Of a DNA stretch of 64,000 bases, positions 1 to 64,000 are shown in pieces; position 1 is the first letter of the stretch, and each line of letters opens with the position of its first letter. The DNA lies in NCBI RefSeq assembly GCF_900141765.1, contig NZ_FSRK01000003.1, forward strand, positions 62,001-126,000, given 5' to 3'. The stretch is from Epilithonimonas zeae. Its GTDB lineage: Bacteria > Bacteroidota > Bacteroidia > Flavobacteriales > Weeksellaceae. The position numbers were made by a program, and so were the translations under genes. Below the pieces are notes generated by a model. The model did not search any database and was not told the origin of the DNA. It was given only the letters and a program-made list of their open reading frames with translations.

Positions 1-241
1 CTATCCACAACTTCAGCAAAGGCGGAAGACCAAACCAAATGATTGGAAAATGGAAAATAATGCGCTCATATTCTACAATTCTTTTTCTTTCACGGAAAGG
101 CTGAATATGAAAATCGGGGTAATCCTCATACAAATCCCGAAACGTGACATTGTCCAAATCATCATAACATTCTAACAATCTAACATTTGTGGTAGAATGT
201 TCGAAATAAGGATGCGCAAATAGAACCAATGTTTTTTTCAA
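1..241 (-). CDS. NAD(P)H oxidoreductase, flavodoxin-like fold (partial, 3' end outside window)
   Basis: The minus strand reads an open frame from a TTG at 241 down to base 1 (80 codons) with no stop. The protein opens KKTLVLFAHPYFEHS, the beta-strand and FMN phosphate loop of flavodoxin-like NAD(P)H:quinone reductases (MdaB/KefF/YwrO type). Further on it has IIFHFPIIWFGLPPLLKLWI, which matches the family's FPxxWxxxPxxLKxWI segment where flavin and quinone sit. The family reduces quinones by two electrons using NAD(P)H and FMN. No in-frame ATG lies near the conserved N-terminus, so TTG is the best start. A TATATTTAC stretch just upstream resembles a -7 box. The substrate cannot be told. Confidence 0.75.
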   Translation of the reverse strand, partial: MKKTLVLFAHPYFEHSTTNVRLLECYDDLDNVTFRDLYEDYPDFHIQPFRERKRIVEYERIIFHFPIIWFGLPPLLKLWI

Positions 242-378
242 AGAAATCTCGATTTTCGTAAATATAGTGATTTTCTTTTTTTATGTCAAGATTTGGTGTA
301 TTACGAAATTGAAAATAATTTTTGTTGATGGGAATTATTTTGGGATATTTGGAATATCTTTAGAATTAAAAACTAATA

Positions 379-1248
379 ATGGACAAACATTTTAAATATA
401 AATATGATGATTTATTTAATCCTACTTTAAAAGCGATAAAAAATCTTGGTAATTCTGGTTCAGTTTCAGAGATTGAAGATGAAATAATAAAAATTCTTAA
501 TCTAAATGAAAATGCAATAAATGAAATTCATAGAGAAAGTACAACAAAATTAACATATAGACTTGCTTGGGCAAGAAATTATTTAAAACGCTATGGATTA
601 CTAGAAAACTCATCAAGAGGTGTTTGGGCTTTAACAGAAGATGGAAAGAAAACAAATGAGGTAAATAAAGAAAAAGTTAAAAAATTTGTTGTAAAAAAAG
701 ACAAAGATGAAAGATTAGAGAAAAATCATGAAAATTTAGAAAAAGACTCTCCAAAGATTGACGATAAACCAGAAGAAATTGACGAATTTACGTGACAAGA
801 TAAATTGTTAGAATCTATTAGAAATATTGAACCTATGCAATTTGAACGTCTTTGCCAAAGACTTTTAAGAGAACTTGGTTTTATAAATGTCGAAGTTACA
901 GGAAAGTCCAATGATGGAGGAATTGATGGGAAAGGAATATTAAAAATAGGTCAAGTCCTTTCATTTCACGTTGTATTTCAAGCAAAAAGATATCAAGGAA
1001 CTGTTTCACCTTCTGTCATAAGAGATTTTCGAGGAGCAATGGATGGAAGAGCTGAAAAAGGTTTGATAATGACAACAGGAAGCTTTAGCAAAGAAGCAAA
1101 AAAAGAAGCCCAAAGAGACGGAGCTAAACAAATCGATTTAATAGATGGAAATGAATTTGCAGAAAAACTTAAAGAATTAAGATTAGGTGTAAATGTTGAA
1201 TTAGTAGAAGAAGTAAAAATCAAAAATGATTGGTTTAAAAATCTTTAA
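379..1248 (+). pseudogene. mrr: Mrr-type type IV restriction endonuclease, interrupted by an in-frame TGA
   Basis: Two pieces lie in one reading frame: 379-795 (138 aa) and, from TTG 805 or ATG 835, on to 1248. They are separated only by a TGA at 793-795, and the frame is open through CAA GAT AAA into the second piece. Piece one is the Mrr N-terminal winged helix (YDDLFNPTLKAIKNLG; LAWARNYLKRYGLLENSSRG). Piece two is the Mrr catalytic domain: FERLCQRLLRELGF, GKSNDGGIDG with the catalytic Asp, VVFQAKRYQG with the QxK motif, and DFRGAMDGRAEKG. Mrr cuts DNA carrying foreign methylation. Intact homologues usually have a Trp near the break, so the TGA probably arose from TGG by one substitution. 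Either the gene is dead or the halves act as separate proteins. A sequencing error is also possible. Confidence 0.85.
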
Positions 1249-1250
1249 AA

Positions 1251-1283
1251 AATAAAACCCAGACAAAAAATCTGGGTTTTATT
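1251..1283. terminator. bidirectional terminator between mrr and the TPM operon
   Basis: A perfect 13-bp inverted repeat (AATAAAACCCAGA, seven-base loop, TCTGGGTTTTATT) lies between two convergent genes, with A and T runs on both flanks. It can stop transcription from either side. Confidence 0.85.
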
Positions 1284-1300
1284 ATATTTTGTTTTCAATT

Positions 1301-2095
1301 TTACCATCCACCAGAAGCACCGCCTCCGCCGAAACTTCCTCCGCCGCCAAAGCCACCGAAACCGCCTCCACTGCTTCCGCCACCAAATCCGCCGCCGCCG
1401 AAGCTTCCCGGAAATGGGAAAAATCCGCCTCGGTATCTTCGGTTTCCTTTTCTTGATAGTGTGTAATCATCGTCATCGTAGTTTCCGCCGCCGTTATTAC
1501 CATTCAGAATACTTATCAAAATAATAATGACAATTATAATCAGAATAATAGCGCCAATACTGATTCCGTCATCGTTCTTTTGTTTCTTGACAATCGGTTT
1601 GAATTTCCCTTGTACCGCTTCCATAATAGCAGACGTTCCACGGTCAATTCCATTATAGAACTCTCCTTTTTTGAAAGCTGGTGTGACAAGATAATCCAAA
1701 ATCTGCCCTGCAACCGAAGCCGTCAAATATTGCTCAACAGCACGACCTTGCTGGATAGACATTGTTCGGTCTTCTGTAGCAATCAGGAAAACAACACCAT
1801 TATCAACACCTTTTTGTCCGATTCCCCATTTTTCGCCGTACATTGTTGCGAGATAATTGACATCTTCCCCACTGGTTGTCGGGAGAATTATGACTTCAAT
1901 TTCTGTCGAGGTAGAATCGGAGAACTTGATGAGTTTTTGATTCAAAGCCTCTTTTTCAGATTCCGACAGCAATCCTGCTTTATCATATACAGGATAAAGA
2001 ACCGCCGGTTTTTCAGGCACCAATTGAGCTTTGGAAAACAATCCAAAAATCAGGAATAATGCGAAAATATATCGTTTAAGAGAAGCTGATATCAT
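1301..2095 (-). CDS. TPM domain protein with glycine-rich tail (YgcG family)
   Basis: A secreted or membrane-anchored TPM (Psb32/YgcG) domain protein of about 264 aa. It has an N-terminal signal segment (ISASLKRYIFALFLIFGLFSKAQ) and then the TPM domain, with YDKAGLLSESEKEALNQKL, STEIEVIILPTT and GVVFLIATEDRTMSIQQG. One transmembrane helix follows (IGAIILIIIVIIILISIL). The tail is almost pure Gly/Ser/Phe (GGGGFGGGSSGGGFGGFGGG) and ends GGGGASGGW, typical of this family. TPM domains bind metal, some have phosphatase activity, and the proteins are linked to membrane and photosystem quality control. The real task is unknown. The frame extends further upstream, but the ATG at 2095 (or 2107) gives a proper signal peptide. 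It overlaps the preceding TPM gene by about 20 bp, so the lemA-TPM-TPM genes are probably co-translated. Confidence 0.85.
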   Translation of the reverse strand: MISASLKRYIFALFLIFGLFSKAQLVPEKPAVLYPVYDKAGLLSESEKEALNQKLIKFSDSTSTEIEVIILPTTSGEDVNYLATMYGEKWGIGQKGVDNGVVFLIATEDRTMSIQQGRAVEQYLTASVAGQILDYLVTPAFKKGEFYNGIDRGTSAIMEAVQGKFKPIVKKQKNDDGISIGAIILIIIVIIILISILNGNNGGGNYDDDDYTLSRKGNRRYRGGFFPFPGSFGGGGFGGGSSGGGFGGFGGGGSFGGGGASGGW

Positions 2096-2504
2096 TGGGT
2101 AATTCATTGATATTTTCCCCAACTACAGGGAAATATTTTTTCAGTTCGAGTCCGGTTTTCAGAATGGCATCTTTCAGACCTTTGTAATAATTTTTTTTTG
2201 CAAATTCGGAAGTAATTTCATCGTGGAGATTATCCCAAAATGTTTGCTTTACTTTTTTATGAATGCCTTCGTCTCCGATAATCGTGAGATAATGTTGTTC
2301 AAAATTCACATAAAACAAAATGCCGTTTCTTTCTTTGGTAAGATGCATTTCCAACGAATTAAAAATCGCAAATGCTTTTTTTGCAAAATCATCTTCGGCG
2401 GTGGAATCTATATGCACACGAATCTCACCCGAAGAATGGTCTTCAGCTATTTTGATGGCTTCCACAAGGGAAGCCATCTCTGTATCTGTAAGGAAGTGAT
2501 TCAT
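2076..2504 (-). CDS. TPM domain protein, cytosolic short form
   Basis: A 142-aa protein that is almost only a TPM domain: LTDTEMASLVEAIKIAEDHS, SGEIRVHIDSTAED, RNGILFYVNFEQHYLTIIGD and GIHKKVKQTFWDNLHDEI. There is no signal peptide or membrane helix, unlike the neighbouring TPM protein. Its ATG shares one base with the lemA stop (TAATG), indicating translational coupling, and its end overlaps the next TPM gene. A lemA gene followed by short and long TPM genes is a recurrent Bacteroidetes arrangement. Function is not established beyond the domain name; a role at the membrane with LemA is inference. Confidence 0.88.
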   Translation of the reverse strand: MNHFLTDTEMASLVEAIKIAEDHSSGEIRVHIDSTAEDDFAKKAFAIFNSLEMHLTKERNGILFYVNFEQHYLTIIGDEGIHKKVKQTFWDNLHDEITSEFAKKNYYKGLKDAILKTGLELKKYFPVVGENINELPNDISFS

Positions 2505-3100
2505 TATTCTGAAAATGCGGGAGGTGCTTTTTCTGCGCCTGCTTCTGCTTTAAAATATGGTTTTTCTTTGAAATTGGAGAAGTTCGCAATCACGTTATTT
2601 GGAAACGTTTTGATATTAGTGTTGTATTCTTTCGCAGCATCGTTGTAATAAACCGTTTCTGAACGGATGCTGTTCTCAATCGCTGTATATTCTCTTTGGA
2701 AGTTGATATATTGCTGGTCAGCTTTCAGGTTTGGATAACTTTCCACAACGGCCAATAATCTGCTCAATGAACCGCTCAATTCGCCTTGCGCTGCTTGGAA
2801 TTTTGCCATATCAGCTTCGGTCATATTAGTTGGGTCGATGTTTACAGAAGTTGCTTTTGACCTTGCTTCAACCACTTTTGTTAAAGTTTCAGATTCGAAT
2901 TTTGCATAAGATTTTACCGTTCTCTCCAGGTTCGGAATCAAATTCGCTCTTTTTTGATAAACCGTTTCTACGTTTGACCATTTCGCATTCACGGTTTGTT
3001 CCTGACCTACAAAGCCATTTCTAATTCCGACTGCCCAAAATCCCACTATAGCGATTAATGCAACGATGACGATTAATACAATACAACCTTTACCTTTCAT
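2504..3100 (-). CDS. lemA: LemA family protein
   Basis: A 198-aa membrane-anchored protein. One N-terminal helix (CIVLIVIVALIAIVGFWAVG) is followed by the all-helical LemA domain: VNAKWSNVETVYQKRANLIPNL, VKSYAKFESETLTKVVEARSKA, GELSGSLSRLLAVVESYPNL and FTAI-like REYTAIENSIRSETVYYNDAAKEYN. The motif QKRANLIPNLE matches the family's QRRxDLIPNLV, and length is normal. LemA proteins are widespread inner-membrane proteins of unclear role. This is the first gene of a three-gene operon with two TPM genes. A candidate -7 box lies about 32 bp upstream. Confidence 0.93.
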   Translation of the reverse strand: MKGKGCIVLIVIVALIAIVGFWAVGIRNGFVGQEQTVNAKWSNVETVYQKRANLIPNLERTVKSYAKFESETLTKVVEARSKATSVNIDPTNMTEADMAKFQAAQGELSGSLSRLLAVVESYPNLKADQQYINFQREYTAIENSIRSETVYYNDAAKEYNTNIKTFPNNVIANFSNFKEKPYFKAEAGAEKAPPAFSE

Positions 3101-3131
3101 AGTTTGATGTGTTTTAAAATTTTAATTAAAC

Positions 3132-3139
3132 CAAATATA
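3132..3139 (-). promoter_or_regulatory. candidate -7 box of the lemA operon
   Basis: The minus strand reads TATATTTG, a match to the Bacteroidetes TAnnTTTG consensus, ahead of the lemA start. A TTT 19 bp upstream is only a weak -33 element. Confidence 0.45.
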
Positions 3140-3185
3140 CAAATTAAATATAATGATGAAATTTATTTTTAATTCCGAGAATCAA

Positions 3186-3554
3186 TTAGCCTTCGATGAT
3201 TTTTTTTCGATGCTTAATTCCCCATTCTACAAGGTTTTCCGTGAGTGGTGTGACACTTTTCCCATATTCTGTAATCGCATAAAAAACCATTAGCTGATTT
3301 TCGTCCGTGACAGTTCTTGTAATGAGAAGATTGGTTTCCAGCTCTTTCAGTTGTTTGCTGAGCATTTTTGCAGAGATTCCGTCGATTTCCCGTTCCAGTT
3401 TTTTGAAATGAATATTCTGATGTTGCCGGTTATTCAAATATCTCAAAATCATCAGTTTCCACTTTCCACCAAGGATTTCCAGACAATCTCGCATTGCCCG
3501 AAGTTCCTCGCCACAAGTTGTTTCCCGTTCTATATTGTTTTCAATAATCTTCAT
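3186..3554 (-). CDS. HxlR family winged-helix transcriptional regulator
   Basis: A 122-aa HxlR-type regulator. It has CLEILGGKWKLMILRYL, the signature opening of the domain, then HFKKLEREIDGISAKMLSKQLKELE (recognition helix) and a wing with ITRTVTDENQLMVFYAITEYGKSVTPL. A Cys near residue 14 (ETTCGEELRAM) could be a redox sensor as in some relatives, which is inference. It is divergent from a quinone-reductase/cupin pair, with paired inverted repeats in the 91-bp gap. The likely job is local repression of that pair and of itself in response to electrophiles, quinones or oxidants. Confidence 0.92.
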   Translation of the reverse strand: MKIIENNIERETTCGEELRAMRDCLEILGGKWKLMILRYLNNRQHQNIHFKKLEREIDGISAKMLSKQLKELETNLLITRTVTDENQLMVFYAITEYGKSVTPLTENLVEWGIKHRKKIIEG

Positions 3555-3568
3555 AGTACTTTCATTAA

Positions 3569-3599
3569 GGTAAGTAGTTACCTATTGTTAACTAGTAAC
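3569..3599. promoter_or_regulatory. candidate HxlR operator, two inverted repeats
   Basis: GGTAAGTAGTTACC (3569-3582) is an inverted repeat with GGTAA/TTACC arms. Four bases later GTTAACTAGTAAC (3587-3599) is a second, imperfect one with GTTA/TAAC arms. Both contain GTTAC/GTAAC half-sites. They sit in the divergent gap between the HxlR gene and the reductase, where such a regulator normally binds. Confidence 0.55.
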
Positions 3600-3620
3600 A
3601 AATTTAAAGCATTTTACTAA

Positions 3621-3628
3621 TAAATTTG
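3621..3628 (+). promoter_or_regulatory. candidate -7 box for the quinone reductase/cupin pair
   Basis: TAAATTTG matches TAnnTTTG and lies 17 bp before the ATG at 3646, just downstream of the candidate operator. No good -33 TTG is visible. Confidence 0.5.
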
Positions 3629-3645
3629 TATTAAAATAATTGAAG

Positions 3646-4641
3646 ATGAAAGCCATTATTCTAGACGAAAACAATCAGCTTAAAGACGATATCGTCACAT
3701 TAAGACCAATAAATAAAGACGAAGTCCGAATCAAAATCATCGCATCCGGCTTCAATCCCATCGATTATCAGATGCGGGAAAACGAACACGAAAAGAAATA
3801 TTTATTCTCAAATATTTTGGGGCGGGAAGGTTCCGGAATCATCATCGAAACTGGAGAAAATGTAACCGAATTCAAAATTGGAGATGAAGTATTTTTCGCC
3901 TGCGGAAGTATGGGAAGCAACGGAACTTATGCTGAAGAAATCATTCTTCCCGAAGCAATTGTTGCTAAAAAACCAAACTCGATAACTTTCGAAGAAAGTA
4001 CTGGTTTACCTTCAATCGGAATCACTGCTTTTCAGATTTTCAACAGAGTGGATTGGAATCAAATTGAAAATATTCTGATAAGCGGAGCTTCCGGCGGAGT
4101 TGGGAATTATATTTTGAGATTAATTTTAGGAAAATTCAACAAAAAAATAATTGTCACTGCTGGCAATCAAGAAAGTATTCAGCAATTGATTGATATCGGA
4201 ATTAATGAAAATCAAATCGTCAATTACAAACAGGAAAATTTAGTTGAGAAAATTTTGGAAATTAATCAAAATCAGAAATTAGATATTGTCATCGATGCGG
4301 TTGGAATGCAATTCTCAGAAATCTCAGCCGAAGTTCTTAAAGCCAATGGAATCTACATCAACGTCACTCATTTTATTACTCCAAAAGCTAATGATTTACT
4401 TTTCGGAATTGGTGCAACGATTCTTAATATTTCAAATTTCATTTATGCAAAGGAGAAAAATTATGATTATTTCAGAAATTCTCTTAATCAAATAAAACGA
4501 TACATCGAAGAAGGAATTATTCAGCCTTTACCTGTAAAAATCGTTGGTGGACTTTCTGCCGAAACTGCTGAAAAAGCGCAACAATTATTGAAAGAAAATA
4601 AGACGCAAGGCAAAAAATTAATAATGAAAAATCAAGAATAA
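3646..4641 (+). CDS. zinc-free MDR family NAD(P)H:quinone reductase-like protein
   Basis: A 331-aa medium-chain dehydrogenase/reductase of the quinone oxidoreductase branch. Seen in order: the GroES-like N-terminus (ASGFNPIDYQMRENEH; GREGSGIIIETGENVTEFKIGD), the linker NSITFEESTGLPSIGITAFQ, and the Rossmann motif ISGASGGVGNYILRL for NADPH. The zinc-binding residues of true alcohol dehydrogenases are absent, as expected for this branch. ATG 3646 is preferred over TTG 3640. The next gene begins immediately after the stop. Its position behind an HxlR-type operator suggests detoxification of quinones or other electrophiles; the substrate is unknown. Confidence 0.88.
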   Translation: MKAIILDENNQLKDDIVTLRPINKDEVRIKIIASGFNPIDYQMRENEHEKKYLFSNILGREGSGIIIETGENVTEFKIGDEVFFACGSMGSNGTYAEEIILPEAIVAKKPNSITFEESTGLPSIGITAFQIFNRVDWNQIENILISGASGGVGNYILRLILGKFNKKIIVTAGNQESIQQLIDIGINENQIVNYKQENLVEKILEINQNQKLDIVIDAVGMQFSEISAEVLKANGIYINVTHFITPKANDLLFGIGATILNISNFIYAKEKNYDYFRNSLNQIKRYIEEGIIQPLPVKIVGGLSAETAEKAQQLLKENKTQGKKLIMKNQE

Positions 4642-5118
4642 ATGACCAACATAAAAGCAATCCCAAGACGAATTATCACAGGAACAAAAGACGGAAAATC
4701 TTACATTGCAAAAGACGAAATCGTCACCAATGTTTCAGAACATTTTAAAGGATTAATTATTTCTGACGTTTGGCAAACCAGCAAAATGCCTGCAACTTTT
4801 GAACAGGAAAAACCAATAGAAAATTTCGCAATCCCAAGTGTTATCAAAAACGGAACTTATTTCCGCTACGTTCAGATTCCGCCAGATGAACAATTAGGAA
4901 TCGAAGCGCCTGAAGGACAACCTCATCCACTGATACATCAAACCAAAAGTCTGGATTACATTATTATTTTGTCGGGCGAAATTTACCTGATTACCGATAC
5001 AGACAAAACACTTTTGCAAGCTGGTGACATCGTCATCCAAACCGGAACCAATCACGCTTGGAGCAATCGTTCTGATGAAAACTGTATCCAATTGGCAGTT
5101 TTGATTGACGCTGAATAA
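4642..5118 (+). CDS. cupin domain protein
   Basis: A 158-aa single-domain cupin. The C-terminal half carries the barrel motifs: HPLIHQTKSLDYIIILSGEIYLI, the first cupin motif in variant form, and LLQAGDIVIQTGTNHAWSN, the second motif with PG replaced by AG and the conserved TNHAW. The metal ligands expected are His and Glu or Asp from motif 1 and His from motif 2. Many homologues in this subfamily are annotated only as cupins acting on small aromatic or keto substrates. The start codon abuts the reductase stop with no gap, so the two are co-expressed and may act on the same compound. Confidence 0.85.
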   Translation: MTNIKAIPRRIITGTKDGKSYIAKDEIVTNVSEHFKGLIISDVWQTSKMPATFEQEKPIENFAIPSVIKNGTYFRYVQIPPDEQLGIEAPEGQPHPLIHQTKSLDYIIILSGEIYLITDTDKTLLQAGDIVIQTGTNHAWSNRSDENCIQLAVLIDAE

Positions 5119-5130
5119 TCAAATAGAAAA

Positions 5131-5192
5131 AATTTCTCGCAGATTAAGCTGATTTCGCAGATTTAATTTAGATAAAAAAATCTGCGAGATTT
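5131..5192. terminator. inverted-repeat terminator with CTCGCAGATT arms
   Basis: CTCGCAGATT (5136-5145) pairs with AATCTGCGAG (5179-5188), extended by A/T flanks, between convergent genes. A third half-copy, TTTCGCAGATT, lies inside the loop. Sequences of this kind recur between genes in Flavobacteriia, so it may be a dispersed repeat acting as a terminator. Confidence 0.65.
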
Positions 5193-5218
5193 TGAAATTT
5201 TAAATAATAACAGAAATA

Positions 5219-5989
5219 TTATTTTTCAAAAACCTTCGCTTCCTCCCAAAGCTCATCCATTTCTACAAGATTAAGGTCGGCGAGGCTAAGGTTTTTAGAC
5301 AAAGCTAACTCTTCCATTTTCTGAAATCTTGAAATGAATTTTGAATTCGTTTTTTCCAAAGCCGTGTCAGCATTCAGACCAGAGATTCTTGCGTAATTAA
5401 TCAAAGAAAAGAAAACGTCGCCGAGTTCAGCTTCTTTTTTGTCTTTTTCAGTTTCCTGATGAAATTCCTGAAGTTCTTCTCTCACTTTTGCCCACGCATC
5501 GTCTGCAGAATGAAATTCAAAACCAATTCCTTTCACTTTATCCTGAATTCTGTAAGCTTTGATAATCGGAGGCAAACCTTTCGGAACACCTGACAAAATA
5601 GATTTATTTCCTTCCTTCAGCTTCAGCTTTTCCCAGTTTTGTTTTACTGCTTCTTCATCTTCTGCAACAGTATCGCCATAAATATGCGGATGACGGAAAA
5701 TCAGCTTTTCGTTCAAAGAATTAATCACATCAGCAATATCAAAACTTTCTTTCTCAGAACCAATTTTTGCATAGAAAACCAAATGCAGAAGCACATCGCC
5801 CAATTCCTTTTTGATTTCCAGCAAATCCTCATTCAGAAGTGCATCCGACAATTCGTAAGTTTCTTCCAAAGTCAGATGACGAAGCGTTTCAAAAGTCTGC
5901 TTCTGGTCCCACGGACATTTTTCCCGAAGGTCATCCATTATATCGAGAAGCCTTCCAAAAGCTTCCATTTTTTCTTGTCGTGTATTCAT
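5219..5989 (-). CDS. mazG: nucleoside triphosphate pyrophosphohydrolase MazG
   Basis: A 256-aa MazG with both MazG domains. The N-terminal one opens LLDIMDDLREKCPWDQKQTF and has the Mg-binding motif LTLEETYELSDAL followed by IKKELGDVLLHLVFYA. The C-terminal one has KVREELQEFHQE and KEAELGDVFFSLINYARISG. The enzyme hydrolyses (d)NTPs to NMPs and pyrophosphate, cleaning the nucleotide pool and, in E. coli, moderating the stringent response. Length and domain order are normal. It appears monocistronic, with a dispersed repeat just upstream of its start. Confidence 0.95.
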   Translation of the reverse strand: MNTRQEKMEAFGRLLDIMDDLREKCPWDQKQTFETLRHLTLEETYELSDALLNEDLLEIKKELGDVLLHLVFYAKIGSEKESFDIADVINSLNEKLIFRHPHIYGDTVAEDEEAVKQNWEKLKLKEGNKSILSGVPKGLPPIIKAYRIQDKVKGIGFEFHSADDAWAKVREELQEFHQETEKDKKEAELGDVFFSLINYARISGLNADTALEKTNSKFISRFQKMEELALSKNLSLADLNLVEMDELWEEAKVFEK

Positions 5990-6005
5990 TTTATATTATT
6001 TATTT

Positions 6006-6090
6006 GGGCAGCTATTTCCGCCTTCCGCTCCCAATCTTTTTTGCCTTTGCTTTTCCAGCCGCAAAAAAGGATTTCCGCTCAAGTCGGGCT
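6006..6090 (-). repeat. dispersed intergenic repeat, copy A
   Basis: Read on the minus strand it begins AGCCCGACTTGAGCGGAAAT and ends GGAGCGGAAGGCGGAAATAG followed by CTGCCC, 85 bp in all. The same end sequences flank copies at 10651-10780 and 37208-37289. An internal stem can form between AATCCTTTTTT and AAAAAAGATT. It fills most of the gap between the PH-domain gene and mazG. Confidence 0.85.
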
Positions 6091-6159
6091 ACAGCTTCGC
6101 AAAGTTGAACGTTTGTCTTTTAATTGTCAGTTTCCAACAACTTTCAACCAAACCAACAA

Positions 6160-6600
6160 CTATTTTCTCACATCTTCAATAATAATATGACTATTAACTT
6201 CCAGTAATTTCTTTAAAAATTCATCCTGATTTTCCGGTGTAATGTAAAGGTCGTTGTTAAATTTCGAAAAAATAATCAATCCACCTACCGAAGTTCCACA
6301 TTTGTGAAATCCGCTCCACATTGTTTCTCCGATTCGGATTTTCGTAATTTTAAAAATGCTCACTCTGAAAATATCGAAGATAACATTTACAACTAATTCT
6401 TCACCATCAATCTTGATTTTGATTAAAAAGAAACTGATAAGTAAAACTGAATTGACAATTAATAAAATCAACAATAACACCAGCCATCCTGAAAATGGCA
6501 TATCAAAATAAGATGCAATTAAAATCCCAACAAAAAGCAAAGTGATTCCTAAAAATATAGAACCATAAATCCAGTCTCTTTTGCTTTTGTAAACTTTCAT
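6160..6600 (-). CDS. PH domain membrane protein (bPH_4-like)
   Basis: A 146-aa protein with two N-terminal helices (IYGSIFLGITLLFVGILIA; GWLVLLLILLIVNSVLLISF) followed by a small beta-rich domain (IKIKIDGEELVVNVIF; FKITKIRIGETMW; ALSxDRL-like GGLIIFSKFNNDLYITPENQ; DEFLKKLLEV). That layout and the YITPENQDEFLKKL ending match bacterial PH domain proteins of the bPH_4 type. No enzymatic motif is present. The ATG overlaps the pcm stop by one base (TAATG), so it is translationally coupled to pcm. Function unknown. Confidence 0.75.
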   Translation of the reverse strand: MKVYKSKRDWIYGSIFLGITLLFVGILIASYFDMPFSGWLVLLLILLIVNSVLLISFFLIKIKIDGEELVVNVIFDIFRVSIFKITKIRIGETMWSGFHKCGTSVGGLIIFSKFNNDLYITPENQDEFLKKLLEVNSHIIIEDVRK

Positions 6601-7250
6601 TAATGTGATTTATTTTGTAACATCGGAACAAATTTATAAACCCCAAATTCCTCTTTCTCAAACTGGGTATCAGAAATTTTAGTAAATCTATAAAGAATCT
6701 GTTCATCGGTTTTCCCGAGCGGAATTACCATTTTTCCTCCAACTTTTAATTGTTTCAATAATTCGGTCGGGAGAACTTCTGCGCCACAAGTCACTAATAC
6801 TTTGTCAAAAGGAGCAAACGTCGGCAAACCTGCGAATCCGTCTCCAAAACTTTGAAATTTCGGTCTCAAATTTAATTCTCTCAGAATTTTAGTAGAAAAA
6901 TTATACAAATCTTTTTGACGTTCAATGGTATAAACCAAAGCTTTCATTTGGATAAGAACTGCCGTCTGATAACCACATCCTGTTCCTATTTCCAACACTT
7001 TTTCGCCTTCATTCACTTCCAGCAATTCAGTTTGTTCGGCAACAGTTGATGGATGAGAAATGGTCTGTTTGGAAGCGATAGGAAAAGCGCGGTCTTCGTA
7101 AGCATAATCTTCGAACACACTTTCTATGAAAAGATGTCTCGGAACTTCGTTCATTGCATCAAGAACAAAACTATCCGTAATCCCGATTTTCTGATGAAGA
7201 TAATCGATTAATTGTTTTCTTTTGCCCTTGTGAACGTAAGTATCTCTCAT
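6600..7250 (-). CDS. pcm: protein-L-isoaspartate O-methyltransferase
   Basis: A 216-aa Pcm. It opens MRDTYVHKGKRKQLIDYL, has VPRHLFIESVFEDYAYEDRA and the substrate-loop signature SKQTISHPSTVA. SAM motif I follows as VLEIGTGCGYQTAVL, then FDKVLVTCGAEVLPTELLKQLKVGG. It methylates isoaspartyl residues in aged proteins so they can be repaired. A longer frame runs back to 7313, but the family start MxDxxVHKGKR corresponds to ATG 7250. The stop overlaps the start of the PH-domain gene. Confidence 0.95.
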   Translation of the reverse strand: MRDTYVHKGKRKQLIDYLHQKIGITDSFVLDAMNEVPRHLFIESVFEDYAYEDRAFPIASKQTISHPSTVAEQTELLEVNEGEKVLEIGTGCGYQTAVLIQMKALVYTIERQKDLYNFSTKILRELNLRPKFQSFGDGFAGLPTFAPFDKVLVTCGAEVLPTELLKQLKVGGKMVIPLGKTDEQILYRFTKISDTQFEKEEFGVYKFVPMLQNKSH

Positions 7251-7433
7251 TATTTTAATTAGTAGTTTTTCAAATCCAGACTGCAATTTCCGAAGTAAAA
7301 TTTTAAAATCCAAACAAGAATCATTATTTTAAAAATATATCAAATAATTAACCGTTAATCAGAATAAAGTTTATAGCTTTGATTGTTTTTTTATTAAAAA
7401 TTTAAATATATTTTCAATTAATTGAATGAAAGA

Positions 7434-8420
7434 ATGGATGTTATGCAGAAATTAAGAGCTTACATTAAAGGAACTGGTTCATACGTTCCTCCAAAAATTT
7501 TAAAAAATGATTTTTTCGAAAAAGTAGGTTCTTCCGACGAGTGGATTTTTAAGAATCTGGGAATCAGAGAACGCCGGATTGCCGAAGGTGAAGTGACCAG
7601 CGATTTGGCTTATAAAGCAGGATTGAAAGCTTTGGAAAATACAGATGTCGCTCCAAAAGATATCGACCTGATTATTGTTGCGACCTCTACTCCAGACAGA
7701 CAAGCACCATCAACAGCGTGTTTTGTTCAGGAAAAGATGGAAGCGCCACAAGCGGTTGCTTTCGATATTTCTGCAGTTTGTTCTGGCGGACTTTATGGAA
7801 TTGCTATTGGTTGTCAATTCATTGAAACTGGAATGTATAAAAATGTTTTGGTTATTGGAGCGGATACTTTTTCAACGATTACCGACTGGGAAAGAAAAGA
7901 TTCGGTTTTCTTTGGAGATGGTGCTGGTGCGATTTTGTTATCCGCAACGACGGAAGACAAAGGTTTTTTCGATTTTAAACTTCACGCAGACGGAACTGGA
8001 AAATATCATTTTAATATTCCCGCTGGTGGTTCAGAAATGCCGGCTTCGGAAGAAACTTTGAAACAACGCCTTCATTATTTCCAAATGAACGGGAAAGAAG
8101 TTTTTGAAACCGCAACAAGAGTTTTGCCGGAAACAATCAATGAAATCTTAGAAGCTAACAAACTGACTTCCGATAATGTAGATTGGGTAATTCCTCATCA
8201 GCCAAGCATCAGAATTCTTCAGGAAACGGCGAGAAAAACAAATATCCCGTTCGAAAAAGTAATGACAAATATGGATAAATACGCCAACACTTCCGGCGGA
8301 ACAATCCCAATTGTGCTAGACGAAACCTTCAAAAGCGGACGTATAAAAGCTGGAAATCTATTGCTTTTTGCGGCAGTTGGTTCCGGCTGGACTTGGGGAA
8401 CTGCACTTTATAAAGCTTAA
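7434..8420 (+). CDS. beta-ketoacyl-ACP synthase III (FabH-like)
   Basis: A KAS III of about 328 aa with the full catalytic triad: Cys in DISAVCSGGLYG, His in WVIPHQPSIRIL and Asn in KYANTSGGTIPIVL. It also has the N-terminal GTGSYVPPKILKN, GSSDEWIFKNLGIRERR, the FFGDGAGAILL strand and the final VGSGWTWGTAL. KAS III condenses acyl-CoA with malonyl-ACP to start fatty acid synthesis. The usual plsX and rpmF neighbours are missing; the next gene is a FabI-like reductase. This may therefore be a second FabH serving a specialised pathway, which is inference. ATG 7434 or 7443 are both possible starts; the TTG at 7422 is less likely. Confidence 0.9.
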   Translation: MDVMQKLRAYIKGTGSYVPPKILKNDFFEKVGSSDEWIFKNLGIRERRIAEGEVTSDLAYKAGLKALENTDVAPKDIDLIIVATSTPDRQAPSTACFVQEKMEAPQAVAFDISAVCSGGLYGIAIGCQFIETGMYKNVLVIGADTFSTITDWERKDSVFFGDGAGAILLSATTEDKGFFDFKLHADGTGKYHFNIPAGGSEMPASEETLKQRLHYFQMNGKEVFETATRVLPETINEILEANKLTSDNVDWVIPHQPSIRILQETARKTNIPFEKVMTNMDKYANTSGGTIPIVLDETFKSGRIKAGNLLLFAAVGSGWTWGTALYKA

Positions 8421-8462
8421 TTTTTTATCGCAAAGTCGCAAGAATTAAAATACAGAACCCAT

Positions 8463-8493
8463 AAAAGTCGCAAAGTTTTCGTTTGCGACTTTT
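8463..8493. terminator. hairpin terminator after the FabH-like gene
   Basis: AAAAGTCGCAAA pairs perfectly with TTTGCGACTTTT across a seven-base loop. The surrounding gap (8421-8541) is full of CGCAAAG and TTTGCG words in both orientations, so it is probably a dispersed repeat that also terminates. Confidence 0.7.
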
Positions 8494-8550
8494 AAACAAA
8501 ATCAAATTAAAAAATAGCGCCTTTGCGTTAATATATAACACTTGGAAACT

Positions 8551-9375
8551 ATGTTAGATAATCAAACTTTCCTTATTACCGGAATTGCAGATGAAAATTC
8601 ATTAGCGATGAAAACCGCAGAAAAAATCCTTGCCAACAACGGAAAAGTTGTTTGTACAGGTTTAGGCGTAACACCTTTTCACAAGAATCTTTCCGAAAAA
8701 GCAGAATCTTTCCTCAATAAAAATTATGAAGATTTCGAAAATGCCTGCAAAAAAGTTTTGGGTAACGATGTTTACACTGCTCCACTCGATGTGACATTGC
8801 CTGACAGTTTAAGTCACTTTGCTGATGATTTGAAAACAAAAAACATTGCACTGAATGGTTTTCTTCACGCTATTGCAATGGACAAGACGATTAGAAATAA
8901 GTCCGTAAAGCCAATGCTGGAAGTAACAGCAGAGGAATTCAATGATACGATGAATGTGTCTGCGTTTTCTCTGGTTACGCTTTGTCACGCTTTACTTGCA
9001 AATGGTGTTTTGCAAAATGGTGCTTCGATAGTTTCATTAAGTTATATTGCAGCGGAGAAAGTTTCATTTTTCCCTTATATCAATATGAGTATTGCAAAAG
9101 CGGCACTTGAAAGACTGACAATAGAAATGGCTTACGAACTCGGAAAAAAATACGGAATCCGTGCCAACGCCATTAGATTCTCGCCTTATATGGGAAGTAA
9201 AGCCGGAAATGCTACTTTGAAAGTTGAAGACGTTGAAAGGGCGAATAGAATCAGTCCGTTGGGGAATGCTTTACCTGAAGATTTGGCATACGAGATTGTT
9301 CATCTCTTCCGAAAAGAAACCAGAATTACTGGCGAAATTCGTCACGTGGATGGTGGTTTTCATATTATGGGATAA
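8551..9375 (+). CDS. enoyl-ACP reductase FabI-like short-chain dehydrogenase
   Basis: A 274-aa SDR of the FabI group. The atypical cofactor loop ITGIADENSLAMKTAEKI mirrors FabI's GIAxxxSIAxGIA. SLSYIAAEK and PYINMSIAKAALE give the FabI active site with its Ser-Tyr pair and Tyr-x6-Lys spacing, and the end VDGGFHIMG matches HVDGGFxI. NADH-dependent reduction of enoyl-ACP is the family reaction. The stretch after the active site (RFSPYMGSKAGNATLKVEDV) differs from housekeeping FabI, so it may be a paralogue. It lies 130 bp after the FabH-like gene, with a hairpin between, so co-transcription is uncertain. ATG 8551 is preferred over TTG 8542. Confidence 0.83.
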   Translation: MLDNQTFLITGIADENSLAMKTAEKILANNGKVVCTGLGVTPFHKNLSEKAESFLNKNYEDFENACKKVLGNDVYTAPLDVTLPDSLSHFADDLKTKNIALNGFLHAIAMDKTIRNKSVKPMLEVTAEEFNDTMNVSAFSLVTLCHALLANGVLQNGASIVSLSYIAAEKVSFFPYINMSIAKAALERLTIEMAYELGKKYGIRANAIRFSPYMGSKAGNATLKVEDVERANRISPLGNALPEDLAYEIVHLFRKETRITGEIRHVDGGFHIMG

Positions 9376-9434
9376 CGTTTATATTTTTAAATTAAAGATT
9401 CTAAATTTTAAATTTTCTAGAATATTAAAATAGA

Positions 9435-9468
9435 TTTAAGCCACAGATTTTGTGGCTTAAATTTTTTA
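9435..9468 (+). terminator. rho-independent terminator after the FabI-like gene
   Basis: Perfect 11-bp arms TTTAAGCCACA and TGTGGCTTAAA are followed by a T run. Confidence 0.85.
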
Positions 9469-9506
9469 TTTAATTAAATTGCATCATCAAAATTATTTTA
9501 AAATTT

Positions 9507-10535
9507 ATGAGACAAATAAAGACTGCTTTGTTGGCTTATGGCGGTTCGGGGAAATTATTTCACGCACCATTTCTTGAAGTTAACGACGGATTTGAATTAA
9601 TAGGTGCTTACGAACGAAGCAAAAAAAATATTAAAACAGATTATCCTGAAGTTAAAAGTTTTGATTCTCTGGAAGAAGTTTTACAAAGTGATGCCGAATT
9701 AATTGTGGTTAATACGCCAATCGACACGCATTTTGAATTCACGAAAAAAGTTTTGGAAGCAGGAAAACACGCTTTAGTTGAAAAAGCTTTCACTACAACT
9801 TCTGAGGAAGCGGAAGAATTGCACAAGCTTGCCAAAGAAAAGAATCTGAAGCTCTGCGTTTATCAGAATCGAAGATATGACAGCGATTTTCGAACTGTGA
9901 AAAAGGTTTTAGAAGAAGGTTATCTCGGAGAAATTGTGGAAGTAGAAATTCGATTTGAAAGATATAATCCGGAATTGAGTCCAAAAGCCTGGAAAGAAAA
10001 TGGAAATCCCGGTGCAAGTATTTTGATGGATTTGGGTTCGCATATTATTGACCAAGCATTGAGTTTGTTTGGTTATCCTGAGAAAGTTTTTGCGGACATT
10101 AGAAGAACTAGAGAGAATACGCAGATTGATGATTATTTTGACATTCTGCTTTATTATTCTGACAAACGCGTGAGATTGAAATCCAGTTATTTCGTGAAAG
10201 AACCAACGCCATCTTATGTTTTCCATGGCAAAAAAGGAAGCTTCCTAAAACACCGTGGTGATGTTCAGGAAGATGAATTGAAATTGGGAAAAGTTCCGAA
10301 TCGCGAGAATTGGGGAACGGAGCAGGAAGAGAAAACTGGACTTTTGGTTTACAATGATAGAGTTGTCAACTTCCCTACTTTTCAAGGGAATTATCTGGAT
10401 TTCTATGATGACCTTTACAATGCGATTGTGAATGATAAGAAAGTTCCTGTGACAGCGAAACAAGCTTACCATACAACGAAAGTGATTGAGGCGGCGAAGG
10501 AAAGTTCTGAGAAGGGAGAGGTGATTGAGTTATGA
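9507..10535 (+). CDS. Gfo/Idh/MocA family oxidoreductase with EKA in place of EKP
   Basis: A 342-aa NAD(P)-dependent oxidoreductase. The N-terminal Rossmann fold has LAYGGSGKLFHAPFLEV, the YGxxGxxFHxP form, and LIVVNTPIDTHFEF. The hallmark EKP is here EKA (residues 92-94, ALVEKAFTTT). Next come CVYQNRRYDSDFRTV, with the QNRR motif of YhhX-like members, and LMDLGSHIIDQALSLFG, which carries the catalytic His region. Relatives act on sugars and inositols. The Pro to Ala change in EKP is unusual but probably still allows cofactor binding. Its own terminator lies after the dispersed repeat downstream. Substrate unknown. Confidence 0.85.
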   Translation: MRQIKTALLAYGGSGKLFHAPFLEVNDGFELIGAYERSKKNIKTDYPEVKSFDSLEEVLQSDAELIVVNTPIDTHFEFTKKVLEAGKHALVEKAFTTTSEEAEELHKLAKEKNLKLCVYQNRRYDSDFRTVKKVLEEGYLGEIVEVEIRFERYNPELSPKAWKENGNPGASILMDLGSHIIDQALSLFGYPEKVFADIRRTRENTQIDDYFDILLYYSDKRVRLKSSYFVKEPTPSYVFHGKKGSFLKHRGDVQEDELKLGKVPNRENWGTEQEEKTGLLVYNDRVVNFPTFQGNYLDFYDDLYNAIVNDKKVPVTAKQAYHTTKVIEAAKESSEKGEVIEL

Positions 10536-10650
10536 GTTATAAGTGATGAATTATTATTCTCAATTTTCCTAAATATTTCTCACAGTTTAGATTCTTTCAG
10601 AATGACAAAATTTGTATTTTATGACAAATCTTGTTTTATGTTGAATCTGC

Positions 10651-10780
10651 AGCCCGACTTGAGCGGAAATCCTTTTTTGCTTTGGCTAAGATTCTATTGA
10701 TGACAAATCGTCTGCAAAAAAGATTGACTTCGTCGAACCACTTCGTTAGGTTTGGGAACGGAAGGCGGATAAAGCTGCCC
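10651..10780 (+). repeat. dispersed intergenic repeat, copy B
   Basis: Begins AGCCCGACTTGAGCGGAAAT, then CCTTTTTT, and ends GGAACGGAAGGCGGATAAAG followed by CTGCCC. It is 130 bp, longer than copies A and C because of extra sequence in the middle. The 350-bp gap 10536-10885 holds only this repeat, the terminator at 10802 and AT-rich sequence. Confidence 0.85.
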
Positions 10781-10801
10781 AAATAATATTAATAATGACA
10801 A

Positions 10802-10837
10802 GACTCAGAAAGCTAAAAAATTCTGGGTCTTTTTTTA
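10802..10837 (+). terminator. rho-independent terminator
   Basis: GACTCAGAA pairs with TTCTGGGTC (one G-T pair), followed by seven or more T. It ends the transcript of the oxidoreductase gene and the repeat behind it. Confidence 0.75.
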
Positions 10838-10885
10838 TGTTGGTTGGTGATAATTCTTAAATTTACGTCTTTAAGAAAATTAGCT

Positions 10886-11851
10886 ATGATAAAAGCAGGA
10901 CTTGTAGGAGCGGGACATTTGGGGAAAATCCATTTGAGATTACTTAATCAATCTGAGAAATATGAACTCGTTGGTTTCCACGATAAAGACTCAGAAAACG
11001 GCAGAAAACTGGAAGCGGAATTCGGTTATAAATATTTTGAAAGTTTGGAGGAACTTTTGAACGAAATCGAAATGTTGGATATTGTAACGCCAACACTTTA
11101 CCACTACGATTATGCCATAAAAGCAATTGAAAAAGGCATTCATTTTTTCATTGAAAAACCTGTAACACAGACTTTGGAACAAGCGGAAGAAATTCTTCAA
11201 AAATGCAACCAATTTGGAATCAAGGCGCAAGTTGGTCACGTGGAAAGATACAATCCAGCGTTCATTGGTGCTAAAGATTATATTAAAAACCCAATGTTCA
11301 TTGAGATTCACAGATTAGCGGAATTCAATCCGAGAGGAACGGATGTTTCTGTGGTTTTGGATCTGATGATTCACGATCTGGATATTTTGTTGAGTTTGGT
11401 AAAGTCGAAAGTGAAATTGATACACGCAAGTGGTGTTTCCGTTGTGAGCAAAACGCCGGACATTTGCAACGCCAGAATTGAGTTTGAGAATGGTTGTGTT
11501 GCGAATTTGACGACGTCAAGAATCTCAATGAAAGCCATGAGAAAATCGAGGTTTTTCCAGCAGGATGCTTACGTTTCTGTTGATTTCTTGGAAAAAAAAT
11601 CTGAAGTTATCAGAATGAAACCAGCGCCTGAAAATCCGTCTAACTTTGATATGATTATCGAAAATGCGGAAGGCGAGAAAAACCAGATCCTTTTCGAGTA
11701 TCCGAACATTCAGCCGAATAATGCAATTCTTGATGAGTTAGAAAGTTTTGCCAATGCTATCAAATATGATGTTCCCGTTCAGGTTTCTTTGGAAGATGGG
11801 ACGGAGGCTTTGAAGGTTGCTTTGGAGATTGTGAGGTTAATACAGAAATAG
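10886..11851 (+). CDS. Gfo/Idh/MocA family oxidoreductase
   Basis: A 321-aa NAD(P)-dependent dehydrogenase. It shows GLVGAGHLGKIHLRLL (dinucleotide loop), the canonical EKP in HFFIEKPVTQTLEQAEEIL, then QVGHVERYNPAF and VLDLMIHDLDILLSL with the catalytic Asp-x-x-x-His region. The GHVERYNPAF and MIHDLDI pattern resembles the UDP-sugar dehydrogenases found near lipid A or sugar genes in Bacteroidetes, but no such neighbours are seen here, so the substrate stays open. ATG 10886 fits the Rossmann start; a longer frame to 10844 is less likely. Only 5 bp separate it from the ankyrin gene. Confidence 0.87.
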   Translation: MIKAGLVGAGHLGKIHLRLLNQSEKYELVGFHDKDSENGRKLEAEFGYKYFESLEELLNEIEMLDIVTPTLYHYDYAIKAIEKGIHFFIEKPVTQTLEQAEEILQKCNQFGIKAQVGHVERYNPAFIGAKDYIKNPMFIEIHRLAEFNPRGTDVSVVLDLMIHDLDILLSLVKSKVKLIHASGVSVVSKTPDICNARIEFENGCVANLTTSRISMKAMRKSRFFQQDAYVSVDFLEKKSEVIRMKPAPENPSNFDMIIENAEGEKNQILFEYPNIQPNNAILDELESFANAIKYDVPVQVSLEDGTEALKVALEIVRLIQK

Positions 11852-11856
11852 AGTTT

Positions 11857-12600
11857 TTGAAATATTACAAATTATTATTAATCATTATGGCTTTTTCTTT
11901 TTTTGGATGTAAGAAAGAAACTTATGTTCCAATTGAATGTATGGACTTTCATCAACTTGTTGCTAAAAATGATATTAATCGAGTTGAATATCATTTGAAA
12001 AACAGAATGAATCCAAATTGCATAATTAATGCTGGTGTAACTCCTATAATGACTGCAGCCGTATATAATAGAACTGATGTAATTGATTTTCTAATATCAT
12101 ACAATGCCGAAATCAACAAACAAACGGATTCTGGTTGGACTGCTCTTTTATATGCTGCAGAAAATGGCAATTATCAAGCTGTAGATTTACTTATAAAAAA
12201 AGGAGCTAATATCAATTTAAAATTAAAAGGAGGAGAAAATGCATCAACCCAAGCCTGCTACAAAGGGCATTTTAAAGTTGCAAAACTGCTTTTGGATAAA
12301 GGAATTGATGTAAATACTTCAGATAATGAAATTGGATTAAATGCCTTGATAATGACATCTGATGTAGGAAATTTGGAGTTGGTTAAAACAATCCTACCAC
12401 TCACGGATAATATTGACCATCAAAATAAATATGGAGAGACAGCTCTTATGAGAGCAGCAATGAAAGGACATTATGATGTTGCAAAATATTTACTTGAGAT
12501 GAAATCGAATAAATCAATAAAAGATACCTTTGGAAATGACGCTTTGTTTTATGCAAATAAATTTGATCAACAAAGACTTGTAGAACTACTAAGTAACTAA
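11857..12600 (+). CDS. ankyrin repeat lipoprotein
   Basis: A 247-aa lipoprotein. The N-terminus KYYKLLLIIMAFSFFGC ends in a lipobox, so Cys 18 would be lipidated. Five to six ankyrin repeats follow (GVTPIMTAAVYNRTDVIDFL; GWTALLYAAENGNYQAVDLL; ACYKGHFKVAKLLLDKGIDV; GETALMRAAMKGHYDVAKYL), so the mature protein is mainly a binding solenoid. The TTG at 11857 is needed to give a positively charged signal peptide; ATG 11887 would remove it. The gene sits 5 bp after an oxidoreductase gene and 7 bp before the putative nuclease gene. Partner unknown. Confidence 0.85.
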   Translation: MKYYKLLLIIMAFSFFGCKKETYVPIECMDFHQLVAKNDINRVEYHLKNRMNPNCIINAGVTPIMTAAVYNRTDVIDFLISYNAEINKQTDSGWTALLYAAENGNYQAVDLLIKKGANINLKLKGGENASTQACYKGHFKVAKLLLDKGIDVNTSDNEIGLNALIMTSDVGNLELVKTILPLTDNIDHQNKYGETALMRAAMKGHYDVAKYLLEMKSNKSIKDTFGNDALFYANKFDQQRLVELLSN

Positions 12601-12607
12601 ATTTTCA

Positions 12608-13222
12608 ATGAATCTTCCTCTTCTTGAATCAGAACTCAAAAAGCGTCTTGGTTGTCCTTACAACTGGGGAAGAAAACAGTCGGATGAATGGGACAGAAAA
12701 ACGAAGTTCATTTATCTGGTTCAAGATTTTGAAAGTCTGGAAAATCAATGCAAGGATTTTGATGAAGGTTTGAGAAATTATGCTTTCAATCGTTGGCTGA
12801 ATTTCTGGTCGGCAAAGGCGGTTGAGGATATTTTTGCTTCGAATTCTTTAGTTAAAAAAGAGGCAAATCAGTTTTCAAAAACTGTGGATTTTTATATTTC
12901 GGGAATTCCGTTTGATCATAAAAGCAGTGTATTCCCGAAACAATTTGGAAAAAGTTTTGATTATGCTGTTGATCACAAAAAAGAATTGGTAGAATGGCTT
13001 TACAATAATCAAAGTCAGCAAGGAAGAAAACATTTAGCTAATCGACTTTTCATTATTTTTTATGATGAGAATAATGGTGAACATTGGAAATTGAAAACCC
13101 AACTTTCTTTAATCCAAGAAAAAATCACAGATTATCTCAGCAATTTTTCGGGAGACAATTTAGTTTCCCTAAATTTGGAATCTCACGAGATCCTTTCAGA
13201 TTTGATTTGGATCAAAGCATAA
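12608..13222 (+). CDS. putative type II restriction endonuclease (PD-(D/E)xK-like)
   Basis: A 204-aa protein I do not recognise as a named family. It opens MNLPLLESELKKRLGCPYNW. In the middle it has VDFYISGIPFDHKSSVFPKQ: an Asp, then a hydrophobic strand and Asp-His-Lys, which fits the D-x(n)-(D/E)-x-K active site of the PD-(D/E)xK nuclease fold. A basic stretch, QSQQGRKHLANRLFIIFYD, follows. No signal peptide or membrane helix is present. It ends 3 bp before a DNA adenine methyltransferase gene, the usual layout of a type II restriction-modification pair. The nuclease call rests on that motif and the neighbour, so it is inference. It could instead be an accessory or specificity protein. Confidence 0.6.
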   Translation: MNLPLLESELKKRLGCPYNWGRKQSDEWDRKTKFIYLVQDFESLENQCKDFDEGLRNYAFNRWLNFWSAKAVEDIFASNSLVKKEANQFSKTVDFYISGIPFDHKSSVFPKQFGKSFDYAVDHKKELVEWLYNNQSQQGRKHLANRLFIIFYDENNGEHWKLKTQLSLIQEKITDYLSNFSGDNLVSLNLESHEILSDLIWIKA

Positions 13223-13225
13223 TTC

Positions 13226-14224
13226 ATGAATTACATCGGTTCCAAAAACAAACTTTCGGATTTTATCAGACAAAGCGTTTATCAAGTTGTTGGTAAAGAT
13301 TTATCCAACAAAATATTTTGCGATCTCTTCGCCGGAACCGGAATTGTCGGACGAAATTTCAAAGCGGAAACCAAGAAAGTCATCAGCAACGATTTTGAAT
13401 TTTATAGCTTTGTTCTCAACCGAAATTACATCGGAAATCATCAGGAAATCAATTATGAAAATTTGATTAATGAATTGAATTCAATTGAAGGAAAATCTGA
13501 CTTTATTTCAGAAGAATATTCTGAAAACGGAAAATCGGAACGACTTTACTTTTCTGAGGAAAACGGAAAAAAAATTGACGCTATCCGACAAAAAATCGAA
13601 GATTGGAAAATCTCGGGAAAAATCAATGAAGATCAATATTATTTTCTGCTTTGCTCACTATTGGAAGCGGCTGATAAAATCGCCAACACGGCTTCGGTTT
13701 ATGGTGCGTTTTTGAAACAAATCAAAAAATCGGCGCAGAAAAAATTGGAACTTCAGCCTGCCAATTTTGAATTGACCAAAAACAAACACGAGGTTTATAA
13801 TGAAGATGCCAACGAATTAATCAAAAAAATCGAAGGCGATATTCTTTATCTCGATCCACCTTACAACGCGCGACAATACGGCGCCAACTATCATCTTCTA
13901 AACACGATTGCGAAATATGACAATTTTTCTCCAAAAGGAAAAACGGGATTGAGGAATTATCAAAAATCAAAATACTGCAGCAAAATAGAGGTTTCAAAAA
14001 GCTTCGAAGACCTCATCGAAAATGCAAAATTTCAACATATTTTCCTAAGCTACAACAACGAAGGATTGATGACAGAAAGTGAAATTAGAAATATACTTTC
14101 CAAATTCGGGAAATATGATATATTTACAACCGAGTATCAGCGTTTCCGTGCAGACAAGGAAGAAAACAGAAATCATAAAGCTTCGGAAACGATAGAGTAT
14201 CTTTATTATCTTCTAAAAGAATAA
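13226..14224 (+). CDS. D12-class DNA N6-adenine methyltransferase
   Basis: A 332-aa amino-methyltransferase. It opens MNYIGSKNKLSDFI, the conserved D12 N-terminus. SAM motif I is FCDLFAGTGIVGRNF (about residue 34). Motif IV is LYLDPPYNARQYGANYHLLN (about residue 212), whose DPPY binds the target adenine. A long segment between them would hold the target recognition domain, as in the alpha (D12) class. Conserved HLLNTIAKYD and FLSYNNEG follow. DPPYNxRQYxxNYH is typical of restriction-associated adenine methylases. It probably protects the host from the nuclease encoded just upstream. Recognition site unknown. Confidence 0.92.
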   Translation: MNYIGSKNKLSDFIRQSVYQVVGKDLSNKIFCDLFAGTGIVGRNFKAETKKVISNDFEFYSFVLNRNYIGNHQEINYENLINELNSIEGKSDFISEEYSENGKSERLYFSEENGKKIDAIRQKIEDWKISGKINEDQYYFLLCSLLEAADKIANTASVYGAFLKQIKKSAQKKLELQPANFELTKNKHEVYNEDANELIKKIEGDILYLDPPYNARQYGANYHLLNTIAKYDNFSPKGKTGLRNYQKSKYCSKIEVSKSFEDLIENAKFQHIFLSYNNEGLMTESEIRNILSKFGKYDIFTTEYQRFRADKEENRNHKASETIEYLYYLLKE

Positions 14225-14320
14225 GAGGTAATAGACTTTTAGAATGTAGACTTCAAATAATTAAAATTAATATGAAATCGAAAGATTCGTGAATTCATAT
14301 ATAAAAAATAATAAATTAAA

Positions 14321-15211
14321 ATGAAAAATATTGTTGTAATAGGTGCCGGAACTATGGGAAATGGCATTGCGCATACCTTTGCTCAAAGCGGATTCCAGGT
14401 AAGTTTGGTAGACGTGAAACAGGAAAATCTTGATAAAGCCATAAAGACCATCATCACCAATCTTGACAGAATTATTGCCAAAGGAAATTTGACCGAAGAA
14501 GAAAAAGCCACTACACTTGGCAACATTACAACATTCTCAGATTTGAAAGAAGCTGCTCCTAATGCTGATTTGATAGTAGAAGCAGCAACGGAAAACCTGG
14601 ATTTGAAATTAAAAATCTTTACTCAGATTGATGAGTTGGCGCCAGAAAACTGTATTCTTGCGACCAACACTTCTTCTATATCTATTACTCAGATTGCAGC
14701 AGCAACAAAACGTCCTGATAAAGTCATCGGAATGCACTTTATGAATCCTGTTCCAATTATGAAATTGGTAGAAATCATCAAAGGTTATTCGACTTCCAAA
14801 GAGACTTTTGATACGATTTTCAAGATGTCTAAACAATTGGGAAAAGTTCCTACTGAAGTGAACGATTATCCAGGATTTGTAGCCAACAGAATTCTGATGC
14901 CAATGATTAATGAAGCTATCGAAACCCTGTACAACGGTGTTGCTGGTGTTGAAGAAATTGATACCGTGATGAAATTGGGAATGGCACATCCAATGGGACC
15001 TTTGCAATTGGCAGATTTTATTGGACTTGATGTTTGTCTGGCAATCCTGAATGTGATGTACGATGGTTTCAAAAATCCTAAATATGCCCCAAATCCATTA
15101 TTAGTCAATATGGTAATGGCCGGCAAGAAAGGCGTGAAATCGGGCGAAGGTTTCTACGATTATTCTGAAAGTAAAAAGGCTGAGAAAGTTTCGAAAATGT
15201 TTTTAAAATAG
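14321..15211 (+). CDS. 3-hydroxybutyryl-CoA / 3-hydroxyacyl-CoA dehydrogenase
   Basis: A 296-aa enzyme. The NAD fold is IVVIGAGTMGNGIAHTFAQS with Asp in SLVDVK (residue about 32), giving NAD preference. The signature GMHFMNPVPIMKLVEII carries the catalytic His, DYPGFVANRILMPMINEA follows, and the C-terminal domain has MGPLQLADFIGLDVCL and GKKGVKSGEGFYDY. It interconverts (S)-3-hydroxyacyl-CoA and acetoacetyl-CoA-type esters in beta-oxidation or short-chain metabolism. Length is that of the single-function Hbd/PaaH enzymes. It starts 96 bp after the methyltransferase gene, so it is likely a separate unit, and a secreted protein gene follows after 6 bp. Confidence 0.93.
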   Translation: MKNIVVIGAGTMGNGIAHTFAQSGFQVSLVDVKQENLDKAIKTIITNLDRIIAKGNLTEEEKATTLGNITTFSDLKEAAPNADLIVEAATENLDLKLKIFTQIDELAPENCILATNTSSISITQIAAATKRPDKVIGMHFMNPVPIMKLVEIIKGYSTSKETFDTIFKMSKQLGKVPTEVNDYPGFVANRILMPMINEAIETLYNGVAGVEEIDTVMKLGMAHPMGPLQLADFIGLDVCLAILNVMYDGFKNPKYAPNPLLVNMVMAGKKGVKSGEGFYDYSESKKAEKVSKMFLK

Positions 15212-15217
15212 ACTGGG

Positions 15218-15790
15218 ATGTTTTCAATGAAGCTTCTAATTCTGCTGACTTTTCCAACACTATTTTTTTCGCAGGAAAAAATGATTTCTGCAGATTTTGA
15301 TGGTGATAATATTCAGGATAAAGTTTATTTGGATTCTAATAACGGAGCGGTTGTGTACCAGCTTTCTTCTCAGAAATTCAATAAAGTATCCTCTGATCAA
15401 TTTGAAGATTCTGGGGAAATATTTTTTGATAAGGCTAAAAATGGGTTTAAAGTCAACCTCAATCAAATGCGAGCCGGATACACTTATCAATTTCGATATG
15501 AAAAAGAAACCGGAAAAATGCGTTTGATAGGAATGGAACGTTACGAATTTGGTCCTGCCAGCAATGACGGAAGCGGCGAATCCAGCGTTAATCTTTTGAC
15601 GAATACTTATATTGGAGAATGGAATTATTTTGATGATAATAAAACAAAACTCATCAAAATGCCACCGATAAAAAAGAAAATGGTTTTGCCAAAAACGTAT
15701 TTTGATAATCTCGGAAATGTGTTTTCGACTTACATCGATAAAGATGTTCAGTATTATCTGGCGGAGAAGAAAAGACTTTATAAGCAGTAA
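15218..15790 (+). CDS. secreted protein of unknown function
   Basis: A 190-aa exported protein. The signal peptide is MKLLILLTFPTLFFSQ, so the ATG at 15227 may be the true start rather than 15218. Near the mature N-terminus is ADFDGDNIQDKVYLDSNNG, which looks like a calcium-binding VCBS/FG-GAP type repeat. Related proteins pair that motif with a beta-rich domain, consistent with GFKVNLNQMRAGYTYQFRY here. I do not recognise a named family. It begins 6 bp after the dehydrogenase stop, and a strong terminator follows. Confidence 0.75.
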   Translation: MFSMKLLILLTFPTLFFSQEKMISADFDGDNIQDKVYLDSNNGAVVYQLSSQKFNKVSSDQFEDSGEIFFDKAKNGFKVNLNQMRAGYTYQFRYEKETGKMRLIGMERYEFGPASNDGSGESSVNLLTNTYIGEWNYFDDNKTKLIKMPPIKKKMVLPKTYFDNLGNVFSTYIDKDVQYYLAEKKRLYKQ

Positions 15791-15816
15791 ATACTTCAAT
15801 TTAAATTACGATTTAT

Positions 15817-15853
15817 AACTTTGTCAATATTGATTTGACAAAGTTTTTTTATT
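15817..15853 (+). terminator. rho-independent terminator
   Basis: Perfect 11-bp arms AACTTTGTCAA and TTGACAAAGTT followed by a T run. The left arm also contains TAACTTTG, a -7 box look-alike, so a promoter for the next gene is not excluded. Confidence 0.8.
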
Positions 15854-15861
15854 TTTAAACT

Positions 15862-17193
15862 ATGATATCTGTAAAACTAAATCCAAAATACGAGAAGACT
15901 CTTCAGACTTTATTGATTATCTTGACTTATATAATGATAATCTTCCGGTTTTTATCAAATGAGAAAGGCCGTGTTAGTCCAGACTCTATAAGATATTTGA
16001 GACAATCCGAGATGTTTCCAATCATTGATAATACAACAGCGCCTTTGGGTTATCCTCTATTTATTAAATTCTTCACCATCTTTGGTTTGGATGATTTTTG
16101 GAGCAGCAAACTAGTCGGACTTTTAGCTTATACCTTCATTTTAATTTTTGCTTATAAAAGGAAATTTTATTTCAAAGAATTGATAATCTCGTCAGCGTTA
16201 TTCAGCTTTGTGAGTATTTTTTCATTTACGATGTCTGAAGCTTTGACATTGCCTTTCGTGATATTGTTTTTCTTCACAGCGCATCAAATTATCAAAAACA
16301 GAATCAGTCAAACCCAAGGTATTTTTTATCTTACACTTACATTGATTCTACTTCTTAACATCCGTTACAGCGCTTTGTTTTTTTGTGTTGGAAGCATTGT
16401 TTTTGGATTGATAAAAATAGGAAAACATTATTGGAAGTCCTTTGCAATTTCGGGCGTTTTGGGTGTTGGTTTTTATGGACTTTACAAAATAACTTTCATT
16501 GATTATTTCAACAAAGATTACATCAATTCATTTTTGGAAATTGGTCTCAAATCTACACCTCAACTATTATTAGAATTATTCCAAGGACTGACAACTACCT
16601 TCAATCCTTTTATCCATATTGCAGATCCTAATGGCGGAATTATCAATTACGGAATCTACGGAATCGGTTTGTTAACAATAATTGTAATGGTTTTTCTTTT
16701 TGTACGAACCAAACTTACCGAGACAGAAAAATTTATTTTGATTGTTTCGTTAGTCACCATTATTTTATCCTACTTTATTCAATATGTTTATTCTGTAAAC
16801 GCTATAGATTACCGTTTGTTAGCACCATTCTCCATTGGAATCTGGATGGTTTTCTTCAGAAAAATATTTCAGATTTTTGATGATACGACTTATGCAATTG
16901 CTTTTATGAGTTTGGCGACGGGATTTGTGTTCAGTTGGTTATCAAAAGGTAATTATCTTGAGAACCGAAAAGCAATTACTCAATTTTTAAAAGAAGAAAA
17001 AATGATGGACAAAGAATTGAAATTCTTTATGAAAGATCAAATGGATAATGACGGGCAAACTGCTGAGTTGATAAGTACTGTAAATCCCAGAATCTATATC
17101 ACCTTCAAACCTTCTGATACATTGAAAAATAATACTCTAACTAGGTATAAGGTAGAAAAGAAAATCAATATCAAAAAAAATAATTATCAATAG
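15862..17193 (+). CDS. multi-spanning membrane protein, GT-C glycosyltransferase-like
   Basis: A 443-aa membrane protein with about ten hydrophobic helices. An early loop reads GRVSPDSIRYLRQSEMFP, with an acidic residue near the membrane edge, followed by APLGYPLFIKFFTIFG. This topology and loop resemble dolichyl-phosphate-sugar-dependent GT-C glycosyltransferases and related exopolysaccharide membrane proteins of Bacteroidetes. The C-terminal 80 residues are soluble and charged. I cannot assign a sugar or acceptor, and the GT-C call is inference from topology. Confidence 0.65.
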   Translation: MISVKLNPKYEKTLQTLLIILTYIMIIFRFLSNEKGRVSPDSIRYLRQSEMFPIIDNTTAPLGYPLFIKFFTIFGLDDFWSSKLVGLLAYTFILIFAYKRKFYFKELIISSALFSFVSIFSFTMSEALTLPFVILFFFTAHQIIKNRISQTQGIFYLTLTLILLLNIRYSALFFCVGSIVFGLIKIGKHYWKSFAISGVLGVGFYGLYKITFIDYFNKDYINSFLEIGLKSTPQLLLELFQGLTTTFNPFIHIADPNGGIINYGIYGIGLLTIIVMVFLFVRTKLTETEKFILIVSLVTIILSYFIQYVYSVNAIDYRLLAPFSIGIWMVFFRKIFQIFDDTTYAIAFMSLATGFVFSWLSKGNYLENRKAITQFLKEEKMMDKELKFFMKDQMDNDGQTAELISTVNPRIYITFKPSDTLKNNTLTRYKVEKKINIKKNNYQ

Positions 17194-17212
17194 TAGTTTT
17201 CGGGAATTTTTC

Positions 17213-17220
17213 TATCTTTG
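17213..17220 (+). promoter_or_regulatory. -7 box for the small acidic protein gene
   Basis: TATCTTTG matches TAnnTTTG and lies about 50 bp before ATG 17270. No good -33 TTG is visible at the usual distance. Confidence 0.55.
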
Positions 17221-17269
17221 AACCATAGAGTGAAGCTCTAATTAATCTTTAAAATTAAATATTTTACAT

Positions 17270-17512
17270 ATGAAATTACCTAAGTTTTTATTAGCCGACA
17301 ATTCTGATTTTCCAGAAGATCTTTTTGTAGTACACACAGAGTACCCGCGTTTCATCCTTAACGTAGAAGAAGAGGATGTAGAGTGGTTGGACGATTTGGA
17401 AGGAGATGATGAAGAAACTGTAGCTACAGAAGCTACGAAAGTTGTAGAAGAAGCCTTCAAATGGTGTGATGAAGAACTTGCTAAATACGACGACGAGGAA
17501 GACGAAGAATAA
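17270..17512 (+). CDS. small acidic protein of unknown function
   Basis: An 80-aa, strongly acidic protein (MKLPKFLLADNSDFPEDLFV; VEEEDVEWLDDLEGDDEE; the tail is Asp/Glu). There is no signal peptide or membrane helix. It has its own -7 box and a perfect terminator, so it is a monocistronic, probably well-expressed gene. Start and stop are well defined. Similar short acidic proteins are common in Flavobacteriia without a known role. No function is proposed. Confidence 0.85.
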   Translation: MKLPKFLLADNSDFPEDLFVVHTEYPRFILNVEEEDVEWLDDLEGDDEETVATEATKVVEEAFKWCDEELAKYDDEEDEE

Positions 17513-17513
17513 T

Positions 17514-17547
17514 AAAAAAGGAACTCAAATTTGAGTTCCTTTTTTTG
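17514..17547. terminator. perfect palindromic terminator
   Basis: AAGGAACTCAAATTTGAGTTCC is a near-perfect palindrome with A run before and T run after, between convergent genes. Confidence 0.9.
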
Positions 17548-17563
17548 TGTTTAATATTTTAGT

Positions 17564-17968
17564 TTATTGTTGTTTATTGAATTTTAACAACAACAAATTA
17601 TCTTTATACAATTCCAATGTAGTTTCTGTCACTACATATTTGTTAACCTCTTTCAAAACGCCAAGATAACTGTTTTCCGTCATCATATTGTTGCACATTT
17701 TTCTTGTAGAGCCGATGTTCTTCGCAGAAAAATTACCTGCAGAAGTATCAATTACGGCATCAGAAAAATAATTGTTGCAGCCTGCATTTCCAGAAATTCG
17801 GTTTTGTTCTATCAATAGAGTTGGCTTGTTTGTAATATCGTCTGCCAGAACCCATTGTGTACCTGTAACCGATGCCTGACTCTTTCCCACTTTAGAAGCG
17901 TTCCCTACTCTGCTGGTACAAGAAACAATGGTTAGAGCCAATATAGATGTAAAAAAAAGTTTTTTCAT
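17564..17968 (-). CDS. META domain lipoprotein
   Basis: A 134-aa lipoprotein. The signal peptide is MKKLFFTSILALTIVSC with a lipobox. One META domain follows: GTQWVLADDITNKPTLLIEQ, SGNAGCNNYFSDAV (the conserved GxxGCNxY motif) and KNIGSTRKMCNNMMTENSYL (the MACxxxxMxxExxYL motif, here KMCNNMMTENSYL). META domains occur in HslJ, a heat-induced outer-membrane protein linked to novobiocin resistance. The frame extends to 18043, but only ATG 17968 gives a signal peptide. Confidence 0.88.
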   Translation of the reverse strand: MKKLFFTSILALTIVSCTSRVGNASKVGKSQASVTGTQWVLADDITNKPTLLIEQNRISGNAGCNNYFSDAVIDTSAGNFSAKNIGSTRKMCNNMMTENSYLGVLKEVNKYVVTETTLELYKDNLLLLKFNKQQ

Positions 17969-18162
17969 TTTTATAAAATTACATTTCAAAGATAAGGTTT
18001 TCTTTTTAACATAATCTATTATCTCAACAAAAACACATCCCAAAAAGCTGCCATCAACTCAGGTTATTAATTATTTATCACCAATATAAAAACGGAAAAT
18101 GAATTTTAAATGATCAAATAAATTAATAATGAATAACTTATGATTTATAAATTTTAAAAGCT

Positions 18163-18170
18163 TAATTTTG
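18163..18170 (+). promoter_or_regulatory. -7 box that decides the start of the J-domain/KTSC gene
   Basis: TAATTTTG fits TAnnTTTG. A possible TTG start at 18168 lies inside this box, so transcription would begin downstream of it. ATG 18195 is the real start. Confidence 0.6.
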
Positions 18171-18194
18171 CACCCCGAAATAAGGAATCATATT

Positions 18195-18641
18195 ATGAAA
18201 CGAATTGCTGAACACAGAAAACTTCTTGGCGTTGACAAAACTGCCACTTTGAAGGATCTAAAAACCATCTACAGAAACACGATGAAGGATACACATCCTG
18301 ATAAATTCATCAATGATGAAGCCGGAAAACTGGAAGCGGAAGAGAAAAGCAAATCTGTGATAGAAGCATATCATTTCTTAGTCAGCATCAATGAGGAAAC
18401 TCAGGAAAAATATAAAGAAGAATACACGGAAACTATTACCAACTCAATTATCACTGATTTCTATCTTGAAAAATCAATTTTGAAAGTGCAGCATTTGAAC
18501 GGAAAAATGTTCGAGTACATTGGTGTTCCAAGAAATACTTATATCAAAATGGTTAATTCTGACTCACCCAGTCGTTTTGCAAGAAGACATATCTATGGCA
18601 ATTTTATCTATAGAAAGTCTGGTGAAGCAATGGCAGATTAA
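18195..18641 (+). CDS. J-domain / KTSC domain protein
   Basis: A 148-aa cytosolic protein. Residues 1-65 form a J domain: HRKLLGVDKTATLKDLKTIY, the HPD motif in MKDTHPDKFINDEAG, and VIEAYHFLVS. The C-terminal half is a KTSC domain: YLEKSILKVQHLNGKMFEYI and the conserved NSDSPSRFARRHIYGNFIY. The HPD should stimulate an Hsp70 such as DnaK. KTSC is a small domain of unknown function named after a conserved Lys-Thr-Ser-Cys stretch, not obvious here. The KTSC part would therefore be the client or targeting module, which is inference. A terminator follows. Confidence 0.85.
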   Translation: MKRIAEHRKLLGVDKTATLKDLKTIYRNTMKDTHPDKFINDEAGKLEAEEKSKSVIEAYHFLVSINEETQEKYKEEYTETITNSIITDFYLEKSILKVQHLNGKMFEYIGVPRNTYIKMVNSDSPSRFARRHIYGNFIYRKSGEAMAD

Positions 18642-18661
18642 TCTTCTATCTTAAAATATAT

Positions 18662-18694
18662 TAAAGCTTTCATATTTATATGGAAGCTTTTTTA
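18662..18694 (+). terminator. rho-independent terminator
   Basis: AAAGCTTTCATAT pairs with ATATGGAAGCTTT (one mismatch), followed by T. Ends the J-domain/KTSC gene. Confidence 0.75.
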
Positions 18695-18726
18695 TTGCTA
18701 AAATCTTATTTCATTGTCATAAAAAT

Positions 18727-18755
18727 AAAAAGCGCATCAATAAATTGATGCGCTT
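18727..18755. terminator. terminator of the RND efflux operon
   Basis: AAGCGCATCAA pairs perfectly with TTGATGCGCTT across a short loop, 26 bp after the pump gene on the minus strand, with a run of A on the + strand that becomes the U run. Confidence 0.85.
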
Positions 18756-18780
18756 CTCGGTTAACTTAATTAATTATATA

Positions 18781-21700
18781 TTAATCCACGTGTTTAGGCG
18801 TAAATCCGTCTTCACTTAGCTCTCTGTGTTTATATTCTGCTTTCATTTCAGCATCATAATCTACTTTTTCATCTTTGCCTAATCTTCTCAACATTGAATC
18901 AAACAATGAATAAACAACTGGTACAATAATCAAAGTCAGAAATAATGAAGATGTCAAACCACCGATGATTACCCAAGCCAAACCGTTGTTCATCTCGGCT
19001 CCTGCTCCTTTTGCAATTGCAATCGGGATCATACCAAAAATCATCGCAATCGTTGTCATCAAAATCGGACGAAGACGAGCGTGGTTGGCCTGAATCAATG
19101 CGTCGTGCGTGTTGGCTCCTGCTGCTTTTCTCATATTCGCAAAGTCGACAATCATAATCGCGTTCTTCGCCACCAAACCAATCAACATAATCATACCGAG
19201 CATCGTAAAGATGTTCAATGAGTTTCCTGTGATGGCAAGAATTACCATTACTCCAATCAATGCCAATGGAATTGAGAATAATACCACAAACGGATATACA
19301 AACGAGTCGTACAAGGAAACCATTACCAAATAAACCAATACAATAGCCGCTAACAAAGCAATTCCTAAAGTACCGAAACCTTCTGTCTGGTTTTCCATAT
19401 CACCACTCCAAATGTAGCTTACACCCGCTGGTTTTGTTTTTTCGTTATCCATAAACTGAGCTGCCCATTCGTTCGCAACATCTCCAACCGGACGACCAAC
19501 AACTTTAGATTTTACTTTTACAGAAGGCGCTTTATCTCTACGTTCCAACAAACTTGGTCCAGATCCCATTTTCACATCAGCGAATTGGCTCAATCTGATT
19601 TGTTCTCCCTGAGGATTGGTGAACATCAAGTTTCTAACGTCATCAATAGACTGTCTGTTGGCATCTCCAAAACGGATGTTGATATCATACTCATATTCTC
19701 CTGCTCTGAATTTTCCATCTGTATTTCCTGAGAAAGCAGTTTGCATTGTCTGTCCTACACTGGAAAGATTCAAACCTAAAGAAGCCATTTTATCTCTGTC
19801 AATATTCACTTGAACTTCCGGGCTTCCGGAGTCAGTTGACAATTCCGCATCTACAGAACCAGGAACTTTTTTCAATAATTCCAGAATTCTATTCGCTTCT
19901 TTGTTCGCGGTTTCGTTATCCTGAGCCGTTACAACCATTTCAATTGGTGCGTTATCTGCTCCCATTAATCCGATTGGTGCTGTTTTAAACTCAACTCCAG
20001 TGAATTTTTCTTCTAAAGCTCTCTTGATTTTAGCCGACTTGATATCGGTACTTTCGTTACGTTCAGATTTATCAACCAAGATTACCTGAATTTCTGACTG
20101 ATACAAAGTTGCCTGAGCCCCACCAAAACCTGATGACTGCTGACCAACTGTTGTAATCATATCGACTACATCTTTATCGTCTCTCAAATATTTTTCAACG
20201 GCAAGCGTTACCTGATTGGTTTTTTCTACAGAAGCATCTTTTGGTAATTCCATTTGAACAAGGAACTGCCCTCTATCCATTTTAGGGAAGAATTCACCAC
20301 CAATGAATCCAAATGCCACCAACATAAATGAAGAAATCAAAATAATAAATGTTATGATTACAGTCATTATTCTTCTTAATGTTGTTTTTAATGCCCATTC
20401 AAGAATTCCGGAAATCCAATGCGTAAATTTCTCCAATTGTTTCTCAAACCAAAGGATAAATTTCTCAAAAGGATTTTTACCTGTCAAGTGAACCAACTTT
20501 CCAAATCTTGAAGATAACCAAGGAATAATGGTAAATGAAGCCAATAATGAGAACATTGTTGCGATAACTACGGTCACACAGAACTGCGCCAAAATATCGG
20601 AAACTAATCCTGAACTCATTGCAATTGGTAAAAATACCACCACAATTACCATTGTAATTGCCGTTACGGTAAATCCAATTTCTGATGCTCCGTCATATGC
20701 TGCACGGATTCTGCTTTTCCCCATCTCCATATGTCGGTAAACATTCTCCAAAACCACAATCGCATCATCCACAAGAATACCAACCACGAGTGAAAGGCCT
20801 AATAAACTCATCAAGTTTAAGGTATATCCCATCAGATACATTCCGATTACTGTTGCGATCAACGATACTGGAATTGAAACCATTACGATGAAGGCATTTC
20901 TGATGTTGTGAAGGAATAATAACATTACAACTGCCACCAAAATAATCGCTAAGAATAAATCGAAAATTACGTGATCCGCTGCTTCAAGCGTAAAGTCTGT
21001 TGTATCATCTACAATATTGACTTTGATATCCTGAACTTTATAATTACCTTCAACCTGAGCAATGGTTTTCTTGACTAATTCTGAAACAGACACGGCATTA
21101 GCATCAGATTGCTTTTTAATCTGCATCAAAATGGTAGAATTCTGATTGTATCTCGCCACTTTCTCGACATCTTTCTGAGTATCGAAAACCGTTGCAATAT
21201 CAGACAAACGAACCTGCGCTCCATCTTTGTTGGAAACCACAAGGTTGTTCATTTCCTGTACATCTCTATATTTTCCAGATAGTCTGATAGTAGATCTGGA
21301 AGTTCTTGTCTTCAAAGCTCCCGTTGGGAAATCTAGGTTTGAAGAAAGAATCGCCTGCTGTACATCTGCAATTGCAAGACCGTAACCCTGCATTTTCTTT
21401 TCATCCAAGCTTACCTGAATTTCTCTCTCCTGTCCACCGACAAGATCAACCTGAGCTACACCGTTTACACGGGAAAAGATGGGTTCAATTTTTTTATCTA
21501 AAAGATCGTAAAGATCTTTGTTATTCATCTTACTACTGGAAATACTCAAAGTCATAATCGGAAGATCATCCAGTGAGAATTTCTGTAATGACGGCGGATC
21601 TGCATCTTCAGGAAGGTCTGCTAAAATTGCATTTACCTTTCTCTGTGCATCATTCAAAGCGTAGTTGACATCGGCACCTGTGTTCAACTGAACCATGATT

Positions 21701-21969
21701 ACCGATAAACTCTCGTAAGAAGAAGATTCTACTTTTTTAACATTTTCCAAAGATCCAACCGCATCTTCAATCTTTCTGGTTACCGAAGTTTCCACCTCTG
21801 CAGGCGAAGCTCCAGGATAAACCGTAGAAATTGTTACCATATTGGTTTCAAACTTCGGAATCAATTCGTACCCCATCATAGAGTAACTCAACAAACCTCC
21901 CAGCGTCAGAATCGTAAATAGTACGATAACGAGCGAAGGCCTTTTAATGGATATTTCTGCTAACTTCAT
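18781..21969 (-). CDS. RND efflux pump permease (AcrB/MexB-like)
   Basis: A 1062-aa inner-membrane pump of the AcrB/HAE1 family, full length. It opens MKLAEISIKRPSLVIVLFTI. The first membrane block has LSLVVGILVDDAIVVLENVY, whose paired Asp are the proton-relay residues. The second has LIGLVAKNAIMIVDFANMRK. Large periplasmic loops (PN/PC domains) begin at YELIPKFETNMVTISTVYPG, with the typical PGASPAEVE. It exports drugs or other hydrophobic compounds in exchange for protons, together with the adaptor and TolC-like genes just upstream. The adaptor stop is 6 bp before this start. Confidence 0.96.
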   Translation of the reverse strand: MKLAEISIKRPSLVIVLFTILTLGGLLSYSMMGYELIPKFETNMVTISTVYPGASPAEVETSVTRKIEDAVGSLENVKKVESSSYESLSVIMVQLNTGADVNYALNDAQRKVNAILADLPEDADPPSLQKFSLDDLPIMTLSISSSKMNNKDLYDLLDKKIEPIFSRVNGVAQVDLVGGQEREIQVSLDEKKMQGYGLAIADVQQAILSSNLDFPTGALKTRTSRSTIRLSGKYRDVQEMNNLVVSNKDGAQVRLSDIATVFDTQKDVEKVARYNQNSTILMQIKKQSDANAVSVSELVKKTIAQVEGNYKVQDIKVNIVDDTTDFTLEAADHVIFDLFLAIILVAVVMLLFLHNIRNAFIVMVSIPVSLIATVIGMYLMGYTLNLMSLLGLSLVVGILVDDAIVVLENVYRHMEMGKSRIRAAYDGASEIGFTVTAITMVIVVVFLPIAMSSGLVSDILAQFCVTVVIATMFSLLASFTIIPWLSSRFGKLVHLTGKNPFEKFILWFEKQLEKFTHWISGILEWALKTTLRRIMTVIITFIILISSFMLVAFGFIGGEFFPKMDRGQFLVQMELPKDASVEKTNQVTLAVEKYLRDDKDVVDMITTVGQQSSGFGGAQATLYQSEIQVILVDKSERNESTDIKSAKIKRALEEKFTGVEFKTAPIGLMGADNAPIEMVVTAQDNETANKEANRILELLKKVPGSVDAELSTDSGSPEVQVNIDRDKMASLGLNLSSVGQTMQTAFSGNTDGKFRAGEYEYDINIRFGDANRQSIDDVRNLMFTNPQGEQIRLSQFADVKMGSGPSLLERRDKAPSVKVKSKVVGRPVGDVANEWAAQFMDNEKTKPAGVSYIWSGDMENQTEGFGTLGIALLAAIVLVYLVMVSLYDSFVYPFVVLFSIPLALIGVMVILAITGNSLNIFTMLGMIMLIGLVAKNAIMIVDFANMRKAAGANTHDALIQANHARLRPILMTTIAMIFGMIPIAIAKGAGAEMNNGLAWVIIGGLTSSLFLTLIIVPVVYSLFDSMLRRLGKDEKVDYDAEMKAEYKHRELSEDGFTPKHVD

Positions 21970-21975
21970 CTTCTG

Positions 21976-23037
21976 TTACTTTACGATATTGATTTTTGAA
22001 CCGTTGTCCAAATTGATTTGTCCACTTGTAATGACTTGTTCACCACCATTTAGTCCGCTTAGGATTTGAACTTTATCACCATAAACTTTTCCGGTTTGAA
22101 CTTTAATTAATTTGGCTGTTCCGTTTTGAACGATAAACAATTGGCCTGAACTCACGCCGTTTACGAAAGCTTCTGCAGGAACAGTCAGCATATTCTGAGT
22201 TTCTGCACCGTGATTGGTTTTGAAAACAGCTGTTGCGTACATACCGGCTTTCAGTTTACCGTTATTGGAAACTTCTACTTCAACAGGGAAATTCAAAGAA
22301 GCATCACTTTTTGGAGCAATGAAAGTAATTCTACCGGTGAAAGAATCTTCCGGTAAAACATTAACATTAATCTTAACTTCCTGACCTAATTGGATTCTTC
22401 CAACTTGGCTTTCGTCAACCAAAACCGATAATTTCAATGAATTGATATTAACAATTTCGAACAATGAAGTTCCTGTTGCAACAACAGCTCCCGGCTCCAC
22501 CATTTTTTTATTGATGGTTCCGCTGATTCCTGCACGAACACTTGTATCATTTACTCTTACACCCTGAGCTCTCAACGCAGACTGAGCATTCTTAAGCTGT
22601 AATCTTGAGTTGTCAAGCTGTTGTTTCGTAACACCTCCAGTTTTGAAGGCATTTTCATAACGTTGGTTATCAGCAATTGCATTTTGTAAATTATTTTGCG
22701 CCTGAGTCACATCCACTTCGATTGCATCTCTTTTGATGGTTGCCAAAACTTGTCCGGCAGAAACTCTGGAACCTTCTTTAACAAAAACACTGACTACTCT
22801 GCCGGCAATATCGGCAGACTGATTGGTTTCTTGTTTAGGAATAAAAGTTCCGTTTGCCGAATAATCTGTATCGATATTCTCTCTTGCAACTGTGATTACG
22901 TTAACATTGATTTTATCAACCTGTTTCGCCACTTCTCTTACTTCAGTTTCCTGCTTCTTCTTGTTGTCGGCAATTTTCCAGGCAGCCAAACCAATCAGTA
23001 CTGCCGCAACGATGATATATATTAGAGTTTTTTTCAT
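21976..23037 (-). CDS. RND efflux periplasmic adaptor (membrane fusion protein)
   Basis: A 353-aa adaptor. One N-terminal anchor helix (TLIYIIVAAVLIGLAAWKIA) is followed by a barrel-sandwich (lipoyl-like) domain: ADIAGRVVSVFVKEGSRVSA and, after a hairpin of helices with Gln/Asn-rich heptads (VTQAQNNLQNAIADNQRYEN), the second half GISGTINKKMVEPGAVVATG. The beta barrel has VDESQVGRIQLGQEVKI and the C-terminus GEQVITSGQINLDNGSKI. It bridges the pump to the outer-membrane channel. It lies between the tolC-like and pump genes with short gaps. Confidence 0.95.
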   Translation of the reverse strand: MKKTLIYIIVAAVLIGLAAWKIADNKKKQETEVREVAKQVDKINVNVITVARENIDTDYSANGTFIPKQETNQSADIAGRVVSVFVKEGSRVSAGQVLATIKRDAIEVDVTQAQNNLQNAIADNQRYENAFKTGGVTKQQLDNSRLQLKNAQSALRAQGVRVNDTSVRAGISGTINKKMVEPGAVVATGTSLFEIVNINSLKLSVLVDESQVGRIQLGQEVKINVNVLPEDSFTGRITFIAPKSDASLNFPVEVEVSNNGKLKAGMYATAVFKTNHGAETQNMLTVPAEAFVNGVSSGQLFIVQNGTAKLIKVQTGKVYGDKVQILSGLNGGEQVITSGQINLDNGSKINIVK

Positions 23038-23059
23038 TTTATAAATGTTATTTCGTAGT

Positions 23060-24388
23060 TTATTTTAAATAAGTTTTAAGTTCTCCTTTTGATTTATAAT
23101 ATTGTACCTCAGCGATTTTGTAATCAAGAACTGCAGTAGTGTAATTATTTTTAGCCTGAACCAAAGAGTTTTCTGCATCTAACAAATCTGTCAATGTTGC
23201 TAAACCGTATTGGTAGTTGCTTTTTGTATCTGCTAAAACACTTTCTGCTAATTCAACATTGGCTTTTTGGTTCTCGATAGATGTTAAGCTATTTTCAATT
23301 TGAGATTTAGCATTTTGATATGCTTGGTCTAATCCTAGTTTCGTATCTTTCAGATCAGCTTCCAGTTTATCAATTTCGATTTGATTTTGTTGAACCTTCG
23401 CTTTTGTGGCAAATCCATTAAAAATTGGAATATTAACTCCTAAAGTAATTGCTGAATAATCTGACCACATAACACCTTGAGAACTTCCATTTGTTAATGG
23501 AAATTTTTCTCCCATACCTTGCCAGTTATAATTTGCTGTTAAATTAACAGTTGGATAATAAGCCGCTTCTGTAGCTTTCTTCTGATATTCAAGAAGTTCT
23601 TTGTTCTTTAATAGAACTTTTACTTCTGTTCTGCTGTCTGTACTTATCATATCTTCCAAAAGATGCGGCGTTACTTCCATATCCTCCTGTACCAACTGGA
23701 TTTTGGTTTCAATTGGCATTCCCATATAAAACTTAAGCGCATTTTCTGCTTGAGCAATACCGTTATTGCTTTGTTTGATGTTAGTTTCTATGTTCGTCAA
23801 ATTAACATTAGTTCTATCCAAATCAATTTTTTTCGATAAACCATTTTCAAACAAGCTCTTAATCACATTTCTTACTTTTTCTGTGCTTGTGAAACTACTT
23901 TCCAGAGTACTTTTCTTTTCCTGAGCCGTAAAAACTTGGAAATAAGCATTAGAAACTCTCTCGATAATCTGCTCATCTGTAAGATCTGCATTCAGCTGAT
24001 AGAATTCTTTAGTTGATTTTGCCGCTTTCAAGCCTACAAATACCTGCTGATTGAAAAGTGCCTGAGTTACCTGAACTCCAGCAACAGCAACCCAAGGTTG
24101 TCCCATTTTAAAAGTTTGACCAGCAAGAGAAACCTCTTGGATAATCGGGTTATATGTAAGGTTAGCCGTTCCATTAACTTTTGGAAGTGCTCCCGCTCTG
24201 GCTTCTAAAATTTTTGCATCCGCATCACTAATATCCAACTTTGCTTTCAACGCATCAGACTTGTTCTGCAAAGCGTATTCTATGGCTTGCTTCAGCGTAA
24301 TAGACTGTTGAGAATACAGCAATGATCCTGTAACAGTCAAAATGCCTAAAGCCAATTTTCTCCACTTTATCATTTTGTTATTAATCAT
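23060..24388 (-). CDS. TolC family outer-membrane efflux protein
   Basis: A 442-aa outer-membrane factor. The signal peptide is in KLALGILTVTGSLLYSQQ. Two OEP repeats follow: SITLKQAIEYALQNKSDALKAKLDISD and, in the second half, AAYYPTVNLTANYNWQG, LGVNIPIFNGFATKAKVQQN and YQYGLATLTDLLDAENSLVQ. The YGLATLxDLLDAE motif is typical. It forms the trimeric channel for the efflux complex. The ATG at 24373 is an alternative start. It is the first structural gene of the operon, about 104 bp after tetR on the same strand. Confidence 0.94.
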   Translation of the reverse strand: MINNKMIKWRKLALGILTVTGSLLYSQQSITLKQAIEYALQNKSDALKAKLDISDADAKILEARAGALPKVNGTANLTYNPIIQEVSLAGQTFKMGQPWVAVAGVQVTQALFNQQVFVGLKAAKSTKEFYQLNADLTDEQIIERVSNAYFQVFTAQEKKSTLESSFTSTEKVRNVIKSLFENGLSKKIDLDRTNVNLTNIETNIKQSNNGIAQAENALKFYMGMPIETKIQLVQEDMEVTPHLLEDMISTDSRTEVKVLLKNKELLEYQKKATEAAYYPTVNLTANYNWQGMGEKFPLTNGSSQGVMWSDYSAITLGVNIPIFNGFATKAKVQQNQIEIDKLEADLKDTKLGLDQAYQNAKSQIENSLTSIENQKANVELAESVLADTKSNYQYGLATLTDLLDAENSLVQAKNNYTTAVLDYKIAEVQYYKSKGELKTYLK

Positions 24389-24492
24389 AGTTTAAATAAT
24401 TCTTTTATTTTTTCAATTTTTTTTATTTTCTATCTCTAGTCATAGACGACGTTCCGATTTTATAAATACTTTAACAATTTTTAATTATTTAT

Positions 24493-25086
24493 TTAATTCT
24501 TAAAAAGTATATTTAGGATGATGTCTTTTCTTTGAGAGATCAATCGGTCAAATTCTTTATCATCAATCATCATATTTTCCATAATAAGGGGTCTCACAGC
24601 GCTTGGAAATACCAACAGAGAAATCATGTTCAAGATAAACTGCATGGGTTCCATTTTTTCAATATTTCCCAGCTCCATTTCTTTTTCTATGTCTTTGTAG
24701 AAGTTTTTTAAGTCATCTTCATCCACATCTCTCTTATGACAACTTCCTTTGTTAATTTGTGAAACAATATAGGTTTCCAGATAAGGATATTGCAGACTGG
24801 TCTGTAAACTCTCATCAATAAACTGGGCAATTTTACTTTTAAAAAGCATATCAGATCTCATTATGACTTCTGATTTTTCTTTTTCCACTTTGTGCGCTTC
24901 ATCAAAAACAATCTGTACCAGATTATCTCTTGACCGAAAATAGTAGTTAATCAGCGTTCTGTTAACACCTGCTTCGTCCGCAATCTCTTGAGTTGTAGCA
25001 TCAAATTTCCCTTTAACAAAGAACAGATTCTTTGTAGTTTCTTTGATCAACTCTTGTGTTTGGTCTTTTTTTTCTTGTTTTGACAT
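24493..25086 (-). CDS. TetR/AcrR family repressor of the efflux operon
   Basis: A 197-aa regulator. The N-terminal helix-turn-helix is clear: TKNLFFVKGKFDATTQEIAD, EAGVNRTLINYYFRSRDNLV, where INYYFRSRDNL is the recognition-helix end. The C-terminal helical ligand domain ends LISQRKDIILNILFKN. It is transcribed in the same direction as, and just ahead of, the three efflux genes, so it probably represses its own operon. Two copies of an 11-bp palindrome flank its promoter. The inducing ligand is unknown. Confidence 0.94.
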   Translation of the reverse strand: MSKQEKKDQTQELIKETTKNLFFVKGKFDATTQEIADEAGVNRTLINYYFRSRDNLVQIVFDEAHKVEKEKSEVIMRSDMLFKSKIAQFIDESLQTSLQYPYLETYIVSQINKGSCHKRDVDEDDLKNFYKDIEKEMELGNIEKMEPMQFILNMISLLVFPSAVRPLIMENMMIDDKEFDRLISQRKDIILNILFKN

Positions 25087-25088
25087 TT

Positions 25089-25149
25089 TTGTTAAACAAT
25101 TTTGTGCAAATGTAAATCAATCAAATGTTTTGACAAAATTGTTAAACAA
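25089..25149. promoter_or_regulatory. duplicated TetR operator
   Basis: The palindrome TTGTTAAACAA occurs at 25089-25099 and again at 25139-25149, exactly 50 bp apart. One copy is next to the tetR start and the other overlaps or flanks the -33 region of its promoter. Two sites at a whole number of helical turns suit cooperative TetR binding. Confidence 0.7.
25107..25136 (-). promoter_or_regulatory. tetR promoter, TTG-N19-TACATTTG
   Basis: On the minus strand a TTG (25134-25136) is followed after 19 bp by TACATTTG (25107-25114). This is a full match to the Bacteroidetes -33/-7 pattern and sits between the two palindromes. Confidence 0.7.
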
Positions 25150-25254
25150 AAAAATTAAACTAAAATGATAAAATTCATATAAAATTAACATTACTTGTTT
25201 TATCAATACTTTTCTTAAGACAAGAATTACAATCTATCATAAACTTAAAAACAG

Positions 25255-25262
25255 TAACTTTG
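25255..25262 (+). promoter_or_regulatory. -7 box for the RNA m5C methyltransferase gene
   Basis: TAACTTTG matches TAnnTTTG, giving a leader of about 78 bases before ATG 25345. Confidence 0.5.
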
Positions 25263-25344
25263 CAAAATCGATAAAATAGGTTTCCAAATAATATCAAATC
25301 CTAAAATGGGAATCTTAATCATTCATAACGCTTATTAAAATTTA

Positions 25345-26550
25345 ATGGAACTAATACATCGTAACCTCTTAATCGGGATTCATGATTCTCTACAGGAAAC
25401 ATTTTTTGAAGACAGAAAATATGCTGACAAAGTCATAGAAAGACTTCTGAAATCTCACAGAAAATGGGGCAGCGAAGACAGAAAAGTTGTTTCTGAAATC
25501 TTCTATAATATCATCCGTTGGAAAAAACGTCTGGAATATTATATGGGCGAAGGTGTAAAACCTACAAACGTCTACAAAATGATTATTGCTTATCTTCTTT
25601 GGAGCAAAACGCATTATAAAAAGTTCGAAGAGTTTGACGGAATCAAAGTTGCGGATATCTTAACGAAACTGAAAAAAGGAACAGTTCCCACAAAAGCTAT
25701 AGAATATTCGATTCCGGATTGGTTAGCCGAAACTCTTGAAAAAGAACTAGGCAAAAACTGGGAAAGAGAAATGCTGGCTCTTAATGAGCAAGCTCCGACT
25801 GTTTTGCGAACCAATTCTCTTAAAACAACACCAAGAGAACTGATTGCTGATTTGAATGACGAAAATGTTGAAGCTTTCACAATCAAGAATTATCCGGATG
25901 CTGTACAATTAGCTGAAAAGAAAAATGTGTTTTTAACTTCTGCCTTCAAAGATGGATTGTTCGAGGTTCAGGATGCAAGTTCTCAAAAAATTGGAGAATT
26001 ATTAGATGTAAAAGAAGGAATGCGTGTTGTAGATGCTTGTGCTGGTGCTGGTGGAAAAACTCTGCACTTAGCAGCATTGATGAAAAACAAAGGTCAAATT
26101 ATTGCCCTTGACATCTACGAATGGAAATTGGCAGAATTGAAAAGACGTGCGAAAAGAGCCGGAGCTCACAATATAGAAACCAGAGTGATTTCTGATAATA
26201 AAGTCATCAAAAGACTTCACGAAAAAGCGGACAGATTATTGATTGATGCACCTTGTTCTGGTCTTGGAGTTTTAAAAAGAAATCCTGATTCTAAATGGAA
26301 AATAGACCAAGATTTTATTGATAGGATCAAAGGTGAGCAGCAGCAAATCCTGCAGGATTATTCTAAGATTTTGAAAAAAGGCGGTCAAATGATTTATGCG
26401 ACTTGCTCTATTCTGCCTTCAGAAAATAATGAGCAGGTAAAAACTTTTTTAAGCAATAATCCAGATTTTTCTTTGATTAAAGATGAAAAAATAATGCCTA
26501 GCGAAGGTTATGACGGATTTTATATGGCGCTTATCAAGCGTAATGGATAA
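25345..26550 (+). CDS. RsmB/NOP family class I SAM-dependent RNA m5C methyltransferase
   Basis: A 401-aa enzyme. The N-terminal NusB-like helical part has FFEDRKYADKVIERLLKSHRKWG. The catalytic domain has SAM motif I VVDACAGAGGKTLHLAALM, motif IV LLIDAPCSGLGVLKRNPDSK and motif VI QMIYATCSILPSENNEQV. The two Cys (DAPCSG and YATCS) are the pair that release and form the RNA adduct. It methylates cytosine C5 in rRNA, with RsmB acting on 16S C967, or in tRNA. It is shorter than classical RsmB, so the exact target is uncertain. Confidence 0.92.
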   Translation: MELIHRNLLIGIHDSLQETFFEDRKYADKVIERLLKSHRKWGSEDRKVVSEIFYNIIRWKKRLEYYMGEGVKPTNVYKMIIAYLLWSKTHYKKFEEFDGIKVADILTKLKKGTVPTKAIEYSIPDWLAETLEKELGKNWEREMLALNEQAPTVLRTNSLKTTPRELIADLNDENVEAFTIKNYPDAVQLAEKKNVFLTSAFKDGLFEVQDASSQKIGELLDVKEGMRVVDACAGAGGKTLHLAALMKNKGQIIALDIYEWKLAELKRRAKRAGAHNIETRVISDNKVIKRLHEKADRLLIDAPCSGLGVLKRNPDSKWKIDQDFIDRIKGEQQQILQDYSKILKKGGQMIYATCSILPSENNEQVKTFLSNNPDFSLIKDEKIMPSEGYDGFYMALIKRNG

Positions 26551-26683
26551 AAAAATTCCTGGAATAATTGAATATTCGCAGGAATTAAAAACACAAATGA
26601 TGAAAGGACAAAATTACGGTTTATTTTTTTAAAAAATCTTATCATTTGGTAAGAAAACAGAATTTTTTAAATTTTCAGCAAAA

Positions 26684-26713
26684 AAAAAGCGATTCAATTG
26701 AATCGCTTTTTCG
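26684..26713. terminator. perfect palindromic terminator
   Basis: AAGCGATTCAATTGAATCGCTT is a full palindrome with A and T runs. The 305-bp gap 26551-26855 holds this, a weak GCTTC/GAAGC hairpin near 26745 and a -7 box at 26828; I see no gene in it. Confidence 0.85.
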
Positions 26714-26827
26714 TTTCTGACTAATGTAAACGACCACCCAATGCTTCATTACGAAGCTTTTCATTTTTTATTAGCAGATATAACTTATCTCATATTTTAG
26801 AATCATTCTAAAGTCAGATTTAATGAT

Positions 26828-26835
26828 TAAATTTG
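26828..26835 (+). promoter_or_regulatory. -7 box for the ferredoxin reductase gene
   Basis: TAAATTTG, 20 bp before ATG 26856, matches TAnnTTTG. Confidence 0.5.
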
Positions 26836-26855
26836 CATTTCCAAAATTTATATAA

Positions 26856-27908
26856 ATGTTTGAAACAGATATCATTATAATAGGTGCTGGTCCAACCGGA
26901 CTTTTTACCGTTTTCGAAGCTGGATTATTGAAACTAAGATGCCATTTGATAGACGCTCTTCCACAACCAGGTGGACAATTGACAGAACTTTATCCTAAAA
27001 AACCAATCTTTGATATTCCAGGATTTCCAAGTGTTGATGCTGGTGTTTTAGTTGATAATTTGATGGAACAGATCAAGCAATTCGAGCCTCAATTTTCATT
27101 GGCACAAAAAGCAGTGAGCTATGAGAAAACAGAAGAAGGTGATTTCATCGTAACAACAAGCAGGGGCGTAAAAGTAAAAGGTAAAGCCATTGCGATTGCC
27201 GGAGGTTTGGGAAGTTTTGACCCTAGAAAACCAGAATTAGAAAACATCGATAAGTTTGAAGAAAAAGGGGTTGAATATTTCGTAAGAGAACCGGAAATGT
27301 TCCGTAACAAAAAAATCGTGATTGCCGGCGGGGGAGATTCTGCTTTGGATTGGTCCGTTTTCTTGGCAGATGTAGCTTCTTCAGTCACTTTGATTCACAG
27401 AAGAAATGAGTTCCGTGGCGCTTTGGATTCTGTAGAAAAAGTAACGGAGTTGAAACATCAGGGAAAAATCAACCTGATTACACCAGCAGAAGTTACAGGG
27501 TTGATTGGTGAAGAAACTTTATCTGCAATCGAAATCGAGAAAGCCGGAGAGAAATCAATTATCGAAACCGATTATTTGATTCCACTATTTGGATTGACGC
27601 CTAAATTGGGACCTTTATCAGATTGGGGATTAGAAATCGAGAAAAATGCCATCAAAGTAAATAATGCTTTAGATTACCAAACCAATGTTGAAGGGATCTA
27701 TGCCATTGGCGACATCAATACTTATCCTGGAAAACTGAAGTTAATTCTTTGTGGCTTCCACGAAGCAACTTTGATGGTTCAAAGTGTTTACAACAGATTG
27801 AATCCAGGAAAAAAATTTGTTCTGAAATATACAACTGTAAGCGGTGTTGACGGTTTCGATGGAACCAGAAAAGAAGCTGAAAAAGCAGTTGTAAAATCTA
27901 TTGATTAA
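26856..27908 (+). CDS. ferredoxin--NADP(+) reductase, thioredoxin-reductase type
   Basis: A 350-aa flavoprotein. The N-terminal FAD site is IIIIGAGPTGLFTVFEA, followed by DALPQPGGQLTELYPKKPIF, the signature of the TrxR-like ferredoxin reductases (YumC/TlFNR). The NADPH site is KIVIAGGGDSALDWSVFLAD and the C-terminal FAD site is GIYAIGDINTYPGKLKLILC. The CxxC disulphide of thioredoxin reductases is missing, so it should move electrons between NADPH and a ferredoxin. A [2Fe-2S] ferredoxin gene lies 158 bp downstream, with its own promoter, as the likely partner. Confidence 0.93.
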   Translation: MFETDIIIIGAGPTGLFTVFEAGLLKLRCHLIDALPQPGGQLTELYPKKPIFDIPGFPSVDAGVLVDNLMEQIKQFEPQFSLAQKAVSYEKTEEGDFIVTTSRGVKVKGKAIAIAGGLGSFDPRKPELENIDKFEEKGVEYFVREPEMFRNKKIVIAGGGDSALDWSVFLADVASSVTLIHRRNEFRGALDSVEKVTELKHQGKINLITPAEVTGLIGEETLSAIEIEKAGEKSIIETDYLIPLFGLTPKLGPLSDWGLEIEKNAIKVNNALDYQTNVEGIYAIGDINTYPGKLKLILCGFHEATLMVQSVYNRLNPGKKFVLKYTTVSGVDGFDGTRKEAEKAVVKSID

Positions 27909-27965
27909 AAACAAATATTAGATTTTAGAAGTTAGAGATTAGAATAAAATTTAATTTAATATTTA

Positions 27966-28003
27966 ATAAAAAAAGGGAGTTTTTACAATTCTCTTTTTTT
28001 TGT
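27966..28003 (+). terminator. weak hairpin terminator
   Basis: AAAAAAAGGGAG can pair imperfectly with TTCTCTTTTTTTT. It lies between the reductase and ferredoxin genes. Confidence 0.45.
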
Positions 28004-28054
28004 GTAAAATCGAAAAATCTAACATATGACATCTTTTGTCTAAAATCTATCTCT

Positions 28055-28062
28055 TATCTTTG
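28055..28062 (+). promoter_or_regulatory. -7 box 4 bp before the ferredoxin ATG
   Basis: TATCTTTG ends four bases before ATG 28067. With the usual distance to the start point, transcription would begin at or within a base or two of the A of ATG, giving a leaderless message. Confidence 0.6.
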
Positions 28063-28066
28063 TAAA

Positions 28067-28399
28067 ATGTCAGACGTTAATATTACAATCATAGACAGAA
28101 ACGGCGTTTCTCACACAATTCCTGCACCAACAGATATGGCGATGAGCTTAATGGAAGTTGTCCGTGTGTACGAATTAGCTGAAGAAGGAACTATCGGAAT
28201 CTGCGGCGGAATGGCGATGTGCGCCTCTTGCCAATGTTATGTTTTGAGTGAGGATATTCCTCTTCCGGAAATGTTACCGGATGAAGACGCAATGCTTGCA
28301 GAAGCTTTCAATGTAAAACCTAACAGCAGATTAGGTTGTCAAATTCCAGTAACTCCAGAATTGGAAGGACTAATTATTGAACTTGCTCCGGAATATTAA
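28067..28399 (+). CDS. [2Fe-2S] ferredoxin
   Basis: A 110-aa adrenodoxin-like ferredoxin. Cluster ligands are seen in GICGGMAMCASCQCYV, Cys-x5-Cys-x2-Cys, and in RLGCQIPV, the fourth Cys. The conserved DEDAMLAEAFNVKPNSRLGC matches this group. It carries electrons for biosynthetic enzymes, probably from the reductase just upstream. The mRNA may be leaderless. A hairpin terminator follows. Confidence 0.94.
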   Translation: MSDVNITIIDRNGVSHTIPAPTDMAMSLMEVVRVYELAEEGTIGICGGMAMCASCQCYVLSEDIPLPEMLPDEDAMLAEAFNVKPNSRLGCQIPVTPELEGLIIELAPEY

Positions 28400-28412
28400 A
28401 ATTTATAGAAAT

Positions 28413-28450
28413 AAAAAAGCGAAAGTAGAAATTCTATTTTCGCTTTTTTT
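28413..28450. terminator. bidirectional terminator
   Basis: AAAAAAGCGAAA and TTTTCGCTTTTTT, with an inner TAGAAATTCTA, form a long stem between convergent genes. Confidence 0.85.
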
Positions 28451-28466
28451 AATCTTTGATAGATGA

Positions 28467-29900
28467 TTATTCTAAAATAAATTTCTTGGTAACAACCTTT
28501 CCTGACATAGTTTTGAAAACCGCTAAGTAAAAACCATTATTGATTTTATTCAAATCGATTTTCCCAAAAGAGAGAAGATTTTTAGATTCTAATAATTGTC
28601 TTCCGCTTGTATCAACAATTACTACAGATTCTACGATTTCTTTTCCTAATTGATAATTCAGAAATTTGTCTTTTACAAAAATATTAACCGAATTATTGGC
28701 AACATCAGAAACAGCCAATACAGAACCTTTTGCCGTTTCTATAATGAACTCCAAACCGAGTTTTGCAAATTTCGCAGCGTGTGTTGCACTGTTCCCCATA
28801 TTAGACAATTTATCATTAGTAGTATGGATACTTGGATTGTATTGCGAAAAAGAAGCTTCGAAAGGAAAAGCCGCATCATAACCATTTTCTGCCCAACTAA
28901 AATGGTCAGAACAGCCATAGTTACAAATCGTATTTCCGTAAGTGAAAGCGTGCGTTCCAGTTTTGTTGTAATGCTCCATTAATTCAATCAAAAATAAATT
29001 GAGGTCATTACTGTTATATGGGTCGGTTGTTAAATAAACATCTTTCGTAGAACCTTTATAATTCGTCATATCAAACTGAACAAAAGAAACTACATTTTTA
29101 TTATTACTTGCATAATCCTGAGCAATCTCGGACGAACCAACCAAACCGATTTCTTCTGCTGCAAACGCCATAAATTCAACCGTTTTTGATGGTTTATAAT
29201 TGACGTCCAAAAGAACTCTAATCATTTCAGTAATAGTTGCAATTCCAGAAGCATCATCATCCGCTCCCGGCGCATTATTCACATTGTTAGTAATAGAATC
29301 CATATGCGCTCCAACAATGATAAAATCATTAGGCGCAGTTGTTCCATTGATTGTAAAAACCAAAGAAGGCATTGGCGTTCCAACATGATTTACAATTCTT
29401 ACAGAAACATCTGTTCTTCCGGAAGTCGCAATCAAACCTTCCCATTTCGCTTTCAAATCCTGAACAGCCGTTTGAGCTTTTACCGTGCTGTGATGACGCG
29501 TGCCATAATTTTCCAAAACCTGAATATGAGCTTTGATATTATCAGCGCTTACTTTTGCAATAGCAGAATTTACAGCAGCATCTTGGTCAATCGTAAATGC
29601 TAAAATTTTATTCGATTTTTTGGCCTTGTTGATTGCTGATAACGCTTCTTCCTTCGAAGTTTTGTAAACATAACCAGGACCGTGTGTAATCACATTGTGA
29701 TGAAGAAATTCAGCCGCTTTTTTAGTTAGGAAAACAGCAGATTGATGGCCTGTAGCACCAACTATTTCAATTTCTTCAGGGAATTTTTCCTTGAGTTCTT
29801 TTGCATTTTCTGAGTCTGTTGTAGCATAGAATTTATCCGACTGAGCAAAAGCCTGATTGAACAAAACAAGAGAAAATATAGAAAGTAATTTTAATTTCAT
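28467..29900 (-). CDS. secreted M28 family aminopeptidase with type IX sorting domain
   Basis: A 477-aa exported metallopeptidase. The signal peptide is LKLLSIFSLVLFNQAFAQ. The M28 domain has two-zinc ligands in VGAHMDS, GADDDASGIATI, AAEEIGLVGSSE, where the first Glu is the catalytic base, and SIHTTND. This is like Vibrio/Aeromonas leucyl aminopeptidases. The last 80 residues are a type IX secretion sorting domain (VVIVDTSGRQLLESKNLL; LNKINNGFYLAVFKTMSGK; VVTKKFILE). It should be released or anchored at the cell surface and cut N-terminal residues from peptides. Confidence 0.93.
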   Translation of the reverse strand: MKLKLLSIFSLVLFNQAFAQSDKFYATTDSENAKELKEKFPEEIEIVGATGHQSAVFLTKKAAEFLHHNVITHGPGYVYKTSKEEALSAINKAKKSNKILAFTIDQDAAVNSAIAKVSADNIKAHIQVLENYGTRHHSTVKAQTAVQDLKAKWEGLIATSGRTDVSVRIVNHVGTPMPSLVFTINGTTAPNDFIIVGAHMDSITNNVNNAPGADDDASGIATITEMIRVLLDVNYKPSKTVEFMAFAAEEIGLVGSSEIAQDYASNNKNVVSFVQFDMTNYKGSTKDVYLTTDPYNSNDLNLFLIELMEHYNKTGTHAFTYGNTICNYGCSDHFSWAENGYDAAFPFEASFSQYNPSIHTTNDKLSNMGNSATHAAKFAKLGLEFIIETAKGSVLAVSDVANNSVNIFVKDKFLNYQLGKEIVESVVIVDTSGRQLLESKNLLSFGKIDLNKINNGFYLAVFKTMSGKVVTKKFILE

Positions 29901-30046
29901 AGATTATTAATTATTTAACTTTTATTTCTGTAAAAATAATCAATTTCCTTAATAAATTATGGAATTGATTATCATCCTGATTTAAATTAAATTTGAAACT
30001 GATTTTTGATGGAATCATTTTTGAATAATGACTGAAAAATAAAAAA

Positions 30047-30589
30047 ATGAAAAAATCATTAATAAAATTAGCAATACCAGTTTCATTAGGTGTTTTAGGA
30101 ATTTTCATTCTCAATTCTTGTTCTGCCGGAATCCCAGAAAAAGCTACAGCCATTCAAAATTTTGATTCTGAGAAATATCTTGGAAAATGGTATGAGATTG
30201 CAAGATTCGACTATAGATTTGAGAAAAATATGAATCAGGTGACAGCGACTTATTCTAAAAATGCAGATGGAACTATCAAAGTTGAAAACAAAGGTTACGA
30301 TTACGTAAAGAACGAATGGAAACAAAGCACAGGTGAAGCTAAATTCGTCAATTCTGAGAACGAAGCTAGACTGAAAGTGTCTTTTTTCAAACCTTTTTGG
30401 GCGGGTTACAATGTGGTTGATTTGGATGATGATTACAAATATGCTTTGGTTGCAGGAAAGAATCTGGATTACTTGTGGATTCTGTCTCGCGAAAAAACGA
30501 TTCCTGAAAATATCAAAACTCAATTTTTGGAAAAAGCAAGAGCTATTGGTTATGAAACTTCTCAATTGATTTGGGTGGAACAGAAGTAG
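30047..30589 (+). CDS. blc: bacterial lipocalin, outer-membrane lipoprotein
   Basis: A 180-aa Blc-type lipocalin. The signal peptide ends in a lipobox (GIFILNSC). Lipocalin motif 1 is YLGKWYEIARFDYRFEK with the invariant GxWY. Motif 2/3 follow as ALVAGKNLDYLWILSREKTI. Relatives bind lysophospholipids and help maintain the outer membrane under stress. No partner gene is visible. The 195-bp gap downstream (30590-30784) shows nothing clear apart from AT-rich promoter-like sequence for cbpA. Confidence 0.93.
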   Translation: MKKSLIKLAIPVSLGVLGIFILNSCSAGIPEKATAIQNFDSEKYLGKWYEIARFDYRFEKNMNQVTATYSKNADGTIKVENKGYDYVKNEWKQSTGEAKFVNSENEARLKVSFFKPFWAGYNVVDLDDDYKYALVAGKNLDYLWILSREKTIPENIKTQFLEKARAIGYETSQLIWVEQK

Positions 30590-30784
30590 GTGCGGGTTGC
30601 AAATTTGTTGTAAGGCGGAACAAAGCCGACTGAGCGTCAACAATAATATACAGCACAAAACAGTGTAAAGATGATCGGAACCTGAAACCTAATACACCTA
30701 AAAAAATCTTCGAATCACTCTTTTATTTTGTTATAATAATTGCTAACTTAGGGAAGCAAATTTTGATACAAACCAACTGATAAA

Positions 30785-31702
30785 ATGGCATTTATAGACT
30801 ATTATAAAATTCTTGGACTTGAAAAAAATGCGACTGCGGACGACATCAAAAAAGCCTACAGAAAGCTAGCGCGGAAATATCACCCGGATATGAATCCGAC
30901 TGACAAGGAAGCCGAAAAAAAATTCAAGGAAATCAATGAAGCGAATGAGGTGCTAAGCAATCCGGAAAATCGCGCTAAGTACGACAAATATGGTGAACAT
31001 TGGAAACATGGTGAGGAATATGAGCGTGCACAGCAACAGCAGAGACAGCAACAGCAATATTCCGGAAATTTTGCCGGCGGCGGATTTTCAGGAGCGGATT
31101 TTGGCGAAGGCGAAGATTTTTCAGATTTTTTCCAATCGATGTTCGGTGGCGGCGACCGTTTTGGTAGAAGCTCAAGAGGTAGTGCGAGCGGAAAATTTAA
31201 AGGTCAGGATGTTTCGGCAGAGTTGACACTTGGTTTGAAAGACGCAGCCAAAACACATCAGCAAATTTTCGACATTAATGGCAAAAAGGTACGCATAACG
31301 ATTCCGTCCGGTGTCTACAACGGACAGCAAATCAAGCTTAAAGGTCACGGCAATCCCGGCGTTAATGGCGGTCCGAATGGCGACCTATATATCACATTCA
31401 ACATTACGGAAGACAAAGATTTCAAACGGGAAGGCGATAATCTCAGAACTTCTCTAGATATTGATCTATACACAGCCGTTTTGGGTGGCGATGTCACGAT
31501 ACAAACACTTGACGGCTCTGTCAGTCTGAAAGTAAAACCAGAAACACAAAACGGCACAACCGTAAGACTGAAAGGCAAAGGTTTTCCGGTTTACAAAAAA
31601 GAAGGTGAATTTGGTGATTTATATGTTACTTACAATATAAAAATCCCGACCAATCTTACAGAAAAACAGAAAGAACTGTTTCAACAACTCAAAAATTCAT
31701 AG
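30785..31702 (+). CDS. cbpA: curved DNA-binding protein / DnaJ-class co-chaperone CbpA
   Basis: A 305-aa class II J protein. The J domain comes first: [23 protein letters not shown] in [13 protein letters not shown], and YDKYGEHW. A Gln/Gly-rich linker follows ([20 protein letters not shown]), then the two C-terminal client-binding domains ([19 protein letters not shown]-type, read as [40 protein letters not shown]). There is no zinc finger. It works with DnaK and, in E. coli, binds curved DNA. The cbpM gene follows after 2 bp, as in other bacteria. Confidence 0.95.
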
Positions 31703-31704
31703 CA

Positions 31705-32010
31705 ATGAACGAAAGAATCTCCATAGAAGAAATCATACGTCTCTATAAAATTGATTATAGTTTTCTGGATCAGCTCATCGATTCGGAATTGCTGCATCCA
31801 GAGACAGAGAATAGTTTACGCTACATTATTTACGAGGAATTACCGCATCTGGAACGTTTTGCAAACTGGCATTACGATCTGGAAGTGAATCTGCCCGGAA
31901 TCGAAATCATTCATAAACTTCTGAATCAAATGGAAGAGCTGAGAAATGAAAACCGAAAGCTACTACAGAATGTTACAAGATTCGAAACGTGGGAAGATGC
32001 AGATTTTTAG
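31705..32010 (+). CDS. cbpM: chaperone modulator CbpM
   Basis: A 101-aa MerR-HTH-like CbpM: RISIEEIIRLYKIDYSFLDQ, LRYIIYEELPHLERFANWHY and DLEVNLPGIEIIHKLLNQME, the conserved signature. It binds the J domain of CbpA and blocks its co-chaperone and DNA-binding activities. Its place directly after cbpA confirms the call. Confidence 0.93.
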   Translation: MNERISIEEIIRLYKIDYSFLDQLIDSELLHPETENSLRYIIYEELPHLERFANWHYDLEVNLPGIEIIHKLLNQMEELRNENRKLLQNVTRFETWEDADF

Positions 32011-32024
32011 CCGATTTTCTTTTG

Positions 32025-32032
32025 TAAATTTG
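32025..32032 (+). promoter_or_regulatory. -7 box 4 bp before the ypdA ATG
   Basis: TAAATTTG ends four bases before ATG 32037, the same spacing as in the ferredoxin gene. A leaderless transcript is likely if this promoter is used. Confidence 0.55.
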
Positions 32033-32036
32033 TGAG

Positions 32037-33002
32037 ATGGAGTTATACGATGTTCTTATTGTTGGCGGTGGTCCAATTGGTCTAGCGAGCGCTTTGGAAG
32101 CAAAAAAAAATAAACTGAAATATATCGTTATCGAAAAAGGAACGGTGGCGAATAGTCTTTACAATTATCCGTTGTATATGACGTTTTTTTCAACAGCCGA
32201 CCGATTGGAAATTGACGAAATCCCCTTCATTACAACCAAAGCGAAACCTGGCAGACAGGACGCTCTTGAATATTATCAGGGAATTGCACGAGCAAAAGGA
32301 ATCAACATCCGACCTTATGAAAAGGTGATTAATATTCAGAAATCTACTTTTTTCCAAGTAGAAACCAGCAAGCAGATTTATTTTGCAAAGAATGTGATTA
32401 TTGCGACTGGTTTTTATGATATTCCGAATATGATGAATATTCCTGGGGAAGATCTGCCGAAAGTAAGGCATTATTACACTGAACCTTATCCTTATGCTTT
32501 TCAGAATGTTGTGGTGATTGGTTCCAGCAATTCTTCTGTAGATGCAGCTTTGGAAATTTATAGAAAAGGAGGCAACGTAACGATGATTATCCGTAATCAG
32601 GAGATTTCTAAAAGTGTAAAATATTGGGTAAAGCCAGACATCGAAAACCGAATTAAAGAAGGAAGTATCAAAGCTTTTTTTGGTGCAGAACTTTTGGAAA
32701 TCAAACCACATTCTGCAGTTTTCAAAACCAGTAAAGGAGAAATCAAGGAAATTGAAAATGATTTCGTTCTGGCAATGACAGGTTATCTACCCGACTTTGA
32801 ATTCCTTAGAAATATTGGAATCAATTTGAAAGGCGATTGTCTTAATCCTCATTACGACAAAGAAACGATGGAAAGTAATGTGAAAGGAATTTATCTCGCT
32901 GGTGTAGTTTGCGGTGGAAAAGACACCCATCTTTGGTTTATAGAGAATTCCAGAATTCACGCAAAACAAATCGTTCAGGATATTGTTTCGAAGAATAATT
33001 AA
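32037..33002 (+). CDS. ypdA: bacillithiol disulfide reductase YpdA
   Basis: A 321-aa FAD/NAD(P) oxidoreductase. FAD site: VLIVGGGPIGLASALEA. The diagnostic stretch SLYNYPLYMTFFSTADRLEI follows, with the active-site region of YpdA. The NADPH site is VVVIGSSNSSVDAALEIYRK. The C-terminus has YLAGVVCGGKDTHLWFIENS. It reduces oxidised bacillithiol (BSSB) with NADPH. The bsh synthesis genes are not in the window. The stop codon directly abuts the stop of the convergent CLC gene. Confidence 0.93.
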   Translation: MELYDVLIVGGGPIGLASALEAKKNKLKYIVIEKGTVANSLYNYPLYMTFFSTADRLEIDEIPFITTKAKPGRQDALEYYQGIARAKGINIRPYEKVINIQKSTFFQVETSKQIYFAKNVIIATGFYDIPNMMNIPGEDLPKVRHYYTEPYPYAFQNVVVIGSSNSSVDAALEIYRKGGNVTMIIRNQEISKSVKYWVKPDIENRIKEGSIKAFFGAELLEIKPHSAVFKTSKGEIKEIENDFVLAMTGYLPDFEFLRNIGINLKGDCLNPHYDKETMESNVKGIYLAGVVCGGKDTHLWFIENSRIHAKQIVQDIVSKNN

Positions 33003-34310
33003 TTAAAGTTCATTAAATCTTTTACCAGAATTATTTTGGAATCGCTGATGTTTTGCCTCGCCAATCATCTGTCGGTTATAAATCGTAGTCATTCCGGAAA
33101 ACAAGTAAGAAACCACACAAGCAATCGCTACATAAACACCACATTCTGCACCGAATAATTCTATTGCCATCACACTGCAAGCCAACGGTGTATTAGTCGC
33201 ACCTGCGAAAACGGCCACAAATCCCATTCCTGCCAAAAGCGCAGTTGGAAGTGGGATAAAATAACTTAAAGCATTTCCCAAAGTTGCACCAATAAAAAAC
33301 AATGGCGTTACCTCTCCACCTTTGAATCCAGATGCTAAAGTCACGATTGTAAAAATCATTTTCAATACAAAATCATAAGGCATTAATTGCTCTTGAAAAG
33401 AATTCTGAATCGTCGGAATTCCCAAACCAATGAATTTGGTAGTTCCCAAAAGCCAAACGCCAATAATTACGATGATTCCGCCAATAAAAGGTCTTAGTGG
33501 CGGATATTTGATTTTTGATTTGAAAAAAGCTCCAACTCTATGAATGGTTTTACTGAACAAAGCTGCACAAATCCCAAAACAGATTCCGGCAATCAAAGCA
33601 TAAAAAATATTTTGAAAAGATAGTTCTGGAATAAGATTGATTTGATAATGCGTGTGATGTGTCTTCCATAATTTGGTCACCAAATCAGCAATAATCGAAG
33701 CTATAAAAGCAGGAAAAATAGCATTATACTTTAAACGCCCAATCAAAAAAACTTCCAACCCGAAAATTGCTCCTGCCAAAGGCGTCCCGAAAACAGAACC
33801 AAACCCAGCCGCTATTGCAGAAATAATTAAGATTTTTCTTTCTTCAGAAGTCAATCTTAAAAGTCTGGTAAATTGGTCTGCAATAGAACCCGCCATTTGG
33901 ATTGCCGTTCCTTCACGTCCTGCAGAACCTCCAAACAAGTGCGTAATCATCGTTCCCAGATAAACCAAAGGCGCCATCCTGAAAGGAATAATTTCTTTTG
34001 GATTATGGATCGTATCAATCAAAAGATTATTTCCAGCCTCAACACTTTTGCCCATTTTATGATACATCAGACCTATGAAAAGTCCGGCTAAAGGAAGCAA
34101 AGCAATTATCCAAATATGTGTTTCACGAAAATTGGTTACCCAATCCAATGTTTGCAGAAAAAATGCAGATGCACTTCCTACCAAAGCTCCAATTAGCAAA
34201 CTTATCAATAGCCATTTGCTGATATAAGGAAGAGAAGGATAATGTCTAAAGAAAACCTTTAGAATAATTAAACTTTTTCGACTGATTGATTTTTGTTGAT
34301 TTTTTGACAT
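33003..34310 (-). CDS. CLC family antiporter, probably fluoride-type
   Basis: A 435-aa CLC membrane protein with the two inverted halves. The selectivity loop GREGTA, whose Glu is the gate, is in FGGSAGREGTAIQMAGSIAD. The later GGEVTPLFFIGATLGNAL matches the second loop. The chloride-channel GSGIP motif is replaced by GNNLL (SVEAGNNLLIDTI), a change seen in the fluoride-specific CLC-F branch. The gene lies under a fluoride riboswitch. Together these make a fluoride/proton antiporter the best call: it expels fluoride at acid pH. The fluoride assignment is inference from the switch and the changed motif; a chloride antiporter is less likely. Confidence 0.88.
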   Translation of the reverse strand: MSKNQQKSISRKSLIILKVFFRHYPSLPYISKWLLISLLIGALVGSASAFFLQTLDWVTNFRETHIWIIALLPLAGLFIGLMYHKMGKSVEAGNNLLIDTIHNPKEIIPFRMAPLVYLGTMITHLFGGSAGREGTAIQMAGSIADQFTRLLRLTSEERKILIISAIAAGFGSVFGTPLAGAIFGLEVFLIGRLKYNAIFPAFIASIIADLVTKLWKTHHTHYQINLIPELSFQNIFYALIAGICFGICAALFSKTIHRVGAFFKSKIKYPPLRPFIGGIIVIIGVWLLGTTKFIGLGIPTIQNSFQEQLMPYDFVLKMIFTIVTLASGFKGGEVTPLFFIGATLGNALSYFIPLPTALLAGMGFVAVFAGATNTPLACSVMAIELFGAECGVYVAIACVVSYLFSGMTTIYNRQMIGEAKHQRFQNNSGKRFNEL

Positions 34311-34344
34311 ACTTTTCCTGATAATAAAGATGAATCTTATTTTA

Positions 34345-34408
34345 ATCAGGCGTCATCAGACTCGATGGTAACGAGACGGTTGGGCAAGGAAGAACACCAT
34401 TTCCTTTT
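34345..34408 (-). ncRNA. fluoride riboswitch (crcB motif)
   Basis: Read on the minus strand: GGAAATGGTGTTCTTCC (stem-loop with the conserved ATGGNGTTC), AACCG, a CTCG...CGAG stem, and then TCTGATGACGCCTGA. These match the conserved parts of the fluoride riboswitch in order and spacing. It lies between a promoter and the CLC start, about 35 bp upstream of the ATG. Fluoride binding would turn on the antiporter. I see no obvious terminator between switch and ATG, so it may act on translation. Confidence 0.9.
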
Positions 34409-34414
34409 GTATCA

Positions 34415-34444
34415 CAAATTTATAAATTATTTTCCAAACTACAA
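34415..34444 (-). promoter_or_regulatory. promoter of the fluoride riboswitch/CLC unit, TTG-N19-TAAATTTG
   Basis: On the minus strand TTG (34442-34444) is followed after 19 bp by TAAATTTG (34415-34422). Transcription would begin just before the riboswitch. Same spacing as the tetR promoter. Confidence 0.72.
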
Positions 34445-34498
34445 TTTCTAGTTTAATTGGTATTCTTTTTGTAATTTATTGGGCGACAATTAAAAACT

Positions 34499-35533
34499 AT
34501 GAACAGAAACACAATTTCCAAATTATTTCCTTTATTTATCGTTATTTCTTTGAGTTTGATCCAATGTAAAAAGGATGAAGCTATTTCTTCTACTGACTCA
34601 AAAAGCACATCCGCCACAGATATTGTGACTTCTGATGAGAAAAAAGAGGACAGTATAAAAGAAGAAGAAAAACCAAAAGTTCCAGATGTTGTTATCCCAA
34701 GAAAAGATTTTGGGTATTTCCCTTGGGTTTACAAAAACACAGATTCGGTTTCTCAGAAGAACAAAAAAGAATTTACTGGGAAAGCACTTTACACAATTTT
34801 GGCACTCAATCGATTGGATAGAGCCAATATTGGCGCAGCCGACACATTGGTTGTTCCAGCAAAAATTGAGGAAGATTTTCTTAGATATTCTCCGTTTCCG
34901 GGTCACGTTACGACTTTGGAAAACGTGAAAAAATTCGTTTTCTTTTCCTATCCGATTCAGGCTTTTGGCGTTTATGAATATGGAAACCTCATCAAATGGG
35001 GACCGACAAGTATGGGAAAAAAAGCTACTAAAACCAAAACCGGTTTGATGTTCGCCAACTGGAAAAAAGAAGTCGCCATCTCAACAGTTAGTGACGAGTG
35101 GAAACTTCGTTGGAACGTGAATGTAGCCAATTTTGATGGCATCGGCTGGCATCAGTACGCAATGCCTGGTTATCCGGCCTCGCACTCTTGCTTGCGTATG
35201 CTGGAAGAAGATGCAAAATGGATGTACACCTGGGTAGACACTTGGATTCTTAACAAAGGCGGAGCAACCACCAGAGCCAAAGGAACACCATTGATTGTCT
35301 ATGGAGATTATCCTTGGGGACAGCGCAGACCTTGGAAAAAACTTTTGGAATCGCCGGAAGCCAACAATATTTCTGAGGACGAGATGAACCAAATCATCCA
35401 GCCACAATTGGCCGAAATTATGAAAGAGCAGGAGAATCGTGATACGGTTATTCAGCAGGTGGAACAAGAGAAAAAAGCAAAAGCAGATTCTTTGGCTTCA
35501 GCTAAAACGTTAGCTTCAAACAATATGAAATAA
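34499..35533 (+). CDS. L,D-transpeptidase (YkuD) lipoprotein
   Basis: A 344-aa lipoprotein (lipobox LSLIQC). Residues 30-65 form a Ser/Thr/Lys/Glu-rich linker. The YkuD catalytic part shows KFVFFSYPIQAFGVYEYG and the active site GWHQYAMPGYPASHSCLRML. The Cys is the nucleophile; SHSC replaces the more common SHGC. A charged, probably coiled C-terminal tail follows (IMKEQENRDTVIQQVEQEKK). It would form 3-3 cross-links in peptidoglycan or attach proteins to it, from the inner face of the outer membrane. It is transcribed alone. Confidence 0.88.
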   Translation: MNRNTISKLFPLFIVISLSLIQCKKDEAISSTDSKSTSATDIVTSDEKKEDSIKEEEKPKVPDVVIPRKDFGYFPWVYKNTDSVSQKNKKEFTGKALYTILALNRLDRANIGAADTLVVPAKIEEDFLRYSPFPGHVTTLENVKKFVFFSYPIQAFGVYEYGNLIKWGPTSMGKKATKTKTGLMFANWKKEVAISTVSDEWKLRWNVNVANFDGIGWHQYAMPGYPASHSCLRMLEEDAKWMYTWVDTWILNKGGATTRAKGTPLIVYGDYPWGQRRPWKKLLESPEANNISEDEMNQIIQPQLAEIMKEQENRDTVIQQVEQEKKAKADSLASAKTLASNNMK

Positions 35534-35538
35534 TTTCA

Positions 35539-35644
35539 GGAGCTTAATCCCGCTATCCGCTCATACTCCTCGTTCCAGCGCTTGGCAACAACAAATCCTC
35601 CAACTCTCCCACTCCACTGCGGGGTAACCGCTACTATCGGGGCT
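35539..35644 (-). repeat. dispersed intergenic repeat, related family (copy D)
   Basis: On the minus strand it begins AGCCCCGATAGTAGCGGTTA and ends ATGAGCGGATAGCGGGATTA followed by AGCTCC. The plan (AGCCC...AGCGG...GGAACG...GCGGAT...AAGCT-CC) is the same as in copies A-C, and it shares CGCAGTGGAGTG with copy C. Sequences like this are common between genes in Chryseobacterium. It directly follows the transpeptidase gene. Confidence 0.75.
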
Positions 35645-35683
35645 ATGGGATTCGACATAAAAACAAGATTTGTCAACAAATAG

Positions 35684-35719
35684 AAACCCGCTCAAAATAA
35701 TTTGAGCGGGTTTATTTTT
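35684..35719. terminator. bidirectional terminator
   Basis: AAACCCGCTCAAA and TTTGAGCGGGTTT form a strong stem between convergent genes, with T-rich sequence on the + strand side. Confidence 0.87.
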
Positions 35720-35737
35720 ATCAGTTAAGTCAATATT

Positions 35738-37039
35738 TTAAATATTTCCAACCACAGTTTTTACTTGAGTAAATTCTTTAATAGCGTGTAGAGACAACTC
35801 TACTCCATAACCTGAAGATTTTGCACCACCAAAAGGCAATCGTGTATCAGAGCTTGTTGTTTTATTGATAGAAACCGTTCCGGATTCCAGATTATCGATG
35901 AAAAACTGAGCACGTTTCTTATCCTTAGTCCAAACCGAATTTCCTAATCCAAACGGAATATCATTCGCTAACCTTAAGATTTCTTCATCATTTTTTCCAA
36001 TCATCAGAATTGCTAAAGGTCCAAATAATTCTTCCTGCAAAATTGGGTTTCCTTCTTTGACAGAGATAATTCCGGGACGAAACTCACTTTCCGAAATTCT
36101 TTCCAAAGCCAAAACTACTTCTGCTCCATTCTTCAAAGCTTTTTTATATTGATTTTCCAACTCATCCGCCAAATCAGGTCTTGCCATTTTGCTCAACTTA
36201 GTTTCCATTTTAAACGGATCAGCCGGTTGGAAAGAATTATATTCCTCTATAAATAAAGGCAGAAAATCCTTTTTAATTTTTTCGTGGACAATGAATCTTT
36301 TTGCAGCATTACAAATCTGTCCTGTGTTAGATAGTTTTGCAAGAGGCCCATCTTTCGCCGCTTTTTCAAAATCGGAATCTTCTAAGACAATAAATGCATC
36401 GCTTCCGCCTAACTCCAAAATTGATTTTTTGATATTTTTCCCAGCTAGAGAAGCTACCTCGCTTCCTGCTTTTTCACTTCCTGTGAGACTCACTCCTCTT
36501 ACCAAAGGATTTTCCAGAATTTCTTTGATTTCGTTATGTCCTATTCTCAGATTTTGAAAAATATATTTTGGAAAACCAGCTTCTGCAAAAGCTGATTCGA
36601 TTTCATCACCACTTCCGAAACAGATGGATGCGTGCTTTAAAACTACAACATTTCCAGCAAGAATCGCAGGAACAGCAAATCTCAAAACCTGCCAGAAAGG
36701 AAAATTCCAAGGCATTACACCGAGGATAATTCCCAACGCATCATAATGAACTTCGCTAACATTGAATTCGGTTTTGATGTGTTCAGGTTCCAGAATATTT
36801 TCTGCTTGAGCATAAAATTTTATCAATCCTGCACTTTTTTCGATTTCTGCTGTGGATTGTGAAATCGGCTTATGCATTTCTGTGGTGATGATTTTGGCGT
36901 ATTTTTCTTTATTCTTTTCAAGAACTTCTGCGAGCTTCAAAAGTAACTTTTGACGATTATGGAATGGAACTTTTTTCCAATCCGAGAATGCTTTGTGCGC
37001 AGAATCAATATGTTTTGATAAATCCATTTCTACTTTCAT
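35738..37039 (-). CDS. NAD(P)-dependent aldehyde dehydrogenase, succinate-semialdehyde type
   Basis: A 433-aa ALDH. The family parts are GVMPWNFPFWQVLRFAVPAI, VSLTGSEKAGSEVASLAGKN, the catalytic Glu in SILELGGSDAF, and the catalytic Cys in KLSNTGQICNAAKRFIV. The end GTVSINKTTSSDTRLPFGGA matches the SSADH-like branch (GabD/YneI). It is about 20 residues shorter at the N-terminus than most, but the core is intact. The likely reaction is oxidation of succinate semialdehyde or a similar aldehyde. No GABA pathway gene is next to it. Confidence 0.9.
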   Translation of the reverse strand: MKVEMDLSKHIDSAHKAFSDWKKVPFHNRQKLLLKLAEVLEKNKEKYAKIITTEMHKPISQSTAEIEKSAGLIKFYAQAENILEPEHIKTEFNVSEVHYDALGIILGVMPWNFPFWQVLRFAVPAILAGNVVVLKHASICFGSGDEIESAFAEAGFPKYIFQNLRIGHNEIKEILENPLVRGVSLTGSEKAGSEVASLAGKNIKKSILELGGSDAFIVLEDSDFEKAAKDGPLAKLSNTGQICNAAKRFIVHEKIKKDFLPLFIEEYNSFQPADPFKMETKLSKMARPDLADELENQYKKALKNGAEVVLALERISESEFRPGIISVKEGNPILQEELFGPLAILMIGKNDEEILRLANDIPFGLGNSVWTKDKKRAQFFIDNLESGTVSINKTTSSDTRLPFGGAKSSGYGVELSLHAIKEFTQVKTVVGNI

Positions 37040-37207
37040 TTTAATTGATTAGGGTTGCATTAATTGTACCAATTTTTGCGTTGCTAAATGTACAAAGTTG
37101 ATTAGAATCTCAAAATCTATTTTGATATTTTATTTAAATTTTGTTATTAATTTTTATGAATAATGCAATGCAACTTGAGAACTAATTTTAAAACACAGAA
37201 TTGCACG

Positions 37208-37289
37208 CGCCCCGACTTGAGCGGAAATCCTTTTTACGCAACGCAGTGGAGTGAAAAGATTGGGAGCGGAAGGCGGATAAAGGCGCCCC
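37208..37289 (+). repeat. dispersed intergenic repeat, copy C
   Basis: Begins GCGCCCCGACTTGAGCGGAA and ends GGGAGCGGAAGGCGGATAAA followed by GGCGCCCC; 82 bp. The CCCGACTTGAGCGGAAATCC block is identical in copies A, B and C. It lies in the gap 37040-37299, close to the 3' end of the membrane protein gene; nothing else is seen there. Confidence 0.85.
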
Positions 37290-37299
37290 AATTATTATT

Positions 37300-37893
37300 T
37301 TAATGTTTTTTGCTGCTTCTGAAAAGCAGAACCGAGTTGAGAAAAATCAACAACAAATCCAATGTCACCCAAATACTGAGCTTGATATTGTCATACTTCA
37401 ACTCTTCTATTTTCTCTGTGGCAATGGCGGAAAGCTTGAGACTGTGATTGATGTAATTTCTGACTTCAATGATTTGATCTTCGTTTTTGTTAGGAACAGC
37501 AACCTGAGAAAAGTAAACCAACTTGTTTTTTCCGATGTAACCAACGACCCAAAACTCATTGGATTTCTGCATATTAAGATATTCTATCCTGAAATATTCC
37601 GGACGAATTTGTCCAACGTGTTTGGAACTGAACTTCTGATTCTCATTCCCGTCCTGAACTCTGATGATATAAAAATCAACCGGTTGCGGCAGATAATTAA
37701 TCACCTGAATGGCCAAAGAATTTTCCAAAAACTGCGACAAACTCCTTTCTACAAACCAAAATGTAAAATAGGCAGCAGCAGAAATGGTAATAACCGTTCT
37801 GGTAATTTTGTTCCACAAACTCCATTTCCCTGAACGAAAACCGGACAGAAACAGAGCGATTATCAGAAAAATGAGGATTAAAATGATTATCAT
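37300..37893 (-). CDS. membrane protein of unknown function
   Basis: A 197-aa protein with two N-terminal helices (IIILILIFLIIALFLSGF; TRTVITISAAAYFTFWFVE) and one C-terminal helix (LSIWVTLDLLLIFLNSVLLF). A soluble, beta-rich middle of about 90 residues lies between (VDFYIIRVQDGNENQKFSSK; RIEYLNMQKSNEFWVVGYIG), probably periplasmic. I do not recognise a family. It lies 28 bp after the HD-hydrolase gene on the same strand, so it may be the last gene of that operon. Confidence 0.75.
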   Translation of the reverse strand: MIIILILIFLIIALFLSGFRSGKWSLWNKITRTVITISAAAYFTFWFVERSLSQFLENSLAIQVINYLPQPVDFYIIRVQDGNENQKFSSKHVGQIRPEYFRIEYLNMQKSNEFWVVGYIGKNKLVYFSQVAVPNKNEDQIIEVRNYINHSLKLSAIATEKIEELKYDNIKLSIWVTLDLLLIFLNSVLLFRSSKKH

Positions 37894-37921
37894 TAAAACA
37901 AAGATAGCGGTTTATCCTTAA

Positions 37922-38566
37922 TTAGAAAGTGACATTCCATTCTTTGTAGAACTCGTCAAGGAACTGAAGCATAAATTGATGCCTGTGTTCAGCAATTTCT
38001 TTAGCTGTTTCTGTATTGAGTAAATCTTTCAGAAGCAACAATTTCTCATAAAAATGATTGATTGTAGTTCCATTGGACTTCTTATATTCTTCTTTAGATT
38101 GATTGAGTTTTGGTTCGATATCCGGATGATACATCAAATTATTTTTATAACCGCCAAAGTTGAAAGTTCGCGCAATTCCAATTGCTCCGATTGCGTCCAG
38201 TCTATCCGCATCCTGAACTATTTTCAGCTCCAAAGGTAAATTTTCAGGCGCATCATTTCGGTTTTTAAACGACATATTTTCGATGATGAAAATGACTTTT
38301 TCAATTATTTCAGAATCTACTTTTTGTTTGGTTAGAAATTTATTCACAATTTTTGAAGCAATCGTTTCATCGCCGTTGTGGAATTTTGGATCAGCAATAT
38401 CGTGCAACAACGCAGCTAACTCTATAACCAATTTATCACCACCTTCTTTTTCCTGAATTTTCAGGCTCAGTTTCCAAACACGTTCGATGTGAAACCAATC
38501 GTGACCGGATTCTGTTCCTTCTAATTTTTCTTTAACGAGTTCTATTGTTCTGTTAATCAATTCCAT
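37922..38566 (-). CDS. HD domain phosphohydrolase
   Basis: A 214-aa HD-superfamily enzyme. Metal ligands are seen in GHDWFHIERVWKLS, LAALLHDIADPKF (the HD pair) and KIVQDADRLDAIGAIGIAR (the distal Asp). This matches YedJ-like hydrolases that remove phosphate from nucleotides or related molecules. The physiological substrate is unknown. Its ATG overlaps the stop of the alpha/beta hydrolase gene by one base, so the two are coupled. Confidence 0.88.
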   Translation of the reverse strand: MELINRTIELVKEKLEGTESGHDWFHIERVWKLSLKIQEKEGGDKLVIELAALLHDIADPKFHNGDETIASKIVNKFLTKQKVDSEIIEKVIFIIENMSFKNRNDAPENLPLELKIVQDADRLDAIGAIGIARTFNFGGYKNNLMYHPDIEPKLNQSKEEYKKSNGTTINHFYEKLLLLKDLLNTETAKEIAEHRHQFMLQFLDEFYKEWNVTF

Positions 38567-39405
38567 TAATTCAGTTCTTTTAAAATAATATTCCAGAGCT
38601 TTTTGTTATAGCTTCTGAAAAAATTAATATGTCCAATTTCTCCCTTTTCCGATTCTGAAGTTTTGATAATTCGGTAAGTTGGTTTCAGATTGGGGTAAGT
38701 ATTTTGCAATAAAGATTTTACACCTTTTTCCGTGAGCCAAACGTCATCTTCTGCTCGAATAACGAAAACTTTCTGAGTCAAATTTCGGGAAAAATCATCG
38801 ACTTTTTCTAATAATTTGTTGGTAGATTTTTTATTTAGAATTAAAGTTCGCCAATCGAAAGCACTTGCGGAAGGAAGACTTTCTCCCAAACCGAACCAAT
38901 TCGCCGGAAAATAACCTAAAATTTTGGTAGATAAAGGTTGGACAATTCCGAAACCCAGATAAGCTTCAATTTTTGTTTTAAATTTCAAATTTCCGACAAA
39001 CGCATTCTGAGTTCCAACAAAGGCAAATTCCTTAAACATCTCAGAATCCGGATTCATTCCTAAAATCAGGGCACCAACAGAATGTCCAAGGCAAAACTTT
39101 TGATGATTTGGAAAATTAGCTTTGATATAATCTGTAACAGCTTTATAATCTCTGGTTCCCCAGGTTCTCATCGAAGCTTCAAAACCTTTCATTTTATCAG
39201 GCTTCGATTGTCCAATCCCCCTGTAATCATAAGTCATAACTGTAAATCCTTGCTCCGAAAAAAATTGAGCAAAAGAAAAATAAATCTGCTGCTTAACGCC
39301 AGTTGCAGAATTAATCAACAATAATTTTTCATTGGAATGTTCGGGCTCAAAAAGATGTGCAGATAAACTGTAATTATCCTCAGTTAAAATATTAATACTT
39401 TGCAT
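38566..39405 (-). CDS. alpha/beta hydrolase
   Basis: A 279-aa alpha/beta-fold hydrolase. The fold begins EKLLLINSATGVKQQIYFSF and GFTVMTYDYRGIGQSKPDKM. The nucleophile elbow is CLGHSVGAL, where Ser is catalytic. The acid and His are probably in VIRAEDDVWLTEKG and GEIGHINFFRS. The type resembles YheT-like or YP_-type esterases without a known substrate. Stop and next start overlap as TAATG. Confidence 0.85.
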   Translation of the reverse strand: MQSINILTEDNYSLSAHLFEPEHSNEKLLLINSATGVKQQIYFSFAQFFSEQGFTVMTYDYRGIGQSKPDKMKGFEASMRTWGTRDYKAVTDYIKANFPNHQKFCLGHSVGALILGMNPDSEMFKEFAFVGTQNAFVGNLKFKTKIEAYLGFGIVQPLSTKILGYFPANWFGLGESLPSASAFDWRTLILNKKSTNKLLEKVDDFSRNLTQKVFVIRAEDDVWLTEKGVKSLLQNTYPNLKPTYRIIKTSESEKGEIGHINFFRSYNKKLWNIILKELN

Positions 39406-39485
39406 TAAAAATGATTTAAGAGAATCACTTTATAAAAGTAAAAAATTCGGTCCGTTGAAAATTATTTTTCGATATGCTGAAAATA

Positions 39486-40376
39486 TTAATTTTGAAGGTC
39501 GTCCAAATATGGCAAACCTTTTTGAGAACCTCTGTAATCGGCAGCTTTCAAAGCCACTTGATTTCCAAAAATAACGCAATCTTCAATAGAATTACCGTGG
39601 AGTAAAGCAATAGAAAAACCGGATGTAAACGCATCGCCTAATCCCATACTGTGTGCATCGGTCTGAGGATTATTTCGGAAATATTTCATCTCAGAACCAT
39701 CGAAGAAACTTGTACTGTTGGCGCCGTCTCTTACAAATAATTTGTTTGGCAAATGTTTGATAATATCTTCGTGATTGCCTTCTCCAAAAATCGTTTCCAA
39801 ATCTGTACTCTTCGCCACGATAAAAGAAGCGTAATCTATAATATCATCTGAAAGTCTGCTCGCCGGAGCTGCATAAATTCCTATTTTCTTGCCAAGGCTT
39901 TTCGCTTTTTTAAAAAGATATTCGACAGTTTTTGACGGAATCTCCAACTGAGTCAGAATCAAATCTGCAGTCAATAAGAATTTTTCTGCTTCATCTATAT
40001 CCGATGGAGAAAGATTGTAATTGGCTGCCGGAACTACCGTGATCGCATTTCCTTCGTCAGAAGCATTCACATAGGCTGTGCCGGTTTCCTCTTCTTCGTC
40101 TTCAAAAACATAAGCTACGTTTACATCTTCATCATTCAGATTTCTCAAAACCTGCTGCCCATACGGATCCATCCCAATCCTGCTAACCAAAGAAGTCTGA
40201 GCGCCCAAACGTGACGTTGCAATCGCCTGATTGGCGCCTTTCCCTCCCAAAAAACTTCTCAGATTTTGAGCCAGAACCGTGTTATTTGCCGTAGGAATTT
40301 TAGAAGTTTTCAGAACAATATCTATTGATGAGCTTCCAACAACTACTATTTGAGGTTTTGTATTTCTAAGTTTCAT
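39486..40376 (-). CDS. PfkB family carbohydrate kinase (ribokinase-like)
   Basis: A 296-aa PfkB kinase. N-terminal signature: VVVGSSSIDIVLKTSKIPTA and FLGGKGANQAIATSRLGAQT, as in ribokinase. The catalytic part is AHSMGLGDAFTSGFSIAL, where GLGD stands for the usual GAGD and its Asp is the base. Ribokinase-like ordering and length fit, so phosphorylation of ribose or another pentose is likely, but the change of TTGAGD to SMGLGD makes the sugar uncertain. Transcribed alone, with no sugar transporter beside it. Confidence 0.87.
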   Translation of the reverse strand: MKLRNTKPQIVVVGSSSIDIVLKTSKIPTANNTVLAQNLRSFLGGKGANQAIATSRLGAQTSLVSRIGMDPYGQQVLRNLNDEDVNVAYVFEDEEEETGTAYVNASDEGNAITVVPAANYNLSPSDIDEAEKFLLTADLILTQLEIPSKTVEYLFKKAKSLGKKIGIYAAPASRLSDDIIDYASFIVAKSTDLETIFGEGNHEDIIKHLPNKLFVRDGANSTSFFDGSEMKYFRNNPQTDAHSMGLGDAFTSGFSIALLHGNSIEDCVIFGNQVALKAADYRGSQKGLPYLDDLQN

Positions 40377-40451
40377 TTGCTAACATTCATTGTTTTCAAA
40401 GATTTGATGAAATCTTATAGTTACAATTTCATCGGAAGCTAATGTAATCAA

Positions 40452-41096
40452 TTAATCGTTTCCTATTTCTATAAATTCGGAAATTAATTTAACTGGCTGA
40501 TTATCTTTAGAATAACCTATATACGTTGCATAAAATCCTTCACCATAACCAGTTTCGAATGCAACAATATTTTCCGGTTTGTTATCATAAGGTTTGAGAA
40601 CTGCGAACTGGTCGATTGCTCCGTTTTCATCAAAGAAATGAGAATGGAAAAACTCTTCATAGATCCCCATAAAGTCAGCTCCTTTTTTGTGAAAAAGGTC
40701 TTGCTCTAAAGCATTCAGAGAAATTTGAGCTTCCTTATCCATAAAAGTCCCCATTCCGGACTCTACAAGATAACCGTAGATTTCTTCTTCTTTCAGATCA
40801 TTAATATTTTGATTATCACAAAGAGCCAAAGACCAATTTTCAGCCAATTGATTTTTATCAAAAACTATTTCTGCATAAGCAATACAGTTGGATTCTCTTT
40901 CTTTATGAACCAAAACCTGAAAATCTCCTTTCGGAAATTCCTGATTGAAAGCTGAATGATCGGGCGAAATCAAAGCATCACTGGCTACAATTTTTCCTGA
41001 TGAAATGTGAATTTTCCCAACTTCGTAGGTTTCCAACAATGGATTTTCTACGAAGTCTCGGGAGAATAATTTTTTAATATTTTCTATGTGAGTCAT
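40452..41096 (-). CDS. DUF4241 domain protein
   Basis: A 214-aa cytosolic protein matching DUF4241: IHISSGKIVASDALISPD, FPKGDFQVLVHKER, AYAEIVFDK, GTFMDKEAQISLNAL and the end GYGEGFYATYIGYSKDNQPV. These proteins occur in immunity or contact-toxin gene clusters elsewhere, but the function is not known. Here its ATG overlaps the valS stop by one base (TAATG), so it is translated with valS. That link is the only clue. Confidence 0.85.
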   Translation of the reverse strand: MTHIENIKKLFSRDFVENPLLETYEVGKIHISSGKIVASDALISPDHSAFNQEFPKGDFQVLVHKERESNCIAYAEIVFDKNQLAENWSLALCDNQNINDLKEEEIYGYLVESGMGTFMDKEAQISLNALEQDLFHKKGADFMGIYEEFFHSHFFDENGAIDQFAVLKPYDNKPENIVAFETGYGEGFYATYIGYSKDNQPVKLISEFIEIGND

Positions 41097-43714
41097 TACA
41101 AACTTTTCAGTTTTTCTTCAAGAAGCGCAATTTTATCCTGAGCATCTTTTTGTTTTTTACGCTCGATCTCTACCACTTCTGGTTTGGCGTTCGCAACAAA
41201 TTTTTCATTCGATAATTTCTTATCAACAGAGATCAAGAAACCTTTCAGATATTTTATTTCTTCTTCGGTTTTTTCTTTTTCTTCGCCCAAATCAAGATTT
41301 TCACTTAGCGGAATAGAGAATTCATTCGCTCCAACTAAGAATGTAAAACTTGGTTTATCCGTTTTTTGATTGAAATTAATTTCTGAAATATTGGCCAATT
41401 TCTGAATCACCTCAGCATTTGCCAATTCAGAAACATTCGTGAAAACCTCTACGGTTTCTCTTGGCGAAATTCCTTTGGACTGACGGTAGTTTCTAACACC
41501 AGAAATCACTTCTTTAGTAAAATCAAAATCCTTAATTTTATTTTCATTATAAGGTTCTGATTTTTTGTGTTGTGCAATTACTAAAGCTTCAGAAATACTT
41601 CTTTCGGAGATATTCTGCCAAAGTTCTTCTGATAAGAAAGGCATGAATGGATGCAACAATTTCATCAATTCCTCAAAATAAGCAATTGTTTTTTGATAAA
41701 CTTCTTCACTGATTGCTTCTCCGAAATTTGGTTTGATTGCTTCCAAATACCACGCACAGAAGTCGTCCCAAATCAGTTTATAAACCAAGTGCAAAGCATC
41801 CGAAATTCTGAATTTTGAGAATTGGTCTTCAATTTCGCCAATAGTTTTGTTCAACTGTTCTCCAAACCAATTGATTGTCTGTGTATCCGATTCTTTAGCT
41901 TTGATATTTTCGTCACGTTTCCAACCTTGAATTAATTTGTAAGCATTCCAGATTTTTGTAGCAAAGTTTCTTCCTTGCAACATCAAGTCTTCATCAAACA
42001 AAAGATCATTTCCGGCTGCGGAACTCAACAAACTTCCGACTCTTACACCGTCAGCTCCATATTTTTCAATCAGATCAATTGGGTCTGGTGAATTTCCTAA
42101 CTGTTTAGACATTTTTCGTCTTTGCTTATCTCTTACGATTCCTGTAAAATAAACATTTTTGAACGGAACATCTTTTCTATATTCCAATCCAGCCATAATC
42201 ATTCTGGCCACCCAGAAGAAAATAATATCCGGGCCGGTTACCAAATCTGAAGTTGGATAATAATAATTGATGTCTTTATTTTCTGGATCCAAAATACCTT
42301 CGAAAACCGATATTGGCCACAACCACGATGAGAACCAAGTATCCAATGCGTCTTCGTCTTGTTTTAAATTCTCAATTGTTAGTGCTGGATTATTAGTTTT
42401 TTCTTTTGCTAAAACCAAAGCATCTTCGATATTTTCAGCAACTACAAAGTCATTTTCGCCAGCTCCAAAATAAAAAGCCGGAATCTGCTGTCCCCACCAA
42501 AGCTGACGTGAAATGTTCCAATCGTGAACATTCTCCATCCAATGACGGTAGGTATTTTTGAATTTCTCAGGATGGAATTTGATTGTATCATCCATTACAA
42601 CATCCAAAGCAGGTTTTGACATTTGTGACATTTTCAAAAACCACTGAACAGAAATTTTCGGTTCTATAACGGCACCTGTTCTTTCAGATGTTCCAACTTT
42701 ATTCACATAATCTTCCGCTTTCAGAAGAAGATCATTTTTTTCTAATTCTTTAGCAATTTCTTTTCTTACCGTGAATCTTCCCATTCCCTGATAATGCATT
42801 CCGTGTTCGTTAAGAACTGCGTCATTATCCATAGAATCGATGATTGGCAAATTGTGTCTTTGCCCGATTTCGTAATCATTGATATCGTGAGCCGGCGTAA
42901 TTTTCAAAGCTCCAGTTCCGAATTCGATATCAACATAATCATCCTCGATAATTGGAATTACACGATTTACGATTGGAACAATTACGTTCTTACCTTTAAG
43001 ATGTTGATATCTTTCGTCATTTGGATTTACACAAACTGCAACATCACCAAAAATAGTTTCCGGACGAGTTGTTGCAACGGTTAAGAAATCTTCTGAACCT
43101 TCGATTTTATATTTTAGATAGAACAGTTTTCCATTTTGTTCTTTGAAAATTACCTCTTCGTCAGAAATATTAGTTTGAGCCTCTGGATCCCAGTTAATGA
43201 CTTTATAACCACGATAAATTAATCCTTTATTATAAAGATCAACAAAAACCTTGATTACAGATTTGGACAAATTATCTTCCAAAGTAAATCTGGTTCTGTC
43301 CCAATCGCAAGAACAGCCTAATTTCTTCAATTGCTCGAGAATTGTTCCTCCGTATTTATCAGTCCATTCCCAAGCGTGCTTCAGGAATTCTTCTCTTGTA
43401 ATATCTTTTTTATTGATGCCTTCAGCTTTCAGTTTCGCTACAACTTTTGCTTCTGTTGCGATAGAAGCGTGATCCGTTCCCGGAACCCAACAAGCATTGA
43501 AACCTTGCATTCTTGCTCTTCTGACCAATACATCCTGAATTGTGTTGTTCAACATGTGCCCCATATGAAGAATCCCGGTCACGTTTGGTGGTGGAATTAC
43601 AATCGTATAAGGAGGTCTGTCATCTGGCTCTGAGTGGAAAAATTTATTTTCTAACCAGAAGTCATACCATTTTTGTTCAGTTTCCTGTGGATTGTATTTG
43701 TCAGCAATCTGCAT
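41096..43714 (-). CDS. valS: valyl-tRNA synthetase
   Basis: An 872-aa class I synthetase of normal length. Class I motifs: PPPNVTGILHMGHMLNNTIQ (HMGH) and RRKMSKQLGNSPDPIDLI (KMSKQ). The editing domain has TVATTRPETIFGDVAVCVNP. The anticodon domain is followed by a coiled-coil tail ending in EEKLKSL, typical of ValRS. It opens MQIADKYNPQETEQKWYDFW. The frame extends to 43777 but ATG 43714 is the family start. Overlaps the DUF4241 gene by one base. Confidence 0.97.
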   Translation of the reverse strand: MQIADKYNPQETEQKWYDFWLENKFFHSEPDDRPPYTIVIPPPNVTGILHMGHMLNNTIQDVLVRRARMQGFNACWVPGTDHASIATEAKVVAKLKAEGINKKDITREEFLKHAWEWTDKYGGTILEQLKKLGCSCDWDRTRFTLEDNLSKSVIKVFVDLYNKGLIYRGYKVINWDPEAQTNISDEEVIFKEQNGKLFYLKYKIEGSEDFLTVATTRPETIFGDVAVCVNPNDERYQHLKGKNVIVPIVNRVIPIIEDDYVDIEFGTGALKITPAHDINDYEIGQRHNLPIIDSMDNDAVLNEHGMHYQGMGRFTVRKEIAKELEKNDLLLKAEDYVNKVGTSERTGAVIEPKISVQWFLKMSQMSKPALDVVMDDTIKFHPEKFKNTYRHWMENVHDWNISRQLWWGQQIPAFYFGAGENDFVVAENIEDALVLAKEKTNNPALTIENLKQDEDALDTWFSSWLWPISVFEGILDPENKDINYYYPTSDLVTGPDIIFFWVARMIMAGLEYRKDVPFKNVYFTGIVRDKQRRKMSKQLGNSPDPIDLIEKYGADGVRVGSLLSSAAGNDLLFDEDLMLQGRNFATKIWNAYKLIQGWKRDENIKAKESDTQTINWFGEQLNKTIGEIEDQFSKFRISDALHLVYKLIWDDFCAWYLEAIKPNFGEAISEEVYQKTIAYFEELMKLLHPFMPFLSEELWQNISERSISEALVIAQHKKSEPYNENKIKDFDFTKEVISGVRNYRQSKGISPRETVEVFTNVSELANAEVIQKLANISEINFNQKTDKPSFTFLVGANEFSIPLSENLDLGEEKEKTEEEIKYLKGFLISVDKKLSNEKFVANAKPEVVEIERKKQKDAQDKIALLEEKLKSL

Positions 43715-43793
43715 TTTAAAAATATTTTTAAGCTTGTAATTTGCAAAAATAAGACAATGTAAAAAAATTAACAGCACATATTCAAATTATTTA

Positions 43794-43801
43794 TAACTTT
43801 G
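43794..43801 (+). promoter_or_regulatory. -7 box for the DUF1573 gene
   Basis: TAACTTTG, 36 bp before the ATG. On the opposite strand TATTTTTG (43744-43751) is a possible -7 box for valS. Confidence 0.5.
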
Positions 43802-43836
43802 TTATTCAAAAATTTAATTATTTAAAACAAAAAAAT

Positions 43837-44334
43837 ATGAAAAAGATTCTTGCAGGATTATTTATGACAGGAGCTATCGCTTTTGCATCTGCTCAAACAA
43901 TCTCATTTGATAAAACAACTTTTGACTACGGAAACGTGAAAGCTGGATCAGATGGTCACAGATTTTTCACTGTAAAAAATACAGGAGACAAACCTCTTAT
44001 TCTAAGCGAAGTAAAACCTTCTTGCGGATGTACAACGCCAGAGTGGAGCAAAGATCCAATCTTGCCAGGGAAATCTGCTCAAATCAAAGTTGGATATAAT
44101 ACAGGTATCAAAGGGCCTTTCAACAAATTGATCGAAGTTTATTCTAATGACCCTGCAAACAACAGATCCGTTCTATACATCAAAGGAAATGTAGAAGATT
44201 TGCAAGGTGTAAACCAAGAAGCTAAATTAGTTGCTGCACCTAGTACTGTAACAGCTACTGCAAAAGCTGAGTCTGTACCAGCAAGAACTAATGCAAAAAA
44301 AGTAGCAAAAAAAATAGAAACTACTGCTAAATAA
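43837..44334 (+). CDS. DUF1573 domain protein, exported
   Basis: A 165-aa secreted protein. Signal peptide: KKILAGLFMTGAIAFASAQ. The DUF1573 (ASH-like) domain has TFDYGNVKAGSDGHRFFTVK, NTGDKPLILSEVKPSCGCTT (the CGCT motif) and EVYSNDPANNRSVLYIKGNV. The last 40 residues are low-complexity Ala/Thr/Lys. Such proteins are very abundant in the periplasm or envelope of Bacteroidetes; the function is unknown. Own promoter and terminator. Confidence 0.9.
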   Translation: MKKILAGLFMTGAIAFASAQTISFDKTTFDYGNVKAGSDGHRFFTVKNTGDKPLILSEVKPSCGCTTPEWSKDPILPGKSAQIKVGYNTGIKGPFNKLIEVYSNDPANNRSVLYIKGNVEDLQGVNQEAKLVAAPSTVTATAKAESVPARTNAKKVAKKIETTAK

Positions 44335-44353
44335 TAAAATTTACAAATTTTAT

Positions 44354-44389
44354 AAAACCGCTTCGTTTTTTAACGAGGCGGTTTTTTTA
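44354..44389 (+). terminator. rho-independent terminator
   Basis: AAACCGCTTCGTT pairs with AACGAGGCGGTTT (one G-T), followed by seven T. Confidence 0.87.
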
Positions 44390-44411
44390 TCTTTACAATA
44401 AATCAATTTTT

Positions 44412-45290
44412 ATGGATTACAATTTTTCAGACGATTTTTTGATCAAAGAAAATTCAAAATTCGAAATCAAAAAACATAATACAAGCTATAAAGGAAAAAT
44501 CAGTAAAGACGAAGCAAAAGAACTTCTCGAAATTGAAAAAGAAAAACTTCGTTTGTTGCAGGAAAAATTATACGCAGACGGAAGTCAATCTTTGCTAATT
44601 GTTCTTCAAGCGATGGATGCGGCAGGAAAAGACAGTTTGATAGAACATGTTTTCGGTGGTGTGAATCCGCAAGGTTGTGAAGTAACAAGTTTCAAAGGTC
44701 CAAGTTCAAAAGAATATTCTCACGATTTTATTTGGCGCCATTATCTAGCACTTCCGGCAAAAGGAAAAATCGGAATTTTTAACCGTTCTCATTACGAAAG
44801 TGTTTTGGTTTGTAAGGTTCATCCAGAATATAACCTCAGTGAAAAAGTATGGACAGATGTAAAACAATTTGATAAAAAATTCTGGGAAAACCGCTATGAA
44901 AGTATCCGAAATTTTGAAAAGCATTTGGCAAATAACGGAACCAAAATTGTCAAAATTTTCCTGAATGTTTCTAAAGAAGAACAAAAGCAACGTTTCCTTG
45001 ACAGAATCGATGAGGATGATAAAAATTGGAAATTCTCTGCTGCCGATATTACCGAACGTGGATTTTGGGAAGATTATCAGAAAGCTTATGAGGAAGCTAT
45101 CGATGAAACCTCAACAGATTCTGCGCCCTGGTTTGTGATTCCGGCTGACCAGAAATGGTTTTCGAGAGTTGCTGCTATTCAAATCATCATTGATGCGATG
45201 GAAGAAATGAATTTAAAATTCCCGGAAGTTTCTGAAAAAGATAAAAACGAATTAGCTGAGTCAAAAACAAAACTGGAAAGTGAAAAATAA
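44412..45290 (+). CDS. polyphosphate:nucleotide phosphotransferase, PPK2 family
   Basis: A 292-aa one-domain PPK2. Walker A: LIVLQAMDAAGKDSLIEHV. The lid and polyP-binding parts are NPQGCEVTSFKGPSSKEYSH and HDFIWRHYLALP. Walker B region: GKIGIFNRSHYESVLVCKVH. It uses polyphosphate to phosphorylate ADP or AMP (or GDP); which one cannot be told, though length and sequence suggest the one-domain class. No ppk1 neighbour. The next gene, rmuC, begins 67 bp later. Confidence 0.93.
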   Translation: MDYNFSDDFLIKENSKFEIKKHNTSYKGKISKDEAKELLEIEKEKLRLLQEKLYADGSQSLLIVLQAMDAAGKDSLIEHVFGGVNPQGCEVTSFKGPSSKEYSHDFIWRHYLALPAKGKIGIFNRSHYESVLVCKVHPEYNLSEKVWTDVKQFDKKFWENRYESIRNFEKHLANNGTKIVKIFLNVSKEEQKQRFLDRIDEDDKNWKFSAADITERGFWEDYQKAYEEAIDETSTDSAPWFVIPADQKWFSRVAAIQIIIDAMEEMNLKFPEVSEKDKNELAESKTKLESEK

Positions 45291-45357
45291 ATTACGGAAA
45301 ACCTCAATTTTATAAACGAAAGTTATTTTAAAATTGTGAAAAATAACGAAGCTTAAA

Positions 45358-46704
45358 ATGGAGATTATTTATGTATTTGTTGGAGGATTCGTCGGAGGAA
45401 TTATTGTTTTTCTTTTGATGAAATCTATGTCTGTGAGTAAAAAAACAGTTGAAACTCTGAATGAACAATTGATCCGTTCACAGGAGAATGAGAATCATTA
45501 TCAACAGAAAATTGATGAATTAAAATTTTCAAATTCTGATTTAACTAAAGAAATTTCCATCATCCAAAGAAGTAAAGAGGAATTACTTTTTACCAACGCA
45601 GAACTGAATGCGCATTATAAAAACCTGCAAGACCACCTTGAAAATCAAAAGGATGAATTTCTAAAAATTCAGGAAACCACTCGTCTACAATTTGAGAAAA
45701 CTGCTAATCAGATTTTGGAAGAAAAGTCTGAGAAATTCACGCAACTTAATCAAAATCAGCTAAAAACTATTCTCGAGCCTTTTCAGGAAAAAATCAATGA
45801 ACTGAAAAATACAGTGAATGAGACTTACGATAAGGAAGCAAAAGAGCGTTTTTCTCTTGGTGAGAAAGTTCGTGAACTGAAAGACCTCAACCAACAGATT
45901 TCTGAAGATGCCAAACAATTAACCAGAGCTTTGAAAGGTGAAAGCAAAACGCAGGGAAATTGGGGCGAAATGATTCTGGAAAGTATTTTGGAGAAATCAG
46001 GACTTAGAAAAAATCAGGAATACTTCTTAGAACACGAGTTGAAAGACGAAAATAATAAAGCTATTTTTTCCGAATTTTCCGGCAAGAAAATGCGTCCGGA
46101 TGCTGTTGTAAAATATCCTGATAATAGAAATGTCATTATCGATAGCAAAGTTTCTCTCACAGCATTTGTTGAAATGACGGATGAAACTAATCCTGAACTT
46201 TTCACTCAAAAACAAAATCTACATCTTCAATCTGTGAAAAATCACATCAATCAATTGAGTCAGAAAGCTTATGATGATTTTGATAAAAGTCTGGATTTTG
46301 TGATGATGTTCATCCCGAGTGAAGCAGCTTACATTGCGGCTTTGCAGGCTGAACCAAACCTTTGGAATTTTGCTTACGACAAAAGAATCCTTTTATTAAG
46401 TCCGACTAATTTGATTACTTCTCTCAAGTTGATTCAGGATCTTTGGAAACGCGAACATCAAAATAGAAATGCAATGGAAATTGCGGAAAGAGGAGCGAAA
46501 TTGTATGATAAATTCGTTGGGTTTGTTGATAATCTGGAACGTATTGGAAAGAATATAGACCAAGCAAAGAATTCATACAATGATGCTTTCAAACAGTTGA
46601 GTTCGGGAAATGATAATTTGATTGTTCAAACTCAGAAGTTGAAAAATTTGGGGATTAAGAACAAAAAAAATCTTCCTCAGGGTTTGGGTGAGGAAGATTT
46701 GTAG
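45358..46704 (+). CDS. rmuC: DNA recombination protein RmuC
   Basis: A 448-aa protein. One N-terminal membrane helix (IIYVFVGGFVGGIIVFLLM) is followed by a long coiled coil (about residues 25-190) and then the RmuC domain: SKTQGNWGEMILESILEKSG, KKMRPDAVVKYPDNRNVIID, SKVSLTAFVEM and DFVMMFIPSEAAYIAALQAE. RmuC limits DNA inversions at short inverted repeats and has a PD-(D/E)xK-like core. The coding end contains a hairpin terminator. Confidence 0.95.
   Translation: MEIIYVFVGGFVGGIIVFLLMKSMSVSKKTVETLNEQLIRSQENENHYQQKIDELKFSNSDLTKEISIIQRSKEELLFTNAELNAHYKNLQDHLENQKDEFLKIQETTRLQFEKTANQILEEKSEKFTQLNQNQLKTILEPFQEKINELKNTVNETYDKEAKERFSLGEKVRELKDLNQQISEDAKQLTRALKGESKTQGNWGEMILESILEKSGLRKNQEYFLEHELKDENNKAIFSEFSGKKMRPDAVVKYPDNRNVIIDSKVSLTAFVEMTDETNPELFTQKQNLHLQSVKNHINQLSQKAYDDFDKSLDFVMMFIPSEAAYIAALQAEPNLWNFAYDKRILLLSPTNLITSLKLIQDLWKREHQNRNAMEIAERGAKLYDKFVGFVDNLERIGKNIDQAKNSYNDAFKQLSSGNDNLIVQTQKLKNLGIKNKKNLPQGLGEEDL
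46669..46699. terminator. terminator inside the end of rmuC
   Basis: AATCTTCCTCA and TGAGGAAGATT form a perfect 11-bp stem with A and T flanks. It overlaps the last codons of rmuC and can also serve the convergent gene that ends at 46706. Confidence 0.75.
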
Positions 46705-46705
46705 A

Positions 46706-47347
46706 TTAGCGATATGGCTCGTTTATTTCGTCAATTGTGGCTCTTAATTCACCAATTGTAAATTTTTCCGAATCACATTTGATTTCTGGAATCTGGTGTT
46801 GTTTTAGAAAATCGTTTAAATCTCCACAATCTCTCAGTATATTGAACTCTTTATTATCAAGATCTAGAACAATTCCTTTTATATTTCCATTCATCAAATA
46901 AGTCATCGGACTTAAGTTCCCCAATAATGCTTTTGACCACATACCTCTCATATTTTCTTCAAAATAAATAAATCGCCCATAACTTGTAACCTTGCAAAAT
47001 CGGGAATATTGATCCGGATCATATCCTTTATCTTTCTTATTAGTATATTTTCTATAAGTCTGAAAATACATCTCCCCATTATGAGAAACTGCTAAGGGGA
47101 TTCTAATTTTTTTATCTTTTTGTTTGAAGTAAAAAAATACTTTATCTGGAGATTCAGAAGAATCTTTTACATCAGATGGTTTAAAGTAAACTTCATCTGT
47201 CGAGGTTAGTTTTTTATTCAAGACGTCCTCCAATGTTTCATAGACACCTTCCGGAAAATCTCCTTGCTTTATAGATAGATATTGTTTTTCCTGACCCATT
47301 CCTAGATTAAAAATTAGAAAAAAGAATGGTAGAATAATTAGTTTCAT
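46706..47347 (-). CDS. exported protein of unknown function
   Basis: A 213-aa protein with signal peptide LIILPFFFLIFNLGMGQ. The mature part has IKQGDFPEGVYETLEDVLNK and KDKKIRIPLAVSHNGEMYFQ and an overall beta-rich look. The first phrase resembles Flavobacterial proteins of unknown function in which a stalled EGVYxTLEDFxxK motif is common. No catalytic motif is visible. It is transcribed alone. Confidence 0.72.
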   Translation of the reverse strand: MKLIILPFFFLIFNLGMGQEKQYLSIKQGDFPEGVYETLEDVLNKKLTSTDEVYFKPSDVKDSSESPDKVFFYFKQKDKKIRIPLAVSHNGEMYFQTYRKYTNKKDKGYDPDQYSRFCKVTSYGRFIYFEENMRGMWSKALLGNLSPMTYLMNGNIKGIVLDLDNKEFNILRDCGDLNDFLKQHQIPEIKCDSEKFTIGELRATIDEINEPYR

Positions 47348-47418
47348 ATGTTATTAATTTAAGTTTATAAAATGACTAAAGATATAATTTATCTCAGCAA
47401 TGCTAAGAAGCTATTTTT

Positions 47419-48405
47419 TTACTGATTCAAAAGCTTTGCAACTTCTGGTGCAGCGTAAGTAAAAATCATATCTGCTCCGGCACGTTTGATGCTGGTTAAA
47501 CTTTCTATCAGTACTTTATCGTTATCCAACCAACCATTCTGTGCAGCAGCTTTCAACATTGCATATTCTCCACTTACCTGATAAACTGCAATGGGTTGCG
47601 TGATGAGTTCACGGATTTTGGAAACTATATCCAGATACGGCATTCCGGGCTTTATCATAATAATATCTGCTCCCTCTTCTACGTCTCTCAAAGCTTCATC
47701 GATAGCTTCGCGGGAATTATGAAAATCCATTTGGTAAGTTTTTTTGTCAGCTGGAATTTCCTGAGCATCCACCGGCGCACTATCTAAGGCACTTCTGAAA
47801 GGTCCATAAAAAGCACTTGCATATTTGGCCGCATAAGATAAAATCCCGACATCCGTAAATCCGTTCTCCTCCAAACCTTCTCGCATTGCCAAAACACGAC
47901 CATCCATCATATCACTTGGTGCCAAAATGTCAGCTCCGGCTTCTGCCAAAGAAATTCCCATTTTTACAAGTGCCTCTACTGTAGAATCGTTGTCGATTTT
48001 GCCATTTTTTATAATTCCGTCGTGGCCATAAATAGAATAAGGATCCAATGCTACATCCGGAATTATTACAACTCCGGGAACTGCATCTTTGATAGCTTTT
48101 ATGGTATTTTGCATTAGCCCGTTTGGATTCCAAGACTCTTTTCCTGTATTGTCTTTTAGAGCATCGGAAACCTTCATATAAAGATTGACCGCTTTTATTC
48201 CCAAATCATAATTTTCTTTAACAGTTTGCACTGTTAAATCTAAACTTTGCCTAAAAACGCCTGGCATTGAGGAAATGGCTTCTTTTTTGTTATTACCCTC
48301 CATAACAAACATAGGCAACACCAAATCGTTTGTTGTAAGGGTTGTTTCACGAACAAGACTTCTTATGGAATCGTTGGTTCTTAGTCTTCTGTTTCTTGAA
48401 ATCAT
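47419..48405 (-). CDS. hemB: porphobilinogen synthase (5-aminolevulinate dehydratase)
   Basis: A 328-aa HemB. Opens RNRRLRTNDSIRSLVRETTL. Schiff-base lysines are in SYAAKYASAFYGPFRSA and MIKPGMPYLDIVSKIRE. It condenses two 5-aminolevulinate molecules into porphobilinogen for haem. The active-site zinc cysteines of animal-type enzymes are absent: the region reads VVIIPDVALDPYSIYGHDGI, which fits the magnesium-dependent class. No other haem gene lies in the window. Confidence 0.96.
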   Translation of the reverse strand: MISRNRRLRTNDSIRSLVRETTLTTNDLVLPMFVMEGNNKKEAISSMPGVFRQSLDLTVQTVKENYDLGIKAVNLYMKVSDALKDNTGKESWNPNGLMQNTIKAIKDAVPGVVIIPDVALDPYSIYGHDGIIKNGKIDNDSTVEALVKMGISLAEAGADILAPSDMMDGRVLAMREGLEENGFTDVGILSYAAKYASAFYGPFRSALDSAPVDAQEIPADKKTYQMDFHNSREAIDEALRDVEEGADIIMIKPGMPYLDIVSKIRELITQPIAVYQVSGEYAMLKAAAQNGWLDNDKVLIESLTSIKRAGADMIFTYAAPEVAKLLNQ

Positions 48406-48517
48406 CTTGATAAAAATTATTTATGCAAATTTACTTATACTTTTACGGATAGGCTATTGCATATGAAAATTATTTAAAATATATTTGTTGTAATTGTTTA
48501 AGTACAGACTAAAGCGA

Positions 48518-48865
48518 ATGAAAAAATTTCTATTCTTTATTATATTTACGGTAGTTTCAGTTGGATTTTCGGGAGAAATGAAGGCGCAATCTACACGTGC
48601 ATTTGAAGGACAAAAGACCGACGATGGTGTTTTGGTTGCCTTCCCTAATCCTACTAAGGATGTTTTGGTTCTAAAATCAAAGGATAATTCGGCGAAAATA
48701 AAAACAGTAACTTTTTTCTCTATTTTGGGAGTTCAGGTTGCTGAATATGTTATTAATAACAATAATGCAGAACTGAGATTGGACAAACTTCGTCCAGGTA
48801 AATATCTGATGAGATATGTATTGGATGACAATACTCAGAAAATCACTCAGATTATCAAACAGTAA
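48518..48865 (+). CDS. small exported protein made almost only of a type IX sorting domain
   Basis: A 115-aa protein. Signal peptide FLFFIIFTVVSVGFSGEMKAQ. After about 15 residues the rest is a type IX secretion C-terminal domain: VLVAFPNPTKDVLVLKSKDN, FFSILGVQVAEYVINNNNAE, LRLDKLRPGKYLMRYVLDDN and TQKITQIIKQ. There is no cargo domain in front of it. ATG 48518 gives the signal peptide; TTG 48494 does not improve it. Related tiny sorting-domain proteins exist in Flavobacteriia, but their role is not known to me. A strong terminator follows. Confidence 0.85.
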   Translation: MKKFLFFIIFTVVSVGFSGEMKAQSTRAFEGQKTDDGVLVAFPNPTKDVLVLKSKDNSAKIKTVTFFSILGVQVAEYVINNNNAELRLDKLRPGKYLMRYVLDDNTQKITQIIKQ

Positions 48866-48884
48866 ATTTAATTTTTAAAATATA

Positions 48885-48912
48885 TTGCCGGTTTTTTAGC
48901 CGGCATTTTTTA
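48885..48912 (+). terminator. rho-independent terminator
   Basis: TGCCGGTTTTTTAGCCGGCA is a tight hairpin followed by six T. Confidence 0.9.
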
Positions 48913-48930
48913 TTTCACCTCTCAGTTGCG

Positions 48931-48938
48931 TAAATTTG
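48931..48938 (+). promoter_or_regulatory. -7 box for the OmpA-family gene
   Basis: TAAATTTG, 22 bp before the ATG, matches TAnnTTTG. Confidence 0.5.
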
Positions 48939-48960
48939 CCTTAACCAAGAAAATTAAATT

Positions 48961-50631
48961 ATGAGAAAATTAATTACTTTAGTTTTTATCATTTTGTACC
49001 AGATTATCAACTGTCAATACAGGAATTCTTTATACGATAATAATCAGTTGAATGTTTCTCTGAGAGGCGGTTTGGATTTTCCTTCTTATGATAATCAAAC
49101 CAAATTTATCGATTATAAATACAATCTAAATCTTGGAACTTCTGTTGACTATTATTTCAACTGGATTGGATTAGGAATTGATTTCGATTATCTTAAAAAT
49201 ACCCCTAAAAACACTTACCCAACAGAAAATTTATACAACGGAACTATTCCACTTTCTAATATCAATTTAACTGAAAATAAAGTTGAACGATTGTTTCTTG
49301 GAGTTGGCCCCAACTTCCGGTATGTAATTAATGATAATCTGAGTTTAGCTTTCAAATTAAAAGGTGGAATTTCCAATATCAAAGGTGGTGAAACCTCATT
49401 AACAGCAAACAATTACAATCTTAATTTTCACAATGGGTACAATGGAAAAAATATCCTAACCGGAAAAGGACAGATTGAATTGAATTGGTTTTTCTCAGAA
49501 TATGTTGGGGTGAATGTCGGCGGTTATTATATTCAGCATTTTAATGCTAATGACCAAGTTAAGAACAATTCTGTTGCGGGATACACTCCTTTCTCGGAAA
49601 ACAATAATCAATACCACATCAATCCTTCGAATGTTGAAATCAGAAATAACAGTTTTGAACACGAGATTCATTCTGCAGGAGTTTTTGCCGGACTGACTTT
49701 TAGAATTCCAACTGTTGGTTCTGAACCCAATTATGGATTATCGGTTATTGCCCGAGATAAAGAAACGGGATTAATTCTCCCCGATACATTCGTAGAACTT
49801 TTTAAAAATGGGAAACGAGTTTATTTTGCAAGAACCAATTCGCAGGGTGTGGCTTTCTTTAAAAATATCAAACCAGATAACTATGAAATCAAAGGAAATC
49901 TTTATAACATTGATCTAATCTCCAATAAAGCTGACAAAGATGAATTCGTAAGGAACTCGACAATCAAGAAAGAGATATCAACCGATGCTGAAATGTTCTT
50001 TGTGAAAGGTCAAGTGAATATTTGCAATTCTAAAAACCCTTTGCGAGATGTAACTGTCGTTATAAAAAACAATGAAACTGAAATCTATCACGAAATAAAA
50101 ACAGATGTTGATGGAAAATTCTATTTCAAAGCAGATAAGAATTCGACTTATAATATTTATGGTAAAAAAGGAAATTATTTTTCCCAAACAGAAACTGTCA
50201 CTTCTAAAAAAGTAGATAGAAGCAATACACTTTTCCTAAATCTTCAGGTTTGTATGGAAGAAACAACTTGTGGAAAGCCAATTAATCTAAAGAATATCCA
50301 TTATGATTTGGATAAATATTTTATCCATGAAGATGCAAAAGCTGAGCTTAACAAATTGGTTCAGTTTATGAAAGATAATCCAAAAATCAATGTTGAATTA
50401 TCTTCCCATACAGACTCGCGAGCTTCTGATGATTATAATAAGACGCTTTCTCAGAATCGTGCCAATGCAGCAGTAGATTATCTGGTTTCGAAAGGAATTA
50501 ATAAATCGCGATTAAAACCAATTGGCTACGGAGAAACAAAACTTCTTAATAAATGTAGTAATGGTATAGATTGTGCAGAATCGCAGCATCAGTTAAACAG
50601 AAGAACAGAGATGAAGGTTATTTGTCCTTGA
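48961..50631 (+). CDS. OmpA family outer-membrane protein
   Basis: A 556-aa outer-membrane protein. Signal peptide LITLVFIILYQIINCQ. Residues about 25-260 look like a beta barrel (repeating aromatic strands such as YNLNLGTSVDYYFNWIGLGI). Two carboxypeptidase-regulatory-like beta domains follow (DTFVELFKNGKRVYFARTNS; VTVVIKNNETEIYHEIKTD). The end is an OmpA peptidoglycan-binding domain: IHYDLDKYFIHEDAKAELNK, VELSSHTDSRASDDYNKTLS, NRANAAVDYLVSKGINKSRL. It ties the outer membrane to peptidoglycan. The stop region overlaps the convergent VanZ gene by 14 bp. Confidence 0.92.
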   Translation: MRKLITLVFIILYQIINCQYRNSLYDNNQLNVSLRGGLDFPSYDNQTKFIDYKYNLNLGTSVDYYFNWIGLGIDFDYLKNTPKNTYPTENLYNGTIPLSNINLTENKVERLFLGVGPNFRYVINDNLSLAFKLKGGISNIKGGETSLTANNYNLNFHNGYNGKNILTGKGQIELNWFFSEYVGVNVGGYYIQHFNANDQVKNNSVAGYTPFSENNNQYHINPSNVEIRNNSFEHEIHSAGVFAGLTFRIPTVGSEPNYGLSVIARDKETGLILPDTFVELFKNGKRVYFARTNSQGVAFFKNIKPDNYEIKGNLYNIDLISNKADKDEFVRNSTIKKEISTDAEMFFVKGQVNICNSKNPLRDVTVVIKNNETEIYHEIKTDVDGKFYFKADKNSTYNIYGKKGNYFSQTETVTSKKVDRSNTLFLNLQVCMEETTCGKPINLKNIHYDLDKYFIHEDAKAELNKLVQFMKDNPKINVELSSHTDSRASDDYNKTLSQNRANAAVDYLVSKGINKSRLKPIGYGETKLLNKCSNGIDCAESQHQLNRRTEMKVICP

Positions 50632-51049
50632 TGATAAACCATTTTTTGTAAATGAAAAAACCAATTACAGCGCCAAAAGTATTAAGGATAACATCATCTA
50701 CATCTGCATAACCCTTTTTGAAATAATATTGAGAAAACTCGACAATGTTAATTATTAGAAAAAATGATAAGAGTAACCATTTAAATTGATTTAGTCTTGG
50801 ATAAATAATACCTAGAAAACCATATGGAATAAATAAAATAATGTTTCCTAAAATATTTTTTATAGCTTCTATTTTATCAAATTTGATCACATTCGTAGAA
50901 TACTCATTAATGGTTTCAAATGGAACAGTTTTTATCTCAAAAAGAATGGTTGGAGAATAACGAAAAGATGCAAAAAACAGGAGATATAAAATCCAAACCG
51001 TATAAACATTAATAAAAACAGGATAATACCTATTAACAAACAACCTCAT
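50618..51049 (-). CDS. VanZ family membrane protein
   Basis: A 143-aa protein with four hydrophobic helices. The VanZ signature is in DKIEAIKNILGNIILFIPYG and NIVEFSQYYFKKGYADVDDV, then ILNTFGAVIGFFIYKKW. VanZ gives low-level teicoplanin resistance in enterococci by an unknown route; distant relatives need not act on glycopeptides. The start at 51049 is preferred over 51121, whose extra residues look unnatural. It overlaps the 3' end of the OmpA-family gene. Confidence 0.88.
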   Translation of the reverse strand: MRLFVNRYYPVFINVYTVWILYLLFFASFRYSPTILFEIKTVPFETINEYSTNVIKFDKIEAIKNILGNIILFIPYGFLGIIYPRLNQFKWLLLSFFLIINIVEFSQYYFKKGYADVDDVILNTFGAVIGFFIYKKWFIIKDK

Positions 51050-51085
51050 TAAAATAAATTTGACCCTAAAATTATTGAAAAAAAA

Positions 51086-52150
51086 ATGAAAACAAGTACA
51101 ATAAAAGCTTTCGGAACACAAGCTGCAGAAAATGATCTGGAATTATTAACCATAGAAAGGAGAGAAGTTCAGCCAAAAGACATAGAAATTGACATCTATT
51201 ATTGTGGCGTTTGCCATTCGGATCTTCATACGGCGAGAAACGATTGGGGCGGAACGGTTTATCCTGCAGTTCCCGGTCACGAGATTGTTGGAAAAGTATT
51301 GCAAGTCGGAAGTGATGTTACAAAATTCAAAATCGGGGATCTTGTTGCCGTAGGATGTATGGTGGATTCTTGCAGAACTTGCCATAGCTGCGAACAGGAT
51401 TTGGAACAATTCTGTGAAAAAGGATTTACGGGAACTTACAATGGAAAAGATAAATACTTCGAAGAAACCAGAACATTCGGGGGTTATTCTGAGTCTGTGG
51501 TTGTTGATGAACATTTTGTTTTAAGACTTCCTGAGAATCTGGATATGGCTGCTGCCGCACCGCTACTTTGTGCAGGGATTACGACTTGGTCTCCTCTTAA
51601 ACACTGGAACGTGACAGAAAATTCTAAAGTTGCAGTTGTTGGCTTGGGCGGTTTGGGGCATATGGCAATCAAATTAGCAAAAGGTTTGGGTGCAGAAGTT
51701 ACTCTATTCTCCAGAACTCCGGGGAAAACAGAAGATGCTAAAGCACTTGGAACAGACCACGTTGTTATTTCTACAGACGAAGAGCAGATGAAATCCGTTT
51801 TCAATAAGTTTGATTTGATTATCGATACTGTTCCTTATGAGCACGATATCAACCCTTATATGCAGACTTTGGCTGTCAACGGAACTTTAGTTCTAGTTGG
51901 CTTCATTGGTGAATTTGAGAATGATGCTGTAAGTACAAGACCTATGATCTACAAAAGACGTTCTGTAGCTGGCTCATTAATTGGAGGAATCAAAGAAACT
52001 CAGGAGATGCTGGATTTCTGTGGCGAAAAGAACATTGTTTCTGAAATCGAGATCATCAATATCCAGGACATCAATGATGCTTACGAAAGAATGCTGAAGA
52101 GTGATGTGAAATACCGATTTGTCATCGATATGAAGAGTTTGAAGAATTAA
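51086..52150 (+). CDS. zinc-dependent NAD(P) alcohol dehydrogenase (YahK/cinnamyl type)
   Basis: A 354-aa MDR alcohol dehydrogenase. Catalytic zinc ligands: YYCGVCHSDLHTARNDWGGT and VPGHEIVGKVLQVGSDVTKF. The structural zinc site has four Cys in DSCRTCHSCEQDLEQFCEKG. NADPH site: VAVVGLGGLGHMAIKLAKGL. This is the YahK/YjgB-like aldehyde reductase branch, with NADPH preference, reducing a range of aldehydes. Transcribed alone, with a terminator behind. Confidence 0.93.
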   Translation: MKTSTIKAFGTQAAENDLELLTIERREVQPKDIEIDIYYCGVCHSDLHTARNDWGGTVYPAVPGHEIVGKVLQVGSDVTKFKIGDLVAVGCMVDSCRTCHSCEQDLEQFCEKGFTGTYNGKDKYFEETRTFGGYSESVVVDEHFVLRLPENLDMAAAAPLLCAGITTWSPLKHWNVTENSKVAVVGLGGLGHMAIKLAKGLGAEVTLFSRTPGKTEDAKALGTDHVVISTDEEQMKSVFNKFDLIIDTVPYEHDINPYMQTLAVNGTLVLVGFIGEFENDAVSTRPMIYKRRSVAGSLIGGIKETQEMLDFCGEKNIVSEIEIINIQDINDAYERMLKSDVKYRFVIDMKSLKN

Positions 52151-52169
52151 TATTAATTCCATTCAAATA

Positions 52170-52207
52170 AAAAAGAGAGGATGTCTATTGGTGTTCTCTC
52201 TTTTTTT
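52170..52207 (+). terminator. terminator of the alcohol dehydrogenase gene
   Basis: AAAAAGAGAG pairs with CTCTCTTTTT, followed by T. Confidence 0.75.
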
Positions 52208-52276
52208 AGAGATTTATCTGGTTAAAATTTAGAAAAGATCAAAGCCTCTTTTGAAAAACCTCCGTATGTTTTCCAC

Positions 52277-52342
52277 AAAAGACACGTGTGTTTTAGTTAA
52301 AAGACACGTGTGTTTTAATGAAAAGGCACGTGTGTTTTAAGG
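52277..52342. repeat. three tandem 22-bp near-palindromic units with CACGTG core
   Basis: Units at 52277-52298, 52299-52320 and 52321-52342, each 22 bp, read AAAAGACACGTGTGTTTT plus four bases (third unit GGC for GAC). Each is symmetric about CACGTG (AAAA-x-ACACGTGT-x-TTTT). They sit in a 263-bp gap between convergent genes, behind the alcohol dehydrogenase terminator, so an ordinary operator role is not obvious. Confidence 0.88.
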
Positions 52343-52413
52343 TGCCTCTGCAAATGCCCTATCCATAAGACTTGCGGAAGGTCATTTTTTGACTTGGAAT
52401 AGATGTAAAAAGT

Positions 52414-53697
52414 CTACTTTTTTGACTTCAAAATAGGTTTAAGAACCTTCAGTTTTCCATCAATCTTCTCATCTATTTTCAATCCTAAAACTTCAGCGGC
52501 CAAAGGATAAACATTAATATTCTCAAACTCATCAATTACCAAATCATTCTTGAACGCTGGTCCCCAAGCGAAGAAAGTGGCTTTCATTTCAGGAACAACT
52601 CGTGGGTCGTATCCGTGCTTTCCGACTGATATTCTTTTTCCTTTTTCTAAGAATATTTTAGGCGCTTTTGGAATTAATATAATCTGTCCGATTCTCCCAT
52701 ATTTATCATCTTTGGTTGCGAAATGAAGGTATTTCGGTAACTTCTTATCCAGATAAACTTCATAATTATCAGCTTTATTAGCTTTTAATTCCTTATAAAC
52801 AGCTTTGATTTCATTAGGATTTTTAACATAAATTCTTAGCAAAGTATAAGAATTATAATAATCAAATCTGTTTGTATCCAATAAAACAGAAGGAATCTCA
52901 AGTGGATCATTTCCATCTACCTTTATCATACCGTGATCTGAAACAAAAATAAAGTTGACATTTTTCAATCCTAAATCATTAACTTTTTGGACCAATTCTC
53001 CAATAGCATTATCAATCAAATGAACAGCAGATTCAGTTTCCTTTGTTTCTGGTCCGTAATGATGTCCTGCACCATCCACTTCAGGAAAATATAATGAGAT
53101 AAAATGCGGACGTTTCTCTTCCGGAAGCTTCAACCAATTAATCACTTTATTGACTTTTTCAGATGGCGAAAATTTCTCGTGATAAGGATAATAGTAAGTT
53201 GGTCTAATTCCGCCTGCATCGCTTGCAGAACCTACCCATTGTAAAGAAGCACTCACCATATTTTGTTTCTCTGCCAGACTCCACAAAGGAATGCCGCCAT
53301 ACCAAGAGCCATCTTCTGCATTCTTTCGATTGCTCATTGCATAAGGTTCTTTTCTTTTATAATCGTAGAAAAAGTTATCAATGAGACCGTGATGAGAAGG
53401 ATATAAACCTGTAATCAAAGTCCAATGATTGGGAAAAGTAATGCTTGGATAACTTGGAAGCATTGCTTTTGCCTTTACACCTTGGTTGGAAAGTTTCAGA
53501 AGATTCTCTGCATTGTATTTCTTAATATAATCACTCCGGAAACCATCTGTAGAAATCATAATTACATAAGGTTTCTGCATTGCTTCTGCACTATTGAACC
53601 GATTTGGAACGATGATTTGAGCTGTATCTATAATTTCTTTCTGTGCGAATACCGTTAATGATAAAAATAGCTGTAGAAATACTAATAGCTTCTTCAT
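52414..53697 (-). CDS. secreted nucleotide pyrophosphatase/phosphodiesterase (NPP type)
   Basis: A 427-aa exported enzyme of the alkaline phosphatase superfamily. Signal peptide: LLVFLQLFLSLTVFAQ. Zinc ligands and nucleophile: VIMISTDGFRSDYIKKY, PSYPSITFPNHWTLITGLYP (Thr nucleophile in the SITFPNH loop), FPEVDGAGHHYGPET, IFVSDHGMI and VGKHGYDP. This set is that of NPP enzymes, which hydrolyse nucleotide or other phosphodiesters and pyrophosphates. Substrate not known. Transcribed alone. Confidence 0.93.
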   Translation of the reverse strand: MKKLLVFLQLFLSLTVFAQKEIIDTAQIIVPNRFNSAEAMQKPYVIMISTDGFRSDYIKKYNAENLLKLSNQGVKAKAMLPSYPSITFPNHWTLITGLYPSHHGLIDNFFYDYKRKEPYAMSNRKNAEDGSWYGGIPLWSLAEKQNMVSASLQWVGSASDAGGIRPTYYYPYHEKFSPSEKVNKVINWLKLPEEKRPHFISLYFPEVDGAGHHYGPETKETESAVHLIDNAIGELVQKVNDLGLKNVNFIFVSDHGMIKVDGNDPLEIPSVLLDTNRFDYYNSYTLLRIYVKNPNEIKAVYKELKANKADNYEVYLDKKLPKYLHFATKDDKYGRIGQIILIPKAPKIFLEKGKRISVGKHGYDPRVVPEMKATFFAWGPAFKNDLVIDEFENINVYPLAAEVLGLKIDEKIDGKLKVLKPILKSKK

Positions 53698-53781
53698 TAT
53701 AAAAATTTTGACAAAGGTAGTGGGTAAGATTTCAACTGGAAAAAATGTTGAGTTAATAAAATATTAAACCTAAAAACAAAA

Positions 53782-53809
53782 AATCCCGACTCAGTGAAGA
53801 ATCGGGATT
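53782..53809 (-). terminator. terminator of the rpoBC-DUF3467 operon
   Basis: AATCCCGA pairs with TCGGGATT. On the minus strand it is followed by a U run. It lies 21 bp after the DUF3467 stop. Confidence 0.82.
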
Positions 53810-53829
53810 GATATATTTAAGAAAAAATT

Positions 53830-54135
53830 TTAAGCTTGAACGTTGTTACCTCCTAATACGAAAGGTTCAACTTCTTTGATCTCACCAAACTGCTGCTCAT
53901 AGTTAGCAACATTTTGCTGAAGTGCAGCTAAAACTCTTTTTGCGTGAAGAGGTGCTACGATAACTCTAGATCTTACTTTCGCTTGTTGTACACCTGGCAT
54001 CAATTGGATGAAATCCAATACGAATTCTGATGGAGAGTGATTTACTAAAGCTAAGTTCACATAAACTCCTGCTGCTACAACTTCATTAAGTTCGATGTTA
54101 ATGTTGTTTGGATCTTGGTTTTGATTATTGTCCAT
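53830..54135 (-). CDS. DUF3467 domain protein
   Basis: A 101-aa cytosolic protein: NIELNEVVAAGVYVNLALVN, HSPSEFVLDFIQLMPGVQQA and VRSRVIVAPLHAKRVLAALQ are the DUF3467 hallmarks. It directly follows rpoC on the same strand after 83 bp, as in many Bacteroidetes. The constant link with RNA polymerase genes suggests a role in transcription, which is inference. A terminator follows it. Confidence 0.92.
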   Translation of the reverse strand: MDNNQNQDPNNINIELNEVVAAGVYVNLALVNHSPSEFVLDFIQLMPGVQQAKVRSRVIVAPLHAKRVLAALQQNVANYEQQFGEIKEVEPFVLGGNNVQA

Positions 54136-54218
54136 TTTTTGTTTAATTATTTTGTTAAAATTATAGATTACGAATATAAATCATTTAAAATTTAAATTCA
54201 TAATCTATAATATCTTTT

Positions 54219-57200
54219 TTAGTTAATATCTTCGAATTCTTTTCTAGAACCTACGATTACGTTTTGGTAATCTTTAAGACCTGTACCTGCAGGGATTCTG
54301 TGTCCTACAATTACATTTTCTTTAAGACCTGTCAAGAAGTCGATTTTTCCAGATACTGCAGCTTCGTTAAGAACCTTAGTTGTTTCCTGGAATGACGCTG
54401 CAGACATGAATGATTTTGTCTGTAGCGCTGCTCTTGTAATACCTTGTAAAACAGGTGTTGCAGTTGCAGGAAGCGCTTCTCTAACTTGTACCAAAGCCTG
54501 ATCTTCTCTCTTAAGCTTCGAGTTCTCATCTCTAAGTTCTCTTGCCGTAATCATCTGACCTGCCTTGAATACTTTAGAATCTCCCGGCTCAGTAACAACT
54601 TTCAGTCCGAAAACTCTGTTGTTCTCTTCCAAGAAATCGAATTTGTGCTCCAATGCTCCTTCCAAGAACTGAGTATCTCCTCCATCCACAATCGATACTT
54701 TTGTCATCATCTGACGAACAATAATTTCGAAATGCTTGTCATCGATTTTCACCCCTTGAAGACGGTAAACTTCCTGAATCTCATTAACCAAATATTCCTG
54801 AACCGCAGTTGGACCTTTGATTCTCAAGATATCGTCTGGTGTGATAGAACCGTCTGAAAGTGGACCACCAGCATAAACGAAGTCATTCTCCTGAACCAAG
54901 ATCTGGTTTGATAATTTAACCAAATATTTCTTGATTTCTCCAGTTTTAGCCTCAACGATTAGCTCACGGTTACCTCTTTTGATTTTACCGTAAGAAACTA
55001 CACCATCAATCTCTGTAACTACAGCTGGGTTTGAAGGGTTTCTAGCTTCGAATAATTCGGTAACTCTTGGAAGACCTCCGGTGATATCCCCTGCTTTTGC
55101 AGATTTTCTTGGGATCTTGATTAGGACTTTACCAGCCTTAATTTTCTCCCCATCGTTAACCATCAAGTGGGCACCTACTGGTAAGTTGTAAGCTTTTTGC
55201 TCTACGCCTTTTGCATCTACAACTTTAAGTGTTGGAACCGCTTTTTTATTTCTAGATTCAGAGATTACTTTCTCTTCGAAACCAGTCTGCTCATCAATCT
55301 CCAATACGAAAGAGATACCTTGGATAATATCCTCATACTCTACCTTACCAGAAGTTTCTGCAATGATAACGGCGTTATAGGCATCCCATTTTGCAATAAG
55401 ATCTCCTTTTTTCACTTTATCGCCTGGTTTCACAAATAGTTCGGAACCATAAGGAACGTTTGCAACCATGATTGGCGTTCTAGCTTCGTTATCAGCAACC
55501 AATCTAAATTCTGTTGAACGGGATACAACAATATCCGCAGTTTGTCCTTCTTCGCCTTCAGACTTAATTGTTCTAACTTCATCCATCTCAACAATACCAT
55601 CACGTTTTGCAACGATACTTGGGTTTTCTGAAATGTTACTTGCAGTACCCCCTTGGTGGAAAGTTCTCAAGGTTAACTGAGTTCCCGGCTCACCAATAGA
55701 CTGTGCAGCGATAACACCTACAGCTTCTCCCATATGGATTCCTTTACCTGTTGCAAGGTTACGACCGTAGCATTTTGCACAGATACCTTTTTTGGTTTCA
55801 CAAGTTAATGGAGAACGAACTTCTACAGCTTCGATTCCTGCTTCCTCGATTTGTTTAGCAACAGCTTCAACGATTAACTCGTCTGCATTAGCCAACAACT
55901 CATCAGTTTCTGGGTGATATATGTTGTGAAGAGAAACTCTACCAAGAATTCTGTCAGAGATTTTTTCAACAATATCATCATTTTTCTTAAGTGCAGTAAT
56001 TTCTGTACCTCTCAAAGTTCCACAATCATCCTCAGTAATGATAACATCCTGTGCAACGTCTACCAATCTTCTGGTCAAGTAACCAGCATCGGCAGTTTTA
56101 AGAGCGGTATCCGCAAGACCCTTACGAGCACCGTGGGTAGAGATAAAGTACTCCAAAATTGACAAACCTTCTTTAAAGTTCGCAACAATCGGGTTTTCAA
56201 TAATCTCAGCTCCAACAGAACCAGCTTTTTGTGGTTTTGCCATCAAACCTCTCATACCAGATAACTGACGGATCTGCTCCTTAGAACCCCTCGCACCAGA
56301 ATCTAGCATCATAAATACAGAGTTGAATCCGCCTTGGTCAGACTTCATTCTGCTCATAATCATTTCGGTAAGACCAGCATTAGTATTAGTCCAAACGTCG
56401 ATTACCTGATTATAACGTTCTGTATCTGTAATAAGCCCCATGTTATAGTTAGCCTTAATTTCATCTACGTTCTCAACCGCTGTAGCAATCATTCCTTTTT
56501 TCTCAGCAGGAATTACGATATCTCCCAGAGAGAATGAAAGACCTCCTTTGAATGCGTTGGCATATCCAAGGTTTTTCATATCATCCAAGAACTTAACAGT
56601 AGTTGGGAAATCTGTATCTGCCAAGATCTGACCAATTACATTTCTAAGAGATTTCTTAGTCAATAACTCGTCAACATATCCAACTTGTACAGGTACAATT
56701 TGGTTGAACAAAATTCTACCAACAGTTGTATTCAGCAATCTTGTTACAATTTCTCCATTTTCTTTTACTGGAAGACGACATCTTACTTTTGCATTAAGAG
56801 AAACTTTCCCTTCTGCATAAGCGATTTCTACTTCTTCCGGAGAATAGAAAGCAAGACCTTCACCTTGGATTTTCTTCTCTTCAGTAGAATGAGCTTCTTT
56901 GGTCATAAAATATAGACCCAAAACCATGTCCTGAGATGGTACCGTAATTGGAGAACCATTCGCAGGGTTCAAGATATTTTGAGAACCTAACATCAATAGT
57001 TGAGCTTCCAAAATAGCTTCTGGGCCTAAAGGTAAGTGAACCGCCATCTGATCCCCATCGAAATCGGCGTTGAAAGCCGTTGTTACCAATGGGTGAAGTT
57101 GGATCGCTTTACCTTCGATCATCTTAGGCTGGAACGCTTGGATACCTAATCTGTGCAAAGTAGGTGCTCTGTTCAAAAGAACAGGGTGGCCTTTCATCAC

Positions 57201-58484
57201 ACCTTCCAGGATATCATAAACTACAGGCTCTTTTCTGTCGATGATTCTTTTAGCTGATTTTACAGTTTTTACAATTCCTCTCTCAATTAGTTTTCTAATG
57301 ATAAACGGTTTGTAAAGCTCTGCAGCCATATCTTTTGGAAGACCACACTCGTGCAATTGTAAGCTAGGACCTACAACAATAACTGAACGAGCCGAGTAAT
57401 CTACCCTTTTTCCTAATAAGTTCTGACGGAAACGACCTTGCTTACCTTTCAATGAATCTGAAAGTGATTTCAATGGTCTGTTTGATTCAGATTTTACAGC
57501 AGAGGATTTTCTTGTATTATCGAATAATGAATCTACAGATTCCTGAAGCATACGCTTCTCGTTTCTCAAGATTACTTCCGGAGCTTTGATCTCCAATAGT
57601 CTCTTCAAACGGTTGTTTCTGATAATAACTCTTCTGTAAAGGTCATTCAAATCAGAAGTTGCGAAACGCCCTCCATCCAATGGAACCAATGGTCTTAGTT
57701 CTGGTGGTATGATAGGAAGAACACGCATAATCATCCACTCTGGTCTGTTGATCATTCTTGTGTTAGCACCTCTCAATGCTTCTACAACATTCAATCTCTT
57801 AAGCGCTTCTGTTCTTCTTTGTTTAGAAGATTCGTTGTGAGCTTTGTGTCTCAAATCGAATGATAAAGAATCTAGGTCGATTCTCTTCAACAATTCTTCA
57901 ACAGCTTCTGCTCCCATTTTCGCTACGAATTTATTCGGGTCAGAATCATCAAGATATTGGTTCTCGATAGGAAGTGTTTCCAAAACATCCAGATATTCTT
58001 CTTCAGTCAAGAATTCTTTATCATCGAAATCTGAACCGTCTGCTTTCTTAGCAATACCTTGTTGGATCACAACATATCTCTCGTAATAGATAATCATATC
58101 CAATTTCTTGGACGGAATCCCTAATAAATAACCAATTTTGTTTGGCAAAGAACGGAAATACCAGATGTGCGCCACAGGAACAACCAAACCAATGTGTCCG
58201 ATTCTTTCTCTACGTACTTTTTTCTCTGTAACTTCTACTCCACATCTATCACAAACAATCCCTTTGTAACGGATTCTTTTGTATTTTCCACAAGCACACT
58301 CGTAGTCTTTTACAGGACCGAAGATCTTCTCGCAGAACAAACCGTCTCTTTCTGGTTTGTGCGTACGATAGTTGATCGTTTCTGGTTTAAGAACTTCTCC
58401 TCTCGATTCCTGAAGAATAGACTCTGGTGAAGCTAAACCAATAGTGATTTTATTAAATCGACTTGTTTTATTTTTATTTGACAT
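54219..58484 (-). CDS. rpoC: DNA-directed RNA polymerase subunit beta'
   Basis: A 1421-aa beta' subunit. First zinc finger: [20 protein letters not shown] plus RCG. Active-site motif [13 protein letters not shown] binds the catalytic Mg. The second zinc site has [19 protein letters not shown]. The trigger-loop and bridge-helix area shows [20 protein letters not shown] and [20 protein letters not shown]. Full length, intact. It forms the operon rpoB-rpoC-DUF3467, 92 bp after rpoB. Confidence 0.98.
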
Positions 58485-58576
58485 TTTTTATTTTGATTTA
58501 AAGATTAAAAAGATTGAAAACTCAAATTGAGTTTCGCTCTTAATTTTAGAGTGATAATTTCTTAATTATTAATAAA

Positions 58577-61500
58577 TTATTCCTCTAATCTTACATCAAG
58601 TCCAAGACCTTGTAACTCGTGAAGTAATACGTTGAAAGATTCCGGAATACCAGGTTCTGGCATTGCTTCTCCTTTCGCAATTGCTTCGTAAGTTTTTGCT
58701 CTACCAATCACGTCATCCGACTTCACAGTCAAGATTTCTCTCAAGATGTTTGATGCTCCAAATGCTTCCAGAGCCCAAACTTCCATCTCTCCAAATCTCT
58801 GACCTCCGAATTGCGCTTTACCTCCTAACGGCTGCTGCGTAATTAATGAATATGGTCCGATAGAACGTGCGTGCATTTTGTCATCTACCATGTGGCCTAG
58901 TTTCAACATATAGATAATACCTACTGTTGCAGCCTGAGTAAATCTCTCTCCAGTACCACCATCATAAAGGTGTGTGTGACCGAATTTAGGAAGACCTGCT
59001 TCGTCTGTATATTCTGTAATCTGCTCTAAACTAGCTCCATCGAAGATTGGCGTAGCGAATTTTAATCCTAATTTTCTACCAGCCCATCCAAGAACAGTTT
59101 CGTAGATCTGACCAATGTTCATACGAGAAGGTACCCCAAGTGGATTCAATACGATATCTACTGGTGTTCCATCTTCTAGGAATGGCATATCTTCTTCACG
59201 AACGATTCTAGAAACGATACCTTTGTTACCGTGACGACCTGCCATTTTATCACCTACGTTCAGTTTACGTTTCTTAGCGATGTAAACTTTAGCTAATTTG
59301 ATAATACCAGCTGGTAATTCGTCTCCGATTGACAATGCAAATTTCTCACGGTTTTTAACTCCCGAAAGATCATTGTATTTAATCTTATAATTGTGAATCA
59401 ATTGTTTGATCCATTCGTTTTTGTCAGCATCAACAGTCCAATCTGCACCACTGATGTTTACATAATCTTCAACAGACTGAAGCAACTTCAAAGTGAACTT
59501 AGTTCCTTTTCCGATCACTTCTTCTTCAAGATCATTTTTCACACCTTGGGAAGTTTTACCAGAAACTAAAGTATTCAATTTGTCAATCAAAGTATTTCTT
59601 AAATCGTCAAACTTATTTTTGTAAGTATTTTCGATTTCTTCCAACTTGATTTTCTCTTCGCTTCTTTTCTTTTTGTCTTTGATGTTTCTAGAGAACAATT
59701 TTTTGTTGATAACAACGCCTCGTAGAGAAGAATCTGCTTTCAATGAAGCATCTTTTACATCACCAGCTTTGTCTCCAAAGATCGCTCTAAGAAGTTTTTC
59801 TTCCGGCGTTGGATCAGACTCACCTTTTGGCGTGATTTTTCCGATAAGGATATCGCCAGGCTTCACTTCAGCTCCGATACGGATCATACCGTTCTCATCA
59901 AGATCTTTAGTAGCTTCTTCTGAAACGTTAGGAATATCTGCTGTCAATTCTTCCATACCTAATTTGGTATCACGAACTTCTAGAGAATATTCATCTACGT
60001 GGATAGAAGTAAACCAGTCCTCACGAACTACTTTTTCATTGATCACGATCGCATCCTCAAAGTTATAACCTTTCCAAGGCATGAACGCAACTACCAAGTT
60101 TCTACCAAGAGCCAATTCTCCGTTTTCAGTTGCATAACCATCGCAAAGAACCTGACCTTTTTCCACTGTATCACCTACTCTTACGTTTGGTCTCAGTGTA
60201 ATCGTCGTACTCTGGTTGGTTTTTCTGAATTTAGTTAATTTATAAGTTTTAGTCGCAGAATCGAAGTTAACCAGATCGTCTTCCTCGCTTCTTTCATACT
60301 TAATAACAATTCTCTCAGCATCTACGTATTCTACAACACCTGTACCTTCTGCATTAATCAAAATTCTAGAATCTCTAGCTACTTGTTTTTCCAAACCAGT
60401 ACCTACGATTGGAGCCTGAGGTTTCAATAATGGAACAGCCTGACGCATCATATTCGATCCCATCAATGCTCTGTTCGCATCATCGTGCTCTAGGAAAGGA
60501 ATCAATGATGCAGAAATACCAGAAATTTGGTTAGGAGCAACATCAATCAAATCTACTTGTTGAGGCTCAACAACTGGATAATCTCCGTCCAAACGAGCAA
60601 TAACTCTGTCTGTTTTGATGCTACCATCGTCATTCATTTCAACGTTCGCCTGAGCAATTACTTTGTATTCTTCATCCTCTGCATTTAGATAAGTTGGTGC
60701 AGCTTGTAAATCTACTTTACCGTTTTCAACTTTTCTATAAGGCGTTTCGATGAAACCTAAAGTATTGATTTTTGCATACATTCCCAAAGAAGAGATCAAA
60801 CCGATGTTTGGTCCTTCCGGAGTTTCAATCGGACAAATACGACCATAGTGCGTATGGTGAACGTCACGAACCTCGAAACCTGCTCTTTCTCTAGATAAAC
60901 CACCAGGTCCTAGTGCAGAAAGTCTACGCTTGTGCGTGATTTCTGATAGCGGGTTGGTTTGATCCATAAACTGAGAAAGCTGGTTGGTACCGAAGAATGA
61001 GTTGATAACAGACGTTAAAGTCTTAGCATTAACCAAATCAACTGGTGTAAAAATCTCGTTATCTCTAACGTTCATTCTTTCTTTGATTGTTCTCGCAATT
61101 CTAGAAAGACCTACACCGAACTGTCCTGATAATTGCTCACCAACAGTCTTGATTCTTCTGTTAGAAAGGTGATCGATATCATCAACTTCAGCCTTAGAGT
61201 TCACCAATTCGATCAAGTGTTTTACGATAGAGATGATATCTTCTTTCGTCAAAACCTGATTATCCTCGGAAATATTAAGACCTAATTTTTTGTTCAATCT
61301 GTAACGACCAACTTCACCTAATGAATATCTCTGCTCTGAGAAGAATAATTTTTCAATAATTCCTCTTGCAGTTTCCTCATCCGGCGCATCAGCATTTCTT
61401 AACTGACGATAAATATATTCAACCGCTTCTTTTTCTGAGTTGGTTGGATCTTTTTGTAGTGTATTTTGGATAATAGAGAACTCGTTAGAATTTTCTTTGT

Positions 61501-62404
61501 GAATTAAGATGGACTTAACTCCAGAATCCAAGATAACATCCAGGTGTTCTTTTTCAAGAATTGTTTCTCTATCCAAGATGATTTCGTTTCTTTCGATAGA
61601 AACAACTTCACCTGTATCCTCGTCTACGAAATCCTCGAACCAAGTGTTCAATACTCTCGCAGCTAAAGTTCTACCTTCTACTTTTTTAAGAGCCGCTTTA
61701 GAAACTTTCACTTCTTCTGCCAAGTCAAAAATCTGAAGAATCTCTTTATCAGATTCGTAACCAATTGCTCTTAGTAATGTTGTTAAAGGTAATTTTTTCT
61801 TACGGTCGATATACGCGTACATTACGCTGTTGATATCTGTTGTAAATTCCATCCAAGATCCTTTGAAAGGGATAATTCTTGAATAGTAAAGTTTAGTTCC
61901 GTTGGCGTGGTAGGTCTGTCCGAAGAATACACCCGGAGATCTGTGTAACTGAGTTACAATAACACGCTCTGCTCCATTGATAATGAATGAACCAGACGGC
62001 GTCATATAAGGAACCGGACCTAAATATACATCTTGTACAACAGTCTGGAAATCTTCGTGCTCCGGATCTGTACAATATAATTTAAGTCTGGCTTTTAGAG
62101 GAACGTTATACGTTAAACCTCTCTCTACGCACTCATCGATAGAATAACGTGGAGAATCTACCAGATAATCTAAAAATTCCAAAACGAATTGGTTTCTAGA
62201 ATCTGTAATTGGGAAATTTTCCTGGAACGTTTTGTAAAGTGATTCATTCAAACGTTGCTCAGGAAGCGTGTCTAACTGGAAAAATTCCTTGAAAGACTGG
62301 ATTTGGATATCCAAAAAGTCAGGTGTTTCGATTTTACCTTTCGCTGACGAAAAGTTGATTCTCTCTGTACCTTGAACTTTAGGAGCGGCCTGTGTTTTAC
62401 TCAT
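58577..62404 (-). CDS. rpoB: DNA-directed RNA polymerase subunit beta
   Basis: A 1275-aa beta subunit. Opens [20 protein letters not shown]. The rifampicin region reads [20 protein letters not shown] then [20 protein letters not shown], with the usual Asp, His and Ser present, so no resistance change is seen there. Later parts [20 protein letters not shown] and [20 protein letters not shown] are typical. ATG 62404 is the family start; the frame continues to 62458. Unusually for the group, rplJ-rplL are not in front. Confidence 0.97.
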
Positions 62405-62695
62405 AAAATTATAAGAAAAAGGGTTAAAAAATATTTTGTTTAAAAAAATATCAGACAAGATTTAAAAATAAAGAATCAGGTTTTTTGATTTTTGGCGCTA
62501 TCAGAATAAACCTTAAATCCTTACTTATTAATCTTTTCTAACTGCAACGCCGGTATATCTTTTCACGACGTAATGCAAAATATTTTTATATCTAACGACG
62601 AAACAATGTACATATAAACAAGAAATTCCCTTCCATAAAATGAAAGAGTTATAAATTGATTACAGTATATGAAATTATTAGCGCCAAAAGATTTG

Positions 62696-62703
62696 CAAAT
62701 TTA
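62696..62703 (-). promoter_or_regulatory. candidate rpoB promoter -7 box in the 372-bp gap
   Basis: The minus strand reads TAAATTTG here. Use of this box would give rpoB a leader of about 285 bases. The gap 62405-62776 otherwise holds only the terminator at 62729 and AT-rich sequence with no gene that I can see. Confidence 0.4.
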
Positions 62704-62728
62704 TATAAAATAATTGACATATACAAAA

Positions 62729-62753
62729 AAACCACTTCACAAAGAAGTGGTTT
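62729..62753 (-). terminator. terminator of the surface-protein operon
   Basis: AAACCACTTC and GAAGTGGTTT form a perfect stem; on the minus strand a run of T follows. It ends transcription from 62777-64000 before rpoB. Confidence 0.87.
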
Positions 62754-62776
62754 AGAAATATTTAGATTAAAAAATC

Positions 62777-63337
62777 TTAAGGTTTAGTCCAGAAAGACCA
62801 TTCTCTACCATTGTACAAAGCCAATTGCTGAGTTCCGGTCACATAGACCATCATTCCGGCACTTGGATTTACAATATCTGTATAGGAATTCACTCTTGGT
62901 AAAATCATTGCTTTATTCGCATCTCCTAAAACCAAAATCCCTGGCGTTGTATCTGTGGCTGGCGTTCCACCAATCAAAGTTTTTGCTGTCGTATTTTCTG
63001 CATTGGCATCAGGAACATTGGCTGTTGTTGGAGCATAAGCTCCTGCAGACAGATCTGTCCAGCTAGTAACAGCTGTTGCGTTGGCTGTAGCAGCAGTTCC
63101 AAATTTAACTTTCTGATCCGTACTATCAAAAATCAAAGTTCCGGGAACTGCAGAAGTTACATTTACAGCAGCTGTTACCCAAGGCAAAACGACACCTCTT
63201 GCACCTCCTGTTGGATTACCAAACTCTAACGAAACCGTTGCATTTGCCGGCGTATATGGACTTGCTTTTCCAATTGTAACTTGGCCAAAAGAAATGCTTG
63301 AAATTAATATTAAGGATAATATTATATATGTTTTCAT
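62777..63337 (-). CDS. exported surface-type protein of unknown function
   Basis: A 186-aa secreted protein (signal peptide KTYIILSLILISSISFGQ). The mature part is rich in Ala, Thr, Val and Asn. It begins VTIGKASPYTPANATVSLEF and carries the phrases GARGVVLPWVTAAVN and GTLIFDSTDQKVKFGT. The end, SAGMMVYVTGTQQLALYNGREW, is of the kind seen at the ends of many Flavobacterial surface proteins (GMMVYNT...YNGTxW). The upstream protein ends in a similar phrase. I do not recognise a named family. It follows the upstream gene after 12 bp and is ended by a strong terminator. Confidence 0.8.
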   Translation of the reverse strand: MKTYIILSLILISSISFGQVTIGKASPYTPANATVSLEFGNPTGGARGVVLPWVTAAVNVTSAVPGTLIFDSTDQKVKFGTAATANATAVTSWTDLSAGAYAPTTANVPDANAENTTAKTLIGGTPATDTTPGILVLGDANKAMILPRVNSYTDIVNPSAGMMVYVTGTQQLALYNGREWSFWTKP

Positions 63338-63349
63338 ATCGCTGTATTT

Positions 63350-64000
63350 TTATTGGTTAAAATTATTACACGTCTGTTTTGTATAGCAGTACCATCCAGT
63401 TCCGTCATACATTTTAAGACAATTAGCAGTGGTATCATAAACCATCATTCCAATCACGGCAGTGATTGAACTTAAAGAAGCTGTAGGAACTCTATTAATC
63501 ACAAAACCTTTTGTCTTTGCATCTAGTGCCGTATATGCTCCATTAATCCTAATCGGCCAGTCTCCCGTATTACCTCCCGCTCTAGCCAAAGCTGTAATCC
63601 CATGATTAGTTGGTAAAGCAGTTCCGCTTGTAGTAGCCGGACGGAAGCATCTTCCACACTCAATATCCGTAGTTGTAGCATTTTGAGATGTACCAATACT
63701 TTGTCCAATATCCGATGTCCCATCAGTGTTATCCACAAGACCTGCAAGGTTAGAAGGGTTTGTACCAGTATTTAAATTAAAGCCTGCATAGTTAACCAAT
63801 TGCGGAACGCCGCTTGCCGAAGGAGATGTGCTGATGATCTGAGCTGGTGTACCTGTAGTGACACCATTATAAATAGTTTTTATTTGACCGCGGTAAGCAT
63901 AATTAGCATCTCCAGCCGGCAATGTCATAGAATGAACCTGATCATAGCGTACAGCCTCACTACCTTCGATAGCATCAGGACAACCGTCGCCATCACTATC
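63350..64000 (-). CDS. large surface protein, C-terminal part (5' end outside window)
   Basis: An open frame runs to the window end; no start is seen. At the border it reads DSDGDGCPDAIEGSEAV, a calcium-binding thrombospondin type 3-like repeat, followed by a beta-rich domain (GDANYAYRGQIKTIYNGVTT; NTDGTSDIGQSIGTSQNATT). The end is ITAVIGMMVYDTTANCLKMY then DGTGWYCYTKQT, like the GMMVY ending of the next gene. Such repeats occur in large secreted or gliding-associated adhesins. It should be much longer in the genome. The 12-bp spacing to the next gene indicates an operon. Confidence 0.78.
   Translation of the reverse strand, partial: DSDGDGCPDAIEGSEAVRYDQVHSMTLPAGDANYAYRGQIKTIYNGVTTGTPAQIISTSPSASGVPQLVNYAGFNLNTGTNPSNLAGLVDNTDGTSDIGQSIGTSQNATTTDIECGRCFRPATTSGTALPTNHGITALARAGGNTGDWPIRINGAYTALDAKTKGFVINRVPTASLSSITAVIGMMVYDTTANCLKMYDGTGWYCYTKQTCNNFNQ

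Follow-up and report, generated by a model that had tools for sequence, protein, structure and literature searches.

A pair of adjacent genes from Epilithonimonas zeae, here named N and M, very probably forms an orthodox Type II restriction-modification system in which M would methylate, and N, a putative nuclease of the PD-(D/E)xK type, would cut one palindrome, most likely CATG, the whole behaving as a mobile cassette. The window, i.e. the whole stretch of 64,000 nucleotides analysed here, belongs to a genome of 4 contigs and 4.08 Mb. A Type II pair had been suggested in an earlier note made from the letters of this stretch, and the suggestion has gained support from several sides: linkage of N to a methylase in 42 of 47 counted occurrences, co-occurrence of both genes within the genus, a natural fusion, nuclease-type residues in N and the avoidance of a single palindrome.

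The N open reading frame (204 aa, ATG start) includes VDFYISGIPFDHKSS and is followed on the same strand, after a gap of 3 bp, by M (332 aa, also with an ATG start). The product of M matches the Pfam family PF02086 MethyltransfD12 (E 9.6e-57, 193 bits against a cut-off of 22) and the PADLOC model PDLC03257 MTase_II (E 7.7e-136), and carries FAGTG at residues 35–39 and DPPYNARQY at residues 210–218. Together, PF02086 and the FxGxG and DPPY motifs identify it, at the level of sequence, as a D12 class adenine-N6 DNA methyltransferase, so that the adenine methylase placed by the earlier note 3 bp after the 204-aa protein is borne out. The coordinates likewise agree with the tight row described there, in which an oxidoreductase is followed after 5 bp by an ankyrin gene (TTG start) and this, after 7 bp, by N. 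Neither the ORF list nor a Pfam scan covering five genes at the locus revealed a translocase, specificity or helicase subunit.

Table 1. Positions in the window of the N-M pair, of its predicted functional residues and motifs and of the neighbouring genes.
Feature	Position	Strand	Evidence
N, PD-(D/E)xK-like putative restriction endonuclease, family uncatalogued	12608..13222	+	no library match; AlphaFold2 pLDDT 89.4, pTM 0.86; methylase linkage
E73 codon, long helix ahead of the first strand	12824..12826	+	invariant in 19/19 rows; helix 53-77 in the model
D94 codon, directly before strand 95-97	12887..12889	+	invariant in 19/19 rows; model
D103-H104-K105 (DxK) codons, strand 100-108	12914..12922	+	D103 and K105 invariant in 19/19 rows; model
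M, D12 class adenine-N6 DNA methyltransferase (by sequence), 332 aa	13226..14224	+	PF02086, PDLC03257
M, methylase motif I, FAGTG	13328..13342	+	sequence
M, methylase motif IV, DPPYNARQY	13853..13879	+	sequence
CATG overlapping the M start codon	13225..13228	+	1 of only 21 CATG in the window
GFO_IDH_MocA oxidoreductase, conserved left flank of the insertion site	10883..11851	+	PF01408; matched in 23/23 genus genomes
Ankyrin-repeat gene, other cargo of the variable site, outside the system	11857..12600	+	PF12796; between the flanks only in the window genome among 23
3-hydroxyacyl-CoA dehydrogenase, conserved right flank	14321..15211	+	PF02737; matched in 23/23 genus genomes

N itself gave no match in NCBIfam, PADLOC, Pfam or PHROGs up to E 1, nor among PDB sequences up to E 10, and profiles of its family returned only chance-level matches to the PDB (best E 0.15 and 0.26). 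No published description of the family was recognised in the open literature. The family is therefore new in a defined sense, being absent from Pfam, NCBIfam, PADLOC, PHROGs, PDB sequences and the literature searched, with REBASE outside the comparison, and the word "undescribed" in the earlier note holds for these libraries and this literature and does not extend beyond them. Type II endonucleases diverge so far that many escape profile libraries. FatI, a restriction enzyme to consider here, comes from a Flavobacterium. That N belongs to a characterised family listed in REBASE and missing from the libraries used, for instance that of FatI, is a possibility to which we give some weight, although we think it doubtful; it would alter the novelty of N and leave the mechanism as proposed. 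FatI cuts /CATG according to PMC6449724, but PADLOC does hold type II endonuclease models, with which it detects a Sau3AI relative beside N in one genome, and gives N nothing.

Relatives of N at 79–90% identity were found at eight loci in records named Epilithonimonas, Chryseobacterium and Flavobacteriaceae. Across genomes, N is present in 15 of 197 from the family Weeksellaceae (13 of these from the genus of the window), in 19 of 395 from the phylum and, by profile, in 12 of 395 from the class, one of the latter (G695) being judged spurious. One relative resides on a Priestia megaplasmid. None was found in 50,697 phage records, while a profile search placed relatives on four viral contigs, none of which was detected with N alone as the query. 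The family comes in a short form of about 202–277 aa and a long form of about 363–374 aa, lengthened by an N-terminal addition and an insertion; hhalign shows both to be homologous (probability 99.3, E 4e-20).

The residues conserved in this family are of the nuclease type. E73, D94, D103 and K105 are invariant in all 19 aligned short-form sequences (relatives 25–90% identical to N), as are Q135 and R140, and the long-form counterparts E164, D184, D193 and K195 are invariant in 6 of 6 aligned sequences. A DxK motif alone is weak evidence; the retention of these residues throughout both forms, along with the recurrence of the pair elsewhere, points to more than chance. A confident AlphaFold2 model of N, obtained with a 13-sequence input, places them on a helix at 53–77 (E73), followed by a strand at 82–84, a strand at 95–97 with D94 just before it, and a strand at 100–108 holding D103 and K105; after this come helices at 117–133, a strand at 146–152, further helices and two final strands. 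The order helix, strand, strand with Asp, strand with DxK, helix, strand is that expected of a PD-(D/E)xK core, and in alignments and model alike N shows the residue pattern of this superfamily, i.e. acidic residues and a DxK on adjacent strands with a Glu on the preceding helix.

Structure searches with the same model were less informative. Foldseek found nothing in the PDB at E<=0.001 (best E 0.05, led by maltodextrin and glucan phosphorylases) and nothing at E 0.001 or better in a viral library (best E 0.027). The weak PDB matches do include RecE, EcoO109I, PaqCI and Card1, with many unrelated folds ranking above them, so the PD-(D/E)xK assignment is based on the topology and the conserved residues. 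For the long form the model was of low quality (pLDDT 70), and the structure search with it gave uninformative matches. Of the PD-(D/E)xK fit claimed at the outset, the confident model, the expected order of elements and the conserved residues have thus stood, and a significant structural match has not been added to them. It might be argued from the lack of a significant Foldseek nuclease match, and from the nuclease activity of N being a prediction, that N is a non-catalytic partner of M such as a specificity or control subunit. We regard this as extremely improbable, as even relatives with 25% identity to N retain E73, D94, D103 and K105, a constancy not obviously required of a structural subunit, and as the partner methylases differ in class.

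All 23 genomes assigned to the genus of the window were searched for the pair. Every one of the 13 with N also has M (85–100% identity), within 132 bp of N in 12 of them and 2.8 kb away in one, and none of the 10 genomes without N has M, two of these having only a 48% relative, which also occurs in the window genome and in G141. A second D12 methylase, 48% identical to M, lies at 1366-2355 (-) of locus L002 (G000 contig 1), with no N-like ORF in the 3.8 kb covered. Among the neighbours of the insertion site in the genus genomes, part of them Pfam-scanned, visual inspection revealed no gene for a translocase, specificity or helicase subunit.

The oxidoreductase and the dehydrogenase that border the pair are matched throughout the genus, and what lies between them varies. 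Thirteen of the 23 genomes have the N-M pair there (12 of them together with one or more additional genes), 5 have a Vsr-like gene and 2 have other genes only; in the remaining 3 no ORF of 70 aa or more separates the two flank matches, which are 77–154 bp apart. In G153 the site is divided over two contigs. The pair is a cassette gained and lost at a site that varies in content while the chromosomal genes on either side are conserved. Where the earlier note had left a choice between insertion into an existing operon and recruitment by it, insertion is favoured by the universal flanks, the three empty sites and the different cargo elsewhere, and recruitment was rejected in its favour on account of the empty sites. 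Since the window genome alone was found to have the ankyrin gene at this place, it was rejected as a component of the system, and at a variable insertion site its operon-like spacing looks incidental.

Two other kinds of cargo deserve mention. Of the 10 pair-free genomes, 5 have a Vsr-like mismatch endonuclease gene at the site (L105, L109, L103, L101, L102), three of the five being Pfam-confirmed. In G115 (L113, 1168-3838), N and M are separated by an m5C methylase and a Sau3AI-family endonuclease (NF040973, E 2.5e-166), and we read this arrangement as one putative restriction system nested inside another.

Beyond the genus, the association of N with methylases is wide. In 42 of the 47 counted occurrences (genus, 13/13; other short forms, 12/17; long forms, 17/17) N is fused to a methylase or has one no more than 2.8 kb away on its own strand, and in 39 of the 47 the two are fused or at most 206 bp apart. 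Left out of the count of 47 are G907, in which a contig end truncates N and no methylase could be seen; G695, the spurious case above (a 62-residue match inside a 1711-aa ORF); L026, where G153 has another, incomplete N at the edge of a contig; a duplicate entry for G792; and the second fragment of the gene in G493. Loci L003-L010 are not counted separately, and in L010 M again starts 3 bp after N. Twenty-three of the 42 partners were scanned against Pfam and all 23 exceeded a DNA methylase cut-off, a further 12 are 85–91% identical to M, and the remaining 7 match scanned partners by BLAST at 1e-118 or better, with seeds taken from the same loci.

The partners are of several kinds and come from two Pfam families. 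An M-like D12 methylase is found in the genus, in G555 and G537 and on the viral contig L094, so that the combination of N with D12 extends to other bacteria and to a viral contig. A second D12 type accompanies N in G526, G704, G779, G611, G649, G651, G721 and G680. An N6_N4 methylase of about 350 aa is the partner in G334, G346, G515, G429, G459, G484, G326 and G525, with another small ORF between the two genes in G484 and G326, and a methylase of about 510–540 aa with a partial N6_N4 match in G189, G322, G379, G243, G422, G493, a second copy in G484 and viral contig L096 (the loci of G422 and G493 hold only part of it). On viral contig L093 the N6_N4 methylase has an extra front part, which in our reading is ParB-like. 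In G473 (L085, 6171-8357, -) the two activities would reside in one natural fusion of 728 aa, a D12 methylase followed by a long-form N.

Occurrence of N without a methylase, which would have spoken against the pair, was not seen to be widespread, the five cases of 47 with none found nearby being G096, G637, G792, the Priestia plasmid and viral contig L095. In G096 (L090, L091) and G637 (L145, L162), N and a D12 methylase of the same PADLOC family as M are located on different contigs, neither adjoining the other; both of these unlinked methylases (n=2) exceed the Pfam methylase cut-off, and the PADLOC family was matched in 0 of 14 control genomes. These two may be split restriction systems. 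In G792 (99% complete) neither of the two methylase models searched was found, and the methylases that the records of the Priestia plasmid and L095 do contain, elsewhere than beside N, are weak or different ones.

The five unaccompanied genes, and the Vsr-like genes at the same site in half of the pair-free genomes of the genus, could be taken to mean that N is a DNA repair or homing nuclease of Vsr-like character that merely travels with methylases. This is very unlikely in our judgement: N has no Vsr match in Pfam, its methylase partners come from two Pfam families and include one that is fused to it, and palindrome avoidance suits restriction better than repair. A Vsr-like repair role as the main reading of N was rejected because of the methylase linkage and the fusion. 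Within a restriction role, a bolder reading, which we offer tentatively and hold to be rather doubtful, would make N a mobile endonuclease family with a fixed CATG target whose methylase has been swapped among at least four kinds from two Pfam families, the fusion and the separate-contig cases included, so that the nuclease and not the methylase would set the identity of the system.

Palindrome avoidance provides indirect evidence for the target. The window holds 21 CATG sites against 215 expected from shuffles. In 200 kb from each of three genus genomes with the pair and three without, the observed/expected ratio was 0.17, 0.16 and 0.12 versus 0.31, 0.37 and 0.48, a larger difference than for any other 4-base word that was frequent enough to compare; GATC and GGCC showed smaller ones. 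Over the 23 genus genomes the median ratio was 0.15 with the pair and 0.39 without it (Mann-Whitney p 0.0014 with no correction for kinship among these related genomes, 16 of which were represented by 20-kb samples and one by a 12-kb sample). Corrected for the 16 palindromes, p for CATG is 0.022; the other 15 palindromes gave p 0.028 or more. The two ranges overlap, with 0.15 in G119 (no pair) and 0.37 and 0.30 in G123 and G106 (with the pair). A rough tree from two genes, several of its nodes weak, requires at least five changes in the presence of the pair, and a clade formed by G087 and G106 (with the pair) and G135 (without) displays no CATG contrast. More distant genomes with N have CATG ratios of 0.26–0.55 in 10 of 10 sampled, which we set aside as support for the target because other palindromes are equally low there and N-free controls are lacking. 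From the avoidance seen in the genus, CATG is the most likely target of the pair.

A homologue of M offers a second hint. In the Agrobacterium phage Atu_ph07, a protein 48.6% identical to M bears the label "ulcer associated adenine specific DNA", which we read as hpyIM-type. The hpyIM methylase of H. pylori recognises CATG and its gene adjoins the endonuclease gene iceA, as described in PMC4450513 and PMC13340068. No endonuclease was recognised beside this phage homologue, which has a 370-aa neighbour without a Pfam match, nor beside the closest plasmid relative of M (57%), and three other neighbourhoods of M relatives on plasmids or phages were uninformative about the target.

An N-M pair of Type II with some other target, CATG avoidance being a genus-wide trace of other or lost systems, has to be weighed against this. 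CATG is also depleted in the 10 pair-free genomes of the genus (0.15–0.60), as is GATC in many genus genomes, and PMC4687349 reports that traces of lost systems persist in relatives of the same genus. The same lingering traces would equally account for the milder CATG depletion of genomes without the pair if CATG is its target. Rusinov et al. attribute site avoidance only to orthodox Type II systems, in which endonuclease and methylase are separate (PMC4687349). We consider a target other than CATG unlikely, given that CATG alone among 16 palindromes separates the 13 genomes from the 10 at p < 0.02 and that the "ulcer associated" label on the M homologue favours CATG.

Two further observations concern these words. 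The GATC ratio spans 0.17–0.94 across the genus without a clear link to the pair (p 0.4), and perhaps reflects another restriction system that comes and goes. Where N and M are 3 bp apart in the genus, a C precedes the ATG of M and forms CATG in 6 of 6 genomes; where they are spaced more widely, this is so in 0 of 7. The same C-ATG is found in G537 and viral contig L094 and is absent from G555, G096 and G637. The CATG at the M start codon is possibly a self-regulating site.

Among characterised systems, several resemble the pair in part. Pfam includes an IceA family, to which N, having no Pfam match, would not belong. The HpyI (IceA1 / M.HpyI) and NlaIII systems have a CATG target (PMC4450513, PMC13340068, PMC6449724), as predicted for N-M, and likewise set a methylase beside a small endonuclease; the labelled homologue of M adds to the likeness with HpyI. 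They differ in that N is without a Pfam family, the comparison being one of family models rather than of the NlaIII and IceA1 sequences. Type IIP systems with PD-(D/E)xK nucleases share a small separate endonuclease, one methylase and a palindromic target (predicted for N-M), and N, at an estimated 24 kDa or so, lies inside the 18–42 kDa range given in PMC4081073. The differences are that the N family is absent from Pfam, NCBIfam, PADLOC and PHROGs and that relatives of N have several kinds of methylase as partners.

M also matches, with residues 1-331, the first half of the 646-position PADLOC model PDLC03287, which we take to be a FokI-type model, and two plasmid relatives of M (35% and 37%), methylases of about 645–650 aa, adjoin endonucleases annotated with a FokI C-terminal domain. 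In contrast to such systems, M is single-domain and N is not FokI-like. The 728-aa fusion, with its N-terminal D12 methylase and C-terminal N domain, recalls BtgZI (Type IIC), for which PMC4081073 gives the same domain order; the likeness noted is one of domain order, and in the window the two are separate genes.

Putting these data together, a scheme can be proposed in which methylation, cleavage, target, dimer formation and a role in defence are all predicted from sequence and model. Throughout the host chromosome, M would methylate the adenine on both strands of a short palindrome, for which CATG is the most likely candidate, a single methylase being suited to a palindromic target. N would be a small metal-dependent endonuclease, probably dimeric, with the metal held by D94, D103 and nearby acids, and would cut the same palindrome where it is unmethylated, in incoming phage or plasmid DNA. 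The cassette would move in and out of its site, relatives of N pairing with different methylases according to lineage.

The kind of system is thus known, Type II restriction-modification; its endonuclease family is missing from the libraries that were searched, and its target is likely to be CATG. Since the defence and protein-family libraries used do not recognise the N family, annotation based on them would overlook the nuclease gene and might present M as an orphan methylase. A CATG target, if true, would explain the strong avoidance of this word in Epilithonimonas. The exchange of partners and the possible split pairs lift the system above routine, and N, as one nuclease family with many methylase partners, informs how restriction systems assemble and move.
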